Of a stretch of 64,000 bases of DNA, positions 1-64,000 are shown one piece after another. The first letter of the stretch is position 1; the number at the start of each line of letters is the position of its first letter. The notes beneath the pieces are model-generated. The model did no database searches and had not been told where the DNA came from. It saw only the letters and a list, made by a program, of their open reading frames with translations. The translations under genes were made by a program, and so were the position numbers. The DNA comes from Synechococcus sp. KORDI-52. Its GTDB lineage: Bacteria; Cyanobacteriota; Cyanobacteriia; PCC-6307; Cyanobiaceae. The DNA is taken from NCBI RefSeq assembly GCF_000737595.1, contig NZ_CP006271.1:2418001-2482000 (forward strand). The letters are read 5' to 3'.

Positions 1-1
1 G

Positions 2-811
2 GTTGAATCCATCAGCTATCGCTTCAGCGACCTACTCAGCAACCGCAGAACCTTCCTGGCTGCAGCCTGGACGCTGCGCCGGCAGGGGATCATCTGCCTG
101 CGCAAAGCGGCACCTGCTGGCTTGATCGCATCAATCAACAACGATGTAGGCCAACTGCTCGAAGAAATCGAATCAGGCGACCACGCTCGCCTTGCATCCC
201 TGGCCTATCTCAATCTTCCCGATAAGCGGGTTCTGAAGGGCTACAACCAGTTCCGCGATGCGGATCGCTCCGTTATCAACTACCGGGTCAAGCGACCTGA
301 TGGACGCAGCGGCAGCGATGCGGGAATGATCGACATTTTTCATCCCGAGCGCCTCTCCGAAAGCCTCAACACCAGCATCCGCGCCTGTCTGCAGGAATCG
401 ATAATTCGGCGATTGCTTCTGGTGAGCAGCTTCAACCGAATGCGGGTGAAATGCCGAAATCTCTATTTGAACCGAGGTGTGCAGGACACGCGCAGCTACC
501 ACTGCGATGGACGCTCCCTGAAGTTCAAATCCTTCCTTTACCTCAGTGATGTGCAATCGCTAGCGGATGGCCCCTATTGCTTTGTGCCCAGGTCCCAACG
601 CCGCCGACGGCTCTGGTGGCGCAACGCCCGCTACAACAAGCAGCACGGTCTGGGGCCGTTTGAATTCAGTCAGCTGCAAGGGGCTGACGCCATCGCCCTG
701 TTTGCCAAGGCAGGAGACATGGTGATCTCGTCGCAGCGCGGTGCCCACTGCGGTCACCCCCAACACCCCCAGGCACGCCGCGCCGTCCTGGTGAACATGT
801 TCCAGCGCTGA
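2..811 (+). CDS. PhyH-like Fe(II)/2-oxoglutarate dioxygenase, 5' end outside window
   Basis: The reading frame is open from base 2, so the gene starts upstream of the window and about 269 residues are visible. Seen: an HxD pair (YHCDGRS) followed by a stretch resembling the PhyH fold (FLYLSDV, then GPYCFVP), and a C-terminal GAHCGHPQ that could supply the distal iron-binding histidine and a basic residue for 2-oxoglutarate. Known: PhyH-family enzymes hydroxylate lipids or small molecules. The substrate is unknown. The downstream gene converges on it. Confidence 0.6.
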   Translation, partial: VESISYRFSDLLSNRRTFLAAAWTLRRQGIICLRKAAPAGLIASINNDVGQLLEEIESGDHARLASLAYLNLPDKRVLKGYNQFRDADRSVINYRVKRPDGRSGSDAGMIDIFHPERLSESLNTSIRACLQESIIRRLLLVSSFNRMRVKCRNLYLNRGVQDTRSYHCDGRSLKFKSFLYLSDVQSLADGPYCFVPRSQRRRRLWWRNARYNKQHGLGPFEFSQLQGADAIALFAKAGDMVISSQRGAHCGHPQHPQARRAVLVNMFQR

Positions 812-816
812 TCCAT

Positions 817-840
817 AAAAAAGGCGGGGGTGTCCCCGCC
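817..840 (-). terminator. Intrinsic terminator of ppa
   Basis: Read on the minus strand, a 7-bp GGCGGGG/CCCCGCC stem with a 4-nt loop is followed by six T. It lies just past the ppa stop codon. On the plus strand the hairpin has no T tract, so it serves ppa rather than the dioxygenase gene. Confidence 0.75.
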
Positions 841-866
841 TGATCAGAGGTTGAAAACCGGGATAT

Positions 867-1454
867 TCAGTCCACCAGCTTGGGATCGATCTCAGCCATG
901 TATCGGGCCTCGCAGCTCTTGATGATCTCAATCGCTTTGTCGGTGCCGAAAAATCCGTTGACCGAGCAGGTGCCAGGCTTCTTCAGATCCTTGTAGTGCT
1001 CCCAGTAATAGGTGGTCTCTTTCTTCCAGTGCTCACCGAGATCTTCCCAGCTCTTGATGTGATCCATGCGCTTGTCATCGGCGAGCACAGCGATCACTTT
1101 GTCGTCGACTTCACCCCCGTCGTCGAAGGTCATGATTCCGATGATGCGGGCTTCCACAATCGAGCCGGGAATCAGGGGTTCGGTGACACCAACGATTTCA
1201 ATATCGAGGGGATCGCCATCCTCATCCCAGGTGCGGGGAATGCATCCGTAGGCGAAGGGGTAAGCCAAGGATGAGTAACCAACGCGGTCCAGCTTGAGAT
1301 GGCCGGTTTCGGTGATCAGCTCGTACTTGTTGATCGTGTTGGAGTTGAGCTCCACGATCGTGTTGAGACGAAGTTCGGGTTCATCAGCGAAGGCCGGCAG
1401 CACGTGCAGCAGGTTGGGCATGCTGCGGCTGGGTGCCTGATCGAGGTTGGCCAT
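867..1454 (-). CDS. ppa: Inorganic pyrophosphatase (family I)
   Basis: Soluble cytosolic enzyme that hydrolyses pyrophosphate to phosphate and so pulls biosynthetic reactions forward. The 195-residue protein has the family I metal-binding signature DGDPLD at residues 79-84, and further acidic residues (DDGGEVDDKV) in the usual second cluster. The length is close to other cyanobacterial enzymes. It starts with ATG (MANLDQAPS) and is a single gene with its own terminator. Confidence 0.95.
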   Translation of the reverse strand: MANLDQAPSRSMPNLLHVLPAFADEPELRLNTIVELNSNTINKYELITETGHLKLDRVGYSSLAYPFAYGCIPRTWDEDGDPLDIEIVGVTEPLIPGSIVEARIIGIMTFDDGGEVDDKVIAVLADDKRMDHIKSWEDLGEHWKKETTYYWEHYKDLKKPGTCSVNGFFGTDKAIEIIKSCEARYMAEIDPKLVD

Positions 1455-1516
1455 AAACGGCGATGGACAGCGCGGCGCATCCTACGGGCCCCCTCAACCC
1501 GTTAAGCCGCAAGCAG

Positions 1517-3025
1517 CTAGGACGCCTGCTGGAGCCGATCAAGCTTGTTCTCCAGATAGTCGAGGAAAGCATCGGTGCTCAGGGGCCGTCCGCTGACCCT
1601 GTCCACCAGTTGATCGGCATTCACACTGCGTCCGAGCGGGTGAACATGCTCACGCAGCCAAGCCAGCAAGGGCGTGACATCGCCACGCTCCACATGCGCT
1701 TCTGGAGATCCGATGGCCTCCGCCATCGCTTCACTCAATTGGGCACTGATCAGGTGCCCCAAAAGGTACGAAGGGAAATAACCGAATAACCCCTCCGACC
1801 AATGGACATCCTGGAGACAACCCTCCGCATCGTTCATGGGACGGACTCCCAGAAACTCCTCATAACGCCGGTTCCATTCATCGGGGAGATCCTTCACCGC
1901 CAAGCCCTGCTCAAGCAGTGCAATCTCGAGATCCGTGCGGATCAGGATATGCAAGCCATAACTGAGTTCATCGGCCTCAACCCGGTTCAAACCAGGCGCC
2001 ATCGGATTCATCGCCTGCCACATGTCCTGGGCGCCGCTGAAGGGAGCACCGGCCTGCGCAAAACGTTTCCACCACTGCTCCGCAAAAGGACGGCTCCGGG
2101 CCACACGGTTCTCCCAGAACAACGACTGACTTTCATGCACCGCCATCGAGGTGGCCTGTCCCAAGGGCCAGGCAAACCATTGGTGGCTCTGGTCCGGTAA
2201 CCCCTGTTCGTAGAGGGAATGTCCCCATTCATGGGCCGTGGCAAGGAAACACGACAACGGCTGCCCTGGCACCACGCGCGTGGTGATGCGGTAATCCGCC
2301 GGTCCAAGCGTGATCGAGAAGGGGTGGGGCGAGCGGGCCATACAGGTGATGGCGGGATTGCGGCCCCAGGCACCGAGCAGCTGATCACAGAGATTTTGCT
2401 GACTAGGCTCCTTGAGATCCCAATCCGCTGATCGGGGGCGAGGCCGGGTGGAGGCCTGAGCAACCAAGTGCGGTAACCGTTGCCGTAGTGGCGCAAACAA
2501 GGCCTTGAGACGCTCCAGACGCAGATCCGGTTCGAAGGGTTGCGCCAGGGTCTCCCAGCAGGAGCGCGGCTCATCCAGCTGTTTGGCCTGCTCCTGACGC
2601 AGGTCAATCAGGGTCTGGAGCGCCGGTGCAAAGAGGCTGAAATCAGAGGCCGATCGAGCCTGCTGCCAACGGTTGTAGCCATCGGCCTTGGCCTTGGCCA
2701 GGGCGGCGACGAGTGCTGGATCGAGGGACTGCTGCCGCTGCAGGTCCTGCTCCAGCAGATCCAGATTGCGACCCTGCTCAGGGCATTGCTCAGCGGAGTT
2801 CCAGTGCTGACGCGCTGCAGCCAGCAGATCCGCATAGGCCGCAGAGCTCTGACGGGCATGAAGCTGGGTCGCCAGCAACGTGAGCTGCTCCCCCCTCCAG
2901 GACGCCCCGGCAGAGGGCATGCGGGTGTTCTGGTCCCAGTACAGGGTGCTCTGAATCGAGCCGAGAAGCTGCGTCTCTCTCAGATGGGCTCCCAGCTGCC
3001 CCCAAGCCGTTGCGGCAGAAGCCAT
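1517..3025 (-). CDS. Metallocarboxypeptidase, M32 (carboxypeptidase Taq) family
   Basis: Probable zinc carboxypeptidase that removes C-terminal residues from peptides, presumably in cytosolic peptide turnover. The 502 residues fit the family. The zinc site HEWGH lies at 265-269, and the conserved HESQ (297-300) with the downstream LFWEN supplies the third, glutamate ligand region. The N-terminal YWDQNTRMP segment is also typical. It is followed about 60 bp later by the divergently transcribed ppa; no operon partner is seen. Confidence 0.9.
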   Translation of the reverse strand: MASAATAWGQLGAHLRETQLLGSIQSTLYWDQNTRMPSAGASWRGEQLTLLATQLHARQSSAAYADLLAAARQHWNSAEQCPEQGRNLDLLEQDLQRQQSLDPALVAALAKAKADGYNRWQQARSASDFSLFAPALQTLIDLRQEQAKQLDEPRSCWETLAQPFEPDLRLERLKALFAPLRQRLPHLVAQASTRPRPRSADWDLKEPSQQNLCDQLLGAWGRNPAITCMARSPHPFSITLGPADYRITTRVVPGQPLSCFLATAHEWGHSLYEQGLPDQSHQWFAWPLGQATSMAVHESQSLFWENRVARSRPFAEQWWKRFAQAGAPFSGAQDMWQAMNPMAPGLNRVEADELSYGLHILIRTDLEIALLEQGLAVKDLPDEWNRRYEEFLGVRPMNDAEGCLQDVHWSEGLFGYFPSYLLGHLISAQLSEAMAEAIGSPEAHVERGDVTPLLAWLREHVHPLGRSVNADQLVDRVSGRPLSTDAFLDYLENKLDRLQQAS

Positions 3026-3087
3026 CTCGCTCCCTTTTCCGTCACCCTAACGACACATCGAGTGGCATCGAAGCAACGATGCAGGCC

Positions 3088-3216
3088 ATGGTGAAGCAGT
3101 TCAGTCGTCCTGGACCAATGCGCCTATTGATGCTGCAAGTGACCCTGGGGATCGCCCTGCCCATGGCGCTCTGGCCGCTCAAGCTGATCTACCGACAACC
3201 CGAGGCCGTTCGTTAG
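3088..3216 (+). CDS. Small single-pass membrane protein, unknown function
   Basis: A 42-residue ORF starting MVKQFSRPG; an in-frame ATG at 3079 would add three residues. It has a basic N-terminus, one hydrophobic segment (about residues 12-33) and a short basic tail. It sits in the short gap between the divergent M32 peptidase gene and the convergent DCC gene. No family recognised. Small membrane proteins of this kind are common in cyanobacteria, but this call rests on ORF placement and composition only. Confidence 0.45.
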   Translation: MVKQFSRPGPMRLLMLQVTLGIALPMALWPLKLIYRQPEAVR

Positions 3217-3223
3217 GGATCGG

Positions 3224-3631
3224 TCAGTTGATCTCACAGCGGCCTTGACACAGGGTGTCCAGGTCGGCACGCCCGGTGATCTGAAGCCGCCGATCTGCCC
3301 AGATTCCGTAGACCCAATCGACCACGCCACCGATCAGGGGCCAGCGCGTCGGGGCGTACAACCAACCAAAGCCGATAAGTCGGTACGCCTCACGGAAGAC
3401 AGCCACATCACGCAGCACCTCCCCGGAACCAGCAATGGCATGAATGCGGCCCATGGCAACCCGGTAGCTGATGCCGGCATGGGCTTCAGGGTCGTAATCA
3501 GCGGCGTCGATATCGACAAACGCCAGCCGAGCCTGACGATCACGCCGCTGCAGAAAACGAACTTCGCGCACACACAACGGACAACCCCCATCGAAAAGAA
3601 GGGTCAATTCGGGGGCAGAGGGGCTGGCCAT
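3224..3631 (-). CDS. DCC-family thiol-disulfide oxidoreductase (DUF393)
   Basis: The 135-residue protein has the family signature FDGGCPLC near its N-terminus (CxxC redox pair after the DGxC), followed by basic and hydrophobic helices. Known: the DUF393/DCC family is a thioredoxin-like group of putative thiol oxidoreductases; the substrate is unknown. The ATG at 3629-3631 is preferred; an upstream TTG at 3658 would add nine residues and run into the start region of the divergent YjbQ gene. Confidence 0.75.
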   Translation of the reverse strand: MASPSAPELTLLFDGGCPLCVREVRFLQRRDRQARLAFVDIDAADYDPEAHAGISYRVAMGRIHAIAGSGEVLRDVAVFREAYRLIGFGWLYAPTRWPLIGGVVDWVYGIWADRRLQITGRADLDTLCQGRCEIN

Positions 3632-3689
3632 GGGGTCAGACGGAGCTGCAGCACGCAAAGTAAGAAGAGAACGCTGGAGAGCGGTGGGA

Positions 3690-4301
3690 GTGCAGCAGAT
3701 CCTGCATCAGATCTCAGTTGAAACCCCGGGGCGGGGCTTCACCCGTCTGGACGGTCGCTTGAACACCTGGATCCGCAGCACGGGCTTTGAACAGGGCGTG
3801 CTGCACCTCACCTGTCTGCACACCAGTGCAAGCCTCACGATCAACGAGAACGCTGATCCACGGGTGCTGCACGACCTCGATGCATGGATGGCCGATGCCG
3901 TTCCGGAACATCGCCGTTATTCGCATGACGATGAAGGAGCCGATGACATGCCGGCCCACATCCGAACCGCACTGACCAGCCAGACCATGAGCCTGAGCGT
4001 CAGCAGGGGCCAACTGCTGCTGGGCACCTGGCAAGCCGTTTATCTCTGGGAGCACCGCAGCGCTGCTCACACCAGAACGATCGCCTGCCACCTCTTCGGT
4101 GAAGCATCGACCCGCCCCACTCCTGAGAGCAACACCCAGAACAGCTCAGCCACGCCGCAAACCCTGTTGAGCCTGCGCAATGGTGAACGGATCAATCAAG
4201 CCATTCAGGCGCGACACGATCCCAATGCCTGGGAAACCGACGACGGCATCGATACAGACACCGATCTGATGATTGACCGTTTACACGACTTGAGCGACTG
4301 A
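3690..4301 (+). CDS. YjbQ/UPF0047 family protein with C-terminal extension
   Basis: The first ~140 residues match the YjbQ fold: a LHLTCLHTSASLTINENADPR-type segment holding H and N residues of the proposed metal site, a HDDEGADDMPAHI segment, and a closing GTWQAVYLWEHR. Members have been reported to have weak thiamin-phosphate synthase activity; the true role is unsettled. An extra ~60 residues follow, polar and acidic at the end. A GTG start at 3690 is chosen because a GGAGA lies nine bases upstream; GTG at 3684 is possible. Confidence 0.8.
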   Translation: MQQILHQISVETPGRGFTRLDGRLNTWIRSTGFEQGVLHLTCLHTSASLTINENADPRVLHDLDAWMADAVPEHRRYSHDDEGADDMPAHIRTALTSQTMSLSVSRGQLLLGTWQAVYLWEHRSAAHTRTIACHLFGEASTRPTPESNTQNSSATPQTLLSLRNGERINQAIQARHDPNAWETDDGIDTDTDLMIDRLHDLSD

Positions 4302-4432
4302 CAGCTTCGATGCATGGAGCGGGTCACCCGCCGGTCACCTCAAACCAACCGCATTCGACGTTCTGACAGCGCTGTTCACCTGCGGGGAATCACGCTGATC
4401 TGGCTCCACCCGCGAACGCAGGCAACCAGCCA

Positions 4433-4462
4433 TTGCAGAATTCATATAAGAATGATTATCAT
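4433..4462 (+). promoter_or_regulatory. Predicted sigma-70 promoter of the candidate small RNA
   Basis: A TTGCAG at 4433-4438 and a TATCAT at 4457-4462 are separated by 18 bp, which predicts a start of transcription near 4469. The -10 hexamer lies inside the Fur-like palindrome, so repressor binding would block RNA polymerase. Confidence 0.5.
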
Positions 4463-4467
4463 TCTTA
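4447..4467. promoter_or_regulatory. Fur-like operator, perfect 21-bp palindrome
   Basis: The core AAGAATGATTATCATTCTT (4448-4466) is a perfect inverted repeat around one central base, extended by one more pair on each side. It matches the classical 19-bp Fur box at 14 positions and has the same 9-1-9 layout. Zur, a relative with similar AT-rich sites, is an alternative. The site overlaps the -10 of the promoter in front of the candidate small RNA, as expected for iron-dependent repression. Confidence 0.7.
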
Positions 4468-4468
4468 A

Positions 4469-4538
4469 GCGAGCACTATCAGCCAATCTTGTTCGCGTTA
4501 GTCAGCCCCAGCAGGACGCTGCTGAGGCTGCTTTCTTT
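4469..4538 (+). ncRNA. Candidate Fur-controlled small RNA, IsaR1-like layout
   Basis: The predicted transcript is about 70 nt. It begins with a 7-bp hairpin (GCGAGCA 4469-4475 with TGTTCGC 4490-4496, one G-U pair, 14-nt loop), has a short linker (4497-4502), and ends in a terminator hairpin with a T-rich tail. No convincing ORF fits inside. Known: IsaR1 is a roughly 70-nt Fur-repressed RNA made under iron starvation in cyanobacteria. Equating the two is inference from layout, not from sequence comparison. No expression evidence is available here. Confidence 0.5.
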
Positions 4539-4539
4539 T
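4503..4539 (+). terminator. Intrinsic terminator of the candidate small RNA
   Basis: A 12-bp stem (4503-4514 with 4519-4530, one mismatch) and a 4-nt loop are followed by CTTTCTTTT. It is placed to end a transcript from the Fur-box promoter and separates that promoter from downstream ORFs. Confidence 0.65.
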
Positions 4540-4540
4540 C

Positions 4541-4672
4541 CCCCACCTCGAGAAACAGCACTGACAATTGCCCAATGACGTGAATCAAGTCTTCGGACAG
4601 GACTGCAATCCTTTCGCAGGTCATCCACAATGAACTTAAATTCTCAAAGATGAATGAGATAAATAAATAATC
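4541..4672. other. Non-coding AT-rich gap
   Basis: No gene is supported here. AT content rises towards 4672, next to the weak small ORF that follows. Confidence 0.5.
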
Positions 4673-4795
4673 ATGAATCAATCAAATGCCTCTATTGGCG
4701 AGACCTCACAGAGGTACGCACAAGAGATCCAAGCGACAGCAACCCGCTATAGGGCCGACCAGTTCAGTCATTCACCATCACAAGCAAGGCAGTAA
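4673..4795 (+). CDS. Possible 40-residue polar peptide
   Basis: An ATG-started ORF reading MNQSNASIGETSQRYAQE and ending SPSQARQ. It is polar, with no hydrophobic segment. There is no clear Shine-Dalgarno, and no family is recognised. It lies downstream of the small-RNA terminator and meets a minus-strand ORF tail to tail. It may be a real small gene or chance. Confidence 0.25.
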   Translation: MNQSNASIGETSQRYAQEIQATATRYRADQFSHSPSQARQ

Positions 4796-4980
4796 TCCTG
4801 AGCAATAGCTATCCCAAAACCAATAGAAATTAAAAACTTCGCTGCGGTACTTTGTCGAAAATAAATCAATTTCAACCGTCGCAGCAACAAAGCCGCTTCT
4901 GTTTGCTGCCGCGCAAGCAGCTCTCTTTTCTCTACACGTCGTACCACTAAAAGCTCAGGCTCTGGCTGCAACTTCAACAT
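4768..4980 (-). CDS. Possible small protein, unknown
   Basis: A 70-residue ORF starting at ATG (MLKLQPEPELLVV). The first 45 residues are rich in R, E and L and could form a helix; the last 25 include a mildly hydrophobic segment (KFLISIGFGIAIA). No family recognised and only a weak ribosome site. It overlaps the 40-residue ORF by 28 bases on the opposite strand, so at most one of the two is likely real. Confidence 0.3.
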   Translation of the reverse strand: MLKLQPEPELLVVRRVEKRELLARQQTEAALLLRRLKLIYFRQSTAAKFLISIGFGIAIAQDYCLACDGE

Positions 4981-5050
4981 ATGAAAGGCAATCTCGACTT
5001 TGATCGCAACGAAGTTTCATAACTGCTGCAACAGGACCTGGCAACAATAC

Positions 5051-5758
5051 CTATACAAAAGTCCCCGACTCCAAAACATCCCCAATCAATTCAATAGTCC
5101 CGGAGTAAAACAAGGACTTTTCAGAACTAAATTCACGACCAAAAAGAGCATTAGACATTGTTACTACTACGGAAAGCTCCAGCACTTTGGCAAGATAACT
5201 CAAACCTCCTTCATCAATAGCAGCAAAAAATCCACTCAACTCCCTAAGCTCCGCCCGATTATTTTCAATAAATTGATCAGCCTCATTTTTCACGATAGAA
5301 GAGTATTTTTTCAATGCAGTACCAACAAACAAGACAATAGTGGCTTCTGAGCCCCTCGCAAAGTTCTGAGCATCACGCTTACTTTCGTCGTCAAGAGGCT
5401 TAAACGTCTCCTGGATAGATATCTGCACTGCTGGAGATTGCATCACCCACATCATTTGACTTTTCAAATCTGCTTCTTCAAAGGTTCCGATTCTGAATTG
5501 GCTTTGAGCCCACAAACTTGCCACAACCAAAGCGACGGAACTTGCTGTTCGAGCACCCATGATTCCGTACTGCCGCAAATGATCCGTCGCTTGCAGAAGG
5601 AGTTGCGACTTTCTCAGAGATTCATCACCCTCGGTAACCGTACATTGTTCCAATTTCTGGTCGCTGACCCATTCAGCAATGGATGCAGCCATCATCACAA
5701 CCGCTTTTTCAAAATTCTCGCGGGATGGCTCTGAATCCTTTCCTGGAGCGTCAAGCAT
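5051..5758 (-). CDS. Hypothetical protein of atypical base composition
   Basis: A 235-residue ORF, ATG start, clearly more AT-rich than its neighbours. The middle part has a hydrophobic stretch (SSVALVVASLWAQ) and the C-terminal half an alternation of charged and hydrophobic residues, suggesting an alpha-helical protein; no catalytic motif is evident and no family was recognised. It stands alone, with a gap of 300 bases upstream. Composition and isolation suggest acquisition by transfer, which is inference. Confidence 0.6.
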   Translation of the reverse strand: MLDAPGKDSEPSRENFEKAVVMMAASIAEWVSDQKLEQCTVTEGDESLRKSQLLLQATDHLRQYGIMGARTASSVALVVASLWAQSQFRIGTFEEADLKSQMMWVMQSPAVQISIQETFKPLDDESKRDAQNFARGSEATIVLFVGTALKKYSSIVKNEADQFIENNRAELRELSGFFAAIDEGGLSYLAKVLELSVVVTMSNALFGREFSSEKSLFYSGTIELIGDVLESGTFV

Positions 5759-6064
5759 TTAGCATTCTGCGTCAACTTAAATTAGCGCTCGCATCAAGAC
5801 TCGTGAGTTACAACCCACACAGCAAGACCATGCTAAGCAAGAGGTCTTGGGGCGAGGGAGTCTTTGCCCAGGTCAAAAGCGTGACCCGGCAACAGAACAA
5901 CAAAATCAAATTTTTACAGCAAAATACTACTTCACAGAGCAATCACAAACCGCAGCAAATTGAAGAGTCGAATCTTGATTCCAACCCTGACGGCAGCGCT
6001 CGCATCGACCACAAGCATTCAAATCGATGACATCAATCACAGACCACCACACCACCTGATAAGC
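5759..6064. other. Gap without a supported gene
   Basis: AT-rich stretch between the unknown gene and the pterin dehydratase cluster. A plus-strand frame (ATG at 5830 to 6030) would give 66 polar residues, but it has no ribosome site or recognisable features and is not called. No strong hairpin was noticed. It could hold the promoter of the divergent 5051-5758 gene. Confidence 0.5.
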
Positions 6065-6196
6065 ATGCTCACTGAACCTGCCTCTTACAGAAGCTACAAC
6101 CATGGAAAAGTTGGCTCTGAGAGGATTCAAAAACGCCTTGAGCGTGCCTTCCCTCGCCAGAATGGTCAGGTGAATCAGCGAGCTGATGCCAGTTGA
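6065..6196 (+). CDS. Possible small basic protein upstream of phhB
   Basis: A 43-residue ORF, ATG start, rich in R, Q and S (contains [11 protein letters not shown]). Its stop codon overlaps the start of the pterin dehydratase gene by 11 bases, which would fit translational coupling. No family recognised. Support is the overlap and the basic composition only. Confidence 0.35.
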
Positions 6197-6476
6197 ACGT
6201 CTCGACGCTGCCCAGAAGTCGGCACTCACCACAGCCCTGCCTAATTGGGTTGTGAACGGAGACAGGCTGCACCTCGATCTGCAGTTCAACAGCTTCGTGG
6301 AGGCCTTTGGATTCATGGCACAGGTGGCCTTGCTGGCCGAATCCAAAAATCACCATCCGAACTGGAGCAACGTCTACAACCGCGTTTCGATCGACCTGAC
6401 CACCCATGATCTCGGCGGCCTCAGCAGCCTTGATGTTGAGCTGGCTGCCGCAATCAACGCGCTGCTGCCAGCATGA
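6186..6476 (+). CDS. phhB: Pterin-4a-carbinolamine dehydratase
   Basis: Small enzyme (96 residues) that dehydrates 4a-hydroxytetrahydropterin, recycling pterin cofactor; it can also act as a molybdopterin or folate-related protein. The family signature is visible: [24 protein letters not shown], in which HHPNW and the later THD carry the active-site histidines. The gene lies 19 bp upstream of the CobW-type gene and is probably co-transcribed with it. Confidence 0.9.
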
Positions 6477-6495
6477 GTTCAGAGGGTTCTTGCCC

Positions 6496-7599
6496 ATGAC
6501 CACTGCACCAGCCACCTCCAACGTCCCCGTCACCATTCTCAGTGGCTTCCTCGGAGCGGGAAAGACCACGTTGCTCAACCACATCCTCACCAACCAGCAT
6601 GGGGTGAAGACCGCGGTACTGGTCAACGAGTTCGGTGAAATCGGCATCGACAACGATCTGATCGTCACCACCGACGAAGACATGGTGGAGCTGAGCAACG
6701 GTTGCATCTGCTGCTCGATCAACGACGAGCTGATGGAGGCGGTGGAACGGGTGATTGAACGCCCCGAGCCGCTCGATTACATCGTCGTCGAAACCACCGG
6801 TCTGGCCGATCCCCTGCCGGTGGCCATGACCTTCCTTGGCAGTGAACTGCGGGATCAAACCCGCCTTGACTCAATCATCACGTTGATCGATGCAGAAAAC
6901 TTCGACGACGTCGTGCTGGATACGGAAGTCGGACGAGCCCAGGTGATCTACGGCGACATCCTGCTGCTGAACAAGTGCGACCTCGTCTCCGAGGAGCGGC
7001 TTGCAGCTGTTGAGCAGAAACTCAGAGACGTCAAGAACGACGCCCGCATTCTGCGATCGGTGAAAGGAGACGTGCCCCTGGCCCTGCTGCTCAGCGTCGG
7101 ACTGTTCGAATCCGACAAGGTGAGTGCCCCCTCCGACGATCCGAGCCTGGAACACAGTGACTGCGACCACGACCATGGCCACTGCAGCCATGACCACGAA
7201 CACGGCCATGAAAACGGGCACGATCACGGTCATGACCACAGCCATCACCACGGACACCATCACCACAACCACAGCCATGGTGATCAGGAGGACATCGAGG
7301 GATTCACCTCCGTGTCCTTCCAAAGTGATGGCCCCTTCTCCTTGCGCAAGTTCCAGAATTTCTTGGACAACCAGATGCCTCAGGAGGTCTTCCGTGCCAA
7401 AGGAGTCTTGTGGTTCAACGAAAGCGAACGCCGCCACGTGTTTCATCTGGCGGGCAAGCGCTTCTCCATCGACGACACCGACTGGACCGGTGATCGCAAA
7501 AACCAACTGGTGCTGATCGGCCGAGACATCGACCACAGCACCTTGAGGGAGCAACTCCAGGCCTGTGTGGCACCGGATGCAGGGAAAGGTTTCACCTGA
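6496..7599 (+). CDS. CobW/ZNG-type GTPase metallochaperone
   Basis: G3E-family GTPase of 367 residues that delivers a metal (zinc or cobalt are the known cargoes) to client proteins. Visible: Walker A GFLGAGKTTLL at 17-27, the metal-binding CICC at 70-73, the guanine-specificity NKCD at 159-162, a very His-rich linker at about 220-262, and the C-terminal CobW domain. The ATG at 6496 is chosen because the upstream frame overlaps phhB. The metal cannot be told from sequence; an adjacent pterin enzyme and the Fur/Zur-like site 2 kb upstream are suggestive at most. Confidence 0.9.
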   Translation: MTTAPATSNVPVTILSGFLGAGKTTLLNHILTNQHGVKTAVLVNEFGEIGIDNDLIVTTDEDMVELSNGCICCSINDELMEAVERVIERPEPLDYIVVETTGLADPLPVAMTFLGSELRDQTRLDSIITLIDAENFDDVVLDTEVGRAQVIYGDILLLNKCDLVSEERLAAVEQKLRDVKNDARILRSVKGDVPLALLLSVGLFESDKVSAPSDDPSLEHSDCDHDHGHCSHDHEHGHENGHDHGHDHSHHHGHHHHNHSHGDQEDIEGFTSVSFQSDGPFSLRKFQNFLDNQMPQEVFRAKGVLWFNESERRHVFHLAGKRFSIDDTDWTGDRKNQLVLIGRDIDHSTLREQLQACVAPDAGKGFT

Positions 7600-7652
7600 T
7601 TCAGCAGAACCCAGGAATGCTGCTTATTGTGCGCGTCACGGGAGAAACCTCA

Positions 7653-7799
7653 ATGGTCGAACCACTGCTGCTCGGAACGGTCTTTGTTCTCGCCAGCCTG
7701 CTGTTGTGGCTTCTGGCTGATTCCGATGACGACAACGGCGGCGGTGGCTTACGCCAGCCGGTGCTTGTACCCATCCCGGTGCGTCATCACCAACGCTGA
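7653..7799 (+). CDS. Small single-pass membrane protein
   Basis: A 48-residue protein: MVEPLL, a hydrophobic helix (about residues 4-21), an acidic-Gly segment (DSDDDNGGGG) and a basic tail. A GGGAGA seven bases upstream of the ATG supports translation. It follows the CobW gene by 53 bp in the same direction and precedes a terminator. No family recognised. Confidence 0.6.
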   Translation: MVEPLLLGTVFVLASLLLWLLADSDDDNGGGGLRQPVLVPIPVRHHQR

Positions 7800-7822
7800 A
7801 GACATCAATTCCTTTCACCTCA

Positions 7823-7849
7823 ATCCTCCGCTGAAGCGGGGGATTTTTT
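7823..7849 (+). terminator. Intrinsic terminator of the phhB-cobW unit
   Basis: A 9-bp stem (ATCCTCCGC/GCGGGGGAT, one T-G pair) with a TGAA loop is followed by a run of T. It directly precedes the convergent futC stop codon. Confidence 0.75.
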
Positions 7850-8936
7850 ATGCCAACGCCTGATGAAGAGGAAGCAACGTCACTCTGGCCCCATCCCTGA
7901 AGCTGAGGCGACAACGGGTGTGGGGAGGATGCACCTGATTGATCGGACAGTGGGCACGCACCAGCACATCCGCAACACGGAATCGGTACTCCCATGTATC
8001 CCCCAGAAATTCCCGGCCCAGGACGCTGGCCTCTCCTTCGGCATCGGCGACGACATTGATGTCGTGGGGGTCCACCAGCACACAGCAGTCACCGGAGGTT
8101 CTGCTGTCAGCCTGGACCCATGGGGCGGAAGCATCCAGTTCTCCCAGCAGACAGGACAACTGGCCATGGTCATGGGCCTGAACCGGAATCAAATTGCGCT
8201 GGAGCACAAAGGATCCAACAAAAGGCGTCGCCGGTGATCTCACGATCTCGGGGGGCGAGGCACATTGATGCAGCACGCCATCACGCATGACGGCAACGCG
8301 ATCGCAAATCGCCAGAGCTTCTCCGGGGTCATGGGTGACGATCACGCCGCTCGCACCGCAGGCATCGAGCACGGAGGTGAGCTCACTGCGCAGGCGAAGC
8401 CTCACCTCCACATCAAGACTTGAAAAAGGCTCATCAAGCAGAACAACCCTTGGCGCTGGGGCCAGAGCACGTGCCAACGCCAGCCGTTGCCGCTGGCCAC
8501 CTGAGAGCTGGTGGGGGTAGCGCTGCTCAAGCCCCTTCAGCCCCAGCAACTGAAATAACCAGGCCACGCGTTCACAGTTGGGATTCCGCCGGGGCAAACC
8601 GAAGCTGGCGTTCTGCCAAGCGTTCAGGTGAGGGAACAGGGCGTAGTCCTGGAACACCATGCCCACGCCCCTGCGTTCCGGTTCCATCCAGACCCCATCC
8701 CCAGCCACCATTCGCTGATCCAGCTGCACCGTGCCGCGGCGTGGGCGTTCGAAGCCGGCAATCAAGCGAAGCAGGGTGGTCTTGCCACAGCCGGAGGGGC
8801 CAAGCAGGCCCAACAGCTCCCCAGGCGCCACCTCGAGATCCACCCCCTTCAGGGTCCAGCCATCAGACGCATCGCCGTAGCTGTGCCAAACCCCGTTTAA
8901 AGCAACTGTTGGCTCCATTGGGAGCAGCTTTTCCAC
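7848..8936 (-). CDS. futC: Ferric-iron ABC transporter ATPase (FutC/FbpC type)
   Basis: ATP-binding subunit of an iron(III) importer at the plasma membrane. The 362-residue protein has Walker A GPSGCGKTT, Q-loop VFQDYALFPH, ABC signature LSGGQRQR, Walker B VVLLDEPFSSLD, switch histidine in IVTHD, and a C-terminal TOBE-like domain. Start: GTG at 8936, or ATG six codons later. It is divergent from the permease gene. The periplasmic binding protein (FutA/IdiA) is not in this window. Sulfate or other TOBE-type importers are less likely given the paired fused permease. Confidence 0.8.
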   Translation of the reverse strand: MEKLLPMEPTVALNGVWHSYGDASDGWTLKGVDLEVAPGELLGLLGPSGCGKTTLLRLIAGFERPRRGTVQLDQRMVAGDGVWMEPERRGVGMVFQDYALFPHLNAWQNASFGLPRRNPNCERVAWLFQLLGLKGLEQRYPHQLSGGQRQRLALARALAPAPRVVLLDEPFSSLDVEVRLRLRSELTSVLDACGASGVIVTHDPGEALAICDRVAVMRDGVLHQCASPPEIVRSPATPFVGSFVLQRNLIPVQAHDHGQLSCLLGELDASAPWVQADSRTSGDCCVLVDPHDINVVADAEGEASVLGREFLGDTWEYRFRVADVLVRAHCPINQVHPPHTRCRLSFRDGARVTLLPLHQALA

Positions 8937-8982
8937 AGATCAGATGAAGCTTGGGAAGCGACCGAGCTTATGAGTGTGACAA

Positions 8983-10677
8983 ATGATCGAAGCCGGTGTG
9001 CGGTTTGCACGCCCTGAATCAGATCCCCATCGTTTTTCGCCAGACTCATTCCATGGCAATGTCGCAACGCCATGTCGCGGCAACGGTGTCCGGCCCATCG
9101 CTGAAGTGAAGTTGCTGCCCAACCGGATTGTTGTTCCAAGCCCAACCCGGCTGGCCCTGATCCTGATTGCCTCCATCACGGGCCTGCTTGCCATCTGGCC
9201 GGTGCTGACGCTGGTGAAGGAGGCCCTGACGTCCTTGAACAGCGGCTTCAGCGATCTTGGCCCCGATGGCATACGACAGATCGTTGGCACCATCCAGCTG
9301 CTGCTCGGCACAGCAACGCTGGGCACCGTGCTCGGGACAGCCAATGGTTGGTTGCTGTGCAACTGCCGTTTTCCCGGTCGGTCATGGCTGCGCATTGCCC
9401 AGCTGATTCCCCTGGCAACACCGGCCTATCTCCTCTCGGCGATCCTCGTCGATCTGGGCAGTCGCAACAGCTGGACCATTCACGGCATGGGGTGGGGCAT
9501 CGCTGTGATGGCCCTGACGACCTACCCCTATGTGTTCCTGCTGAGCACGGAAAGTTTCTCCGTCAGCGGTCAGAGTCAGCTGGAGGCATGTCGCGGCCTG
9601 GGGGTCGGTCCCTGGTCAGCCTTCCGGCGTGTGGCCTTACCCATTGCACTTCCCGCGATCGGAGCTGGCGTGGCTCTCATGGGAATGGAAGTGGTCAATG
9701 AGCTGGGTGCCGTTCAGCTTCTTGGCATACCGAGTCTCTCCGCAGGCATCCTGGAAACCTGGCAGTCCAACGGAGATCCTGCAGGGGCCATCAGCTTGGC
9801 GTTGATCACGCTGGTGATCGTGTTGACGTTGGTGATGTGTGAACGCAGCCTGCGCAGGCGCAGTCGACGCTGGAGCGATGGCGTGGCCGGCGGGGACGCA
9901 ACCGCTTGGCACCTGCATGGATTCCGTGCTGGGGCAGCGCAACTGCTCGCCGTCATCCCTCCGGTCGTGAGCCTGGGGACCCCACTGGTGTGGGCCGCCA
10001 GCAACTTGGATCAGCTCCGAACTAGCTGGAACGACGATCTGATCAGCCTGAGCGGCCGCAGTCTTTTGCTGGCCCTTGTTGCTGCCGTTTTGGCGGTAAC
10101 GGCAGCGCTGGTGCTGGCCATCGCCAAACGCTGGTCCAGCGCCCCATGGCTGAAAAGCCTCACCTTCCTGGCCGGAACGGGCTACGCCATCCCTGGCACC
10201 GTCCTGGCTCTGGCCTTGTTGCTCACCGGCGCCCCATGGCAAATCGCCCCCTTGCTCCTGCTGCTGTGGGGCTACAGCGATCGATTCCTGGCGGTGGCGA
10301 AAGGGGGTCTGGACGCAGCCCTGGAGCGAATCAGCCCGAGCCTCGATGAGGCCGCTACGGGGATGGGGTCACCTTGGCAGCGCGTGCTTCAACGCGTGCA
10401 TCTGCCCCTCTTGCGCGGACCGATCACCGTCGGGCTGCTGCTGGTGTTTGTGGACACGGTGAAAGAGCTTCCCCTCACCTTCGCTCTGCGGCCTTTCGAC
10501 TTCGACACGCTCTCGGTTCGGGTGTTCCAGTACGCCGGCGATGAACGGTTGGCCGAAGCGATGTTGCCGGCCCTGATGATCCTCGTCCTCGGGCTGATCG
10601 CCGCTATGGCCTTGGTGCCGACGCTGGATCACGCCTCGACACGCGAGGGCCCGTCATCCCCGCAGCAACCGCTCTGA
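8983..10677 (+). CDS. futB: Ferric-iron ABC transporter permease, fused two-half type (FutB)
   Basis: Integral membrane permease with two repeats of about six helices each. Each repeat carries an EAA-type loop (LEACRGLGVGPWSAFRRV in the first, DEAATGMGSPWQRVLQRV in the second), matching FutB/FbpB. It pairs with the divergent FutC gene. The ATG at 8983 gives 564 residues with an unconserved-looking N-terminus; a GTG at 9106 would give about 523 and leave a larger intergenic promoter region. The last 24 bases overlap the convergent phosphoesterase gene. Confidence 0.8.
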   Translation: MIEAGVRFARPESDPHRFSPDSFHGNVATPCRGNGVRPIAEVKLLPNRIVVPSPTRLALILIASITGLLAIWPVLTLVKEALTSLNSGFSDLGPDGIRQIVGTIQLLLGTATLGTVLGTANGWLLCNCRFPGRSWLRIAQLIPLATPAYLLSAILVDLGSRNSWTIHGMGWGIAVMALTTYPYVFLLSTESFSVSGQSQLEACRGLGVGPWSAFRRVALPIALPAIGAGVALMGMEVVNELGAVQLLGIPSLSAGILETWQSNGDPAGAISLALITLVIVLTLVMCERSLRRRSRRWSDGVAGGDATAWHLHGFRAGAAQLLAVIPPVVSLGTPLVWAASNLDQLRTSWNDDLISLSGRSLLLALVAAVLAVTAALVLAIAKRWSSAPWLKSLTFLAGTGYAIPGTVLALALLLTGAPWQIAPLLLLLWGYSDRFLAVAKGGLDAALERISPSLDEAATGMGSPWQRVLQRVHLPLLRGPITVGLLLVFVDTVKELPLTFALRPFDFDTLSVRVFQYAGDERLAEAMLPALMILVLGLIAAMALVPTLDHASTREGPSSPQQPL

Positions 10678-11646
10678 GGCATTGCGCTGAAGCAACCCGG
10701 CACGGGTGTTGAGACGGAGAGGGAGTGTTGACCAGGAGAGCGGCCGTCCTGAAGACACGGCGTAGGTGGTCTCCCGGAGGGTGCCCCTGCCCCCATCGAT
10801 CTCCAACAAGGTGAAGGTCTGCTGGGCTGGCGCTCCACCATCCAGCAGGCGCCGGGGGCCACTGCCCAAGGCGCCGAGCTGGATCAGATCGAGCTGGCCG
10901 CGACGGCTGGAGAACCAGGCGTGGTGATGACCACTGATGTAGGCCTGCACGCCGGCGGCGTCCATCAAAGCCTGAAGCGCACGTCCCCGCTCCAACACCT
11001 CGCCGGGGCGATCCTTGCCCAGACCAATCCCAGCCAGGGGGAGATGACCCACCACAAACCGAGCACGAGCCCTTTGTGCCTGGGTGCTGGCCAACTGCTG
11101 TTGTGCCCAGACCAGCTGATCCTCAGGAACACGGGCTGAGCTGGCATCCCAGACCAGCCAGAAGATCCCGTTCTGCAGCACCGAGTAGCGAAACGGGAAC
11201 TGTGAGGCATCCACAAACGCCAATCCCATCCGTGAACGGATCGGGGTCCAGAACCGACGCACAGCGGCACGATCCGCGGGGAACCCCGGTGAACCGTCAT
11301 GGTTCCCAATCGCTGGCAGCAATGGAACGTTCGCCGCCTGAAGCCGCTGCAGAACGGACGATTCAAAGCCGCGCCACATGGCATCCAGCTGCTGGCCGCT
11401 GAGGCCTCGCATCTGACCCGCGACCATGTCGCCAGCACACACCACCAGATCCGGCTGCAGGCCAATGAGCTGATCCAGCCCCTGATCAACGGCAGGGATG
11501 TAGCGGGTGGAGCCATAGCTGCTGTTGAGATCGCTGATCAGGCCAACCCGTTGAACAACTCCCCTGGCGGCGCTCAAGGGCAGGGCCGCTGCAGTGAAGC
11601 CGGTGCCAAGCACCACCTGCAGCATCCGGCGACGACTCAGCAACAC
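10654..11646 (-). CDS. Exported calcineurin-like metallophosphoesterase
   Basis: The 330-residue protein begins with a signal with twin arginines (SRRRMLQVVLG then a hydrophobic run), suggesting Tat export to the periplasm. Metallophosphoesterase motifs follow in order: LISDLNSS, VCAGDMV, GNHDGSP, VVGHLPLAG and SGHHHAW. It is a phosphatase or phosphodiesterase of unknown substrate; phosphate scavenging is an inference. GTG start. It is the last gene of the five-gene minus-strand operon, 13 bp after the flippase-like gene. Confidence 0.8.
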   Translation of the reverse strand: MLLSRRRMLQVVLGTGFTAAALPLSAARGVVQRVGLISDLNSSYGSTRYIPAVDQGLDQLIGLQPDLVVCAGDMVAGQMRGLSGQQLDAMWRGFESSVLQRLQAANVPLLPAIGNHDGSPGFPADRAAVRRFWTPIRSRMGLAFVDASQFPFRYSVLQNGIFWLVWDASSARVPEDQLVWAQQQLASTQAQRARARFVVGHLPLAGIGLGKDRPGEVLERGRALQALMDAAGVQAYISGHHHAWFSSRRGQLDLIQLGALGSGPRRLLDGGAPAQQTFTLLEIDGGRGTLRETTYAVSSGRPLSWSTLPLRLNTRAGLLQRNASERLLRG

Positions 11647-11659
11647 AACAGAACAGGGG

Positions 11660-12574
11660 TCAGCATTGGCATTTCAAACGTTGGCCCAGCATCCGATCAG
11701 CCACCAGTGCCCCGCTGGCAACAACATCGGCCAGAGTGGAGAGGAGTCGGTAGCTGAGAACCACCGCGAGCAGCTGCGCCTCTGGCACGGCAGCACCCAA
11801 ACGCAGCAGCAGGATGGCCTCAAACACCCCGAGTCCCCCGGGCGCACCAGGCACCACCAGCCCAACGGCGTAGGCCAGTCCAAAGGCCGCAAGCCAGGTG
11901 AATGGTGCCGGACTTTGAATACCGAAGGCCTGCACGCTGCACCAGAACCCGGCAAAGCGGCAGAGCACAAACAGCAGCTGAAGGCTGAGGGGCCGCCAGG
12001 GATAGCCGCCTCGGCCGCTTCCCTCATGTTCCATGGGCCCACTGCACACTGACTGCAATTGCGCCGCCTTGGAACGCTCCAGTCGACGCAGAAGGGGCTC
12101 GCGCCAGCGGGGAATCATCAACAGCGCGGGGAATGGTGCCAGCAGAGCAAGGCCCTGCTGCCATCCACCAGCAACCACAACGAGAACGGAAGCCGCCACG
12201 ATCAGGAGTGGATCGAGGATCACCCCGGCCAGGGCAGGGCCGCCGCCAATCACTGGACGCAGCACCCGGACCCGCTCCACCAGATGCCAGATCCCACCCG
12301 GCAGGTACTTGAGCAGGTTGCTGCGCACAAACAGCGGCACCACGGCGAGGCCCTGGGGAGGGTGTTTCAACCAAACGAGCAGATCCCTCCAGGCCACGCC
12401 ATTGATCAGGATGCTGAGCCAGGTGAGGCCCAGCCCCAGCACCAGCCACCACCAACCGTTGGCCACCAAGCTCAGCTGGCGAAGTTGACCCGCATGCTGG
12501 GCCAGGGCCACAGCGATGAAGATCAGGCTGGCCAGCGTGATCCAGAGCTTGGGTTGACGGAGAACCTTGCCCAT
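11660..12574 (-). CDS. Flippase-like integral membrane protein (UPF0104/YbhN)
   Basis: About eight hydrophobic helices with family features KYLPGGIWH near the first third and VVPGAPGGLGVFE near the end, matching the UPF0104/lysylphosphatidylglycerol-synthase membrane domain. Such proteins are lipid flippase-like; the substrate is unknown. The ATG at 12574 overlaps the LarC stop as TGATG, so the two are translationally coupled. A GTT/TTG extension upstream inside larC is not used. Confidence 0.8.
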   Translation of the reverse strand: MGKVLRQPKLWITLASLIFIAVALAQHAGQLRQLSLVANGWWWLVLGLGLTWLSILINGVAWRDLLVWLKHPPQGLAVVPLFVRSNLLKYLPGGIWHLVERVRVLRPVIGGGPALAGVILDPLLIVAASVLVVVAGGWQQGLALLAPFPALLMIPRWREPLLRRLERSKAAQLQSVCSGPMEHEGSGRGGYPWRPLSLQLLFVLCRFAGFWCSVQAFGIQSPAPFTWLAAFGLAYAVGLVVPGAPGGLGVFEAILLLRLGAAVPEAQLLAVVLSYRLLSTLADVVASGALVADRMLGQRLKCQC

Positions 12575-13782
12575 CAGGCCCAATCTTCCGTGCTGACGAA
12601 CGGTGCAACGGCCACAGCAGCCCGCAACTCATCGAGGGCACACCCGGCGCTGGCCTGAAGGGCTTCAAGGGCATCCGCCTCAGCTTTGACCGTGCAACGG
12701 CCATCGGGGCGACGCACCTGTTTGGCGGCGACGGGGCCCCAAGGGGTTTCGAGCACACCCTGCCGCCTCGGTAACACCCAGCGTCCCTGGCGCCGCTCCC
12801 GCAGGCCGATGCTGCTGCCAGCACTGAGCCAGAGGCTGCGGATCCGATCGGCATCCCCATCCCGCACCAGCGCCGTCACCAACTGGCCACTGCGTCCCTT
12901 TTTCATCAGCAACGGCTGCGCCGCCACATCGATCGCTCCTGCATCACGCAAGCGATTGGTCAAGACCGCAACCTCCTCAGGAGTGGCGTCATCAATCCAG
13001 GCTTCCTGCACGATCAACGACTCCCAACGGGGACCTTCCTCCGCATTCGCCGCTGGAGTGTGCAGCACAAGACGCACCAGGTTGGGGCGATCAAGTTGGC
13101 GATGGCCGAGGCCAACACCAACCTTTTCAGCCACCAACCGTTCAGGAGCAACAAACTGATCCGCCAGCACCGACACCAACGCAAGCCCCGTGGGCGTCAC
13201 CAACTCTCCCTTGGGCAGATCTCCGCCCTGCAGCAGAGGAATGCGGTGACATCGCGCCAGTTCCAGCACGGCAGGAACGGGCACGGGCAACAGGCCGTGG
13301 GCGGTCTCCACAGTTCCGCTCCCCGCAGGCAACGGGGAACAGACGATCCTGGCTGGATTGAGATCATCCATCGCCGCACAGACGCCCACCACATCCACAA
13401 GGGCATCGATGGCCCCGACCTCATGGAAGTGAACGGCCTCCACTGGAGTTCCATGCACTGTGGCTTCGGCTTCCGCCAGACGGGTGAACACGGCGAGCAC
13501 CCGTTGCTTCAGCGATGGTGCTAGGGCAGCTGCATTGATCTGATCACGGATCCCCGACCAGTGGCGGTGGGGCGGCTGATCCTCAAGGCCCCGCACATCA
13601 ACGCGGACCCCCCGGAGACCGCCGCTGCGCGCCTCCTGCTGGCTGATGCGATAGCGCCCTGCCAAACCAAGGGCCGCCAGAGGCGACTCCACCACGGCCG
13701 GGTCCACGCCCAGATCCAACAGGGCCGCCAGGAGCATGTCCCCTGCCAACCCCGTTGGTGCATCAATCCAAAGAGCAGTCAT
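12574..13782 (-). CDS. larC: LarC-type nickel-insertion protein (DUF111)
   Basis: In lactate racemase maturation, LarC inserts nickel (with CTP) into the pyridinium pincer cofactor. The 402-residue protein has the conserved N-terminus IDAPTGLAGDMLLAALLDLG, the HFHEVGAIDALVD segment and PLPAGSGTVETAHGLLPVP typical of the family. No LarA, LarB or LarE gene is in this window. Start and stop overlap both neighbours (ATGA with the protease gene, TGATG with the flippase-like gene). Family call is firm; the exact client enzyme here is not known. Confidence 0.85.
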   Translation of the reverse strand: MTALWIDAPTGLAGDMLLAALLDLGVDPAVVESPLAALGLAGRYRISQQEARSGGLRGVRVDVRGLEDQPPHRHWSGIRDQINAAALAPSLKQRVLAVFTRLAEAEATVHGTPVEAVHFHEVGAIDALVDVVGVCAAMDDLNPARIVCSPLPAGSGTVETAHGLLPVPVPAVLELARCHRIPLLQGGDLPKGELVTPTGLALVSVLADQFVAPERLVAEKVGVGLGHRQLDRPNLVRLVLHTPAANAEEGPRWESLIVQEAWIDDATPEEVAVLTNRLRDAGAIDVAAQPLLMKKGRSGQLVTALVRDGDADRIRSLWLSAGSSIGLRERRQGRWVLPRRQGVLETPWGPVAAKQVRRPDGRCTVKAEADALEALQASAGCALDELRAAVAVAPFVSTEDWA

Positions 13783-14426
13783 CGGCCCAGACGCGGGGCC
13801 GCCTCCAACAGAACACCGGCCTGCTGGTCAAGCGCCTCACGCTGCTGACGCAACTGCTGTTCAATCTCCCGGCGGGCGCGACGCTGCTCCCGTTGAGCCG
13901 TGGCCACGTCATGGCCCGACAGTCCCCACAGCCGTCCCAGCAAGGCACGGTCATCGGCCCCACCACGGGCCTTGCCGAAGACCACGGTTTCAGCGGCGAT
14001 GCCCGCTTGAAGCACCCGGCTCCAACGGCGTAGATCCTCAAGGGGCATGCGAACGCTGTCCGGCACAGCGAACTGCGTGGCACCGCTGCTGCGTAGGCCT
14101 GCACGCACACAGGCCAGGGTGCCGACAAGCACCTGCTGAACAGGAAGTTGCTCCTCTTCCGCGATCAGAACATGACCCGCCTCATGCACCGCAATCCGAC
14201 GCAAACGCTCCTGCCCACCGGGCAAAGCTTCGGCAAGGATGTGCCCGCCCATGCCTTCCCAGGTGGCGGCATCAACACTGAGGGTGACCAGGGCACCCCC
14301 GACTGCCACCACGATCCAGGCGGCGGACAGACCCAGGGCAGGACCAAAGGCGCCGAGGGCAGTGATGCCGGCAACCGCGACGCCAGCCCGTAGTGCCCCC
14401 GTGGAGCCCTGCCCCCCCTCGGCCAT
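13779..14426 (-). CDS. Stand-alone FtsH-type (M41) protease domain, membrane anchored
   Basis: The 215-residue protein has one or two hydrophobic helices (about 13-55), the zinc signature HEAGH at 81-85, a family-like AGIAAETVVFG (141-151), then GADD (156-159), where FtsH has its third, aspartate ligand. A charged, coiled-coil-like tail rich in R, Q and E follows. It has no AAA ATPase. Known: M41 domains normally act in FtsH hexamers. A lone copy may act as an ATP-independent protease or a partner of FtsH; this is inference. ATG overlaps the upstream stop. Confidence 0.7.
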   Translation of the reverse strand: MAEGGQGSTGALRAGVAVAGITALGAFGPALGLSAAWIVVAVGGALVTLSVDAATWEGMGGHILAEALPGGQERLRRIAVHEAGHVLIAEEEQLPVQQVLVGTLACVRAGLRSSGATQFAVPDSVRMPLEDLRRWSRVLQAGIAAETVVFGKARGGADDRALLGRLWGLSGHDVATAQREQRRARREIEQQLRQQREALDQQAGVLLEAAPRLGR

Positions 14427-15046
14427 CAGCTGCGAGCGCGGGAGGTGGCACGGCCGCGGCCTCCCTTGGACTTGCCACCGCGCGTCGGCATGGGAGCCAT
14501 CACTTCGTGCTGTTCGAGGTGCAGTTCCTGGCCCTGGCGGCGCAGGTCGAGGCTGACGAAGTGACGCAGGTGTTCCAGGGGAAGCTCGCCCTTGATCTGG
14601 AGCTTGAAAGGAAGCGGACGGTGGCCGTCGGCACGGGCCTGCTGCCGCACCTTCACCACCATTTCACCGGTTTCAGGCTTGGTGAAGATCAACTCGCCTC
14701 GAACAGAGAAGTAATCGTCTCCCTCTGGCAAGGTGTCGGAGGCATCGGCCTGATCCGGAGCCAGGGTGCTGGGTTCCCAGACCCCTGCGATCTGAAGGTG
14801 CAGATGATCGCTTTCACGACTTCTGGGATACACGACCCAGAGGTGGGGTTGATCCAGGGGCAGGTGCCGTCTGATCAGCGTGAGCACACGACCCAGCACA
14901 ACGGTTTCCAGGGGGACCCCCTGGTCATCAGTCAACGTGCCGCGAGTGAGTTGCTCGGGATCGGTTGGAGCGTATGTGCCCCGCACAAGACCAATGGCCC
15001 GGTACTGCAACGGCTCGGTGACCGGGGGAATCGGATGGGCGCGCAT
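14426..15046 (-). CDS. Conserved hypothetical protein, first gene of the five-gene operon
   Basis: A 206-residue protein starting at ATG (MRAHPIPPVTEP). It is soluble, with YRAIGLVRGTYAP near the start, a strand-rich middle and a strongly basic, Gly-Ser-Arg tail (SKGGRGRATSRARS) that suggests RNA or nucleic-acid binding. No family confidently recognised. A longer frame to 15295 has no support in composition. Its TGA overlaps the ATG of the protease gene (TGATG). Confidence 0.7.
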   Translation of the reverse strand: MRAHPIPPVTEPLQYRAIGLVRGTYAPTDPEQLTRGTLTDDQGVPLETVVLGRVLTLIRRHLPLDQPHLWVVYPRSRESDHLHLQIAGVWEPSTLAPDQADASDTLPEGDDYFSVRGELIFTKPETGEMVVKVRQQARADGHRPLPFKLQIKGELPLEHLRHFVSLDLRRQGQELHLEQHEVMAPMPTRGGKSKGGRGRATSRARS

Positions 15047-15142
15047 TGATGGATGCAGATCCGGGCGGAGTAAAAGCCCTTGTGAAGACTGTAGCCAGCC
15101 CACCGCAATCCCCTCAGACTGAAAGTGCTGATTCGAGATCGG

Positions 15143-15961
15143 ATGCAGAGCCCGCATCGGATTCTGTTGCTGCTGGCCTCGATGGTTGGGGCTGCACTGG
15201 TCGGTTGGATTGGCGCTGCCTCCATGGCCCCGGAAACCCGTGCGGGAGCAAGCAGTCAGATTGAAGATCAGCAGGTCGAAACGCTGATGGAGCAACTCGA
15301 GGGGAATGAGGTCCGCAACAATGCAAAACGGCTTCTGCTCTTGGAACGTCTCATTGCTCTGGAACGCCTGAAAGAGGCCGAAGCGATCCTGGAACCGTGG
15401 CTCTCAGCACAATCCACACCGCGCGAACTGACACTGTTCAAAGCAGAGCTGCAACGCCGCAATGGTCAGCCTGACGCGGCCCGGCGCAGCCTCAAACAAC
15501 TGATGCGCCTGCATCCAGATGACCCACAGATTTTGCAGCTGCTGGTGTTTCTGGATCAACAGCAAGGCCGTCAAGCCCAGGCGATGGCCGAGCTCAACAC
15601 CCGTTTCCAAGGCTTGAAGCCGGGCCAGCGTCTGCAGATCGGCCTGCTTCTGGCCGATCTGCACCGTCAAAGGGGAGCCCATTCAGCAGCAGCCCATCTG
15701 TACCGCCAACTGGCTGACGAAGCACCAACCGACGCAAGGCCCTTGCTGGCTTTAGCCCTGCTGCTGCAGGAGCAAGGCCGTAACGACGATCTTCAGGCTT
15801 CCTTGAAGCAAGCGCGGCAACGGCGTGATGCCTCTGGGCGAATCAATCCTTTGATTGATGTGATGGCCGGCCAACTTGGATTGGACTCCGCACGCCAACC
15901 CCCATCCCCATCTGACCAACCCCCAGCTAGGGAGATTCAGGCGGGTTCTGATAGGCCTTGA
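15143..15961 (+). CDS. TPR-like membrane-anchored protein
   Basis: The 272-residue protein has an N-terminal hydrophobic helix (ILLLLASMVGAALVGWIG) followed by helical repeats of TPR type (for example EAILEPWL, AARRSLKQLMRLHPDDP, QAMAELNTRF, AHLYRQLADEAPTDARPL). Likely a periplasmic or lumenal scaffold. The ATG at 15143 is preferred over GTG at 15125. The last 35 bases overlap the convergent small secreted protein gene. Confidence 0.7.
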   Translation: MQSPHRILLLLASMVGAALVGWIGAASMAPETRAGASSQIEDQQVETLMEQLEGNEVRNNAKRLLLLERLIALERLKEAEAILEPWLSAQSTPRELTLFKAELQRRNGQPDAARRSLKQLMRLHPDDPQILQLLVFLDQQQGRQAQAMAELNTRFQGLKPGQRLQIGLLLADLHRQRGAHSAAAHLYRQLADEAPTDARPLLALALLLQEQGRNDDLQASLKQARQRRDASGRINPLIDVMAGQLGLDSARQPPSPSDQPPAREIQAGSDRP

Positions 15962-16211
15962 GCGCCGCATCTATGGCATCGGAGGGCGGAGTGGCGTCAT
16001 CCATGGCCGTCGACCTTCTGATCCTGTTCAACAGATCCATGGGATTGGACGCATCAAGGATCGAGCCGCTGTCGTTGGTGTTTCCGTAGAAATCTCGTTC
16101 TTCGCGGTTCTGATAAGGGGCTTCCACCTGGGCCCATGCGCCACGCGAGCCAGCTGTCGCTATCAACCCAAATAGGACCAGCTGCGCGACAGCCACAAGA
16201 CGGCGGGACAT
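15927..16211 (-). CDS. Small secreted protein, unknown
   Basis: The 94-residue product begins with a good signal peptide (basic MSRR, hydrophobic VAQLVLFGLIATAG, cleavage near GAWA-QVEA). The mature part is about 65 polar residues without cysteines. No family recognised. It overlaps the end of the TPR gene on the opposite strand. Confidence 0.6.
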   Translation of the reverse strand: MSRRLVAVAQLVLFGLIATAGSRGAWAQVEAPYQNREERDFYGNTNDSGSILDASNPMDLLNRIRRSTAMDDATPPSDAIDAALKAYQNPPESP

Positions 16212-16233
16212 CGGCTCAGCTCATATTGAACTG

Positions 16234-17100
16234 ATGCTAAGGGTCTCTGAGCCCACCGGATCAACCGTGCAGATCACCACCTGGAACGTGAACTCGGTTC
16301 GCACGCGATTGAATCAGGTGCTCAGCTGGCTGGAGAAGGAGCGACCGGATCTGCTCTGTTTGCAGGAAACCAAGGTGGATGACCCCCTGTTCCCTGTACA
16401 GGAGTTCAAATCCGCTGGCTGGCATGTGCACATCCATGGCCAAAAGGCCTACAACGGCGTCGCCCTGATCAGCCGAGAACCCCTGGACGATGTGCGCTGT
16501 GGATTCCTGGGAGAGCTTCCGGATGATGCTGAAGCGGCAGATCTCGGCGCACAGAAGCGCGTCATCAGCGCACAGCTGGATGGCGTCCGCGTGGTGAACC
16601 TTTACGTGCCGAATGGATCGAGCCTTAAGTCAGAGAAATACCCCTACAAACTGGCCTGGCTTGGCTGCCTGAAGCGCTATCTCGAGGCCCAGGAGGACCG
16701 TGGCGAACCGCTGTGCATGGTTGGCGACTTCAACATCGGCCTGGAATCGCGGGATCTTCCCGACCCCAATCGCCAGACCGGGGGAATCATGGCCAGCGAT
16801 GCTGAGCGCAAAGCACTGCGTGCTGCCCTGGGTGAGCGACTTCAAGACGTGTTCCGGGTGTTCGAACCGGATTCAGGCCACTGGAGCTGGTGGGACTACC
16901 GCAGCGGCGCCTGGGATCGGGACCGCGGCTGGCGCATCGATCACATTTATCTCTGCGATGAGCTGTTGGGGCTTGCCCGGAGCTGCGTCATCCACAAAGG
17001 CATGCGCGGCAACCAGCAACCCAGTGATCACGCACCCGTCAGCGTTGACCTTGACTGGCCGCCATCCGATGACGACGACAGCGATGACCCGCTGTTCTGA
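16234..17100 (+). CDS. xth: Exodeoxyribonuclease III (Xth)
   Basis: AP endonuclease and 3' exonuclease of base-excision repair. Visible motifs in order: TTWNVNSVRTR, LCLQETKV (metal-binding Glu), the LYVPNGSS segment, GDFNI with the catalytic Asp, WSWWDYRS, and the terminal SDHAPV. The length of 288 is normal apart from a short acidic tail. Start: ATG at 16234, though a GTG at 16267 would give the more usual N-terminus VQITTWNVNS. Confidence 0.95.
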   Translation: MLRVSEPTGSTVQITTWNVNSVRTRLNQVLSWLEKERPDLLCLQETKVDDPLFPVQEFKSAGWHVHIHGQKAYNGVALISREPLDDVRCGFLGELPDDAEAADLGAQKRVISAQLDGVRVVNLYVPNGSSLKSEKYPYKLAWLGCLKRYLEAQEDRGEPLCMVGDFNIGLESRDLPDPNRQTGGIMASDAERKALRAALGERLQDVFRVFEPDSGHWSWWDYRSGAWDRDRGWRIDHIYLCDELLGLARSCVIHKGMRGNQQPSDHAPVSVDLDWPPSDDDDSDDPLF

Positions 17101-17106
17101 GCCAGC

Positions 17107-18558
17107 TCAGTAAAGCTCCACTACGGCAGGCAACGTGACTCTGCGTTTGGCCGCTTCCCCACAGGTGCGCGGCGTGGGCAGCACCTTGCCGGGATTGGCA
17201 CGGTTATGCGGATCGAAAGCGGAACGCAACAGCCCCATTGTTTTCAGGTCGTCAGGGTTGAACATCCAGTCGAGATAGCAACGCTTATCAGCCCCGACGC
17301 CATGCTCGCCACTGATGCTGCCGCCTGCATCCAGACACACCCGGAGGATGGCGGCACCGAGCTCCTTCACGCTTCGCTCCACATCGGGCTGGTCCAGCGA
17401 ATAGAGGATCAGAGGATGAAGATTGCCATCGCCGGCATGGAACACGTTGGCCACCGGCAGGCCATGCTCCCGGCTGAGCCGCTCAATCGCCGCAAGCACC
17501 GAAGGAAGACTGCTGCGAGGCACCACACCGTCTTGAACGTAATAGGTGGGCGTAATTTTTCCCACCGCTGAAAACGCTGATTTACGCCCTTTCCAGAGCA
17601 CAGCGCACTCCGTGGGGGCCTGGGCCCGCCGCAGGGCACGGGCCCCTGCGGCACGACAAAGAGCGTCGGCCTGCTCTGCGGACGCCTGAACCTCTGCGAC
17701 TTGCCCGTCAAGCTCGATTAACAGAACCGCTGCCGCATCACGAGGGTATTCGTCGTAGCCGAAGAAGTCATTGACCGCGTTGATGGTGACGTTGTCCATG
17801 ATTTCCATCCCCGCCGGCAACAGACCGGAGGCGGTCACGGATCGAACGGCTTCCCCTGCCGCTTCCATCGTGGCGAAATCAGCCAACAGCACATTCACAC
17901 ACTCCGGTGCCCGGAGCAGCCGCAGAGTGATGGCCGTCGCAATGCCCAGCGTGCCCTCGCTGCCGATGAATGCACCGCGTAAATCAAGTTCGCAGGATTC
18001 CGACAATCCATTGCCCAATTGGGTTGTGGTTCCATCAGGAAGCACAACCTCAAGCCCCAGCACGTGATTGCTGGTGACGCCGTACTTCAGACAGTGAACC
18101 CCGCCTGAATTCTCAGCCACATTGCCGCCAATGCTGCAGACCACTTGACTGGAGGGATCCGGAGCGTAATAAAAGCCTTCTCCGGCTACGGCCCGCGTCA
18201 CCCAGCTGTTGATGACCCCAGGCTGAACCGTGACCCGATGGTTCGCCAGATCCAGGTCGAGCACCCGACGCATGCGGCTGGTCACCACCAGAAGCGCCTG
18301 CTGCTCCACCAGTGCTCCCCCCGAGAGGCCTGTGCCGCTGCCCCGAGCCACGAAAGGGACACCGTGTTGATGGCAGCAACGGAGCACCGCAGCAACCTGT
18401 TCTGTTGTTTCTGGCAGTACCGCCAGGGGCGGGCAGTGGCGCTCGAGGGTCAATCCGTCACAGTCGTAACTCAACAGTTCCTGACGTTTGGCCACAACGG
18501 CTCGAGGGGGCAGGCAGCGGCGCAGATCCCGCTCCAGAACTGAGAAGTCGTGGACCAC
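17107..18558 (-). CDS. glcD: Glycolate oxidase/dehydrogenase subunit GlcD
   Basis: FAD-linked oxidase that converts glycolate from photorespiration to glyoxylate. The 483 residues contain the FAD-binding PCMH motifs (PFVARGSGTGLSGGAL, DPSSQVVCSIGGNVAENSGG) and the C-terminal metal/substrate segment (HAGDGNLHPLI, GGSISGEHGVG). GTG start. It reads away from hemL with an intergenic region of about 135 bp between them. GlcE/GlcF are not adjacent. Confidence 0.9.
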   Translation of the reverse strand: MVHDFSVLERDLRRCLPPRAVVAKRQELLSYDCDGLTLERHCPPLAVLPETTEQVAAVLRCCHQHGVPFVARGSGTGLSGGALVEQQALLVVTSRMRRVLDLDLANHRVTVQPGVINSWVTRAVAGEGFYYAPDPSSQVVCSIGGNVAENSGGVHCLKYGVTSNHVLGLEVVLPDGTTTQLGNGLSESCELDLRGAFIGSEGTLGIATAITLRLLRAPECVNVLLADFATMEAAGEAVRSVTASGLLPAGMEIMDNVTINAVNDFFGYDEYPRDAAAVLLIELDGQVAEVQASAEQADALCRAAGARALRRAQAPTECAVLWKGRKSAFSAVGKITPTYYVQDGVVPRSSLPSVLAAIERLSREHGLPVANVFHAGDGNLHPLILYSLDQPDVERSVKELGAAILRVCLDAGGSISGEHGVGADKRCYLDWMFNPDDLKTMGLLRSAFDPHNRANPGKVLPTPRTCGEAAKRRVTLPAVVELY

Positions 18559-18693
18559 AGCGAACTCGTGCTGGTCAAAGACTACGCATCAAAAAGCGCG
18601 CGAAGTGGGGAATTAAGAAACACAGCAAACGGAACCGGACGTTCCTGAGTCAGGATGTTGCCGGTTTGCATCAGCCCTTTGGCGTCGGTTCCA

Positions 18694-19995
18694 GTGACAG
18701 CTCCCGCGTTGAACACCAGCCACTCCCAGGCCATTTTCGGCGCAGCACAGGCTCTGATGCCTGGTGGGGTCAGCTCCCCAGTGCGGGCGTTCAAGTCGGT
18801 TGGCGGCCAGCCGATCGTGTTCGATCGGGTCAAGGGTCCCTACGCCTGGGACGTGGATGGGAATAAATACATCGACTACATCGGCAGTTGGGGGCCTGCC
18901 ATTTGCGGACATGCCCACCCCGAGGTGATCGCAGCGCTGCAGGAGGCCATTGAAAAGGGAACAAGCTTCGGCGCTCCTTGTGCTCTGGAGAACACCCTGG
19001 CCGAGATGGTGATCGACGCTGTGCCAAGCGTTGAAATGGTGCGTTTCGTTAACAGCGGCACCGAGGCCTGCATGGCTGTCCTGCGCCTGATCCGTGCCTA
19101 CACAGGCCGAGACAAGGTGATCAAGTTCGAGGGCTGCTATCACGGCCATGCCGACATGTTCCTGGTGAAGGCGGGCTCCGGCGTGGCCACCCTTGGGTTG
19201 CCCGATTCCCCAGGTGTCCCGCGCAGCACCACCGCCAACACCCTGACGGCTCCCTACAACGATCTGGAGGCCGTCAAGGCGCTGTTCGCTGAGAACCCGG
19301 ACGCCATCGCTGGTGTGATTCTCGAGCCGATTGTTGGAAACGCCGGCTTCATCCAGCCAGAACCTGGCTTCCTCGAGGGCCTGCGGGAACTCACCAAGGA
19401 GAACGGAGCTCTGTTGGTGTTCGATGAAGTGATGACCGGATTCCGGATCAGTTACGGCGGTGCTCAAGCCCATTTCGGTGTCACTCCAGACCTCACAACC
19501 ATGGGCAAAGTCATTGGTGGCGGTCTACCCGTGGGCGCCTACGGCGGCCGCGCCGAGATCATGGGAATGGTGGCTCCGGCGGGCCCGATGTATCAAGCCG
19601 GAACGCTCAGCGGCAATCCCCTGGCAATGACGGCCGGCATCAAGACCCTGGAACTGCTCAAGCAGCCTGGCACCTACGACAAACTCACCGCCACCACCCA
19701 GAAGCTCGTGGCGGGCATCAAGGATGCCGCCCAGGACGCGGGCTTGCCGATTACCACCGGCAGCGTGAGCGCCATGTTCGGCTTCTTCCTCTGCGAAGGC
19801 CCGGTCCGCAACTTTGAAGAAGCCAAGGCCACAGACGCAGAACGTTTCGGCAGGCTGCACCGGGCCATGCTCGAGCGGGGCGTCTACCTCGCGCCTTCCG
19901 CCTTCGAAGCCGGTTTCACGTCCCTGGCTCACTCCGACGCCGACATCGAAGCCACGATTAACGCCTTCCGCGAAAGCTTCGCGGCTGTGGCCTGA
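18694..19995 (+). CDS. hemL: Glutamate-1-semialdehyde 2,1-aminomutase
   Basis: PLP enzyme giving 5-aminolevulinate, the committed precursor of chlorophyll, heme and bilins. The 433 residues are the usual length. The PLP lysine lies in [17 protein letters not shown] (K272), and other aminotransferase class III features are present ([36 protein letters not shown]). The start is the GTG at 18694, giving [11 protein letters not shown]; the frame extends upstream without a better start. Confidence 0.95.
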
Positions 19996-20002
19996 TCATT
20001 CC

Positions 20003-20470
20003 GTGCTGGCCTCAGCACCCCCTCCACCTCCACTGGTTTGCACCATTCAGACCGTGGAGGCGCGGTGGTCCGGCCAAGCCATTCAGGGCATTCGTCAACT
20101 TGAACAACAGCAATTCCTGGTCAGGAGGGGGCATAACCCTGGCGTTCAACCGGAGACGGTGATCGAAAGCAGGCTCACACCCCTGGTGGAGCGCTTCAGC
20201 AGTTCCGGTGTTGAGAGCAGTGATCCGTCACGAACGACTTATCACTGGTCTTACGAAGCCCCCTTGGGCCCTCTTCAATTCCTTGGGCCCGGTGGTGTCT
20301 CCAGCACACCAACAAGAGACAGTCGTGTTGCGGTCAGTGGCGATCTGATGATCAGTGCGCAAAACAACTTTGAACTCAGCCAGCAATCCCGTCTGACCCA
20401 ATCCGCTGGAACTCAAACCGTGAGCAGCCTGATAGAAACAGCCCGTGGTCTCTGTTATGAGCAACGCTGA
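20003..20470 (+). CDS. Hypothetical protein, unknown family
   Basis: A 155-residue ORF with a GTG start just after hemL, in the same direction. It is soluble, with few hydrophobic stretches, a Pro-rich start (APPPPPL) and a QQ-rich region. No motif recognised. Its last 14 bases overlap the cytidine deaminase gene, suggesting one transcript. Start uncertain; a TTG a little later is also possible. Confidence 0.5.
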   Translation: MLASAPPPPPLVCTIQTVEARWSGQAIQGIRQLEQQQFLVRRGHNPGVQPETVIESRLTPLVERFSSSGVESSDPSRTTYHWSYEAPLGPLQFLGPGGVSSTPTRDSRVAVSGDLMISAQNNFELSQQSRLTQSAGTQTVSSLIETARGLCYEQR

Positions 20471-20918
20471 TTCCCTGCTGATCCCAGCTCGACAAGCAGC
20501 GAAGCACGCCCACTGCCCTTATTCGAACTTTCGCGTGGGGGCGACGGTTCGCTGTGATGACGGCACCGTCATTAACGGCTGCAATGTGGAAAACGCCAGT
20601 TATGGACTGAGCATCTGCGCAGAACGCGTCGCGCTCTTCACAGCAATCAGTCTCGGCAAACGACCGCTCGAACTGGCCGTGAGCTGCATCGATGCCCAAA
20701 GCGATTCAGCCCCAGGCGGGTCCCGGATGCCATGCGGCGCCTGCCGACAGGTAATGCAAGAACTGCTGCCGAGCGATGCCCATGTGTGCATCGATGGTGT
20801 GGGGACCATCCCACTCGAACACCTTTTCCCAGCACCATTTCAACTGGGCGATTCAAGCATCAACCAACAATTACAGCGAGACAATCGATATGATCCAAAG
20901 GATCCTCAAGCTCTTTAG
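20457..20918 (+). CDS. cdd: Cytidine deaminase, tetrameric zinc class
   Basis: Deaminates (deoxy)cytidine to (deoxy)uridine in pyrimidine salvage. The zinc site is CAE (54-56) with PCGAC (92-96), the three-cysteine type of tetrameric enzymes, and CNVENASYG supplies substrate contacts. The 153 residues fit. ATG at 20457 (MSNADSLL). It precedes a deoxyribosyltransferase/phosphoribosyltransferase pair transcribed from the other strand, forming a nucleoside-salvage group. Confidence 0.85.
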   Translation: MSNADSLLIPARQAAKHAHCPYSNFRVGATVRCDDGTVINGCNVENASYGLSICAERVALFTAISLGKRPLELAVSCIDAQSDSAPGGSRMPCGACRQVMQELLPSDAHVCIDGVGTIPLEHLFPAPFQLGDSSINQQLQRDNRYDPKDPQAL

Positions 20919-21075
20919 GCAAGGAGCTGACTCAGGCATGATTTAAGATCAAAGAATGATAAATCCGAGTCTTAAAAACACAATAAATACGCGCAGAAGC
21001 CGTCATCAGCGGTTGTTTATAAACAACCTATTAGCACAGACTGCCAGAGCCAATCGTTGAAGCCTCAGATCAAAA

Positions 21076-21549
21076 TTACGATTGAACCCAGCGGGCCAAT
21101 GCTTTCTGAGGATGACTGATTTCCGACAAATGGCTATACACATACTGCTCCCATTCCACTTCCGGCAGGCCTGCAAACAACATCAGATTGAGCGGGTAGT
21201 GCTCAGAATCAGTGCACTTGCGGAAATCATCGCGAAACAAAAATATTGGCTTCCCTAGAGCAATCGCAGCACCAAGCTCCACCATCACCCCTTCATCAGG
21301 TGGTGTTCCGTTGACAATGGCGAACAGGGCATCGGCATTACGAACATCCTGCAGATCCCGCTGGGCAACGCGATAAGCCCAACCCGGCTCCGCCAGATTC
21401 ACCTGACCGTTACGCGCAAAGGGCTCCCACACCTCCAATCCAAGGGCTTCCAAGGCCCCGATGAACTCCGGCAACAACAACCGCTTCCACTGGGCTGAAA
21501 AGCCGTAAGCAGATGCCAGATAAATCGTGCGTGCCGTGTTTTCGTTCAT
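21076..21549 (-). CDS. Nucleoside 2-deoxyribosyltransferase family protein
   Basis: Exchanges or hydrolyses the N-glycosidic bond of deoxynucleosides. The 157-residue protein shows the family pattern: YLASAYGF at the N-terminus, the RVAQRDLQDVRNADALFAIVNG segment, DEGVMVELGAAIALGKPIF with likely nucleophile Glu-91, then FRDDFR. Its ATG overlaps the stop of the phosphoribosyltransferase gene by 4 bases, so the pair is coupled. Confidence 0.75.
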   Translation of the reverse strand: MNENTARTIYLASAYGFSAQWKRLLLPEFIGALEALGLEVWEPFARNGQVNLAEPGWAYRVAQRDLQDVRNADALFAIVNGTPPDEGVMVELGAAIALGKPIFLFRDDFRKCTDSEHYPLNLMLFAGLPEVEWEQYVYSHLSEISHPQKALARWVQS

Positions 21550-21941
21550 CCCAGGCCACGGGAGGTGCGATAAGCCTGCTCATCGGCACGGGCCTGGTCA
21601 AGGTTCTCCCACGGGAACACCAGCCATTGCGATGACTCGACAACCACAGCTGCCGTCCACCAGTCAGGACACCCCTTGCTCACCCACACGGCAAAAGTGG
21701 CGTCCGGCACCTGAGCCTTTAGTGCCTGCAACGTGCGTCCGGTTTCATAGACATCGTCCACAATCAAGGCTGATTGCTCTGGTGATGACAGCAAGGGCCG
21801 AGCGATGGCATGGCTCAGCGCAACTGCAAGGCACAGACCGCCCCGGGGGACCCCGTAGACCCCGGTTACAGCGGAATCCGCAAACCGTGAGGCCAATAAC
21901 TGCACAGCCTGATCGAATTGGGGCCAGCTGAGTACCTGCAT
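21546..21941 (-). CDS. Small phosphoribosyltransferase-domain protein
   Basis: A 131-residue protein with the PRPP-binding signature ALIVDDVYETGRTL (58-71 of this start) and GVPRGGLCLA. Type I phosphoribosyltransferases transfer ribose 5-phosphate to purine or pyrimidine bases; the substrate is unknown. Start is uncertain: ATG at 21941 fits the fold, while ATG at 21959 or a codon at 21995 would extend it. It is coupled to the deoxyribosyltransferase gene. Confidence 0.75.
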   Translation of the reverse strand: MQVLSWPQFDQAVQLLASRFADSAVTGVYGVPRGGLCLAVALSHAIARPLLSSPEQSALIVDDVYETGRTLQALKAQVPDATFAVWVSKGCPDWWTAAVVVESSQWLVFPWENLDQARADEQAYRTSRGLG

Positions 21942-21976
21942 AGCCGGAGAATGGCACATCGACGCAGTGATGCCCT

Positions 21977-22231
21977 TTGAACCGAGACATCCCACCCCAG
22001 GAACAGAACCGTAAATGGTTTCGCAGCCATCTGCTCTCCCGCGAACTGGAATTGCAGGAGCTGTATGACCTGCCGCAGGAAGAGCTGGATCTACTGATGG
22101 CCGAGACCGCTGAGATCCGCTCAGATCCAGAAAATCGTTCCCGCAGTCACGGGCGCTGGTGCACCGCGGGTTATGTGCTGGAACTCGCTCGAATCATCGA
22201 CGCTCGACGCTCCCGGGAACACAACAATTAG
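21977..22231 (+). CDS. Small conserved-looking protein, unknown
   Basis: An 84-residue, highly charged protein with a TTG start, transcribed away from the phosphoribosyltransferase gene across a 35-bp gap. Features: LSRELELQELYDLPQEELDLLMAE helix, then a basic RSRSHGRWCTAGYVLELARIID segment. No family recognised. Confidence 0.55.
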   Translation: MNRDIPPQEQNRKWFRSHLLSRELELQELYDLPQEELDLLMAETAEIRSDPENRSRSHGRWCTAGYVLELARIIDARRSREHNN

Positions 22232-22254
22232 GCGTGGCCTCTCAGCCATGCAAC

Positions 22255-23244
22255 TCAAGTCCAATGCATCATCAAGGAGTCACGAGCGTTTTCAAAACGT
22301 CCCAACCATGAGCGACGAAACTGAAAATCTTGACGGAGCAGTTTCAGCACACGTTTCTGATAACTGACCTTGCAGGGATCTGAAGCAAGCAGTTGCTGCG
22401 TGGACTTAATCTCTCGATGAATCGTGCTACGCCGGTAAACCTTTTGTATCTTCACAACACTATCGCGCAATACTTGTTTGGCTGCTTCAGGGTCACCTTC
22501 AACGTCGTTCCGAAGATGATCCAACATGGTTCGATCCAAAGACATGCGGTAAGGATCAAGCTGCACAGGCATTGCATTGAGAGCATTCAACAGAAACGCC
22601 ACGCGGGCATGACGGCTTGGGAAATCCATCGCTCCCGCATCTGCATTCAGCTTCACGGGCTTGCGACCTGAGCTTTGCGCCAAAGTTCGCTTTACCACAC
22701 CGCCCTCTTTCAACAAGAGGTCATCGAGACCGCGAAGGTAGTAGTGCTGAACAGGGAATTGCTGTCCCTGAGCAACCCCCAGACAGCGCCCTGAACCGAT
22801 GGTATTGGACGCGTGAAGACGAAGCCGCTTGAGCGCGGTTGTTTTGACAATCGATTTCACCTGAGGGAAAACAAAAAATCGCTTTTGAGGGGCTTCGAAA
22901 AAGTCGTCGTTCATCGATGCCGTCAACCTCCAGGGCATCAGGAGAGATTCGATGTTCTCCTCGTCCAGGAAAGAGAACAAATCTGGATGCAAATATTCAT
23001 CAGCATCGATAACAGCAACATAATCTTCACGAATTGATTCCTGAACAGAACCAATCCTCTGGCCATCAGACTCGTGGAAGACAATTCCATTTCTCGAAAA
23101 AATTTCGCGACACAATGGAGCAGCTCCAGGAGCAAGCACCGGATAAAAAGCCTCTACTCCAATGCGGCGATGATGGTCAATAAATGACTGCAAATAGGGA
23201 GCCTCGCCATCAAAGACCCGAACCGCGACAGCGAAGCTGCTCAC
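22255..23244 (-). CDS. Glycosyltransferase, GT2/GT92-like
   Basis: The 329-residue protein has a GT-A-type layout: N-terminal FAVAVRVFDGEAPYLQSFIDHHRRIG, and a DADEYL acidic motif for the metal and nucleotide sugar. Base composition is more AT-rich than neighbours, consistent with transfer of surface-sugar genes; that is inference. GTG start at 23244 (TTG one codon earlier). Likely role in cell-surface glycan synthesis. Confidence 0.65.
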   Translation of the reverse strand: MSSFAVAVRVFDGEAPYLQSFIDHHRRIGVEAFYPVLAPGAAPLCREIFSRNGIVFHESDGQRIGSVQESIREDYVAVIDADEYLHPDLFSFLDEENIESLLMPWRLTASMNDDFFEAPQKRFFVFPQVKSIVKTTALKRLRLHASNTIGSGRCLGVAQGQQFPVQHYYLRGLDDLLLKEGGVVKRTLAQSSGRKPVKLNADAGAMDFPSRHARVAFLLNALNAMPVQLDPYRMSLDRTMLDHLRNDVEGDPEAAKQVLRDSVVKIQKVYRRSTIHREIKSTQQLLASDPCKVSYQKRVLKLLRQDFQFRRSWLGRFENARDSLMMHWT

Positions 23245-23450
23245 CAAAAAACAAAATCTTCAAATAAATTACCACAAACCTCACATAACTCATATTTCTT
23301 TCAGAGTTCTACAGCAACGAATCGGATCACCGAGAAGCAAACGCTCTGGACAGAAATCCACCCCGATCAGAGGTGGCCGAGCTTCTGTGTCAACCCACAG
23401 CTTGACGCAGGCCTGGCATCCTCTGAATTGCAGACATGACCTGCTGTTAA

Positions 23451-23948
23451 TCAGCGATAGTTCTCAAACTGCAAAGGAACATCAAGCTCATCTTCCTTGC
23501 CCTTAACAAGCTGAATCGCAGCCTGCAGGTCGTCCTTGCTCTTGCCCGTAATCCGCACACTTTCACCCTGGATGGCCACAGTCACTTTCTTCAGCTCATC
23601 GCGAACCATCTTGCTGAGTTTCTTGGCAATGTCCTGGTTGAGCCCCTTGCGCAGCTTCACCACTTGCTTCACCCGATTGCCTCCCGCTGTTTCAGGCGTT
23701 TGAAAGTCAAAAATCTTGAGTGAAAGGTTGCGCTTGGTGGCCTTGGTGCGCAACACATCCTCCACAGCCTGCAGCGTCATATCACTTGCCGTGGTGATCA
23801 CCAGCTCCGTCTCCTCCAGATCGATCTCAGTGTTGGAATCCTTGAGGTCATAACGATTCCCCACATCGCGACGCACCTGGTCAAGGGTGTTCACCAGTTC
23901 CTGACGATCAAAGTCAGACACCACATCGAAGGAATACGTACTGGCCAT
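23451..23948 (-). CDS. YajQ-family nucleotide-binding protein (UPF0234)
   Basis: The 165-residue protein matches the YajQ fold from MASTYSFDVVSDFDRQEL to VPLQFENYR. Members bind nucleotides or cyclic di-GMP in some bacteria; the cyanobacterial role is unknown. ATG at 23948; the frame continues upstream without support. An intergenic stretch of about 200 bases separates it from the glycosyltransferase gene. Confidence 0.9.
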   Translation of the reverse strand: MASTYSFDVVSDFDRQELVNTLDQVRRDVGNRYDLKDSNTEIDLEETELVITTASDMTLQAVEDVLRTKATKRNLSLKIFDFQTPETAGGNRVKQVVKLRKGLNQDIAKKLSKMVRDELKKVTVAIQGESVRITGKSKDDLQAAIQLVKGKEDELDVPLQFENYR

Positions 23949-24047
23949 GTCACGAAGGTGTCGATCACCCAGTTTAGAAAGCCAACGCCCCCCACACATT
24001 TGAAGAGACGCCAGGCCCGTTAGGGTCCCACAAACCGTTCGGATGCC

Positions 24048-24464
24048 ATGACACCCGCATTTGCCTGGGCGCTCTGTCTGATGGGAGCTGTCGTGATGGT
24101 GAGCATCGTGCTCACCGGCGCAGGAAGAGCAAAAGCAGATTTCACGATGGCTGATCTGCAAGCACCACGGGCGATGTTCGAACGGCTGCCCGCCTTTGGT
24201 CAGCGTGCCGTCTGGGCACAGGAGAACAGCTGGGAAGCTCTGACTCTGGGCGCTCCTGCGATGCTGTTGTGCCTGATCAGCGGTGTCAACAGCCCAGCGG
24301 CAAGTGTTGCAGCCTGGGTCTGGCCGGCCATCCGTTTCCTGTACCTTTTTGCCTACGTCGGCAACATTCCGCCCCTCAGAGGACTGTGCTGGGCAACGGG
24401 AGTCACGGCCGTCGGCGTTTGCTACGTCGAGGGACTAAGGGCCGTGATCCGTGCAGCTGCTTGA
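24048..24464 (+). CDS. MAPEG-family membrane protein
   Basis: The 138-residue protein has four hydrophobic helices and the loop residues typical of the MAPEG family (RAVWAQENSWEA; NIPPLRG). MAPEG includes glutathione transferase-like membrane enzymes; the substrate here is unknown. ATG start. The stop abuts the convergent DprA-like gene. Confidence 0.75.
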   Translation: MTPAFAWALCLMGAVVMVSIVLTGAGRAKADFTMADLQAPRAMFERLPAFGQRAVWAQENSWEALTLGAPAMLLCLISGVNSPAASVAAWVWPAIRFLYLFAYVGNIPPLRGLCWATGVTAVGVCYVEGLRAVIRAAA

Positions 24465-25001
24465 TCAATCGAAATACAGAAGACTCACAACCTTTCCCAT
24501 ATCTTCTGCAGTGCGAGCACTGGCCAACAGCGTTTCACTGTCGTGAAAGGCGAGGCAGATCAACTGATCACATCGGTTGATGATTTCCTGGTTGCACAAA
24601 CTGCTGGCCATCGGCAAGGGCAGATCATCCTGCTCAGGCTTGTCCACAAGGTGCAATACACGATCCAGGAGATCTCTGATTTCAGGGACCTGACGGTCAA
24701 GGCTTTGAGGCAACAGCACGGTGAGCTTGGAGGGATCCACCTCCAGACATCCTCGAATCACTGCAGCATTTACCCCCTGGGAGCCAGATGTGACCAGGGA
24801 ATGTCCTTCCTGAACGAGAGAGCGAGCCACGAGCTCGATCAAATGAACTGCCACAACAGGAACATGGCGGCTGCCCAGGATGGCGATCCTTCGCTGGCTT
24901 TTGTCTTGCAAAAGTGCAAGTTCCTGAGCAAGCGTGTCGACCCGATCCAGAGCCGGCAGATCCAGTGACTGACCCAAGGAAAACCCGCCGCCTGATTTCA
25001 T
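24465..25001 (-). CDS. DprA/SMF-like Rossmann protein
   Basis: The 178-residue protein has a nucleotide-binding Rossmann core like DprA: AILGSRHVP, ARSLVQEGHSLVTSGSQGVNAAVIRG, and LLYFD at the end. It lacks other DprA domains. It lies 16 bp after the P-loop/DRTGG gene and is probably in one operon with it. A role in DNA uptake is not shown by sequence; a LOG-like nucleotide-binding protein is an alternative. Confidence 0.65.
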   Translation of the reverse strand: MKSGGGFSLGQSLDLPALDRVDTLAQELALLQDKSQRRIAILGSRHVPVVAVHLIELVARSLVQEGHSLVTSGSQGVNAAVIRGCLEVDPSKLTVLLPQSLDRQVPEIRDLLDRVLHLVDKPEQDDLPLPMASSLCNQEIINRCDQLICLAFHDSETLLASARTAEDMGKVVSLLYFD

Positions 25002-25017
25002 CGGAAGTTAGCAACCA

Positions 25018-26115
25018 TCAAGCGTGCTGAACGGTCAGGTTCAATGCATTGAAGAGCTGATCAAGCTTGCAGTGCTCCTCAACAAGACGGAAGGCGTAGG
25101 TGGCCTTCACGGCTTCATGCAGCCTTACGTGACCGAAGGCCTGCTCAATCACTCCAACTGTAGCGAGAGTGTCGTGCTCCACCTTGAGCAGAGGCACATC
25201 CAGTTCTTCAGCACGATTGATTAACTGAGGCAAAGGTTCCCCTGCTCCGGTGAGGATCAAACACTGGGTTGAAGCCTCAAGAGCAGCAAGTTGAATATCG
25301 GTGCGATCCGCCCCCGTGACGACAGCCATGTTGCGTCGTTTTCGGAAGAACTCCATGGCCGAATTCACATTCATCGCACCGATGCTCAGGGTTTCCACCA
25401 GCAGTTCTTGCCGTTCCTGACAGCAAATCACGCGTGCGTTCAGACGCCTCACCAGCTCGCCGACAGTGACGCTGCGAAGCAATGGGGAACGGGGCATAAC
25501 TCCGAACACCTGCAAGCCGAGGCCATGCAGAGCAGGCACCACTTGACGCTCCAAACTCTCGACCTCCTCTGGGGTGACTGCGTTTAAGACAACACCGACC
25601 AGGCGATCTCCCAGGGTCTGCTTGGCCGCCAGAAGTGCATCAACACTGCGACTGTCCTGCCACAGGTGCACCAGCACAACCTGGGCATCAAGGCCTGTCG
25701 CCAGCTGCGGAAGGCTGAGGCCATAGAGGAGTCCCTCCTGCAGGCTTCCCGCACATTCCAAAAGCGTGAGACCTTCCCCCGTCTGAATGCGCTGGCGCAG
25801 CTCCTCGAAGCCTCGTCCGGCTTCCAGCTCACCCTGGCCGAGGCGTTGAGCAGCTGTTGTGGGGGACAGCAGATGCATCGATGGAATCAGACGCTCAGGT
25901 GGCAGATTCAGCGTTTCACCAACAAAGCGAACGTCGTCGTCAATCAGAGGTTGCGGTAACGGGCCCTGATTTGGATCCCAATCCAGGCTTGTGGCCAAAG
26001 GTTTGCCGAAGCGAATTTGCTGTCCGGCACGGGAAAGCTGTTGGGCGATCCCAAGAACGAGAGCCGACTTTCCACTGAACGGCTCACACGATCCGATCAA
26101 CAGTGTCGTTCCCAT
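25018..26115 (-). CDS. P-loop/DRTGG-domain protein (phosphotransacetylase-family N-terminal type)
   Basis: The 365-residue protein has a BioD/cobyrinate-synthase-like N-terminus with P-loop SCEPFSGKSALVLG and an ECAGSL segment, then a DRTGG domain (IGAMNVNSAMEFFRK, VTGADRTDIQLAALEA). Such proteins are found in front of phosphotransacetylase or as separate regulators; here it is not fused to Pta. ATG start. It is co-transcribed with the DprA-like gene. Confidence 0.75.
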   Translation of the reverse strand: MGTTLLIGSCEPFSGKSALVLGIAQQLSRAGQQIRFGKPLATSLDWDPNQGPLPQPLIDDDVRFVGETLNLPPERLIPSMHLLSPTTAAQRLGQGELEAGRGFEELRQRIQTGEGLTLLECAGSLQEGLLYGLSLPQLATGLDAQVVLVHLWQDSRSVDALLAAKQTLGDRLVGVVLNAVTPEEVESLERQVVPALHGLGLQVFGVMPRSPLLRSVTVGELVRRLNARVICCQERQELLVETLSIGAMNVNSAMEFFRKRRNMAVVTGADRTDIQLAALEASTQCLILTGAGEPLPQLINRAEELDVPLLKVEHDTLATVGVIEQAFGHVRLHEAVKATYAFRLVEEHCKLDQLFNALNLTVQHA

Positions 26116-26141
26116 GGAGGTATTGCCTGTCGTTGGTGAAT

Positions 26142-26510
26142 CTAGGCCTGCTCAGGAGAATCCCGGCGCTCAACCAACAACCACTGCCAGAACCCATTGG
26201 GCAGATCCGGTTCTGGGTGCTGCTGATGGGAACGATCCATCAGCCAATCCACCAGTTGATGGGTAATCACAGAGAAATCAATGTCTCCTTCGGGATGACC
26301 GGGAAAACGGAGCACGCACTCAAGCCTCTCAAGGGGTGCAGCGACACCGTTCCAGCGAAGTTCATAGGTATAGCCGTCGCTCCCAGCGACTGGACGACGC
26401 CCCTTCAGCCCACCTTGGCCCAGGATCTGCAGAGCTGCGGCGAGATCTGTTTCACGTCCGACACCGCCGCAATAAGGAGCGAACAGAACCTGTTGAGCGA
26501 CGTCTGACAC
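26142..26510 (-). CDS. EbsA-like protein, possibly type IV pilus related
   Basis: The 122-residue protein has LFAPYCGGVGRE, a GGLKGRRPVAGSDG turn and a closing LITHQLVDWL-like helix (here VITHQLVDWLMD). This layout resembles the cyanobacterial EbsA family, which is required for type IV pilus assembly and biofilm control in Synechococcus elongatus. The match is from memory of family shape, so it is tentative. GTG start. pilT is in the same window at 34283. Confidence 0.45.
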   Translation of the reverse strand: MSDVAQQVLFAPYCGGVGRETDLAAALQILGQGGLKGRRPVAGSDGYTYELRWNGVAAPLERLECVLRFPGHPEGDIDFSVITHQLVDWLMDRSHQQHPEPDLPNGFWQWLLVERRDSPEQA

Positions 26511-26546
26511 AGCTGAGGCTTTGCTCTTGATCCAATCCCCTCAAGG

Positions 26547-27284
26547 ATGCCCCAAGCTGGACCCATGGCCCAGTCCCCCTATAACGGCCGATGCATCGGC
26601 ATCACTGGCTCACGCGGAGCCCTCGGAGCGGCCCTGACCCGCCGCTTCCGAGCCGCAGGGGCCCGCGTGATTGGTTTCACCCACAGTTCCACGCCGCCAG
26701 AGCAAGCCGATGGCCCTCACCATTGGGTGAATTGGAGCTGCGGCAACGAAGCCAGCCTGGATCCCCATCTGGAGGAAATCGATGTTCTGATCCTCAACCA
26801 CGCCATCAATCCACAGGGCAACCAAAGCCTCGAGGTCATCAACCAAGCTCTGGAAATCAACGCGCTCAGCAGTTGGCGGCTGATGCAGCGCTTTGAGGCC
26901 ATCAGCAGAGCCTCCCCAAAGATCCACCCAAGGGAAGTGTGGGTCAACACATCAGAAGCTGAAATTCAGCCTGCCGTCAGCCCGGTGTACGAACTCACCA
27001 AGCGGATGCTTGGACAGCTTGTCAGCATCCGCGGTGCAGTTCTCGATGAAACAGGCCGGGAGGCTCTGACCCTACGCAAACTGGTGCTTGGCCCCTTTCG
27101 CTCGTCGCTCAATCCGATCGGGGTGATGGACGCCGATTTCGTCGCCACCCAGGTGCTGCGTCAGGCGAGCTGGGGATTCCGCCTGGTGATCGTCACACCA
27201 AACCCCCTGACTTATGTTCTGATGCCCCTGACCGAACTGGGACGGCGGGCTTACAGCCGAATCCTCAGTCGCCCCGGTCCGTAA
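26547..27284 (+). CDS. Short-chain dehydrogenase/reductase
   Basis: The 245-residue protein has the Rossmann [13 protein letters not shown] motif, NHAINPQG where SDRs have NNAG, and the catalytic YxxxK as YELTK, followed by a hydrophobic tail. Substrate unknown. The ATG at 26547 is used; a second ATG is six codons on. Its final 20 bases overlap the convergent map gene. Confidence 0.8.
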
Positions 27285-28110
27285 GGATCTCGCATCCATC
27301 ACTGGTCACCAGAACGGTGTGCTCCCACTGCGCCGAGAGGGAGCCATCACGGGTGACCACAGTCCACTGATCCCGGAGTGTGCGGCAGGCCTTACTACCC
27401 GCATTGAGGATGGGCTCAATAGCCAGGGTCATGCCAGGACGCAAGGTGACGTTGGGAAGCTCGTCGGTGCGGAAATTGAACACGGAAGGTTCTTCGTGCA
27501 GGTTTCGACCCACGCCGTGGCCGGTGTAGTCCTCAACAACACTGAAACCGTTGGATTTGACATGGTCTTCCACGGCGCCGGCAATATCCAGAAGCGTGTT
27601 TCCTGCTTTGACCTGGCTGAGACCTGCCATCAAGGCTTCCTTGGCGACACGGCTCAGCGTCTGTGCTTCCTCGGGCGCGTCACCCACGCAGATCGTGATG
27701 CAGCTGTCGCCGTGATAGCCCTCGAAGTAGGCGCCTGTATCCACCTTCAGCAGATCGCCCTGCCGAATCACCCGCTTCGGGCTGGGAATGCCATGGACCA
27801 CTTCATTGTTGATGCTGGCGCAGATGCTCGCCGGAAAACCGTGATACCCCTTGAAACTTGGGGTCGCCCCCATCTCTCGAATGCGTTTTTCCGCATAGGC
27901 ATCAATATCTCCCGTCGTCTGACCGGGCGCCACCATGCCCATCACCTCGCGCAGCACGGTGGCGACGATGTGGCTGGCCTGGCGCATGATCTTCACTTCA
28001 CGGGCTGATTTGATCTCAACGCCGCGACGCTTCTGAATCCTTGGGCCTGTTGCTGTCACCTGCCCCTGGGCCGCCTGGGTGGATGCCAGAAGATCAGCAA
28101 AGAGATTCAT
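27265..28110 (-). CDS. map: Methionine aminopeptidase, type I
   Basis: Removes the initiator Met from nascent proteins. The 281 residues include the metal ligands in the usual pattern: [31 protein letters not shown], and a final glutamate region EPILNAG and EHTVLV. A ~35-residue N-terminal extension precedes the catalytic domain. ATG start. Confidence 0.95.
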
Positions 28111-28154
28111 GGCTCAGCCCAATATCCGTCACGCTATCAACAGCAACCGAATTG

Positions 28155-28451
28155 ATGCCGGTCATGCCGCTGCTTGTGCGCTTGCGCGAACTGCACCGAA
28201 GCGTTGCACCTCTCGTTATGGCGCCATTGCTGGTGACGGTGTTCTCCGGTGTCAGTTATCGCTTGGCTCGAGACTGGTTCGGAGCGAGCCGCCAGCAGGT
28301 GCACTGGCTGATGGTGGTGCACGAAGGTGAGTGGCTTGGATCCGCCCTTGAGCCGCTGGTCGTGCTGCTCAACGCCGTCGGCCTGCTGTGGATGCTGATC
28401 ACAGGCGCGATGCTCCTGATCGAGCGATGGCGTCGAAAGGTACACTCATAG
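28155..28451 (+). CDS. PepSY-associated-type membrane protein, small
   Basis: The 98-residue protein has two hydrophobic helices ([16 protein letters not shown] and [21 protein letters not shown]) around a VVHEGEW segment, similar to PepSY-associated membrane proteins. Function unknown. Start ATG at 28155; a second ATG is three codons later. It lies just upstream of rplS and may share its transcript. Confidence 0.6.
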
Positions 28452-28476
28452 TTTGGCGATTCAACGCGGAGCTGGG

Positions 28477-28941
28477 ATGGCAGCCGATTCGAAGGACACA
28501 GCGGTGACCGACGAGAACACCGAAACGGCTGTGGATGCAGCACCTGAGGCCCCAGCGGCAAAATCCAGCACACCTGGAAAGAAGCTGAGCGCCGAAGCCC
28601 TGATAAGCGCGTTTGAAACGGCTCAGCAGAAGGATGACCTTCCTGAGATCTACGTTGGTGACACCGTGCGTGTAGGCGTGCGCATCAGCGAGGGCAACAA
28701 AGAACGTGTGCAGCCCTACGAAGGCGTGGTCATCTCCAAACGCCATGGAGGTCTGAACCAAACCATTACGGTGCGGCGCATTTTCCAAGGTATTGGCGTG
28801 GAGCGGGTGTTCATGCTTCACAGCCCGCAGGTGGCTTCCATCAAGGTGGAGCGGCGCGGTAAAGTAAGAAGGGCGAAGCTTTTCTATCTGCGGGAACGGG
28901 TGGGCAAGGCCACCCGCGTGAAGCAGCGCTTCGATCGCTGA
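28477..28941 (+). CDS. rplS: 50S ribosomal protein L19
   Basis: Ribosomal protein at the 30S-50S interface. The conserved core starts near residue 45 ([17 protein letters not shown]) and ends [13 protein letters not shown] ~40-residue acidic, Ala/Thr-rich N-terminal extension is present, longer than the E. coli protein, as in other cyanobacteria. The ATG at 28477 follows GGAGCTGGG. Confidence 0.95.
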
Positions 28942-29001
28942 GGTTTCGACCTCGTTCAATCAGTTGCCAACAACAACGTTGGCTAAGGGGTTCATCGCCT
29001 T

Positions 29002-29074
29002 GCGCCGTTAGTTCAGTTGGTAGAACGCAGGTCTCCAAAACCTGATGTCGGGGGTTCGAGTCCTCCACGGCGCG
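29002..29074 (+). tRNA. trnW: tRNA-Trp (CCA anticodon)
   Basis: Full cloverleaf: 7-bp acceptor GCGCCGT/ACGGCGC, D-arm, anticodon loop with CCA, T-arm with GTTCGAGTC. The 73-nt gene lacks an encoded CCA tail. It follows rplS. Confidence 0.95.
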
Positions 29075-29111
29075 TCCGATGTTCCCCTCGTGCAGTTTCC
29101 CGGTTCTGAGC

Positions 29112-29300
29112 ATGGAGTTGGATCTTCAACCTGGTGATGTTGTGAAGGTGTTGGAATCAGCCGCTCTAGGCTGGGTCCGTGCCCGAGTGATACGCGTCAA
29201 ATCCGGCGGCCGTGTGGTCGTTCAAAGTGATCAAGGACGTGAGTTCACCGCCCGCGGCAATCAAGTTCGCCTCATCGAACCTGCAGGATTCCGTCCCTGA
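29112..29300 (+). CDS. Small SH3/KOW-like protein, unknown
   Basis: A 62-residue protein (MELDLQPGDVVKVLES to IEPAGFRP) with a strand pattern like small SH3 or KOW domains: alternating V, R and G, with VRARVIRVKSGGRVVVQSD. Possibly nucleic-acid binding. It sits between tRNA-Trp and a strong terminator. Function unknown. Confidence 0.6.
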   Translation: MELDLQPGDVVKVLESAALGWVRARVIRVKSGGRVVVQSDQGREFTARGNQVRLIEPAGFRP

Positions 29301-29340
29301 ATCGTCGTTCCATCGGTCATGAACCGATCAGATCCATGGT

Positions 29341-29369
29341 CCCGACGACCTTTGTCGTCGGGATTTTTT
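29341..29369 (+). terminator. Strong intrinsic terminator
   Basis: A perfect 9-bp stem (CCCGACGAC/GTCGTCGGG) with a CTTT loop is followed by ATTTTTT. It ends the rplS/tRNA-Trp/small-protein unit. Confidence 0.85.
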
Positions 29370-29513
29370 ATGGCTTGCGTTGATGACAATGCGATGTTGA
29401 TCCGCCATGCAGTTGTTGACGGAGGGCGGGGCGACAGTTGATACTGGTTTGGTCGCGCAAGCGACTCAGATCGGATTCCTCCGAGCGCGTCTCGAGAGTT
29501 CTGGATCGGATCT

Positions 29514-29587
29514 GGGACCGTAGTTCAACCGGTTAGAGCACCGCCCTGTCACGGCGGAAGTTGCGGGTTCGAATCCCGTCGGTCCCG
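29514..29587 (+). tRNA. trnD: tRNA-Asp (GTC anticodon)
   Basis: Full cloverleaf: acceptor GGGACCG/CGGTCCC, anticodon loop with GTC, T-arm GTTCGAATC, 74 nt, no encoded CCA. It lies 21 bp upstream of gltX and could be co-transcribed. Confidence 0.95.
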
Positions 29588-29608
29588 TTTTCACCACCAA
29601 AAGCATCG

Positions 29609-31042
29609 ATGGTGCGCGTTCGATTGGCCCCCAGCCCAACGGGCACGCTTCATATCGGCACGGCACGCACCGCAGTTTTCAACTGGCTTTACGCCAAGCA
29701 TGAACAGGGAACATTCGTGCTTCGTATTGAAGACACCGACAAGGAGCGATCCAAACCCGAGTACACCGAGAACATCCTGGAGGGATTGAAGTGGCTCGGG
29801 CTCAACTGGGATGAAGAGCCCGTCGTTCAAAGCGAACGGGTTACACAGCATCGCGAAGCGATTCAGACCCTTCTCGACCGTGGATTGGCCTACCGCTGCT
29901 ACGCCAGCGAATCGGAACTTACGGCTATGCGCGAAGCGCAGAAAGCTGCCAATCAAGCTCCGCGCTACGACAACCGCCACAGACACCTGACACAGGATCA
30001 GGAGCAGGCCTTCCAGGCTGAAGGCCGTGAAGCGGTGATCCGCTTTCGCATTGATGACGCAGCGGAGATCCGCTGGAACGATCTGGTGCGTGGAGCCATG
30101 AGCTGGCGTGGCGTCGATCTTGGCGGTGACATGGTCATCGCCCGTCGCGCTCCTGCCGATGAGATCGGGAACCCCCTCTACAACCTTGTGGTGGTCGTGG
30201 ATGACGCCGCAATGGAGATCACCCATGTGATCCGCGGCGAAGACCACATCGCCAACACGGCCAAGCAACTGCTTCTCTACGAAGCGCTAGGCCTGCCCTT
30301 GCCCACCTTTGCTCACGCTCCCCTCATTCTCAACGCCGAGGGACGCAAACTGTCCAAACGAGATGGTGTGACTTCGATCAACGACTTCCGCGCCATGGGC
30401 TATACCCCTGATGCCATTGCCAACTACATGACGTTGTTGGGGTGGTCTGTACCGGAGGGTATGGAAGAGCGGTTCAGCCTCAGCGAGGCTGCTGCCGTCT
30501 TTGGTTTCGACCGTGTCAACAAAGCGGGGGCGCGTTTTGACTGGGACAAACTCAACTGGCTCAATGCCCAGGTTCTGCATGACTGGCCGGCAGCGCAGCT
30601 CTTGGATGAACTAACGCCCCTCTGGGCTGAACGCGGATGGACACCACCCAGCGACACCAGCTGGTGCCTCGACCTCTGTGCCTTGCTGGGGCCCTCCCTC
30701 ACCTTGCTCAAAGATGGCGTCGACCAAGCGGAACCGTTCTTTGACTGCCCTGATCTCCAGAAGGATGCGCTTGAGCAACTCGCGATCGAAGGAGCCAAAG
30801 CAGCCATTGCCGACCTGCTTCAGCGGCTCGAAAACAATTCTTGGGATGGAAGCGACAGTGATCAGGCCAAGGCCTGGTTGGGGGAAGCCGCCAAGGCTGC
30901 TGGCGTGAAAAAAGGTGTGGTGATGAAGTCCCTACGCGCTGCGCTTCTGGGACGTCTTCAGGGACCTGATCTGATCACCACGTGGTCCCTACTGGCGCGA
31001 ATCGGTGAGGATGTCCCGCGTCTGCGCCGTTGCCTCAGCTGA
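29609..31042 (+). CDS. gltX: Glutamyl-tRNA synthetase
   Basis: Class I synthetase charging tRNA-Glu (and likely tRNA-Gln in a cyanobacterium, for later amidation). HIGH-type motif HIGT at 15-18, KMSKS-type KLSKR at about 246-250. The 477 residues are normal. Glu-tRNA also feeds tetrapyrrole synthesis, as does hemL in this window. ATG at 29609; the frame further upstream is tRNA sequence. The end overlaps the convergent antiporter gene by 54 bases. Confidence 0.95.
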
Positions 31043-32251
31043 GACCGGCTCATCCTCATCAGCTTTCACCAGACCGAGAGCCCGAGCCAACGGCTGAGCT
31101 GTAAGTCCCTGCAGGCCAACTGTCATCAGGATCGTCAGAAACACCAACCCCTGAAGGCGTCCAGCCCCGAGGATCCCGGCCTGCTCCAGACGAATGGCGA
31201 AGAGTGAAGCCACCGCTGCGGTGACGATGCCTCGCGGAGCAAGCCAACCCAGAAAAAGCCGTTGCTCAAGCTTGAAGGGCAAACCGATGGTGGCCACACC
31301 CACACCGATGGGACGGACCACGAGCATCAACGACAATACGCAAAGGATCCCACCCCAACCGAGCGGGCTGAGTTCAGCCCAGGACACGTCAGCCGCGAGC
31401 AGGGGGAACAGCATCGTGATCGCCAACTGCGCCAGTTCCTGGATGAGGCCATCCAGTTCAGCGGTGTGGGGGCCTGGACGGCGACCAACGACGATGCCTG
31501 CGGCCACCGAAGCTGGCAGGGCTGATTCAGGCAAAAGCCACTCACTGACTCCATACATCAGAAAGAGCGCACCCAGGCTGAGCTGCAGCGGCAGCCCCTG
31601 CAATTGATCTGGATTGAGCCTTCTGAGCACTTCAGACAGCAGCCAGCCGACGCTCGCACCGATCAACACACCGCCACCCAAGCGATACAGCAAGCCCAGC
31701 ATCACCTCACGCCAGCCATGCAGATTGCCCAGGGCAAGCTCCAACAGCAGTAGGGCTAAAACGGCGCCGATAGGCTCGAGCACCAATCCTTCTGCTTCCA
31801 GAACTTCCCCCAGCGGAGGCGTGAGCCGGATCTGACGCACCAAGGGGGTGACCACCGTTGGCCCCGTGGCCAGAACGATGGCACTGAACACAGCGGCGAG
31901 CGACCAGCTGAGGCCGGCCAGCCAATGGGCCGCCATCAGTCCGCCTCCCAGGGAGATCAACAATCTCAGGGCTGCAATGCGCTGCACCGTGGCCTTGATC
32001 GTGTCGCCAGGCAGACGCAGATTGAGTCCACCATCGAACAGCACCAGGCTGACAAGCAGGCCCACTACGGTGCCAAGCCCGGAGCCAAGATCAAGGGGTT
32101 CAACCCAACCCAAACCAGAGCGACCAATCAACAGCCCCGACACGAGGAGCAGTACCACCCCAGGAAATTCTGACTTTGCCGCCAAGAGCCGGGCCGCAGC
32201 ACCAGAAAAGACCGTGACGCCCCAGAGGAGGCCCAGACGCTCAGGCGTCAT
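30989..32251 (-). CDS. CPA-type Na+/H+ antiporter
   Basis: The 420-residue protein has about 12 hydrophobic helices of the cation/proton antiporter fold. The motif in the core helix reads ATGPTVV, where many NhaP-type proteins have TDPVAV, so a glycine stands where an aspartate is common; later [11 protein letters not shown] and [16 protein letters not shown] are family-like. Ion specificity unclear. It is last in the wecB-DUF1643-small-protein-antiporter operon. Confidence 0.8.
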
Positions 32252-32486
32252 CGACGGAGGAGAACTGGGGTTCCACGCGCACGCCGATCACCGATTGGGG
32301 CCGAACGACCAAATATTCACCCTCCAGATCACCGATCGGAACGTTGACGAAACCGCCCTGATTCTCGGCATTGACCAAACCTTGATACCACTCCTGAAAG
32401 GTCTCGAGTTTCGGGAAAAACACCCGTTCGGTCTGCCCTCCCACAAGGTGAAGATGGACGGCATAGCGGCGAGGCGTACGGGACAT
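32241..32486 (-). CDS. Small protein, unknown
   Basis: An 81-residue protein (MSRTPRRYAVHLHLVGGQTERVF onward) with an EGEYLVVRPQSVIGVRVEP strand region. ATG at 32486 overlaps the DUF1643 stop (TGATG), and its own stop overlaps the antiporter start by 11 bases, so it is part of the operon. No family recognised. Confidence 0.65.
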   Translation of the reverse strand: MSRTPRRYAVHLHLVGGQTERVFFPKLETFQEWYQGLVNAENQGGFVNVPIGDLEGEYLVVRPQSVIGVRVEPQFSSVDDA

Positions 32487-33112
32487 CAATTCGGAAGGAC
32501 ATCCTTCAAGGTCCTCACAGGATGACGGATCGGTTCAGGGTCTGCCCAGAGAAAAGGGTGAAGACAGGCCTGGCGCGGCGCGTAAAGCGGATGGCGAGGT
32601 TGTCCCGAGGCCGTCCGTCCCAGCATCAGAGGGTGGGGCGAATCGGGAACGGACCTTCGACGTTCAGGCAGCAACCGCAGAATCGCTTCAAGAACCACCT
32701 GATCCCGGTCCCACCGCGCCCCGTTCACCCCCCAACCGCACCAGAGATCGAGCCCGGACGTCCGGGACCACTGGTGCAGCCACCGGTTCAAGATGACGTT
32801 GTTCAGCACACCGATGGGATCCTTCACCCGCAGCAGTGCAGCCGGAGAGGGCGACATTCGAGCAAACAGATTGAGAACCACCAGCTCCTGGTATCCCCAC
32901 TGACGCGTGAAACCAATCAAACGCCGCAGGGTCGGATCATCACGCTGCCCATCCGCCCGGGAGGGGTTCAGGCCGATGTAGATCAGGCAGCCACCGTCAG
33001 TGGCCAGGCGACGCCGCAGAAACCAGCGATAGCAGCCATCGCTGCTGAACGACGCCTCAGACGCCGAGACGGCGGCGGCAGCATTCAAGGATGCGTTCGC
33101 TGGCGTGACCAT
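32486..33112 (-). CDS. DUF1643 protein
   Basis: Contains YIGLNPSRADGQRDDPTLRRLIGF, the DUF1643 signature (similar to a mobile uracil-DNA-glycosylase-like fold), and HPLMLGRTASGQPRHPLYA near the end. Function unknown. ATG at 33112 is used and gives a 56-bp overlap with wecB. A later start would leave out part of the Ala-rich N-terminus. Confidence 0.7.
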   Translation of the reverse strand: MVTPANASLNAAAAVSASEASFSSDGCYRWFLRRRLATDGGCLIYIGLNPSRADGQRDDPTLRRLIGFTRQWGYQELVVLNLFARMSPSPAALLRVKDPIGVLNNVILNRWLHQWSRTSGLDLWCGWGVNGARWDRDQVVLEAILRLLPERRRSVPDSPHPLMLGRTASGQPRHPLYAPRQACLHPFLWADPEPIRHPVRTLKDVLPN

Positions 33113-34169
33113 CGCCGAAGGGGTTGACGGCGCGGGACATCTCTTCATAGGCCTTGGCATCCCCTAACAGCCGAGAGGTCTCTTCCAGAATCACACCGGG
33201 ATCCGTGCCCACCAGCCGAGCCGTTCCCGCATCCACGGCCTCTGATCGCTCCGTGGTGCGCCGCAGAACCAGCACAGGTTTACCGAGCGCGGGGGCCTCT
33301 TCTTGGAGTCCGCCGGAATCGGTAAGCAGCAGACTGCAACCTTTCATCGCTGCGACAAGCCGGTCGTAATCCAGCGGTTCGGTCAGAACTACACGGGGGT
33401 GGTTTCCAAGAAGAGCCTGCAGCGGTTCACGCACCGTTGGGTTGCGATGCATCGGGAGCAGGAGGGCTGTATCCGGGAAGCGCTCAAGCACCTTCAGCAT
33501 GCCCGCAGCGATGTCGTTCAGACGCTCGCCCCAGTTCTCGCGCCGATGCACGGTTGCCAGGATCACCCTCTGACGGGTCCAGTCAAGACCATCGAACTGG
33601 ATATCCGGCGCGGATTCCGCCATCAGCAACAACGCATCAATCACGGTGTTGCCGGTCACAGAAATCTCCCCGACCACACCCGATGCCTTCAGGTTGACTT
33701 CCGCCTGAGCCGTCGGCGCGAAGTGAAGCGTCGCGATCTGGGAGAGAAGGCGACGGTAGGCTTCTTCCGGGAAGGGATCCAGAAGGTCGTCGGTGCGCAG
33801 CCCAGCCTCCACATGCCCCACCGGGATCTGCTCATAGAACGCGGCCAGCCCGGCGGCGAAGGCCGTGGTTGTATCGCCTTGCACCAGGACCAGCTGCGGT
33901 GGGTAGGCCTGAAAATCCTGCCGTAGTCCCTGCAGCGCGGCACAGGTGACATGGGTCAAGGTCTGGCGCGGTGCCATCAGGTTGAGATCCTGATCGGCCT
34001 GGATATGGAACAGCTCCATCACCTGAGCCACCATTTCACGGTGCTGACCGGTCAAAACGACACGGGTCTGCAGCGCAGCACAGGCCTGGAACATCCGGAT
34101 CACCGGAGCCAGCTTGATCGCCTCCGGCCGCGTTCCCAGAACGATTGTGACTCGGGGCTGTTCAGCCAT
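33057..34169 (-). CDS. wecB: UDP-N-acetylglucosamine 2-epimerase, non-hydrolysing
   Basis: Interconverts UDP-GlcNAc and UDP-ManNAc for surface polysaccharides. The 370-residue protein shows LGTRPEAIKLAPVI, VQGDTTTAFAAGLAAFY, HVEAGLRT, HRRENWGERL and LTDSGGLQEEAPALGKPVLVLR. ATG at 34169 (MAEQPRVT). First gene of the antiporter operon. nanE at 54211 is another amino-sugar epimerase in the window. Confidence 0.9.
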   Translation of the reverse strand: MAEQPRVTIVLGTRPEAIKLAPVIRMFQACAALQTRVVLTGQHREMVAQVMELFHIQADQDLNLMAPRQTLTHVTCAALQGLRQDFQAYPPQLVLVQGDTTTAFAAGLAAFYEQIPVGHVEAGLRTDDLLDPFPEEAYRRLLSQIATLHFAPTAQAEVNLKASGVVGEISVTGNTVIDALLLMAESAPDIQFDGLDWTRQRVILATVHRRENWGERLNDIAAGMLKVLERFPDTALLLPMHRNPTVREPLQALLGNHPRVVLTEPLDYDRLVAAMKGCSLLLTDSGGLQEEAPALGKPVLVLRRTTERSEAVDAGTARLVGTDPGVILEETSRLLGDAKAYEEMSRAVNPFGDGHASERILECCRRRLGV

Positions 34170-34282
34170 TCGATCCATACGGATCGAGGGAGTTTATAGG
34201 CGTCCGATGGGAGAGAACAACGAGAAAACCTTGCCAGCCTCTGGTTTGGGACGATCCTTGAGGGAGATTCCAATCCATATCC

Positions 34283-35479
34283 GTGGCTCAGCCGGTGTTC
34301 CCCCCCAGCTTCCCGCCTCGCCCGTCGTCATTGCAGACACCTGCGACATCGATCCGTGAGGCTGAACGGTCGGAGGAGAACCACAACAGGCGCACCACGG
34401 CGAATGCAGCCACCGATGGTTCTCCCAGCCTTGAGGACATCGTACGAATCGCCCATGAGGCCGGCCATTCCGATGTCCATCTAGGGGTTGGAGAAGTCCC
34501 CCGATACCGAGCCTGTGGTGACATGCAGGTCACGGAATGGCCCGAGACCCGGGCCGATGTCTTTCAGGGATGGCTCCAGGAAATCCTCACACCTCAGCAG
34601 ATTGATGCCTTCGTACGCGACAAGGAATTCGACGGATCCCATGCTTTCCCCTTTGTACGGGTGCGCATCAACTTGATGGATTCCCTTCGCGGGCCCGCGA
34701 TGGTGCTGCGCTTGATCCCGCAGACGATCCTCACCATGGAGCAGCTGGATCTCCCCAGCGTGCTGCAGACCCTCGCGGCGCGTCCGAAGGGGCTGATCCT
34801 GGTGACCGGACCGACAGGATCTGGCAAAAGCACAACCCTGGCGGCGATGATCGACTGGATCAACCGCAACGAAGCACGTCACATCCTCACGATTGAGGAT
34901 CCGGTGGAATTCGTTCACGAAAGTCGAAAGTCCCTGATTCGTCATCGCGAAGTGGGGTTTCACACCTTGAAATTCCACAACGCCCTGAGGGCCTCACTGC
35001 GGGAAGACCCGGATGTGATTCTCGTTGGCGAGATCCGCGATCAGGAAACGCTCTCAACCGCACTCGAAGCCGCCCAGACCGGCCACCTGGTGTTCGGAAC
35101 CCTTCACACCAATTCAGCGGTGAAAACCGTTGAACGGGTGCTCGGCATGTATGCACCTGAAGAGCAAAACAGCGTGCGCCGGTCATTGTCTGAATCCTTG
35201 CTGGGAGTGATCGCCCAGGGATTGGTTAAAACAACGGACGGAAAACGAGCGGCTTATCACGACATTCTGATCAATACCGATGCCTGCAAGGATTACATCC
35301 AACGGGGAGAACTGGATGAGGTGGAGGAAATCATGGAGCGCAGCGGATTCGATGGGATGGTCACCACCAATCAATCCCTTCTGGCCTTGGTGGAGGCGGA
35401 TCGCATTGAAGGCGAACAGGCGGTGGCCGTCAGCCTCAAACCGAATGAAATGGCTCAGGCCCTGCGGGGCCGAAGCTGA
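34283..35479 (+). CDS. pilT: Type IV pilus retraction ATPase PilT
   Basis: Hexameric ATPase that depolymerises pili for twitching and DNA uptake. Walker A GPTGSGKST starts at residue 176; Asp-box/Walker B EDPDVILVGEIRD near 242-254; His-box TGHLVFGTLHTNSA follows. PilT-family length is about 345-380, and here a polar ~45-residue N-terminal extension precedes the conserved LEDIVRIAHEAGHSDVHL. GTG start. No other pil gene is next to it. Confidence 0.9.
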   Translation: MAQPVFPPSFPPRPSSLQTPATSIREAERSEENHNRRTTANAATDGSPSLEDIVRIAHEAGHSDVHLGVGEVPRYRACGDMQVTEWPETRADVFQGWLQEILTPQQIDAFVRDKEFDGSHAFPFVRVRINLMDSLRGPAMVLRLIPQTILTMEQLDLPSVLQTLAARPKGLILVTGPTGSGKSTTLAAMIDWINRNEARHILTIEDPVEFVHESRKSLIRHREVGFHTLKFHNALRASLREDPDVILVGEIRDQETLSTALEAAQTGHLVFGTLHTNSAVKTVERVLGMYAPEEQNSVRRSLSESLLGVIAQGLVKTTDGKRAAYHDILINTDACKDYIQRGELDEVEEIMERSGFDGMVTTNQSLLALVEADRIEGEQAVAVSLKPNEMAQALRGRS

Positions 35480-35656
35480 TTAACCTCGGCTGAACACACG
35501 CACCAGGAGAACGACAGCTATCCCTGCTGAGAGGCCGATCATGGCCAGACGGCCATTCCAAATCTCTGCCTGAGGGGTAAAGCCGCGCTTCCAGGAATTC
35601 AGCTCCTCAGCTTCGACGGGCTCCGGAGCAACTGATCTGGTTTCCGGTTGGTCCAC
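35480..35656 (-). CDS. High-light-inducible protein (HLIP)
   Basis: A 58-residue protein that is easy to miss because it has a GTG start. It carries the chlorophyll a/b-binding signature ExxNGRxAMxG (E31, N34, G35, R36, A38, M39, G41) in EIWNGRLAMIG, followed by one membrane helix and a short basic tail. HLIPs bind chlorophyll and carotenoid in thylakoids and protect the photosystems under stress. It ends 1 bp past the pilT stop and precedes tsaD on the minus strand. No Shine-Dalgarno was obvious. Confidence 0.85.
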   Translation of the reverse strand: MDQPETRSVAPEPVEAEELNSWKRGFTPQAEIWNGRLAMIGLSAGIAVVLLVRVFSRG

Positions 35657-35698
35657 AACGCAGAGTCCGAACTTTGTGCAAGAGCCTAAAAGGCTTCT

Positions 35699-36772
35699 TC
35701 AAAACGGTGCGTTCGTTGTGTAAAGAGCATCGGCCTGGTCCAAGGGCCAGCGGGCTGCGACGCCGGTTTCAAGAGAAGTCGAAGCCGTGTTCTGGCCCAG
35801 ACGCAACAAGGCCGCTGCACCGATCATCGCAGCGTTGTCGGTACAGAAGGCCATGGGAGCAATGGACACCGCAATGTCCCGCTCCTGCGCCCGTTCGACC
35901 ATGCATCGGCGAAGACGCCGGTTCGCAGCGACACCACCCACCATCACCAACTGATGAACCCCATGGTCTTCAGCACAGCGGAGGCTTCGCTGCACCAGAA
36001 CATCAGCCACCACCTGTTCAAAACTGGCGGCCAAATCGGCCAGAGGCAGCTGATCCTTGGCCTCCCCCAGTGTTTCGACGGTCCGGAGCATGGCCGTCTT
36101 CAACCCACTGAACGAAAAGTCATAGGGGTGAAACCCACCGCCCGGCAATGAAATCCGACCCTTGGGCAAGCGAAAGCGCGTTGCATCACCCGTTTCGGCG
36201 ACAGCCTGAATGGCAGGACCTCCGGGATATCCCAGACCGAGCAGGCGCGCCACCTTGTCGAAGGCTTCGCCAGCGGCATCGTCATGGCTTCGGCCAAGAC
36301 GCTTCATCCCGCCGTCGTCAGCGACCAGGATCAGCTCCGTATGCCCCCCACTCACCAGTAACACCAGATACGGGGGATGGGGGGGAGCATCCCCAAGCAT
36401 CACCGAGGCCAGATGGCCTTCCAGATGATGGATGCCGAGGAAGGGGCGCTGATGCAACGCGGCAAGGGTGCGGCCGGTCACCGAGGCCACCATCAAAGCC
36501 CCGGCCAACCCTGGGGCGATCGTGGCCGCAATGGCATCGAGCTGGTCCAAGGCCAGACCCGCCTCATCTGCAACGGCTTCCACCAGCCCAGGCAGGGCCT
36601 CCACATGGCGACGCGAGGCGATTTCAGGCACCACACCGCCCCAGCGGGCGTGCTCCTCAACCTGGGATGCAATCCGCGACGCCAAAACGTCGATCCGCCC
36701 ATCAGGGTGACGGCGCAGGACAGCAGCCGCGGACTCGTCACAACTTGTTTCGAGGGCAAGCACTGCATGCAT
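35699..36772 (-). CDS. tsaD: tRNA N6-adenosine threonylcarbamoyltransferase TsaD
   Basis: Makes t6A37 in ANN-reading tRNAs. The 357 residues have the ASKHA-type features: [21 protein letters not shown] with metal-binding histidines (H116 and H120), [36 protein letters not shown] start; it diverges from psaF over 77 bp. Confidence 0.95.
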
Positions 36773-36849
36773 CAGAGCAATGCGCCTCCCCTACTCTCCG
36801 ACTTGTGACATCTTGCCCTTTCGGGGCACCTTTCAGAGGAATCGTTCCG

Positions 36850-37326
36850 ATGCGTCGTCTCTTCGCCGTCGTGCTCTCAGCACTCCTGGTGTTCGGCTTC
36901 GCCCCCGTCGCCAAGGCGGATGTGGCTGGCCTCACACCCTGTTCAGAAAGTGCTCGCTTCCAGCAGCGTGCCGCCGCTGCCACAACGCCTCAGGCCAAAG
37001 CCCGCTTCGAGATGTACAGCCAGGCTTCCTGTGGTGAGGATGGCCTTCCCCACCTGATCGTCGATGGCCGCTGGAGCCATGCCGGTGATTTTGTGTATCC
37101 CGGGATCATGTTCCTGTACATCACCGGCTGCATCGGCTGGGCCGGTCGTGAGTACTTAAAAGCAACTCGCGGCAAGAATGCTGCCCAATACGAAATCTTC
37201 ATCGATCGCAGCATCGCCATCAAGAGCCTTCTGGCTGCTGCCACCTGGCCTCTGGCTGCTTTCGGTGAATTCACAAGTGGCAAGCTTCTCGAAGACGACA
37301 GCAAGGTGACCGTTTCACCTCGCTGA
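36850..37326 (+). CDS. psaF: Photosystem I subunit III (PsaF)
   Basis: Lumen-exposed PSI subunit involved in docking of plastocyanin or cytochrome c6. The 158-residue protein has a signal peptide (about 1-23, ending VAKA), then [21 protein letters not shown], the [28 protein letters not shown] membrane part and a closing helix. ATG at 36850. psaJ follows 32 bp later. Confidence 0.95.
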
Positions 37327-37358
37327 TTCAAACGACTTCATCCATTGCTCCCTCAACA

Positions 37359-37475
37359 ATGAACAAGTTTCTGACCGCAGCTCCAGTGGTTGCAGCCATC
37401 TGGTTCACCGCCACCGCAGGAATCCTGATCGAGTGGAACCGCTTCTTCCCCGATCTCCTCTTCCACCCGATGTGA
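37359..37475 (+). CDS. psaJ: Photosystem I subunit IX (PsaJ)
   Basis: A 38-residue single-helix PSI subunit: [20 protein letters not shown], then [17 protein letters not shown], the typical end of PsaJ. It follows psaF in the usual order and is closed by a strong terminator. Confidence 0.95.
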
Positions 37476-37499
37476 ATCTGGGATGATCTTCAAAGCCAA

Positions 37500-37524
37500 G
37501 GGAACCTTCGGGTTCCCTTTTTTT
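37500..37524 (+). terminator. Intrinsic terminator of psaFJ
   Basis: A 7-bp stem GGGAACC/GGTTCCC with a TTCG loop is followed by seven T. Confidence 0.85.
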
Positions 37525-37574
37525 ATGCCTTCACGACCTTGCGTAGATCAGGGTTGCGACGATCAGCTTCCGCG

Positions 37575-38132
37575 TCATCCCAGCCCCATCAGCGTCTCCA
37601 CCTGGTTCAACGCTGATTCGAGATCGTCATTGATCACGACAGCGTCGAACTCCTGTTGGGCCTCGAGTTCCTCGCGAGCGCGAGTCAAACGGCGCTGAAT
37701 GGCGTCCTCCGAATCGGTTCCGCGCCCCCGGATCCTGCGCTCCAATTCTTCAAAGCTGGGTGGCGCCAGAAAAATGTGAAAACCGTCTGAAAAACTGCGA
37801 CGTACCTGACGGGCCCCTTCCAACTCAATCTCCAGCAGCACGGGGCGCCCTGCCGCCATCTGTTCTTCAACAGGACCTCGGGGGGTGCCGTAGCAATTCC
37901 CCGCGAATTCCGCCCACTCCAGAAATCCTCCCTGCTCCACCAAGGCCTCAAACCCTGCACGGCTATGGAAGAAGTAGTTGATGCCGTCCTGCTCCCCCTG
38001 GCGCGGCGAACGGGTGGTGGCCGAAACGGACAGCCAGATCTGGGGATGCCGTTCCAGCAGCTGGGTCACCAGCGTTCCCTTGCCGACTCCACTGGGGCCG
38101 GTGATCAAGGTCAGCTTTCCACTGGTGGACAT
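37575..38132 (-). CDS. gmk: Guanylate kinase
   Basis: Converts GMP to GDP with ATP. The 185-residue protein has P-loop GPSGVGKGT (12-20), then [28 protein letters not shown] and [16 protein letters not shown] at 38132 (MSTSGKLTL); the upstream frame is not used. It diverges from rqcH. Confidence 0.95.
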
Positions 38133-38170
38133 CGCTGCGTCTGCGTGGGTCAGCAGAGTAGGAAGCCCCA

Positions 38171-39898
38171 ATGCCATGCCCGGTGCTCCAGGTGATCGCC
38201 TCCACCAGCCTGCAGCCAATGGATCTCACCACGCTTCGCGCGGTGCTCTGGGATCTGCGCCCAAAGCTGTTGCCCAGCCGCTTCGAGAAGGCCCAACAAC
38301 CGGACCCGGCAACGATTCAACTGGGATGCCGCAGCCTCAAGGGGATGGTGTGGCTGGAACTGAGCTGGCAAGCAGAAGCACCTCGGCTGGTGGAGGTTCA
38401 CCCTCCCCCACGCAGCGGCAGCGGCAGCACCTTCGCCCAACAGTTGCAACACAGCCTCCGGCAGCTGGCTCTTGTGGAGCTCCACCAGAGCGGCTTTGAA
38501 CGGGTGGTGGAATTCCGGTTTGCCCAACGCCCTGGGGAACCGATCCAGCGGGTACTCGTCCTGGAACTGATGGGACGGCACAGCAACCTGCTGCTGCTCG
38601 ATGAGCAGCGCCGCATCATTGCCCTGGGGCGACAGGTCCGGGACCATCAGTCCCGCGTGCGCCCTCTCTCCACCGGTGATTCCTACAGCCAGCCCCCGAT
38701 GTTGCAGGGGTTGGCACCGGATCGAACGGAAAGCTTTGAACGCTGGAAGGAGCGGCTCTCTCTCGTCCCGGTCCCCCTGCGCAAGGCCTTGCAACAGACC
38801 TATCAGGGAATCAGCCCAGCCCTGGCTCTGCAACTCGCCGGTGACCACATGAACACCCCGGTTAACAGCCTGGATGACAGCCACTGGAGCCACCTCTTTG
38901 AACGCTGGTTTCTCTGGTTGGACCAGCTCGAGCGTGAGCAGTTCGCCCTCGTGGTGGAGAACGACGGTCGTTACAGGGTCTGGGGATCTCCCCGTGGTGA
39001 AGTGCAGCCCCACCCCGCTCTGGCGCTCACGCTGGGATCCCTGCACCAGCAATGCCAAGAGCAAAGGGCCCTGGCACGGGCCAGCCATGAGCTGCGTCAA
39101 CGCCTGGAGCGTTGGCGCAGCAAAGAACAGGCCGCCAAGGAGGACCAACACCAGCGCCTGAGCGCCACCGACGGGCACGGGGCCCTTCAACGCCAGGCGG
39201 ACGCTCTCCTCTGCCTTAGCAACCCAAGCCGCGACCAGGTCGATGAAGCCCAATCGCTCTATCGCCGGGCCAAAAAACTGCGGAGATCGCGCCCGATCCT
39301 CGAGCAGCGGCTGAAGCACCATCAGCGACGTCTTGAGCTGATCAGCGAGAGCGAAACCTTCATCGAGGATCAACTGAGTGCAACCTGGCAGGACGGACCG
39401 GCACGCCTCTCCGCCCTGAATGATCTGCGGGAGGAACTCGATGAGCTGTTGCAGCCGAAGGAACGCCGTCGCTCCACGCGACAGCAGCGTCAGCGGGACC
39501 AGCCCAATCCGCTGGAACTGAACACTCCAGGAGGACTCAAGGTGCAAGTGGGGCGCAACCACCGCCAAAACGACTGGATCTCGCTGCGCCAGGCCCGCAG
39601 TGGTGACCTCTGGTTTCACGCCCAGGAATGCCCAGGCAGTCATGTGGTGCTGAAGAGTTCCAACGGGCTGGCCCAGGAATCCGACCTGGCGATGGCAACG
39701 GATCTGGCGGCCTATTTCAGCCGCGCCCGGGGCAACGCGCGGGTGGCGGTGGTGATGGTGCCCACCGATCAGCTGCAGCGCATTCCCGGTGCGGGCCCGG
39801 GCACCGTGCGCCATGGCCAAGCGGAAATCCGCTGGGGGGATCCCCAGGGCGCGGAAGAGCGGCTGCTTACCCCTAGCCTGAGCCCACATTCGGGCTGA
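38171..39898 (+). CDS. rqcH: RqcH/NEMF-like ribosome quality control protein (NFACT)
   Basis: Rqc2 homologue that adds C-terminal alanine tails to peptides on stalled 50S subunits. Domains: NFACT-N (residues ~15-170), a central charged coiled-coil region (about 290-440), then NFACT-R with [17 protein letters not shown] and a short tail. The 575 residues are near the family length. ATG at 38171 or 38219; the shorter one starts at [11 protein letters not shown], which matches relatives closely. Confidence 0.85.
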
Positions 39899-39924
39899 CC
39901 TGTTGCGCCGCCCGATCCTCGTCC

Positions 39925-40728
39925 GTGTCTGAGCGCCCCGAAGGTCCCCCAGCTCTGCAACCACCACCTCCCATTCGCATTGGGAGGGCACCTGGCGATG
40001 CCGATCTGCCCAATGAGGTGGAGATGCCTCTGGTGGATCACCTCGAGGAACTCCGTCAACGGGTTCTGCTCAGCTTGCTGGCCGTCGTCGTTGCAGCGCT
40101 GGCCTGCCTGCTAGGGGTCAAACCGCTGGTGCGCCTGCTGGAAGCGCCAGCCAGCGGCATTCATTTTCTTCAACTTGCACCGGGCGAGTTTTTATTCGTC
40201 TCGCTGAAGGTGGCCGGCTACGCCGGCCTCACCCTGGCCCTGCCCTATGTGCTCTTTCAGATCCTGGCCTTCGTTCTGCCGGGCCTGACGATCCGCGAAC
40301 GACGCCTGATTGCCCCTGCCGTCGCCGGCTCGGCCGTGTTGTTCATGGCGGGCCTGGCCTTTGCCTGGTGGGCCCTGGTACCGGCTGCCCTGCGTTTTCT
40401 GGTGAGCTACGGCGCCGATGTAGTTGAACCGCTGTGGTCGATCGAGCGCTATCTGGATTTTGTTCTGCTACTGATGCTGGCCACCGGGCTGGCCTTTCAG
40501 CTCCCTGTGCTGCAGCTGCTCCTCGGTGCTTTGGGACTGGTGCGCTGGAGGCCGATGCTTGGAGCCTGGCGCTGGGTTGTGCTGGGTTCAGCCCTGGCTG
40601 GAGCCGTGCTGACGCCGTCCACCGATCCGATCACGATGCTGCTGCTGGCTGGAGCCATCACGGCACTGTTTTTGATTGGCGTCGGCCTGGTGGCTCTGAC
40701 CGAATCCCTCAGACCAGAAACTCCTTGA
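39925..40728 (+). CDS. tatC: Sec-independent translocase subunit TatC
   Basis: Receptor subunit of the twin-arginine translocase, acting with TatA/B. About six helices; the conserved DHLEELRQR start and FVLPGLTIRERR and PSTDPITM segments are seen. A ~35-residue Pro-rich N-terminal extension precedes the core. GTG start. The nearby petC product is a Tat-type substrate in cyanobacteria. Overlaps the convergent DUF3067 gene by 20 bases. Confidence 0.9.
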   Translation: MSERPEGPPALQPPPPIRIGRAPGDADLPNEVEMPLVDHLEELRQRVLLSLLAVVVAALACLLGVKPLVRLLEAPASGIHFLQLAPGEFLFVSLKVAGYAGLTLALPYVLFQILAFVLPGLTIRERRLIAPAVAGSAVLFMAGLAFAWWALVPAALRFLVSYGADVVEPLWSIERYLDFVLLLMLATGLAFQLPVLQLLLGALGLVRWRPMLGAWRWVVLGSALAGAVLTPSTDPITMLLLAGAITALFLIGVGLVALTESLRPETP

Positions 40729-41125
40729 TCAACGTTTCCGCCTCCGGCCCCGTCGCCTCCAGCGGAAGACTCAACGCCTTGCCCAGACGCGGTTTGTCAC
40801 GGGTGGAACAGAGCCATTGGCGGACATCACCCGCCAAACCAAGACGATTCACAACATCCAGCACTTCACCAAGATGCTGCCGATAGGTCTCAAGGTCCAT
40901 CGGGAACGACTGTTGCTCGAGATAGGCCCACATCACCTGGAGGTACAAACGCCGGCGTCGAACCACCAGCTGAAGGTCGTAAGTCGCCCGCCAGCGCTGG
41001 CGTAGACAGGCCATCACCTCGTCGACGCTGAGCGGCGGATCGGGTGGGGCGCTGGCGATATCAAGCACAGAAGCAGAAGCGGCAGGGACAGGAAGACACC
41101 AGTCGTTGCAAAGATTGACAGGCAC
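40709..41125 (-). CDS. DUF3067 protein
   Basis: The 138-residue protein ends with the region typical of this cyanobacterial/plastid family: LYLQVMWAYLEQQSFPMDLETYRQHL and VNRLGLAGDVRQWL. Soluble; function unknown. Its N-terminal part (about 35 residues) is variable and the start is uncertain. It diverges from petC. Confidence 0.7.
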   Translation of the reverse strand: MPVNLCNDWCLPVPAASASVLDIASAPPDPPLSVDEVMACLRQRWRATYDLQLVVRRRRLYLQVMWAYLEQQSFPMDLETYRQHLGEVLDVVNRLGLAGDVRQWLCSTRDKPRLGKALSLPLEATGPEAETLIKEFLV

Positions 41126-41172
41126 TTAAGCACCCATAATGGTCGCCAATCCGAGCTGGATGAACGTCCGCC

Positions 41173-41709
41173 ATGACCCAACTCTCCTCGAGCGATGTGC
41201 CCGGAATGGGTCGTCGGCAGTTCATGAACCTGCTGACCTTCGGCTCCGTGACAGGGGTTGCCCTGGGAGCCCTCTACCCGGTTGCGAACTACTTCATCCC
41301 CCCCAAGGCCGCCGGCAGCGGTGGTGGCACTAGTGCCAAGGATGAGCTGGGCAACCCGATCACGGCCAGTGGCTGGCTCTCCAGCCACCCCGAGGGCGAT
41401 CGCAGCCTGGTGCAGGGCCTCAAGGGTGATCCCACCTATCTGATCGTTGAAGGCGAGGACGCCATCGGCAGCTACGGCATCAACGCCATTTGCACTCACC
41501 TCGGTTGCGTCGTTCCCTGGAACAGCGGTGCCAACAAGTTCATGTGCCCTTGCCATGGCAGTCAGTACGACGCCACCGGCAAGGTGGTTCGTGGCCCTGC
41601 CCCTCTCTCCCTGGCCCTGGCCAACGTCAGCGTGGAGAACGACAACGTGTTCGTGAGCCAGTGGACCGAGACCGACTTCCGAACTGGTGATAAGCCCTGG
41701 TGGGCCTGA
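41173..41709 (+). CDS. petC: Cytochrome b6f Rieske iron-sulfur protein
   Basis: [2Fe-2S] subunit that takes an electron from plastoquinol and passes it to cytochrome f. The 178 residues have a twin-arginine N-terminus ([17 protein letters not shown]), one membrane helix, and ligands in CTHLGC (C107, H109) and CPCHG (C125, H128) with the cysteine pair C112/C127. ATG at 41173. petA follows 38 bp later. Confidence 0.95.
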
Positions 41710-41747
41710 TTCTTCCCTCCCCTACGCCTGCATCCCCTCACCGTCCC

Positions 41748-42683
41748 ATGCGTCGTCACCTCTCGCTTTTCCTTGGATCGCTGGTCATCGGACTGGCTCT
41801 GCTGATTGCCCCGGCCGCCAGCTGGGCCTACCCCTTCTGGGCTCAACAGAACTACGACAGCCCCCGGGAAGCCACCGGCAAGATTGTTTGTGCCAACTGC
41901 CACCTGGCCAAAAAGCTGACCCAGGCTGAAGTTCCCCAATCGGTCCTTCCTGACAGCGTCTTCACCGCCAGCGTCAAGGTTCCCTATGAGAACGGTCTCC
42001 AAGAGATCGGTGCCGACGGCAGCGACGTGGGCCTGCAAGTGGGCGCTGTTGTGATGCTTCCCGATGGCTTCACCCTTGCTCCTCAGGACCGCTGGACCGA
42101 TGAGATCAAGGAGGAGACGGAAGGCGTCTACTTCACCCAGTACAGCGACGACCAGCCGAACATCCTTCTGGTAGGACCGATTCCTGGTGATGAGCACCAA
42201 GAGATTGTCTTCCCTGTTCTGTCACCAGATCCCGCCACCGACAGCAACATCCACTTCGGCAAATACCAGATCCACGTGGGTGGCAACCGCGGCCGTGGCC
42301 AGGTGTATCCCACCGGTGAGAAGAGCAACAACACCGTCTACACAGCTCCGGCCAGCGGCACCATTGCCTCCATCGAGCCCAGTGACAACGGGGCCAGCGT
42401 GGTCAGTATCGAGGCTGCTGACGGCAGTAACGTGAGCGAGACCATTCCGGTTGGTCCTGAAGTTCTGGTCAGCGTCGGCGACAGCATCGAAGCCGGTGCT
42501 GCCCTAACCAACGACCCCAACGTGGGCGGCTTCGGGCAGGTCGATGCGGAAATCGTTCTGCAGAACCCCGTTCGGATCTATGGCTTGCTCGCCTTCTTCG
42601 CGGCTGTGGCTCTGGCACAGATCATGTTGGTGCTGAAGAAGAAGCAGATTGAGAAAGTTCAGGCTGCTGAAGGCAACTTCTGA
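41748..42683 (+). CDS. petA: Apocytochrome f
   Basis: Lumenal c-type cytochrome of the b6f complex, electron donor to plastocyanin or cytochrome c6. The 311-residue precursor has a signal peptide ending SWA before Y28 (YPFWAQQ), whose amino group is the axial heme ligand in the family; the heme motif CANCH lies at 48-52. A C-terminal helix ([16 protein letters not shown]) anchors it. petC-petA order is standard. Confidence 0.95.
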
Positions 42684-42688
42684 TTTCT

Positions 42689-43567
42689 ATGGCTGTTGAA
42701 GCCCTGTTTCCCCTGGCGACCTTCCAGTCGCCAGGGGAATTTTTGCCCCAAACGGAAAACTGGTTCCTTCCCCTGCGTTGGTACGGCTTGCTGATCGCAA
42801 CGGCCGTGCTGATCGGGCTGAACCTTTCGAGTCGTCTGGCCAAGCTCCGACACCTTGAAAACGGTCTGATCAGCGATCTGCTGCCCGTGCTCGTGCTGTT
42901 TTCCGTGATCGGAGCACGCCTCTACTACGTCGCGTTCGAGTGGCATAACTACGTCAGCAACCCGCTCAAAGCCCTTGCCATCTGGGAGGGTGGAATCGCC
43001 ATCCATGGCGCCTTGCTGGCAGGCACTTTGACGTTAATCCTGTTCTGCCGCTTGCGCCGGCAACCCTTCTGGGATGTGCTGGACGTTCTGGTGCCTTCCG
43101 TGGCTTTGGGGCAGGCCATCGGTCGCTGGGGCAATTTCTTCAACTCGGAAGCGTTTGGTGTTCCAACGGATCTGCCCTGGAAGCTGTTCATCCCGGCCCA
43201 GAGCCGCCCGGTGATTTACAGCACGTCGGAATTTTTCCACCCGACATTCCTCTATGAATCCTTGTGGAACCTTCTGCTCTTCGGACTGCTGCTGCTGCTC
43301 TTCCGCCGCGGACTGAAGACCCCGGGGATGCTCCCTGCAGGTGCCATGAGCTGCGTGTATTTGGTGGGCTACAGCCTTGGCCGCGTCTGGATCGAGGGGC
43401 TGCGGATCGATCCTCTCTGCATCGGGTCGCTTCCCCCGGCATGCGACGGCGGCATCCGCATCGCGCAATTGATGAGTGGCATTTTGCTCGCCCTCGGCAT
43501 GATCGGGCTTTGGTGGCTATATCGGAGAAAGAGACCCCTGCCTGATCCATCAGGCCAACGCAGTTGA
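42689..43567 (+). CDS. lgt: Prolipoprotein diacylglyceryl transferase
   Basis: Attaches diacylglycerol to the lipobox cysteine of lipoproteins. About seven helices; the active-site HGALL and [13 protein letters not shown] motifs are present. The ATG at 42689 is five bases after the petA stop, with no evident Shine-Dalgarno. A strong terminator-like hairpin lies within the first 18 codons. The next plausible start would be the TTG near 42743. Confidence 0.9.
42710..42744 (+). terminator. Terminator-like hairpin inside the start of lgt
   Basis: An 11-bp perfect stem (CCCCTGGCGAC, 42710-42720, with its complement at 42727-42737), a 6-nt loop and then AATTTTT. It has the form of an intrinsic terminator for the petC-petA transcript but lies inside lgt codons 8-18 if lgt starts at 42689. 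Confidence 0.65.
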
Positions 43568-44325
43568 GTCACGTTGTCAGTTTTGTTGGAGCAGGCCCTG
43601 GTGCTCCAGATCTGCTGACCCTTCGAGCAGCTGATCGTCTCCACAAGGCCGACGTGTTGATCTGGACCGATTCGTTGGTCTGCCCAGCCATCGCCGAGCT
43701 GGCTCCAGCCGATTGCGAAAGCATCCGCACCAGCACGACCACGCTCGAAGACCTGATCCCGCTTTTGATCGATCGGCACCGCCAGGGCAAACGGGTAGTG
43801 CGACTCCACGACGGAGACACGGCGCTCTACAGCGCCATCAACGAGCAGATCTGCGCGTTAAGTGACGCCGAAATCCCTGTGGAAGTGATCCCCGGGATCA
43901 GCGCATACCAAGCGGCAGCTGCCGGACTCGCCAGCGAACTCACCCTTCCAGGCGTGGTGCAGACCATTGTTCTCAGTCGCGCTGGAGGTCGCACCGGCAT
44001 GCCTGAACGGGAACAGCTGGGTCGGCTGGCCGCCCTGAGAGCCAGCCTTTGCATCTATTTGAGTGCACGACACGTTGAAGAGGTGCAAACCACCCTTCTG
44101 GAGCACTACCCCGCCGAGACCCCTGTGGCCATCGGACATCGGGTGAGCTGGCCCGATCAGATGCTCACCGTGGTCCCTCTCGAGGAGATGGCTGTGGTCA
44201 GTCGGGAACGCAATCTGATTCGAACGACGCTCTACGTGGTGAGTCCGGCCCTCGCGGGTGGTCCTCAGCGCTCACGCCTCTACTCGCCTGACCATGACCA
44301 TCTATTCCGCCAGAAAGCCAAGTAG
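43564..44325 (+). CDS. cobM: Precorrin-4 C11-methyltransferase
   Basis: SAM-dependent methyltransferase of cobalamin (or pseudo-cobalamin) synthesis. The 253-residue protein has [16 protein letters not shown] at the N-terminus and [25 protein letters not shown] as in the corrin methyltransferase fold. TTG start overlapping the lgt stop as TTGA, so the two are translationally coupled. CbiF is the anaerobic-pathway name. Confidence 0.9.
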
Positions 44326-44350
44326 GCGGTGGTTTAGGATGGATTTGTGC

Positions 44351-44422
<72 letters not shown>

Positions 44423-44522
44423 TGTTTTGTGTTGGCGTTTGATCAGTCAACGTTCATATAACCAGGACCGAGCTCTGAAATGGACCTAATTTATTCAATG
44501 AGCTAGGTCGACATACCCATCC

Positions 44523-45299
44523 ATGGACGAACAAGGTGTCGTTGACAACCATGGAACAGCCACAGGCCTCGTTGAAGCGGGAAGACGGTTGGCCGACGCA
44601 CGGGCTGCAGCAGGGCTGAGTCAGCAGCAACTTGCCGATCAGATGCACATCGGTGTGGAGCAACTCTCCGCACTGGAACACGGCCATCAAGACGAACTGC
44701 CTGAACCCGTCTTCATCAAGGCCATGGTGCGTCGACTCAGCTCCCATCTGGGTTTGGATGCTGACGCCATGGTGAAGACCCTCGGGCCCCACACCGCAGG
44801 TGGACCAAGACGATCATCTATCGGGCCAACAAGACGGGGCATCGCCTCTCAAAAACAGACGACACGTCCTCCGCTCACCCTTCTGGCCCTCGCAGGGCTT
44901 GCTGCGCTGGGGCTGGTTGTGTGGAGAAACCCCTCGGAGTTGACGCGCTTGGCTCAAGAGTTGAGTCCTGCCAATCCAACCCTTGAGCCAAGCGAAGCAA
45001 ATGTCGAGGAGGCCGAGGTTGCAGATGAGCTCGATGCCCTCATCGTTACAGCGCCACCGATTGCAGACCTGGGTCTCACGATCAGCAGCAGCGAACCCAG
45101 CTGGATCGCCCTACGGCGTAAGGGAGTTGTGGAATTCGAAGGGCTCTTGGACGGAGAACGCAGAATTGAAAATCCCGATCTGGTGGAGATCTACGCCGGC
45201 CGGCCTGATCTGGTCCAGCTGAGTGCCCCCGACGCCGAGACTCGAACCCTTGGCGCTGTGGACGACATCCGTTGGATCCCCCTCAAACCTGAACGCTGA
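44523..45299 (+). CDS. RodZ-like helix-turn-helix membrane protein
   Basis: The 258-residue protein has a cytoplasmic HTH of the Xre/HTH_25 type (GLSQQQLADQMHIGVEQLSALEHG, about 31-54), a basic linker, one membrane helix (117-134), and a periplasmic domain with a DUF4115-like end (SWIALRRKGVVEFEGLL). RodZ proteins couple MreB to cell-wall growth. ATG start. The end overlaps the convergent ppx gene by 17 bases. Confidence 0.8.
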   Translation: MDEQGVVDNHGTATGLVEAGRRLADARAAAGLSQQQLADQMHIGVEQLSALEHGHQDELPEPVFIKAMVRRLSSHLGLDADAMVKTLGPHTAGGPRRSSIGPTRRGIASQKQTTRPPLTLLALAGLAALGLVVWRNPSELTRLAQELSPANPTLEPSEANVEEAEVADELDALIVTAPPIADLGLTISSSEPSWIALRRKGVVEFEGLLDGERRIENPDLVEIYAGRPDLVQLSAPDAETRTLGAVDDIRWIPLKPER

Positions 45300-46920
45300 C
45301 ACGCAGCTTCACCCCGACCGCTTCCTTCACCACCTCAGCGCAGCTCTCCAAACTCCACTGCTCAAGGCTGACGTTCTGGTTGACCCGCTCGGGAACGATT
45401 CCCAGATCAAGCACACCCTTCACCGCATGAACACGGAGTGAAGAGATCACGGGTTCAGGCCGGCGATCAAGGGCTGCGGCCAAGCGCAGCAGAAGAGCCA
45501 TCTGATGAACGCAACGACGGTTATCTCGGGTGGCCACAAGCTGCCAGGATTCATGGCGTTTCTTGGGCAAGCTGCGGCGGTGATAGCGGGCAATCGCCGC
45601 CACCATCAGATGTTCCGCTTCTGAATAGCCCAACAGCTCACCATGACGAATCAAATACCAGGTGTGCTTGTGGTACGCGCTGATGTTGATGTGCTGGCCA
45701 CAGGAGTGCAGCATCGCAGCAGCCCAGAGCAGTTCGCGACCTTCGCCACTGTCGTCATGCATCACCCCCCGCGTGGCGTCGTAGAGGCTTAAGGCATGGC
45801 TGGCAACCCGTTCAGCCCTGCTCTGATTCACAGAAAACCGCTGAAGCTGATGAATCACGGTGCGTTGCCGAATGCTGCTCTGAAAGCTGAAACGGTCTTC
45901 AAGAAGACCTTGACGAAGCATCCAATCGACGATCAGACCTTCGCGGAGGGCCCGCTCACTGAGCACCAAATCCTCAACACCCAACATCTTCATGGTGGTT
46001 TGCAGGATCAATGCACCCGGGACAATGATTTCGGCCCGACGATCATTGATGGATGCCAACTCCCTCCGCTCCTCAGGGGTCATCCTGATCAGTTGATCGA
46101 CCACCCGATCCAGGCGCTCCCGGGTGACGCGGTACCCGTGCAATTTGCGCGGTGGACGCTCCTCTTCACTCGAGGCAAGGGAGCCAATCGCCATCGCCGT
46201 GCCGCTGGTGGCCACCAACACAGGGGTTTCACCGGGTTTGATCCTGCGACGCACTTTGTCGACCGCAGGTTCAAGCGATCCCTGAATGAAGGCCTGGAGA
46301 AACGATCTCCGTTTGGGAGGCATCGGATCGTCCTGAACGAAGTCCCGCTGGAGTCGCACAGCCCCCACACGGGTGCTGGTGAGGGCACGAGCATCGCGAC
46401 TATCAGCAAGGATCAGTTCGGTGGAGCCACCACCAATGTCCAGCAGAAGATGCGGACGATCACCAAATGGCATTCCAGAGAGGACACCCAGATAGATCAG
46501 GCGAGCCTCCTCGGGGCCGCTGACCAGATCCACTTCCATCTCGAGCTCGTCAAGAATGGTCTGAAGGAAATCGCGACCGTTGGGCGCTTCACGAACGGCA
46601 CTCGTCGCCGCCGTGACGATCTGTTCGACCTGATGACTGGCGGCGAGGTCTCTGAACTGACGGAGCGCTTCAAGCCCCCTCTGCATCGCTTCCGCCGTGA
46701 GTTCACCGGTCTCAGGATCACGCTCCCCCAGACGGGTGGTGGCCTTTTCGGCCTGGATGATTTGAAACGTGCGCAGTTTCGGATCAACGGCTGCCACCAG
46801 AAGATGGAAGGAGTTGGTCCCGAGATCGATGGCCGCGATCCGACGCAGGTCACTGTTCGAGCCCTGAAACAAGCCGTTGGTCTGTTCCGTTGGCTGGGCT
46901 GGGGCCTCGGCATCCAGCAT
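45283..46920 (-). CDS. ppx: Exopolyphosphatase/GppA-type phosphatase
   Basis: Ppx/GppA phosphatase cleaving polyphosphate or pppGpp. The 545-residue protein shows ASKHA-type motifs: IDLGTNSFHLLV, LLDIGGGSTELILA, VATSGTAMAIG, and a C-terminal HD-like region (ASHALSLYD, AAMLHSCGQHIN, RYHRR). ATG at 46920; the ORF extends further upstream. It diverges from ubiA. Confidence 0.85.
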   Translation of the reverse strand: MLDAEAPAQPTEQTNGLFQGSNSDLRRIAAIDLGTNSFHLLVAAVDPKLRTFQIIQAEKATTRLGERDPETGELTAEAMQRGLEALRQFRDLAASHQVEQIVTAATSAVREAPNGRDFLQTILDELEMEVDLVSGPEEARLIYLGVLSGMPFGDRPHLLLDIGGGSTELILADSRDARALTSTRVGAVRLQRDFVQDDPMPPKRRSFLQAFIQGSLEPAVDKVRRRIKPGETPVLVATSGTAMAIGSLASSEEERPPRKLHGYRVTRERLDRVVDQLIRMTPEERRELASINDRRAEIIVPGALILQTTMKMLGVEDLVLSERALREGLIVDWMLRQGLLEDRFSFQSSIRQRTVIHQLQRFSVNQSRAERVASHALSLYDATRGVMHDDSGEGRELLWAAAMLHSCGQHINISAYHKHTWYLIRHGELLGYSEAEHLMVAAIARYHRRSLPKKRHESWQLVATRDNRRCVHQMALLLRLAAALDRRPEPVISSLRVHAVKGVLDLGIVPERVNQNVSLEQWSLESCAEVVKEAVGVKLRVSVQV

Positions 46921-47001
46921 CAACGTCAGAGCAGCAACGAAATCCACTCTGCCACCGACGGCCGGGACCATAAGGCCATGACTAGGGTTCTTTAAATCCC
47001 G

Positions 47002-47901
47002 TTGATTGTGATCAGCAGTTCTGCACGTCTTCAGCCCTGGATCGAACTGCTGCGCTGGAACAAACCCACCGGCCGGCTGATCCTGCTGATCCCAGCCGGC
47101 TGGGCCCTCTGGCTGAGTCCTGCCGCTCCCCCCGGAGTTGTGCTGATCCTGCAGATTCTTTTTGGGGGCCTAGCGGTGAGCGGTGCGGGCTGTATCGCCA
47201 ATGACCTATGGGACCAGGGGTTCGATGGCCAGGTGGAACGCACAAAACGTCGGCCCCTGGCCAGAGGTGCGCTGAAGCGAGGCCCAGCCTTCGCTTTGCT
47301 GCTGACCTTGCTGGGCATCAGCCTGGCCGTCGTGCTGAGTCTGCCGGCCGCCAGCCTCAGACTCTGTCTCGCCTTGGCCTGCACGGCCGTGCTGCCGATC
47401 CTTGTCTATCCATCAGCAAAGCGGTGGTTCGCCTTCCCCCAGGCGATCTTGGCGCTGTGCTGGGGCTTCGCGGTGCTGATCCCCTGGGCCGCTGCAACGG
47501 CCTCCTTGAGCTGGAGTCCTGCCCTGGTGTGCAGTTGGCTGGCAACCGTGGTCTGGACTTTTGGCTTCGACACGGTCTACGCCATGGCCGACCGACGTGA
47601 CGATGCCAGTCTCGGCCTGCACAGCAGCGCCCTGAGCCTCGGATCCTTCGTGGTACCTGTTGTGCGGGGCTGCTACCTCGTGACAGCCATCACCCTTGCC
47701 TTGGCGGCCTGGTCGGTTCAGATTCCAGCACCGTTCTGGCCTCTCTGGTTGCTTGCCGCCGTCTTCATGCAGCTCAGCTGCAACCCCTTGAACAAACAGG
47801 ATGCTTCCATGGGCACCTACGGGAAGCACTTTGCCCAGCAGGTTCAGGCGGGGACGCTGCTCTGGCTCGGTTTGCTTCTGGCCAGGGGATGGGGAGCCTG
47901 A
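47002..47901 (+). CDS. ubiA: UbiA-type prenyltransferase (4-hydroxybenzoate polyprenyltransferase)
   Basis: Membrane enzyme that prenylates an aromatic acid, in cyanobacteria probably for plastoquinone. About eight helices, with the Mg-diphosphate motif NDLWDQGFD (67-75) and a second Asp-rich loop (DTVYAMADRRDD). The start is uncertain: TTG at 47002 or GTG at 47008. The stop overlaps the S66 gene start as TGATG. Confidence 0.85.
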   Translation: MIVISSSARLQPWIELLRWNKPTGRLILLIPAGWALWLSPAAPPGVVLILQILFGGLAVSGAGCIANDLWDQGFDGQVERTKRRPLARGALKRGPAFALLLTLLGISLAVVLSLPAASLRLCLALACTAVLPILVYPSAKRWFAFPQAILALCWGFAVLIPWAAATASLSWSPALVCSWLATVVWTFGFDTVYAMADRRDDASLGLHSSALSLGSFVVPVVRGCYLVTAITLALAAWSVQIPAPFWPLWLLAAVFMQLSCNPLNKQDASMGTYGKHFAQQVQAGTLLWLGLLLARGWGA

Positions 47902-48785
47902 TGCGCATCATCCCGGCTCCACCGCTCCGAACTGGAGACCGTGTGGCCTGTGTTGCCGCCAGTTCAGCCCTGCAGGACGACATCAAGCTGCAACAGGGCA
48001 TTGCTGTTCTGCAGAGCTGGGGCCTCGATGTTCAACCCCAGGCCTTGGCCAGCCGTCGTTGGGGCTACTTGGCAGGGGGCGATGACGCGCGCCATGCCGA
48101 TCTGCATCCGGCCGAACCCGCAGCGCTGTTCGCCTGTGCCCGCGGTGGATGGGGTGCTGCCCGGCTGCTGGAGCAGCCCATCCGCTGGCAGAGCGGCTGG
48201 CTGCTGGGCTTTTCCGACGTCACAGCTCTGCTCTGGGCCCGCCAGGCAGCAGGGTTTGCAGGTGGCATCCATGGCCCCTTGCTCACAACGCTTGCGGAGG
48301 AGCCGGATTGGAGCCGTGACCGTTTGCGCAACCTGCTCTTTGGCAACGCCGTCCCCGAGCTGCAAGGTCGTGCTGGCGGTGGAGGGATGGGGAGCGGTCC
48401 GCTGCTCGTGGCCAATCTGACCGTGGCCACCCACCTGCTGGGGAGCCGTTTCGTGCCCCCCCTCAAAGGAGCCGTTCTGGTGCTGGAAGACGTGGGCGAA
48501 GCCCCTTACCGCATTGATCGGATGCTGACCCAGTGGAGGCTGAATGGCACCTTGCAGGGGTTAGCGGGTCTGGCATTTGGCCATTTCGAGGGGTGCGAAG
48601 ACGAAACCAGAGACGCCTCCGAAAGCTTCAACCTTGAGCAGGTTCTTGAAGAGCGCACGGCCGATCTCGGCATTCCCAGGGTGATGGAGCTGCCCCTTGG
48701 TCACCGATCCGGCAACGCAGCCCTGCCCATGGGGGCGATGGCGCGCCTCGACGGGCAAAGCGGCCGACTCAGCCTGTTGACCTGA
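47901..48785 (+). CDS. LD-carboxypeptidase (S66 family)
   Basis: Removes D-alanine from cell-wall tetrapeptides, or cleaves microcin-like peptides. The 294-residue protein has the nucleophile Ser in [11 protein letters not shown] (S105), a Glu in [12 protein letters not shown] and His in the LGHRSGN end region, the S66 triad order. ATG at 47901 with GGGGAG upstream. It overlaps the end of ispD. Confidence 0.8.
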
Positions 48786-49449
48786 GCGCGAGCACCGCTT
48801 CCGCCACGGTGAGGTCAAATGGAGTGGTGACCTTGATGTTGGCAGGGCCAGCATCCAAGACCTGCACAGGCCAACCCAGACGCTCGTACAACGACGCGTC
48901 ATCGGTGACCATCCAGCCCTTGGCAACCGCCTCAGCGTGGCCACGACGCAGCTGATCGACGGAAAAGCCCTGTGGAGTCTGCGCCGCCCACAACTCCGAT
49001 CGTTCAGGCGTATCACGAATCACACCATCGGATCCCACACGTTTGATCGTGTCGCTCACCGGTGTTGCAGCAATCAGTGCTGTGCCTGCCTCCACCGCTT
49101 CAGAACAACGGTCAAACAACTCCGGTTCAGCCAGGCAGCGCGCACCGTCATGAATCAAGACGTGACGAGCCTGCTCCGGCAACCCCGCCAGACCACAAAG
49201 CACCGACTCCTGCCGCGTGCTGCCGCCCTGAATCCACTGCACCGGCTTGCTGGGCGCATCCAGCACCGCAAGGATGGCCTCTCGATCAACCTCCTGGCCG
49301 ACGATCCCGATCCATTCAATCCGCTCGGAACGCAGGGCCGCCTCCAGGGTCCAGGCGATGACGGGGCGTCCGGCCAACGACAGCAGCAGCTTGTTGCGAT
49401 CCGCACCCATGCGCCGACCGCTTCCCGCCGCAGCAATCAACAGATGCAC
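48769..49449 (-). CDS. ispD: 2-C-methyl-D-erythritol 4-phosphate cytidylyltransferase
   Basis: Third step of the non-mevalonate isoprenoid pathway that feeds carotenoids, chlorophyll phytol and quinones. The 226-residue protein has the nucleotidyltransferase motif [15 protein letters not shown] and the HDGARCL and [10 protein letters not shown] segments. The GTG at 49449 follows CAGGAG and gives the usual length. It diverges from the GT9-like gene. Confidence 0.9.
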
Positions 49450-49521
49450 AAGCGACTCCTGCCCCGGACAGGCGTAAACGACCTCCATACAATCAGCTCG
49501 CACCATGGAAGGCGGCGCTGC

Positions 49522-50355
49522 ATGCGAGTTCTTGCCCTGAGCCCGGGTTCGCTCGAAGACCAGCTGGACCGCCTACCGGCTCTGGCCGACATCTGCCAGA
49601 AACTCAACGCCAGCCTGCAGGTGGCCTGTGACCCCCGGCAGGCAGCTCCATGGAAGCTTCTCCCGTGCCTGGAAAAGCTGTTGCCGTTCAGCTTCGAGGC
49701 CAACCCCACCCTTGCGGACTGGGCCAACCTGCTCGGTTGTGTGCGCGAACCCGACTTTCAGATCTGCATCAACTTCGCTGAAGGGCAGCAGGTGAACCTG
49801 ATGCTGTCGATGAGCCATATCCCCAAACGGTTGGCGGTTGAGGGATTTGCCTGCACCGACCAGGTCAGCGTCGGTGCCGGCTGGAGGGCCCAGCGTCTCA
49901 ACCCCTTCCTTCAAGCCCTGGGGCTGGATCTCGAGGCCGATCAGTTCCGCCTGCCCCTGGCGGCGGAGGTGATTGATGAAGCCCGTGAAGCACAGCCGAG
50001 CGGTGATGGTCCCCTGCTGCTGATGTCTCCATCCAGTCAGGAGGATGACTGGCCTGCAGCGGAGTGGCACAAGCTGCCTGACACAATCAAAAACCGTCTG
50101 CCAATGCTGCGCAGCATGGTGCTGCCAGCAGAGCTCAGCCTGGCCAAGCGGGCTGCGTTGGTGGCCAATGCCGATGTCGTGCTCAGCAGCTGCCCGGTGT
50201 CCCAACGCCTGGCGGCCTATTGCGGCACCCCCCTGGTTGCCCTCGGAGCCGAGGCCGCAGACCTTCCCGAACGCCAGGAGATCCGTTGCCTCGGCCGCCC
50301 GCAGGAGCTCGCCACGCTGCAGAGCAGTGATGTTTTGACGGCCCTCGGTTTCTGA
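49522..50355 (+). CDS. Glycosyltransferase family 9-like protein
   Basis: The 277-residue protein resembles heptosyltransferase-type GT-B proteins: [15 protein letters not shown] at the start, [21 protein letters not shown] at the linker to the second domain, and [26 protein letters not shown] near the end. Cell-surface sugar transfer is probable; the substrate is unknown. ATG at 49522. The potassium channel gene follows 11 bp after its stop. Confidence 0.6.
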
Positions 50356-50366
50356 GGAGACGGCCC

Positions 50367-51422
50367 ATGAGGCGTCGCCGAGCCAGGGGACAGCTGAAGC
50401 TGATCACAGCGCCATGGCGGGGGCCCATCAGTGCCCTCAGTGCCGTGATCTTTGCGGGTGCCGTCGGTTATCGGATCACGGAGGGATGGGACTGGGGAGA
50501 TTGCCTCTGGATGGTGCTGATCACCATCAGCACCATTGGCTATGGCGAGGTGGAAGTCCTCTCACCCCAAGGGCGCCTGGTCACCGTGCTGATCGTGGTG
50601 GGTGGCCTGGTGGTTGTTCAACTGGCCATCCAACGCGTTCTCGGACTGAAGGACTCGGGATATTTCCTCAGACTTCGTGAATTCCGCTTTCACCGCATGT
50701 TGGAAAGCCTGCACGACCACGTCATTCTTTGCGGTTACGGCCGGATCGGGCAGGAAATTGCAGCCCAATTGCAGAGGGACGGTGTGTCTCTCGTGGTGAT
50801 CGAGACGGATCCCAACCGAAGGGCTGCCGCTGAAATGAAGGGAATACGTGTTCTTCAGGCTGATGCAACTCTCGACGAAACGTTGCTAGATGCGGGACTC
50901 GAACGCTGCTGCAGCCTCGTGGCAGCTCTTCCGAGCGATGCGTCCAATCTGTACGTGATCCTCAGCGCCAAGGATCTACGACCGGATTGCCGCTTGATTG
51001 CCAGGGCCAACAGTGATGAAGCGGCTTCGAAGCTGCGCTTGGCCGGAGCGACGGTGGTGGTCAGTCCCTATGTGGCGGGGGGCCGCGTCATGGCAGCTTC
51101 GGCGCTGCGCCCCCTGGCGCTCAACTTCATGGAGCTGCTGGCAGGCTCCGATTATGAAATCGAGGAGTTTCAGCTGAGTCACGACCCCCTGCACCTGATG
51201 GAGATCCGTGGACGCAGCCTGGCGGAACTGCAGCTGGGCCGCCGCAGTGGAGCCATGGTCCTGGCAATCCGGGAGAAGGGAAAGCTGATCGCGAATCCAG
51301 GCGGCGACACCCCGATGGCACCGGGGCAGCTCCTGATCGTGCTGGGGAGCAAGACCCAACTCGCCACCTTTCAGGCCTTGCTTGGGGAGGCCGTTGACAC
51401 GATTGAAACCATGCCGGGTTGA
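50367..51422 (+). CDS. Two-TM potassium channel with RCK domain
   Basis: MthK-like channel: TM1 at about 21-38, a pore helix with selectivity filter TIGYGE (56-61, compared with the usual TVGYGD), TM2 at about 71-90, then an RCK domain with a Rossmann GYGRIG (123-128) and a TrkA-C region. Likely ligand-gated K+ channel. ATG start after GAGGAG. It is close to fabG downstream. Confidence 0.8.
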   Translation: MRRRRARGQLKLITAPWRGPISALSAVIFAGAVGYRITEGWDWGDCLWMVLITISTIGYGEVEVLSPQGRLVTVLIVVGGLVVVQLAIQRVLGLKDSGYFLRLREFRFHRMLESLHDHVILCGYGRIGQEIAAQLQRDGVSLVVIETDPNRRAAAEMKGIRVLQADATLDETLLDAGLERCCSLVAALPSDASNLYVILSAKDLRPDCRLIARANSDEAASKLRLAGATVVVSPYVAGGRVMAASALRPLALNFMELLAGSDYEIEEFQLSHDPLHLMEIRGRSLAELQLGRRSGAMVLAIREKGKLIANPGGDTPMAPGQLLIVLGSKTQLATFQALLGEAVDTIETMPG

Positions 51423-51469
51423 GGTCAATGACGACGGCTCCGTACGATCCTGCGATCAACGGTGCCCTC

Positions 51470-52222
51470 ATGTCTCCCAGCGCTTCTCTTGCCGGACAGA
51501 CCGCCCTGGTGACGGGAGGAGGTCGCGGCATCGGCCGGGCCATCGCCCTGGCCCTGGGCGAGGCGGGCGCAGAAGTGGTCGTGAATTACTCCAATTCCGC
51601 CGCTGCAGCCGATGAAGTGGTCGCTGCCATCACCACGGCAGGAGGCAAGGCCTACGCCCTGCAAGCCAATGTGTCGGTCGAAGCAGACGTGGAGGGCTTG
51701 ATCCAACAGGTGCTGGAGCGCAGCGGCCGTCTTGATGTGTTGGTGAACAACGCTGGCATCACACGCGACGGCCTGCTGATGCGGATGAAAACCGACGATT
51801 GGCAATCGGTAATCAACCTCAACCTCAGTGGAGTTTTCCTCTGCACGCGAGCGGTGACACGCACGATGCTGAAGCAGAAAAGTGGCCGGATCATCAACAT
51901 CACCTCGGTTGTGGGGCTGATGGGCAATGCTGGACAGGCCAACTACGCCGCCGCAAAAGCTGGCGTCATTGGTCTCACCCGCAGCACTGCCAGGGAACTC
52001 GCCAGCCGTGGCATCACCGTGAACGCGGTGGCTCCAGGTTTCATCGCCACCGACATGACGAAGGACCTTGATGCGGAGGCCATTCTCAAGAACATCCCCC
52101 TGGGGAGCTTTGGCACCCAGGAACAAGTGGCCGGTGCCGTGCGCTTCCTTGCCGCCGACCCAGCTGCGGCGTACATCACAGGTCAGGTGCTGCAGGTGGA
52201 TGGCGGCATGGTGATGGCCTGA
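51470..52222 (+). CDS. fabG: 3-oxoacyl-[acyl-carrier-protein] reductase
   Basis: NADPH-dependent reductase of fatty acid elongation. The 250-residue protein has TGGGRGIG (15-22), NNAGITRDGLLMRM, the Ser-Tyr-Lys triad (ITSVVG and YAAAK), and VDGGMVM at the end. ATG at 51470; the frame extends further upstream without support. Confidence 0.9.
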   Translation: MSPSASLAGQTALVTGGGRGIGRAIALALGEAGAEVVVNYSNSAAAADEVVAAITTAGGKAYALQANVSVEADVEGLIQQVLERSGRLDVLVNNAGITRDGLLMRMKTDDWQSVINLNLSGVFLCTRAVTRTMLKQKSGRIINITSVVGLMGNAGQANYAAAKAGVIGLTRSTARELASRGITVNAVAPGFIATDMTKDLDAEAILKNIPLGSFGTQEQVAGAVRFLAADPAAAYITGQVLQVDGGMVMA

Positions 52223-52231
52223 CCCCGAGCA

Positions 52232-52408
52232 TCAGGACTCAAGGGGTTGGGCCAACTCATCCCGCAAACGGCGGATGCGCTGAAGCAGCCGCAGGCGACG
52301 GCTGCGGGCGGTGGCGGTCAGAAAGATGCGCAGGGGCACGTAAACCAGAGCCATCGAACCGGCGAGCCCCGCCATCAGAACAAAGAACAGTGCTCCGGAT
52401 TCACCCAT
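52232..52408 (-). CDS. Small membrane protein with basic tail
   Basis: A 58-residue ORF easily missed: MGESGALFFVLMAGLAGSMAL is a membrane helix, followed by a very basic segment (ARSRRLRLLQRIRRLRDEL). ATG start. It occupies the gap between convergent fabG and the divergent groL start. No family recognised; similar short proteins of this plan are common in cyanobacteria. Confidence 0.55.
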   Translation of the reverse strand: MGESGALFFVLMAGLAGSMALVYVPLRIFLTATARSRRLRLLQRIRRLRDELAQPLES

Positions 52409-52539
52409 GACCGGACCCTAATCAGTTCATTTGGGGGAGGCATCCAGGCAGCCTCCAACCATTCGGCTTTCCCCACCACATTGCCTCTCCACGAGCAACA
52501 CATCGCTGTGGGACAGTGACCAACGGCGTGCCCGCGACT

Positions 52540-54210
52540 ATGGCCAAACTCCTTTCTTTCTCTGACGAATCCCGCAGCGCCCTCGAGCGGGGTGTAGATG
52601 CACTCGCCGATGCGGTGCGCGTCACGATCGGCCCACGCGGTCGCAACGTAGTACTCGAAAAGAAATTCGGCGCACCCGACATCGTCAATGACGGCGACTC
52701 AATCGCCCGTGAAATCGAACTGGACGACCCGTTCGAAAACCTTGGCGCCAAGCTGATGCAGCAGGTGTCCTCGAAGACCAAGGACAAGGCCGGAGACGGC
52801 ACCACGACGGCAACCGTTCTGGCTCAGGCCATGGTGCGGGAAGGTCTGCGCAACACCGCTGCTGGAGCGAGTCCTGTGGAACTCCGCCGAGGCATGGAGA
52901 AGGCCGCTGCACAGATCGTGGCGGGACTGAGCGAGCGGAGCCAGGCCGTTGCCGGCGATGCCATTCGTCAGGTGGCCACCGTGAGCTCCGGGGGTGATGA
53001 AGAAGTCGGTCGGATGATTGCGGAGGCGATGGACAAGGTGAGCACCGATGGGGTCATCACGGTTGAGGAATCGAAGTCTCTGGCAACGGAACTGGAAATC
53101 ACCGAAGGCATGGCCTTCGACCGGGGCTACAGCTCCCCTTACTTCGTCACCGATGCCGACCGCCAGGTCTGTGAATTCGACAATCCTCTGATCCTGCTGA
53201 CGGACCGCAAGATCAGCACGATCACGGATCTGGTCCCCGTGCTGGAAACCGTTCAGAAGAGTGGTTCTCCCCTGCTCATCCTTTCTGAGGAAGTGGAAGG
53301 TGAGGCCCTGGCCACCCTGGTGATGAACAAGAGCCGTGGGGTTCTGCAGGTGGCCGCTGTTCGCGCACCCTCCTTTGGCGAACGTCGCAAGGCAGCCCTG
53401 GCCGACATAGCCATCCTCACGGGCGGAACGCTGATCAGCGAAGACAAGGCAATGAGCCTCGACAAAGTGACCCTCGAGGATCTCGGCAAAGCGCGCCGCG
53501 TCACCATCAGCAAGGAAAACACCACGATCGTCGCCACCGACGACCATCGCCAGGCGGTGAGCGAGCGCGTCGGCGCGATCCGACGTGAACTGGAGGCCAC
53601 CGAGTCCGACTACGACCGCGAAAAGCTCCAGGAGCGGATCGCCAAGCTGGCCGGCGGTGTGGCCGTGATCAAGGTCGGTGCACCGACGGAAACGGAACTC
53701 AAGAACCGCAAACTGCGGATCGAGGATGCCCTGAATGCCACCCGTGCCGCCGTCGAGGAGGGCATCGTTGCGGGAGGCGGCAGCACCTTGCTGCAACTCG
53801 CCGACAGCCTGGACGCCCTGGCTTCATCCCTGAACGGCGACCAGCGCACCGGCGTGGAGATCGTGCAACGGGCACTGACGGCGCCGATTCATCAGATCGC
53901 CACCAATGCCGGTCAGAACGGTGACGTTGTGATCGCGGGCATGCGCAGCAGCGGCCAGGGATTCAATGCCCTCAGTGGTGCCTACGAAGACCTGATGGCT
54001 GCTGGCATCGTTGATGCCGCCAAGGTGGTGCGGTTGGCCGTGCAGGATTCGATTTCGATCGCTTCTCTCCTGATCACGACCGAAGTTGTGATTGCCGACA
54101 AGCCGGAACCCCCCGCACCGGCTCCTGCCGGAGACGGAGACCCCATGGGTGGAATGGGTGGTATGGGCATGCCTGGAATGGGTGGCATGGGCATGCCCGG
54201 GATGATGTGA
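52540..54210 (+). CDS. groL: Chaperonin GroEL
   Basis: Hsp60 chaperonin. The 556 residues include [12 protein letters not shown] (nucleotide-binding), [10 protein letters not shown] and the Gly-Met C-terminal repeat ([14 protein letters not shown]). No groES lies upstream, and no CIRCE inverted repeat (TTAGCACTC with its partner) is visible in front of it. Cyanobacteria commonly have a second, groES-less groEL, and this probably is that copy. Confidence 0.95.
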
Positions 54211-54900
54211 TCAGCTGATCATTCCCTGGCGATAGGCGATCACCTGGAGGTCCACTCCGGTGATCGCCGTCCCCACCACAACGGTGTCGGCTCCAGCCTG
54301 CAACGCCAACCGCGCATCCGCTGGAGAAGCAACTCCCCCCTCACAGATCAGACGTACCGAGCCGGGAAGTTCAGCGCGGAGTTGGGGGAGCAGATCAAAC
54401 GCAGGGGGGCGCTGCTGCGCCGTGTCTTCCGTGTAGCCGTAAAGCGTGGTCCCAACCCAGTCACAGCCCAGCTCGGCTGCCCGCAAACCATTCTCGAGCG
54501 AATCCACATCAGCCATCAGCGGGGCCTTCAGCTCATCACGACTGCGCTGAATCAACGCAGCCAGGTCCTGCCCCGCAGGCCGCGGACGGGCCGTGGCATC
54601 GATGGCGATCACATCGGCTCCCGCAGACCAGACGGCCTGAATTTCTTTCCAACCGGGGGTGATGTACACCGAGCTGTCTGGGAACGTGCATTTCCAGAGG
54701 CCAATGATCAAGGCATCTGGACAGCGTCGACGCACAGCACCGATGTGTTCAGGGCTTTCCAAGCGCACACCCACAGCCCCATTGCGCAGGGAGGCATCCG
54801 CCATGGCAGCGATCACATCGGGATCGCGCATCGGCGAACCCTGGGGGGCCTGCACCGAAACGATCAGCCCCTGATCCAGGAATTCAGGGTTGGTAATCAT
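54211..54900 (-). CDS. nanE: N-acetylmannosamine-6-phosphate 2-epimerase (NanE)
   Basis: Interconverts ManNAc-6-P and GlcNAc-6-P. The 229-residue TIM-barrel protein has WKCTFPDSSVYITP (family GIIKxxxPDSxVxITP pattern), DATARPRP and ICEGGVASP. The usual nanA and nanK genes are not nearby. It is the last gene of the ctaA-ctaB-ABC transporter run, and its stop touches the groL stop. Confidence 0.75.
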   Translation of the reverse strand: MITNPEFLDQGLIVSVQAPQGSPMRDPDVIAAMADASLRNGAVGVRLESPEHIGAVRRRCPDALIIGLWKCTFPDSSVYITPGWKEIQAVWSAGADVIAIDATARPRPAGQDLAALIQRSRDELKAPLMADVDSLENGLRAAELGCDWVGTTLYGYTEDTAQQRPPAFDLLPQLRAELPGSVRLICEGGVASPADARLALQAGADTVVVGTAITGVDLQVIAYRQGMIS

Positions 54901-54905
54901 GGTGT

Positions 54906-55454
54906 TCAGGACGCCTTGGGGAAAGCGTCATCCTCCCGGCGGGGGAGCCAACGCCGGAGCGAACGGGGCGTGCTGATCGGTGGGGCCGGCACAGGGGCAG
55001 CCGGGAAGCCGCGTTGAAGCGGCGTTTCTTCTGCCGCACTCTCGTCCTGTTCAACGATCGTTTCTTCTTCAGCGACCACCCCGTTCTCCATTACCTCGCT
55101 CTCAATGAACAGGTCGTCTTCAGCCTCAATCTGCTCCTCTTCTTCAACGACCATCTCGTCCTCAGCAACCACCTCGTCCTGAACAACCACCTCGTTCTTA
55201 ACCAAAACGTCGTCTACAAGAGCAATCTCCTCCTCCATGACAGGCATCGGAGGGGAACTGAACTCCCGCTTCAAAGCTGAAAGCTTCGGCAAGCTCAGAT
55301 CAAGCTCCGCTGCGCCATCAAAGCCGTAACGGTGAACCCACTGACTGATCAGCCCCGCCAGCAAGGCCTCATCACCTGAGGTTCTGGCCTCCTGGATCTG
55401 AAGGGCCAGTGCGTTCTGTCGAGGTGACGGCTGCTGGAACGGAGAAGAAAGCAC
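54906..55454 (-). CDS. Acidic protein with tandem hexapeptide repeats
   Basis: About 182 residues. After a helical N-terminus (ALALQIQEARTSGDEALLAGLISQWVH), a strongly acidic middle repeats Val, Glu and Asp in six-residue units, and the end is basic and Pro/Arg-rich. No family recognised. GTG at 55454 lies four bases after the permease stop; a longer start (55496) overlaps the permease gene. Confidence 0.6.
   Translation of the reverse strand: MLSSPFQQPSPRQNALALQIQEARTSGDEALLAGLISQWVHRYGFDGAAELDLSLPKLSALKREFSSPPMPVMEEEIALVDDVLVKNEVVVQDEVVAEDEMVVEEEEQIEAEDDLFIESEVMENGVVAEEETIVEQDESAAEETPLQRGFPAAPVPAPPISTPRSLRRWLPRREDDAFPKAS
55143..55214. repeat. 18-bp imperfect tandem repeat
   Basis: Four consecutive 18-bp units (for example 55161-55178 and 55179-55196, which share most bases) encode the six-residue V/E/D pattern of the acidic protein. 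Confidence 0.7.
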
Positions 55455-55458
55455 GGAT

Positions 55459-56322
55459 TCAGGAAAGTTTGCGGTTGAGCAGAGGGCGAATCGCAAGAAA
55501 CAGCCCGATGGTGAGGAGCAGCAGGATCAGCAGGCACGTGGTGCCGGTGACATCCCCATAGGGGGCCTCCAGGAGAATGGCTGAAAGGTCCAGGGGACCT
55601 TGGTAAGCCGCTCGAATAGGTTCTATCGCGAAGGTAAGAGGATTCAAGGCCGCAAGCCAGCCCAGCCAGGTCGGCATGAACGACAACGGGGCCAAGGCCG
55701 TGCTGGCAAACAGCAACGGCAAGTTGGCCACAAAAATCACAGCGATCAACTCGATGTGTCCCGGCAGAGCGAAGGCCAGTCCGAGGCTGAGGGCCGTCAC
55801 AGCAAAAACCAGGAGCAGCAGCGTCACGAGCACCAGGGCCAGGCCGCTGATGCCAGGCCATCCGTAGCCGAGCACGGCTGCCGTGCCCATGATCGCCAGA
55901 CTCTGCAACAGACTCAGCGCCGTGATGTAGATAACCGACGCCAGCACGATGGAACTGCGGCTTCGCAGCGGTGCCACCAGCAGCCGATTGAGGAAACCGA
56001 ATTCGCGATCAAACATCACCGGCAGGCCGGCATTCAAAGCACCGCTGAAGGCCGTGAAGACAATCACTCCGGCGCCAAGAAAACGGCCGTAGCTCATGCC
56101 TCCTGGCAACAGACCCTCAGGGGCATTGGCGAAAAGTGCACCAAAGAGAATCAACCAGATCAGGGGCTGCAGAACCCCGGCGATCAAAGTTGAAGGACGA
56201 CGCATCAACTGAAGAAACAAGCGCCGGGTAAGGGCCAATGTTTCCTGGCTGAGCTCGGCGAGGGCTCCGGATTGCCGCTGCTGGAGAGCAACAGATGCTG
56301 TAGGGGAAGTCATGGTTGGCAC
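55459..56322 (-). CDS. ABC-2 type transporter permease
   Basis: About six helices with family features (FLQLMRRPSTLIAGVLQPLIWLILFGALF; FLNRLLVAPLRSRSSIVLA). Partner of the ATPase gene upstream, from which it is separated by zero bases (GTG at 56322, ATG nine bases later). Exports an unknown substrate, of DrrB type. Confidence 0.85.
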   Translation of the reverse strand: MPTMTSPTASVALQQRQSGALAELSQETLALTRRLFLQLMRRPSTLIAGVLQPLIWLILFGALFANAPEGLLPGGMSYGRFLGAGVIVFTAFSGALNAGLPVMFDREFGFLNRLLVAPLRSRSSIVLASVIYITALSLLQSLAIMGTAAVLGYGWPGISGLALVLVTLLLLVFAVTALSLGLAFALPGHIELIAVIFVANLPLLFASTALAPLSFMPTWLGWLAALNPLTFAIEPIRAAYQGPLDLSAILLEAPYGDVTGTTCLLILLLLTIGLFLAIRPLLNRKLS

Positions 56323-57336
56323 TCAACGCATGGATTGACGCTTTTCCTGTTTGACGTCGCGCTGGCCTGCGATGGCCAGTTCAGCGTCCATCAGGGTGCG
56401 TCCTGTGGCCTGAAGGTAGACATCATCCAGGCTGGGACGGCTCTGTGCCAGGGCAAACACAGGCCAACCTGCAGCCTCGAGGGTCTGACGCAGCTGATCG
56501 ATCACGCCCCCACCCTCAATCACCAGGTTCAGGGAAAATCCCTGAGAGCGGTTCACCACCACCTGACGCACCCCATTCAGGGGTTCAAGAAGGGCACGCA
56601 CCTGGGTTGCCTCATCGGCATTGCTGAACTCTCGGACCCGCAGGGTGACGCGATCACCCCCAAGCCTTTGTTTGAGCTGGTCAGGGCTGCCTTCGGCAAT
56701 CACACGACCGGCATCGATGATGGCCATCTGATCCGCCAGAGCCTCCACTTCTTCGAGGTAGTGACTGCTCAACAGAACTGTGGTGCCCTCCTCAACCAAC
56801 TGTCGCAGCAGGTGCCAGATGGCACTGCGGCTTTCAATATCCAATCCAACGGTGGGTTCATCGAGCACGAGCAAGCGTGGACGGTGCAGCAGACCGGCCG
56901 CTAGATCCAGACGACGACGCATGCCGCCGGAATAGGTGCCGCAGCGGCGATCAATCCATTCGCCCATCCCAAGTCGATCGATCAGGTCGGCAATGCGGCT
57001 GTCCCGCTCATTTCTCGGCAGGTGGTAGAGATCGCCCTGCAATTGCAGCAGTTCCCGGCCACTCAGGATCTTGTCAATGGCCACCTCCTGGGCCACATAG
57101 CCCATGAGTTGACGCACGTCTCGTGGCTGCGCCAGACCATCCACACCACCAACCAGCACCGACCCGCTGTCAGGGGCAAGCAAGGTGGAAAGAATGCGCA
57201 TGGCTGTTGTTTTGCCGGCACCATTCGGGCCAAGCAGCCCGTAAAGGCATCCTTCTGGAACGGTGAGATCAAGCTCACGCAAAGCTTTAACCGTGCCGTA
57301 GGCCTTAGAGATGTTCCGCAGTTCAATCAACGCCAT
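56323..57336 (-). CDS. ABC transporter ATPase, DrrA/CcmA type
   Basis: The 337-residue ATPase has Walker A GPNGAGKTT, signature YSGGMRRRLDLA, Walker B LLVLDEPTVGLD, and a His switch (LLSSHYLEE). A C-terminal domain follows as in DrrA. It lies 50 bp after ctaB in the same direction, so the exporter is likely in the ctaA-ctaB transcription unit, a layout seen in other cyanobacteria. Confidence 0.85.
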   Translation of the reverse strand: MALIELRNISKAYGTVKALRELDLTVPEGCLYGLLGPNGAGKTTAMRILSTLLAPDSGSVLVGGVDGLAQPRDVRQLMGYVAQEVAIDKILSGRELLQLQGDLYHLPRNERDSRIADLIDRLGMGEWIDRRCGTYSGGMRRRLDLAAGLLHRPRLLVLDEPTVGLDIESRSAIWHLLRQLVEEGTTVLLSSHYLEEVEALADQMAIIDAGRVIAEGSPDQLKQRLGGDRVTLRVREFSNADEATQVRALLEPLNGVRQVVVNRSQGFSLNLVIEGGGVIDQLRQTLEAAGWPVFALAQSRPSLDDVYLQATGRTLMDAELAIAGQRDVKQEKRQSMR

Positions 57337-57386
57337 CAGGCACCGTCAGGGACTTGCTCGGCCAATTAAGGGAATCTAGAGAGTGC

Positions 57387-58370
57387 TCATTGCGCCGCCA
57401 TCGGCAGGGAGAGAAGTTGCATCACCTGGTGAGCAAAGCCTGAGGCCAGATCCGTCCGGCTGAGGATGAGCAGCAGGCACAGACCAAACAGATACAGGAT
57501 CGACCAACGGAACAGAGCCTTGGCATTCACAAGGCTGTCGGGATCCAGGGACAGCCGACCGACAAGCTGCAGCAGGCGACCGTTGTAGGGCAGCAGCATC
57601 AGTCCATAGAAAACTCCACCAGAAGGCAAGGCGAACACACCCAAACCGCTTAGCAGGACGGTGATCCAGCCGTAGGTCTTGATCGCCCGTGCCGTCACCA
57701 CAGGCCCCTTTACCACGGGCAGCATCGGGATCCCAACAGCGCGATAGTCCTCACGCAACAACAGGGCCAAAGCCCAGAAATGGGCTGGCGTCCAAACCAT
57801 CACCAAAGAGAACAGCCACCAGCCCCCGAGGCCAACATGGCCCGTGGCGGCGGCCGCCCCAACGAGGGGCGGAATGGCCCCGGCAACCCCACCGATGACG
57901 ATGTTCTGGGACGTACGCGGCTTGAGCAGGGCTGTGTAGAGCAGCACGTAACTGCAGAGGCCGAGCAGGGACAATCCGGCAGCGAGACAGTTCACGCCGC
58001 TCACCAGAAGCATCGCCGCGGCCAGGGTGCAGGCGATGGCGCCGATGAACGCACTGGTGGGCGACAGCCGACCGGAGGGGAGGGCCCGACCGCTGGTGCG
58101 GGCCATCCGGCCATCGAGATCCTGCTCCCACAGGCAGTTCAGAACACCTGCAGCAGCCGAAGCAAGGGCCCCACCCCCCAGGGTGCAGACAAGCCTCGGC
58201 GATGAGAGGGGCCAGCCTTCACTCAGGGCCATTCCCCCAAGGGTGGTGGCCAGCAGCAGAGGGATCAGGCGGGGTTTGGCGACTTCCAGCCAGGCCGGAA
58301 GTTTCACCCGCTTGCGGGAAGGAACCACCTCCTCACGGGTCGGACGGACGGTTGCAGTGAGTTCAGCCAT
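57387..58370 (-). CDS. ctaB: Protoheme IX farnesyltransferase
   Basis: Makes heme O from heme B and farnesyl diphosphate. About nine helices, UbiA-type Asp motif [23 protein letters not shown] and [15 protein letters not shown] at 58370. It overlaps the end of ctaA by 8 bases, which makes heme A from this product. Confidence 0.9.
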
Positions 58371-59289
58371 GACAGGCCTCCAACGAGGTGTCGTCGAGGA
58401 CGACGGAACAGGACGGCGAGGGGAGGTCCGGCGAGCGGACCAGAAGTGCAGACAGCAGAGCGATCAGCAGGGCAGCCACGAGCTGATGCGCCACGGTCAC
58501 CGCGGGTTGCGACAAACCAAGACGAAGCGTGAGAACGCCAAGGGCCACCTGCACCAGCACCAAGAGCACGGCCCCAGCCAGCCAGGGCCACTGCTGGCGA
58601 GCCCAACCACCCGCCAGAAGTGCTGCCCCGGCGAAAGCCAACACAACAACGACCACAGGCATCGCCGTGACGCGATGGGAGAGCACAAGCTGGCAGGCCT
58701 CTCCCCCAGCAAGACAACGCTGGCCTGCCCATGCCGTGGCCATGCGCCCACCGAGCAGGCACTGCACAAAGACCGACAACAGGCCAAGCAGTGCAGCGCT
58801 ACGCCACCAGAGCGGAGCCACCACTGAAGCTGGATGAAGCAAGCGTTGGGTCAGCCCACTCAGGAGCGCCACAAGGGTGAGAGCCAGGGCCAAATGAGCT
58901 GTCACCACACCCGAAGGGAGTAGCTGGGTCACCGTCAAAGCGCCCAGACCTCCCTGCATGGCCACAAGGACCATCAGAGCGATGGCCAGCCAGGGCAGCC
59001 ATCGCGGCAGCTGGCGCCGCTGGAGTGTCGTCGTCACAGCCATCACCACAAGGGCGATACCGATAACGAAAGCGTCGAGACGGTGAAACCACTCGAGAAA
59101 CACCTGAACATTCATCTGGCGGCCCGGAAGAAACGAGCCGAAGCACAAGGGCCAGTCGGGACAAGCCAAGCCGGCCTCCATGACCCGGGTCGCTCCTCCA
59201 ATCACCACCAGAGCGATCACGGCAACCACAAGGTGCGCAGATAACAACCCGAGACGTCGACGCAATGTCGACATTGAGGAAAGCGTCAT
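58363..59289 (-). CDS. ctaA: Heme A synthase
   Basis: Converts heme O to heme A for cytochrome oxidase. About eight helices with conserved histidines ([47 protein letters not shown]). ATG at 59289, or five codons later. It is first in the heme A branch, divergent from the ctaC-ctaD-ctaE cluster. Confidence 0.9.
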
Positions 59290-59491
59290 CGAACAAGCTC
59301 CATCCGATGCAACCCAGAAGGGATTGCTCGGACCGTAGCGATGCAGAACATGACGTCAGCATGTGTGGACGACTGCAACACAAAAGAGGCGAAAATCGTC
59401 CTCTTTCCCTGACAGAAATAAGGCCTTAACAATCACTTCATGGAGAACCGCAGTCAGGCCCATACGATGTTGAAAACCTGGGATTGATCTG
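59290..59491. promoter_or_regulatory. Divergent region between ctaA and ctaC
   Basis: No ORF is supported. It must carry the start signals of both cta operons. A short hairpin (59383-59389 with 59400-59406) was seen but has no T tract and is not called as a terminator. No clear NtcA or Fur box was found. Confidence 0.5.
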
Positions 59492-60322
59492 GTGCAGATC
59501 CCATCCGCCATTCTCACGCTGGTGATCGGGATGGTTCTTGCTCTGGGCGGCCTTTGGATCGGCCAGAACATCAACCTCCTACCCATCGATGCGAGCGCCA
59601 ACGCGCCAATTTACGACGAGCTTTTTAAGGTTCTATTCACAATCGGCAGCATTCTGTTTGTTGGAATTGTTGGACTTCTCGTCTTCAGCTTGATTCGCTT
59701 TCGGCGACGCAGCGGTCAGCTCGGCGACGGCCTGGCCATTGAGGGAAATCTTCCACTGGAGATTTTTTGGACAGCAGTTCCCGCCATCGTGGTGCTGTTC
59801 GTTGGTCTCTACAGCTACGACATTTATGACCGCATGGGTGGCATGGTGCCTCTGGCCCATGACCACATGGGCGAAGCCCACGAAGAACAGATCTGGGGAG
59901 GCATCAGCTCAGGATCGATTGAAGCGCAGGCAGCAACAAATGCTCTACCCATTGAAGTAACAGCAATGCAATTTGCCTTCCTCTTTCATTACCCAGATGG
60001 AGATATCACATCAGGTGAACTACATGTTCCAGCCGACCGGCCGATCACCCTGCGCATGGAGGCCAAAGATGTGATTCACGCCTTCTGGGTTCCTGAATTC
60101 CGTCTGAAACAGGATGTGATTCCTGGTCAACCGACCCAGCTGAGCTTCACCCCAACTCGCACCGGCCGCTATCCGATCGTCTGCGCCGAACTCTGCGGTC
60201 CTTACCACGGCGGCATGCGTTCCACCGTCGTCGTGGAACGCCCCGATGACTGGGAGAACTGGTACAGGGATAACGCCAAATCAGCTCCTGAAGACGAAAT
60301 GCTCCCCATCGCGAACGCCTGA
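59492..60322 (+). CDS. ctaC: Cytochrome c oxidase subunit II
   Basis: Carries the CuA site that takes electrons from cytochrome c or plastocyanin. Two N-terminal helices, then the cupredoxin domain with CAELCGPYHGGM: Cys 231 and 235, His 239 and Met 242, plus the conserved Glu-233. GTG start. First gene of ctaC-D-E. Confidence 0.95.
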   Translation: MQIPSAILTLVIGMVLALGGLWIGQNINLLPIDASANAPIYDELFKVLFTIGSILFVGIVGLLVFSLIRFRRRSGQLGDGLAIEGNLPLEIFWTAVPAIVVLFVGLYSYDIYDRMGGMVPLAHDHMGEAHEEQIWGGISSGSIEAQAATNALPIEVTAMQFAFLFHYPDGDITSGELHVPADRPITLRMEAKDVIHAFWVPEFRLKQDVIPGQPTQLSFTPTRTGRYPIVCAELCGPYHGGMRSTVVVERPDDWENWYRDNAKSAPEDEMLPIANA

Positions 60323-60323
60323 C

Positions 60324-61991
60324 ATGACCATCAGCTTGCCCCCGGAAACATCCAGCCCTCCACGGCTGCAGCCCAGCGGCTGGTTGCGGTATTTCAGCTT
60401 CAGCGTTGATCACAAGGTGATCGGGCTGCAGTACCTCGTCTGTGGCTTTCTCTTCTATCTCGTTGGTGGAGCACTGGCCGGTGCCATCCGAACGGAACTC
60501 ACCAGTCCCGTGTCCGACTTCATGGCACGGGATGTTTACAACCAGGTGCTGACCCTCCACGGCACAGTGATGATCTTTCTCTGGATCGTCCCGGTTGTGA
60601 ATGGTGCCTTTGGGAACTATCTGATTCCCTTCTATGTGGGCGCCAGAGACATGGCATTCCCTCGACTCAATGCCGTTGCGTTCTGGTTGATTCCTCCAGC
60701 TGGATTAATGCTGATCACCAGCTATTTCCTCACGGGTGCTGCGCAATCAGGCTGGACCGCCTACCCACCCCTCAGCATCACCACACCAGCCACTGGTCAA
60801 ATCATCTGGATTCTGAGCGTACTTCTTCTGGGTGGGAGTTCAATCTTCGGAGGCATCAATTTCATCGCCACCATTCTCAAGCTGCGACGCCCCGGCCTGA
60901 AGTTGATGCAGCTGCCCATGTATTGCTGGGCCATGCTGGGCACCAGCATTCTTGTGGTTCTCTCAACACCCGTTCTGGCCGGAACATTGGTGTTGCTGAG
61001 TTTCGACATCGTTGCTCATACGGGCTTCTTCAATCCCAACCTCGGGGGCAATGTGGTGGTCTACCAGCATCTGTTCTGGTTCTATTCCCACCCGGCCGTT
61101 TACATCATGGTGTTGCCGGCCTTTGGCTTGGTGAGCGAAATCCTGCCGGTCCACGCCCGCAAGCCGCTGTTCGGCTACGTAACGATGGTGTATTCGATCA
61201 TGGCCATCGTTGTGTTGGGCCTGATTGTGTGGGCGCACCACATGTTCACCAGCGGGACACCTCCCTGGATGCGCCTGTTCTTCACCATTGCGACCGCATT
61301 CATCGCCGTTCCCACCGGCATCAAATTCTTCAACTGGTTGGCAACACTCTGGGGCGGACGCATCAGCCTCAACAGCGCCATGCTGTTTTCCTGCGGCTTC
61401 ATTGTGAACTTCGTGCTCGGAGGCATCACAGGGGTCGCCTTGGCGCAGGTGCCGTTCGACATCCATGTGCACGACACCTACTTCGTCGTCGCCCACTTCC
61501 ACTACATCGTCTTCGGTGGATCTGTGTTCGTGATCTTCGCCTCGATCTACCACTGGTATCCCAAGTTCACCGGCCGGATGCTCAACGAAGATCTCGGCCG
61601 CCTGCACTGTGCCCTCACGTTCATCGGCTTCAACCTGTGCTTCGGCCCCCAGCACTGGCTGGGCCTCAATGGGATGCCGCGACGCGTTGCTGAATACGAC
61701 CCCCAATTCACGCTGATCAATCAGATCAGCTCCGTCGGAGCCCTGCTGATGGCCATCAGCACTCTGCCCTTCCTATGGAATGTGATCCACAGCGCCATCA
61801 GCGGCCCAGTCGCAGGCGACAACCCCTGGAGAGCACTGACGCCCGAATGGCTGACCAGTTCTCCGCCACCGGTCGAAAACTGGATTGGTGAGGCCCCTCT
61901 GGTGGAGGAGCCCTATGGCTACGGCGTCCCACCGGACGAGTTGGACCTGACCGCAGCCAGCGGTCGTGATCTCTGGAGCAGCGGCAAATGA
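60324..61991 (+). CDS. ctaD: Cytochrome c oxidase subunit I
   Basis: Catalytic subunit with heme a, heme a3 and CuB. About 12 helices; LHGTVMIFLW, WFYSHPAVYIMVLP, WAHHMFTSG and HDTYFVVAHFHYI supply the heme and copper histidines. The 555 residues are normal. ATG at 60324, one base after ctaC's stop. It overlaps ctaE by 4 bases. Confidence 0.95.
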   Translation: MTISLPPETSSPPRLQPSGWLRYFSFSVDHKVIGLQYLVCGFLFYLVGGALAGAIRTELTSPVSDFMARDVYNQVLTLHGTVMIFLWIVPVVNGAFGNYLIPFYVGARDMAFPRLNAVAFWLIPPAGLMLITSYFLTGAAQSGWTAYPPLSITTPATGQIIWILSVLLLGGSSIFGGINFIATILKLRRPGLKLMQLPMYCWAMLGTSILVVLSTPVLAGTLVLLSFDIVAHTGFFNPNLGGNVVVYQHLFWFYSHPAVYIMVLPAFGLVSEILPVHARKPLFGYVTMVYSIMAIVVLGLIVWAHHMFTSGTPPWMRLFFTIATAFIAVPTGIKFFNWLATLWGGRISLNSAMLFSCGFIVNFVLGGITGVALAQVPFDIHVHDTYFVVAHFHYIVFGGSVFVIFASIYHWYPKFTGRMLNEDLGRLHCALTFIGFNLCFGPQHWLGLNGMPRRVAEYDPQFTLINQISSVGALLMAISTLPFLWNVIHSAISGPVAGDNPWRALTPEWLTSSPPPVENWIGEAPLVEEPYGYGVPPDELDLTAASGRDLWSSGK

Positions 61992-62587
61992 CCACAACAG
62001 TTCCCACGAAGGATCAGGACCACAGCCATGGGGACCATGCCGAGCATCCCGATCACCGCATGTTCGGTCTGGCCACATTTCTTGTGGCGGACGCCATGAC
62101 CTTCGCCGGCTTCTTTGCCGCATACCTCACCTTCAAAGCGGTGAACCCCCTGCCTGATGGAGCCATCTACGAACTGGAGCTGCCCCTCCCCATCCTGAAC
62201 ACCATTCTGCTTCTGGTGAGCAGTGCCACCTTCCACAGTGCCGGCCAGGCGATCCGACAGGACGACCACGGTCGCTGTCGACGCTGGCTGTTGATCACAG
62301 CGTTCCTCGGCCTGGCCTTTCTGGTGAGTCAGATGGTGGAGTATTTCACGCTTCCCTTCGGCCTCACCGACAACCTCTACGCCAGCACCTTCTTCGCCGC
62401 CACGGGATTTCACGGCCTCCACGTCACCCTCGGCGCCCTGATGATCTTGATCGTCTGGTGGCAGACGAGGCAGCCGCAGGGTCGTGTAACTGCAACCGAC
62501 CACTTCCCTCTGGAAGCAGCTGAGTTGTATTGGCACTTCGTGGATGGGATCTGGGTGATTCTGTTTGTGATCCTTTATCTGCTCTGA
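61988..62587 (+). CDS. ctaE: Cytochrome c oxidase subunit III
   Basis: The 199-residue protein has five helices with conserved ATGFHGLHVTLGA and the terminal WHFVDGIWVILFVILYLL. ATG overlaps the ctaD stop as ATGA. Confidence 0.95.
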   Translation: MTTTVPTKDQDHSHGDHAEHPDHRMFGLATFLVADAMTFAGFFAAYLTFKAVNPLPDGAIYELELPLPILNTILLLVSSATFHSAGQAIRQDDHGRCRRWLLITAFLGLAFLVSQMVEYFTLPFGLTDNLYASTFFAATGFHGLHVTLGALMILIVWWQTRQPQGRVTATDHFPLEAAELYWHFVDGIWVILFVILYLL

Positions 62588-62641
62588 TCCCTTGCCTTGA
62601 TTGGCGAGCGTGGTCAGAATTCAGTTGAATTAAATCTTGAA

Positions 62642-63016
62642 ATGCTGGTCGGCAAGGAACTGCTGGACAAGGCCAGGTCGCTCAGCAACCGACCGGAAGA
62701 TGACATCGCCCGTGGCTGTGGCTACGTCGGTCCGAGCGGTCGTTTGCTGAAAAAGAGTTTTTATCGGGCCCTTGTGGAGGCCAAAGCAGCCGATCAAGGG
62801 TGGCAACTGCCAACAAAAAGCAGCAGCAGCTCCTCCGGCGGCAGCCGGGGTCGCCAGGCCGAATTCCGAACCCGTGTGCATGGCAACGGCAACCTGCTAA
62901 TCGGCCACGCCTACACCCGTCGGCTCGGCCTTGAACCTGGCCAGGAGTTCAAGATCGAGCTCCAGCGGGACTCCGGGATGATCGTTCTTCAGCAGATGGA
63001 TCAAGACCAGCCATGA
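62642..63016 (+). CDS. AbrB-type transcriptional regulator (cyAbrB)
   Basis: The 124-residue protein is of the cyanobacterial AbrB type: a helical N-terminus (EDDIARGCGYVG), a Ser-Gly-rich linker, then a C-terminal AbrB fold (EFRTRVHGNGNLLIGHAYTRRLGLEPGQEFKIEL). Such regulators link carbon-nitrogen balance and stress in cyanobacteria. ATG at 62642; an earlier start is possible. It converges on ribE. Confidence 0.8.
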   Translation: MLVGKELLDKARSLSNRPEDDIARGCGYVGPSGRLLKKSFYRALVEAKAADQGWQLPTKSSSSSSGGSRGRQAEFRTRVHGNGNLLIGHAYTRRLGLEPGQEFKIELQRDSGMIVLQQMDQDQP

Positions 63017-63654
63017 GCAGCCAGCCAGATTGCTGAGAGATCCTCATCCTTGTTTCGGGCATCAGCAGCCGTAGCGTCCAGCAAACGCTCGGCGTAACGG
63101 GCCAGTTGATCGGCCTCCAGGTTCACGGTGTCCCCGACAGCCAGATGCCTCAGGGTCGTCGCCTCCCAGGTGTGGGGGATGACCGCGAGCCTGAACGTCG
63201 TTCCATCGGCTGAGCACTCGGCCACCGTGAGGCTGATCCCATCCACCGCGATACTGGCCTTCTCACAGACATAACGACCGAATCGGGCTTCCGACCAGCG
63301 GATCGACAGCGACCAGGAGTGGGGGAGGGTTTCCAGGTGAGTGATTTCACCGGTGGCATCCACATGACCGCTCACCAGATGACCACCCAGACGGTCGCTC
63401 AGCCGAAGCGCTGGCTCGAGGTTCACCGCTCCACCACGGTCCGCTTTGCGTCCCAACGTGGTGCGGCGCAGGGTTTCCTCGCTCACATCGGCGCGGAAGC
63501 CATCCGCCATCAGCTCTGCCGCCGTGAGGCAAACGCCATCCACGGCCACGCTGTCGCCCAGGGCCAGGGGAGCAAAGGGAGCACAGCCCCAAACAACCAC
63601 CGCGCCGGCGCGTCGCTCGATTCTTCCCACTGACTGCACCAGCCCCGTGAACAT
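63001..63654 (-). CDS. ribE: Riboflavin synthase, alpha chain
   Basis: Dismutates two lumazines to riboflavin. The 217-residue protein starts MFTGLVQSVGRIE and shows the two tandem lumazine-binding barrels (DSVAVDGVCLTAAEL and KASIAVDGISLTVAEC). ATG at 63654. It diverges from the last gene over 49 bp. Confidence 0.95.
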   Translation of the reverse strand: MFTGLVQSVGRIERRAGAVVVWGCAPFAPLALGDSVAVDGVCLTAAELMADGFRADVSEETLRRTTLGRKADRGGAVNLEPALRLSDRLGGHLVSGHVDATGEITHLETLPHSWSLSIRWSEARFGRYVCEKASIAVDGISLTVAECSADGTTFRLAVIPHTWEATTLRHLAVGDTVNLEADQLARYAERLLDATAADARNKDEDLSAIWLAAHGWS

Positions 63655-63703
63655 CGTTCGCAGCGACTCTCTGCCCATAATCGGATAGAGCTGCGCCGCC
63701 GAC

Positions 63704-64000
63704 ATGGTCAAAATGAGCGTCGCCGGAATCGCCCTCGATGCCGCCAGCCGCACACCCATGGTTCTGCTGCGGGATCCAAGTGGCCGACGTCAGGTCCCGA
63801 TCTGGATCGATCAGGCGCAAGCCCACAACATCATGGCCGGACTGCAGGGGGGGGCACCACCACGCCCCCTCAGCCATGACCTGATGGCAGCACTGTTGGT
63901 GGCTGGGGGGCTCGAACTGGAGCGTGTGATCGTCCACGCCATTGAAGACAGCACCTTTCATGCGGTCTTGAAACTGCGACCCGATCAGGACGAAGCCAAG
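63704..64000 (+). CDS. Bifunctional-nuclease-domain (DUF151) protein, cut by the window end
   Basis: Only the first 99 codons are in the window. MVKMSVAGIALDAASRTPMVLLRDPSGRRQVPIWIDQAQAH and the PRPLSHDLM segment match the DUF151 family, reported as a bifunctional nuclease in plants and found across cyanobacteria. ATG at 63704 or three codons later. Substrate and role are unknown here. Confidence 0.8.
   Translation, partial: MVKMSVAGIALDAASRTPMVLLRDPSGRRQVPIWIDQAQAHNIMAGLQGGAPPRPLSHDLMAALLVAGGLELERVIVHAIEDSTFHAVLKLRPDQDEAK

Follow-up and report, generated by a model that had tools for sequence, protein, structure and literature searches.

A Candidate Zur-Switched Small RNA Gene in a Few Marine Synechococcus Genomes

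The Locus and Its Neighborhood

The element considered here lies in the complete genome of Synechococcus sp. KORDI-52 (2,572,069 bases; hereafter G000), within a 64-kb window, that is, the whole stretch of DNA that was analysed and in which coordinates are counted unless a locus is named. The upstream gene on the same strand (3630–4301, +) encodes a UPF0047 (YjbQ) family protein (PF01894, 121.9 bits), and a close relative of this gene is adjacent to the element in G014, which together with G022 makes up the two other carriers of the element in the genus. The downstream gene in the ORF list (5051–5758) runs on the strand opposite to the element and encodes a protein of 235 aa, for which the Pfam search gave no match. 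In G014, too, the first gene downstream of the element is oppositely oriented.

Further downstream, a His-rich GTPase of the COG0523/CobW family (PF02492/PF07683) is encoded at 6406–7599 (+). Its top name in NCBIfam is the zinc metallochaperone ZigA, at 209 bits and under the cut-off of 600. This gene is located 2 kb from the element in the window and near it in G014 too; the tie between the two is neighborhood alone, and no operator-like box within two core mismatches was found before the GTPase gene. In addition, petC (41173–41709) and petA (41700–42683) were found in the window, as a preliminary description of this DNA had stated. The futB-futC pair named in the same description is a plausible reading, although the ATPase stays under every NCBIfam cut-off among the 25 families shown.

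Promoter, Operator, and Predicted Fold

In the preliminary description, a promoter, a Fur box, a hairpin, a linker, and a terminator were taken together as an IsaR1-like gene of the iron-stress response. The presence of these parts in the window is confirmed. The −35 element TTGCAG (4433–4438, +) and the −10 element TATCAT (4457–4462, +), both read directly from the sequence, are separated by 18 bp just as described, and the latter is identical in G014 and G022. The −10 element lies within a perfect 19-bp palindrome, AAGAATGATTATCATTCTT (4448–4466), a putative Zur-type operator whose core is the same in both homologues. This is the sole perfect 9-1-9 palindrome across the 64-kb window; a dinucleotide model gives an expectation of 0.0003 occurrences of its core, AATGATWATCATT, on one strand, and the 19-mer palindrome was found within three mismatches in none of 100 shuffles.

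The predicted small RNA of ~66–70 nt (4469–4538, +) has its start placed by the −10 spacing alone. It scores 98.6 bits with R1, a covariance model made from the three copies in the window, G014, and G022, the window sequence thus being one of those used to build it. The 5′ hairpin (4469–4496, +) is formed by 4469–4475 paired with 4490–4496 around a 14-nt loop (4476–4489; CTATCAGCCAATCT), a candidate seed. It is followed by a 6-nt linker, GTTAGT (4497–4502, +), in which two of the six positions vary among the copies, and by the terminator (4503–4538, +), with a stem of 4503–4514 paired with 4519–4530, a GACG loop, and a T-rich tail. The predicted fold of 74 nt from 4468 (−30.2 kcal/mol, z −4.15) contains the 7-bp hairpin and short linker that had been described, and its stability was equalled by none of 200 shuffles. 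The terminator also stands, though not with the 12 bp first ascribed to it: one of the 12 stem positions is a C·A mismatch in the window, leaving 11 pairs, and this position is paired in both homologues.

A generic promoter and terminator scan of the window reported neither the promoter nor the terminator of the element, probably because of the weak −35 element and the interrupted stem and T-run. Therefore, the case for the element rests on the operator and on conservation. In Rfam, nothing in the region reached the gathering score, the best weak match being Spot 42 (14.9 bits vs. 80).

Homologues and Conservation

A blastn search with 126 bases against 34 genomes of the genus matched nine of them. 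The element itself was found only in its own genome, in G014 (83%), and in G022 (84%), the remaining matched genomes giving short pieces; two of the 33 other genus genomes searched thus carry homologues that are alike in box, spacing, and fold. R1 with laxer filters gave the same three carriers among the 34 genomes. At E 10, some match appeared in 27 of the 34, the best non-carrier having E 0.047. These weak matches were taken as chance; those with a fetched locus (L164–L190), of which L164 alone was inspected by eye, have no operator core within two mismatches nearby. Searches of the family and the class used stricter filters, by which weak matches may be lost. R1 matched four of 400 family genomes and 10 of 291 class genomes; the fourth family match (L014) and eight of the class matches (L018–L025), the other two being carriers, had no operator core within two mismatches nearby and were judged to be chance. 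Phage records gave one 21-base match and plasmid records none. The sole pattern match in IMG/VR (L332) was also discarded: it lies in a coding region and matches only model positions 6–23.

Among the three copies, promoter spacing and the box core are kept. The −35 element is TTGCAA in G014 and TTGTGG in G022, each 18 bp from TATCAT as counted by eye. In the 5′ hairpin, six of the seven pairs are invariant and the remaining one is A-U or G-U. In the terminator, two of the 12 pairs are changed on both sides and 97.2% of cells are paired. Sliding the pairing by one to three columns lowers the paired fraction from 98% to 33–53%, while the covariation, with three sequences only, is within the range of column shuffles (131 of 500 reach it). 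The folds of the other two copies have z-scores of −3.4 and −3.3, with zero and three of 200 shuffles as good, respectively. Retention in relatives, a point raised in the preliminary description, is thus seen in G014 and G022 for both the palindrome and the terminator fold, the element being present in 3 of 34 genus genomes. A short, independently terminated, metal-switched small RNA is the reading supported by the box, promoter spacing, hairpin sequence, and predicted terminator fold conserved in two genomes.

The carriers fall within one 12-genome clade (100/100) of a tree made from crtH DNA of 22 of the 34 genus genomes. Their pattern on this tree needs three changes of state; for example, G030, the sister of G022, is without the element. 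In G000 and G014 the element is located beside yjbQ, with neighbors alike over several kb, while in G022 it is found ~1.2 kb downstream of crtH. This distribution would fit loss, transfer, or movement of the element alike.

Coding Potential and a Possible Remnant

An ORF of 89 aa (4314–4583, +) crosses the element. In the window, its frame can be read without a stop across the element from an ATG at 4452, which falls in the box, and the same holds for G022 (55 aa). At the G014 site, no ORF of at least 80 aa was reported on that strand. The ATG at 4452 precedes the point where the RNA is predicted to start, and the variable columns of the three copies, 18 in all, are spread over codon positions 1, 2, and 3 as 5, 7, and 6; given these two points, there is no sign of coding. 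The 70-nt RNA itself contains no ATG and no GTG, and one TTG, in agreement with the earlier statement that it holds no convincing ORF.

These data bear on the possibility that the element is not a functional small RNA: it could be what is left, operator and terminator, of a gene since lost, or it could encode a small peptide or be the leader of such a gene. The open frame, the patchy presence in 3 of 34 genomes scattered in the 12-genome clade, and the fact that no targets are established are points in favor of such a possibility. Against it, the element retains its promoter, box, and hairpin in two distinct genomic locations. The three copies have six variable columns in the first 34 positions and nine in the 28 terminator positions; pairwise, the 5′ part differs at 3–5 of 34 positions and the terminator at 5–7 of 28, with pairing kept. 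The position of the ATG, the absence of codon-position bias, and the opposite orientation of the next downstream gene in G000 and G014 also argue against a coding or leader role. We regard a remnant, peptide gene, or leader as unlikely.

Comparison with IsaR1

IsaR1 is 68 nt long (PMC6202907), and its pairing targets include petABDC1, sufBCDS, sodB, fed1, and other mRNAs (PMC8136909). In a review (PMC13414033), upp and crtH are named as targets alongside IsaR1, a wording that may mean that they are the neighbors of IsaR1. Among eight crtH loci from cyanobacteria outside the family, six carry a terminator-ended element of ~65–72 nt just upstream of crtH; of the other two, one has its element truncated where the locus ends and one has no element in reach. 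In the crtH locus L149, the nearest promoter-like sequence is further upstream. A core, GTGTTCTCCTCTC(TTT)AAGGA, is nearly invariant across the six loci. This IsaR1 set is defined by position, length, promoter, and wide conservation and not by a published IsaR1 sequence; a search by pattern (ATCATT and a T-run) in Synechocystis salina was too noisy, and position beside crtH was used instead.

At E 0.01, a covariance model of the crtH-upstream set (R2) matched 121 of 291 class genomes, none of the matched rows being from the family of the window. In 400 family genomes it gave three weak matches, the best at E 0.014 and all of them within a single genus other than that of the window; by eye, two of them (L156 and L157) have part of the core-like letters and L158 has none, and no operator core was found within two mismatches near any of the three. 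R2 revealed no IsaR1 at crtH in 22 genus genomes, and no match lies alongside crtH of the window's own genome (G000:1470035, locus L136). IsaR1 appears widespread in the class, yet 400 genomes of this picocyanobacterial family yielded no more than three weak matches, which may reflect a clade-wide loss. Given this apparent lack in most of the family, one may ask whether anything takes the place of IsaR1 there, and what that would be.

The identity with IsaR1 proposed in the preliminary description is not borne out. R2 gave no match around 4469 even with filters off, R1 gave none in 12 IsaR1-holding loci (one only partly covered), and the core GTGTTCTCCTCTC(TTT)AAGGA is absent from 4469–4538; with both cross-searches empty, the window RNA does not belong to IsaR1, of which no copy was found in the genus. 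Searches against picocyanobacteria and IsaR1, in line with the check that had been suggested, thus yield homologues in G014 and G022 and no match to the position-defined IsaR1 set. A true but very divergent orthologue would account for the similar layout and length class, and for the G022 element ~1.2 kb downstream of crtH, IsaR1 being elsewhere upstream of this gene. However, that is the wrong side of crtH, the element is beside yjbQ in two of the three genomes, and the missing C/U-rich core and different operator, together with the empty searches in both directions, make such an orthologue very improbable.

In its predicted length class (66–70 vs. ~68 nt; PMC6202907), its own predicted promoter under a Fur-family operator, and its predicted rho-independent end, the window element resembles IsaR1. 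If the small RNA reading holds, base-pairing would be a further likeness, IsaR1 being a base-pairing repressor of metalloproteins. Unlike IsaR1, the element has no anti-Shine-Dalgarno-like C/U core and no shared sequence, its operator is different, and the window copy sits between yjbQ and the 235-aa gene, not upstream of crtH. The distributions differ as well: IsaR1 occurs in 121 of 291 class genomes and was not found in the genus of the window, where the window-type RNA occurs in 3 of 34 genomes.

Zur or Fur as the Regulator

A near-identical box is found in the own genome between the divergent znuA and znuC-znuB (L338 9979–9997; G000:1530478–1530496). It has one mismatch to the window box in the 13-mer core and 14 of 19 identical positions by count. 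The znuC-znuB pair is read from an ABC ATPase and an ABC-3 permease, and one Zur-type box is common to both divergent units. Exact cores also separate znuA from its neighbor in two other genomes, the neighbor being a COG0523 GTPase gene in G017 and an ABC ATPase gene in G029. In S. salina, there are three such places: one in the space shared by znuA and a Fur-family gene, which is read as zur, one ahead of a COG0523 gene, and one ahead of hemB, behind which a COG0523-like ORF is seen by eye; these loci are a sample, a loose pattern giving 194 places of which the first ones and a few picked by box sequence were used. COG0523 proteins and hemB regulation have known roles in relation to zinc.

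Altogether, among fetched loci with sRNA copies excluded and repeats merged, the 13-mer core was found at zero or one mismatch in 10 other places, six of which are beside znuA, zur, COG0523, or hemB genes. The other four are a formamidase intergenic space (L004), an OprB porin promoter (L107), an ORF end (L109), and the inside of a porin ORF (L122). At L004 1505 (G018), 119 nt separate the box from an FmdA-type formamidase gene downstream of it, and a second formamidase gene precedes the box. At L107 1501 (S. salina), it is upstream of the OprB porin gene, near an ORF read as psaL, and the porin is possibly metal-controlled.

With a matrix from eight sites at the six zinc-type places, the window box scores 25.7 and the sites themselves 18.6–26.8. 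The next best place in the window reaches 10.3; the top scores in the upstream stretches of six IsaR1 copies range over 1.6–13.4, and those in 20 one-strand single-base shuffles over 5.5–15.3. These scores are partly circular because the sites were found by likeness to the window box; the informative part of the operator evidence is the neighboring genes.

Three Fur-family proteins are encoded in the genome. The L333 protein is the likely Fur. The one at L335 9468–9911 is nearest to the znuA-linked regulator of S. salina (38% over 129 aa), the other two having 31% over 115 and 27% over 90. It matches PDB 7ne9 (E 6e-64; record name, Ferric uptake regulator family), which we take to be a marine Synechococcus Zur. 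In NCBIfam, its best match is PerR (56.7 bits, cut-off 180), with 19.6 bits vs. 167 for Zur, and the S. salina regulator reaches no NCBIfam cut-off. The genome thus appears to encode a Zur-like protein, though NCBIfam does not name it so.

As to the Fur box of the preliminary description, the palindrome is perfect, while its assignment to Fur is not supported, zinc genes adjoining like boxes. Fur-family operators resemble one another, and by count the palindrome matches the general Fur-box consensus at 14 or 15 of 19 positions. A Fur-controlled iron-stress RNA, unrelated to IsaR1 or RyhB in sequence and working like them, would fit this match, the petC-petA genes and the possible fut transporter in the window, the room for a replacement where IsaR1 was not found, and the box at the S. 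salina porin promoter. Against these points stand the box at the own znuA/znuCB and at five other zinc-type loci, and the IsaR1 promoters, which are without the box and score far lower. We consider such an iron-stress RNA improbable, though somewhat less so than a remnant or peptide gene. The operator is probably Zur's, which fits better than Fur's; a switch resembling that of zinc-uptake genes points to a regulator of zinc shortage rather than to an iron-stress RNA.

The likeness of the window operator to the own znuA/znuCB operator recalls the Zur regulon of marine Synechococcus (PMC9337993). The regulon members met here (znuA, znuCB, COG0523, and hemB) are protein genes, unlike the window element, which would be an RNA member.

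Proposed Function and Candidate Targets

Our preferred reading, to which we give a probability of about two in three, is a free-standing, lineage-restricted gene for a trans-acting small RNA of ~66–70 nt that is switched by Zur and induced by zinc shortage. When zinc is sufficient, zinc-loaded Zur would bind the palindrome over the −10 element and block the promoter, as at znuA/znuCB. When zinc is low, the promoter would open and the small RNA would be made, and it could then base-pair with mRNAs via the conserved 5′ hairpin and 14-nt loop. The most likely outcome would be less synthesis of dispensable zinc proteins, that is, zinc sparing.

RyhB and PrrF are Fur-repressed iron-sparing small RNAs of proteobacteria. 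The proposed RNA would be like them in having a metal-loaded repressor over the promoter and in being made on starvation, and unlike them in that the metal is zinc and not iron; relatedness was tested by Rfam alone, with no gathering score reached. More tentatively, with somewhat less than an even chance in our estimate, it may be to zinc starvation what RyhB and IsaR1 are to iron starvation, namely a trans-acting, zinc-sparing RNA repressed by Zur and gained or kept by a few marine Synechococcus strains in a lineage without detectable IsaR1. If so, the logic of metal starvation established for iron would hold for zinc as well. A literature search by title, with subscription papers mostly outside its scope, found no Zur-controlled trans-acting small RNA in cyanobacteria.

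G000, G014, and G022 contain 57, 53, and 55 copies, respectively, of ATTGGYTGA, the complement of the loop, against 7, 14, and 7 of its backward control; the excess may be explained by codon bias. Places were sifted for nearby ORF starts: 55 in G000 (all those outside the small RNA and the window), 52 in G014 (all outside the small RNA), and 39 of 54 in G022. Within this scope, the seed-complement search in the three carriers gave no convincing target site, and visual inspection of the seed matches near starts revealed no iron-protein gene, a result that speaks against Fur control. So do the starts of petC and petA, the only IsaR1-type targets tested, whose predicted duplexes are weak (−12.3 and −18.0 kcal/mol vs. 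−29.0 for the top-ranking ORF start of the window, all ignoring accessibility). Thus, petC and petA are not supported as targets of the window RNA.

Two further sites are recorded here and are not claimed as targets. One is located 45 nt before the start of a thrS-like ORF in G000 and G014; the product of thrS is a zinc enzyme, and conservation of the site is not independent evidence because the same DNA appears to code for the first part of a divergent gene. The other, not seen in G000, is a perfect complement of the loop middle at the start of an ORF read by eye as rnpA-like in G014 (L327 889) and G022 (L272 885), with a preceding spacer that differs between the two.
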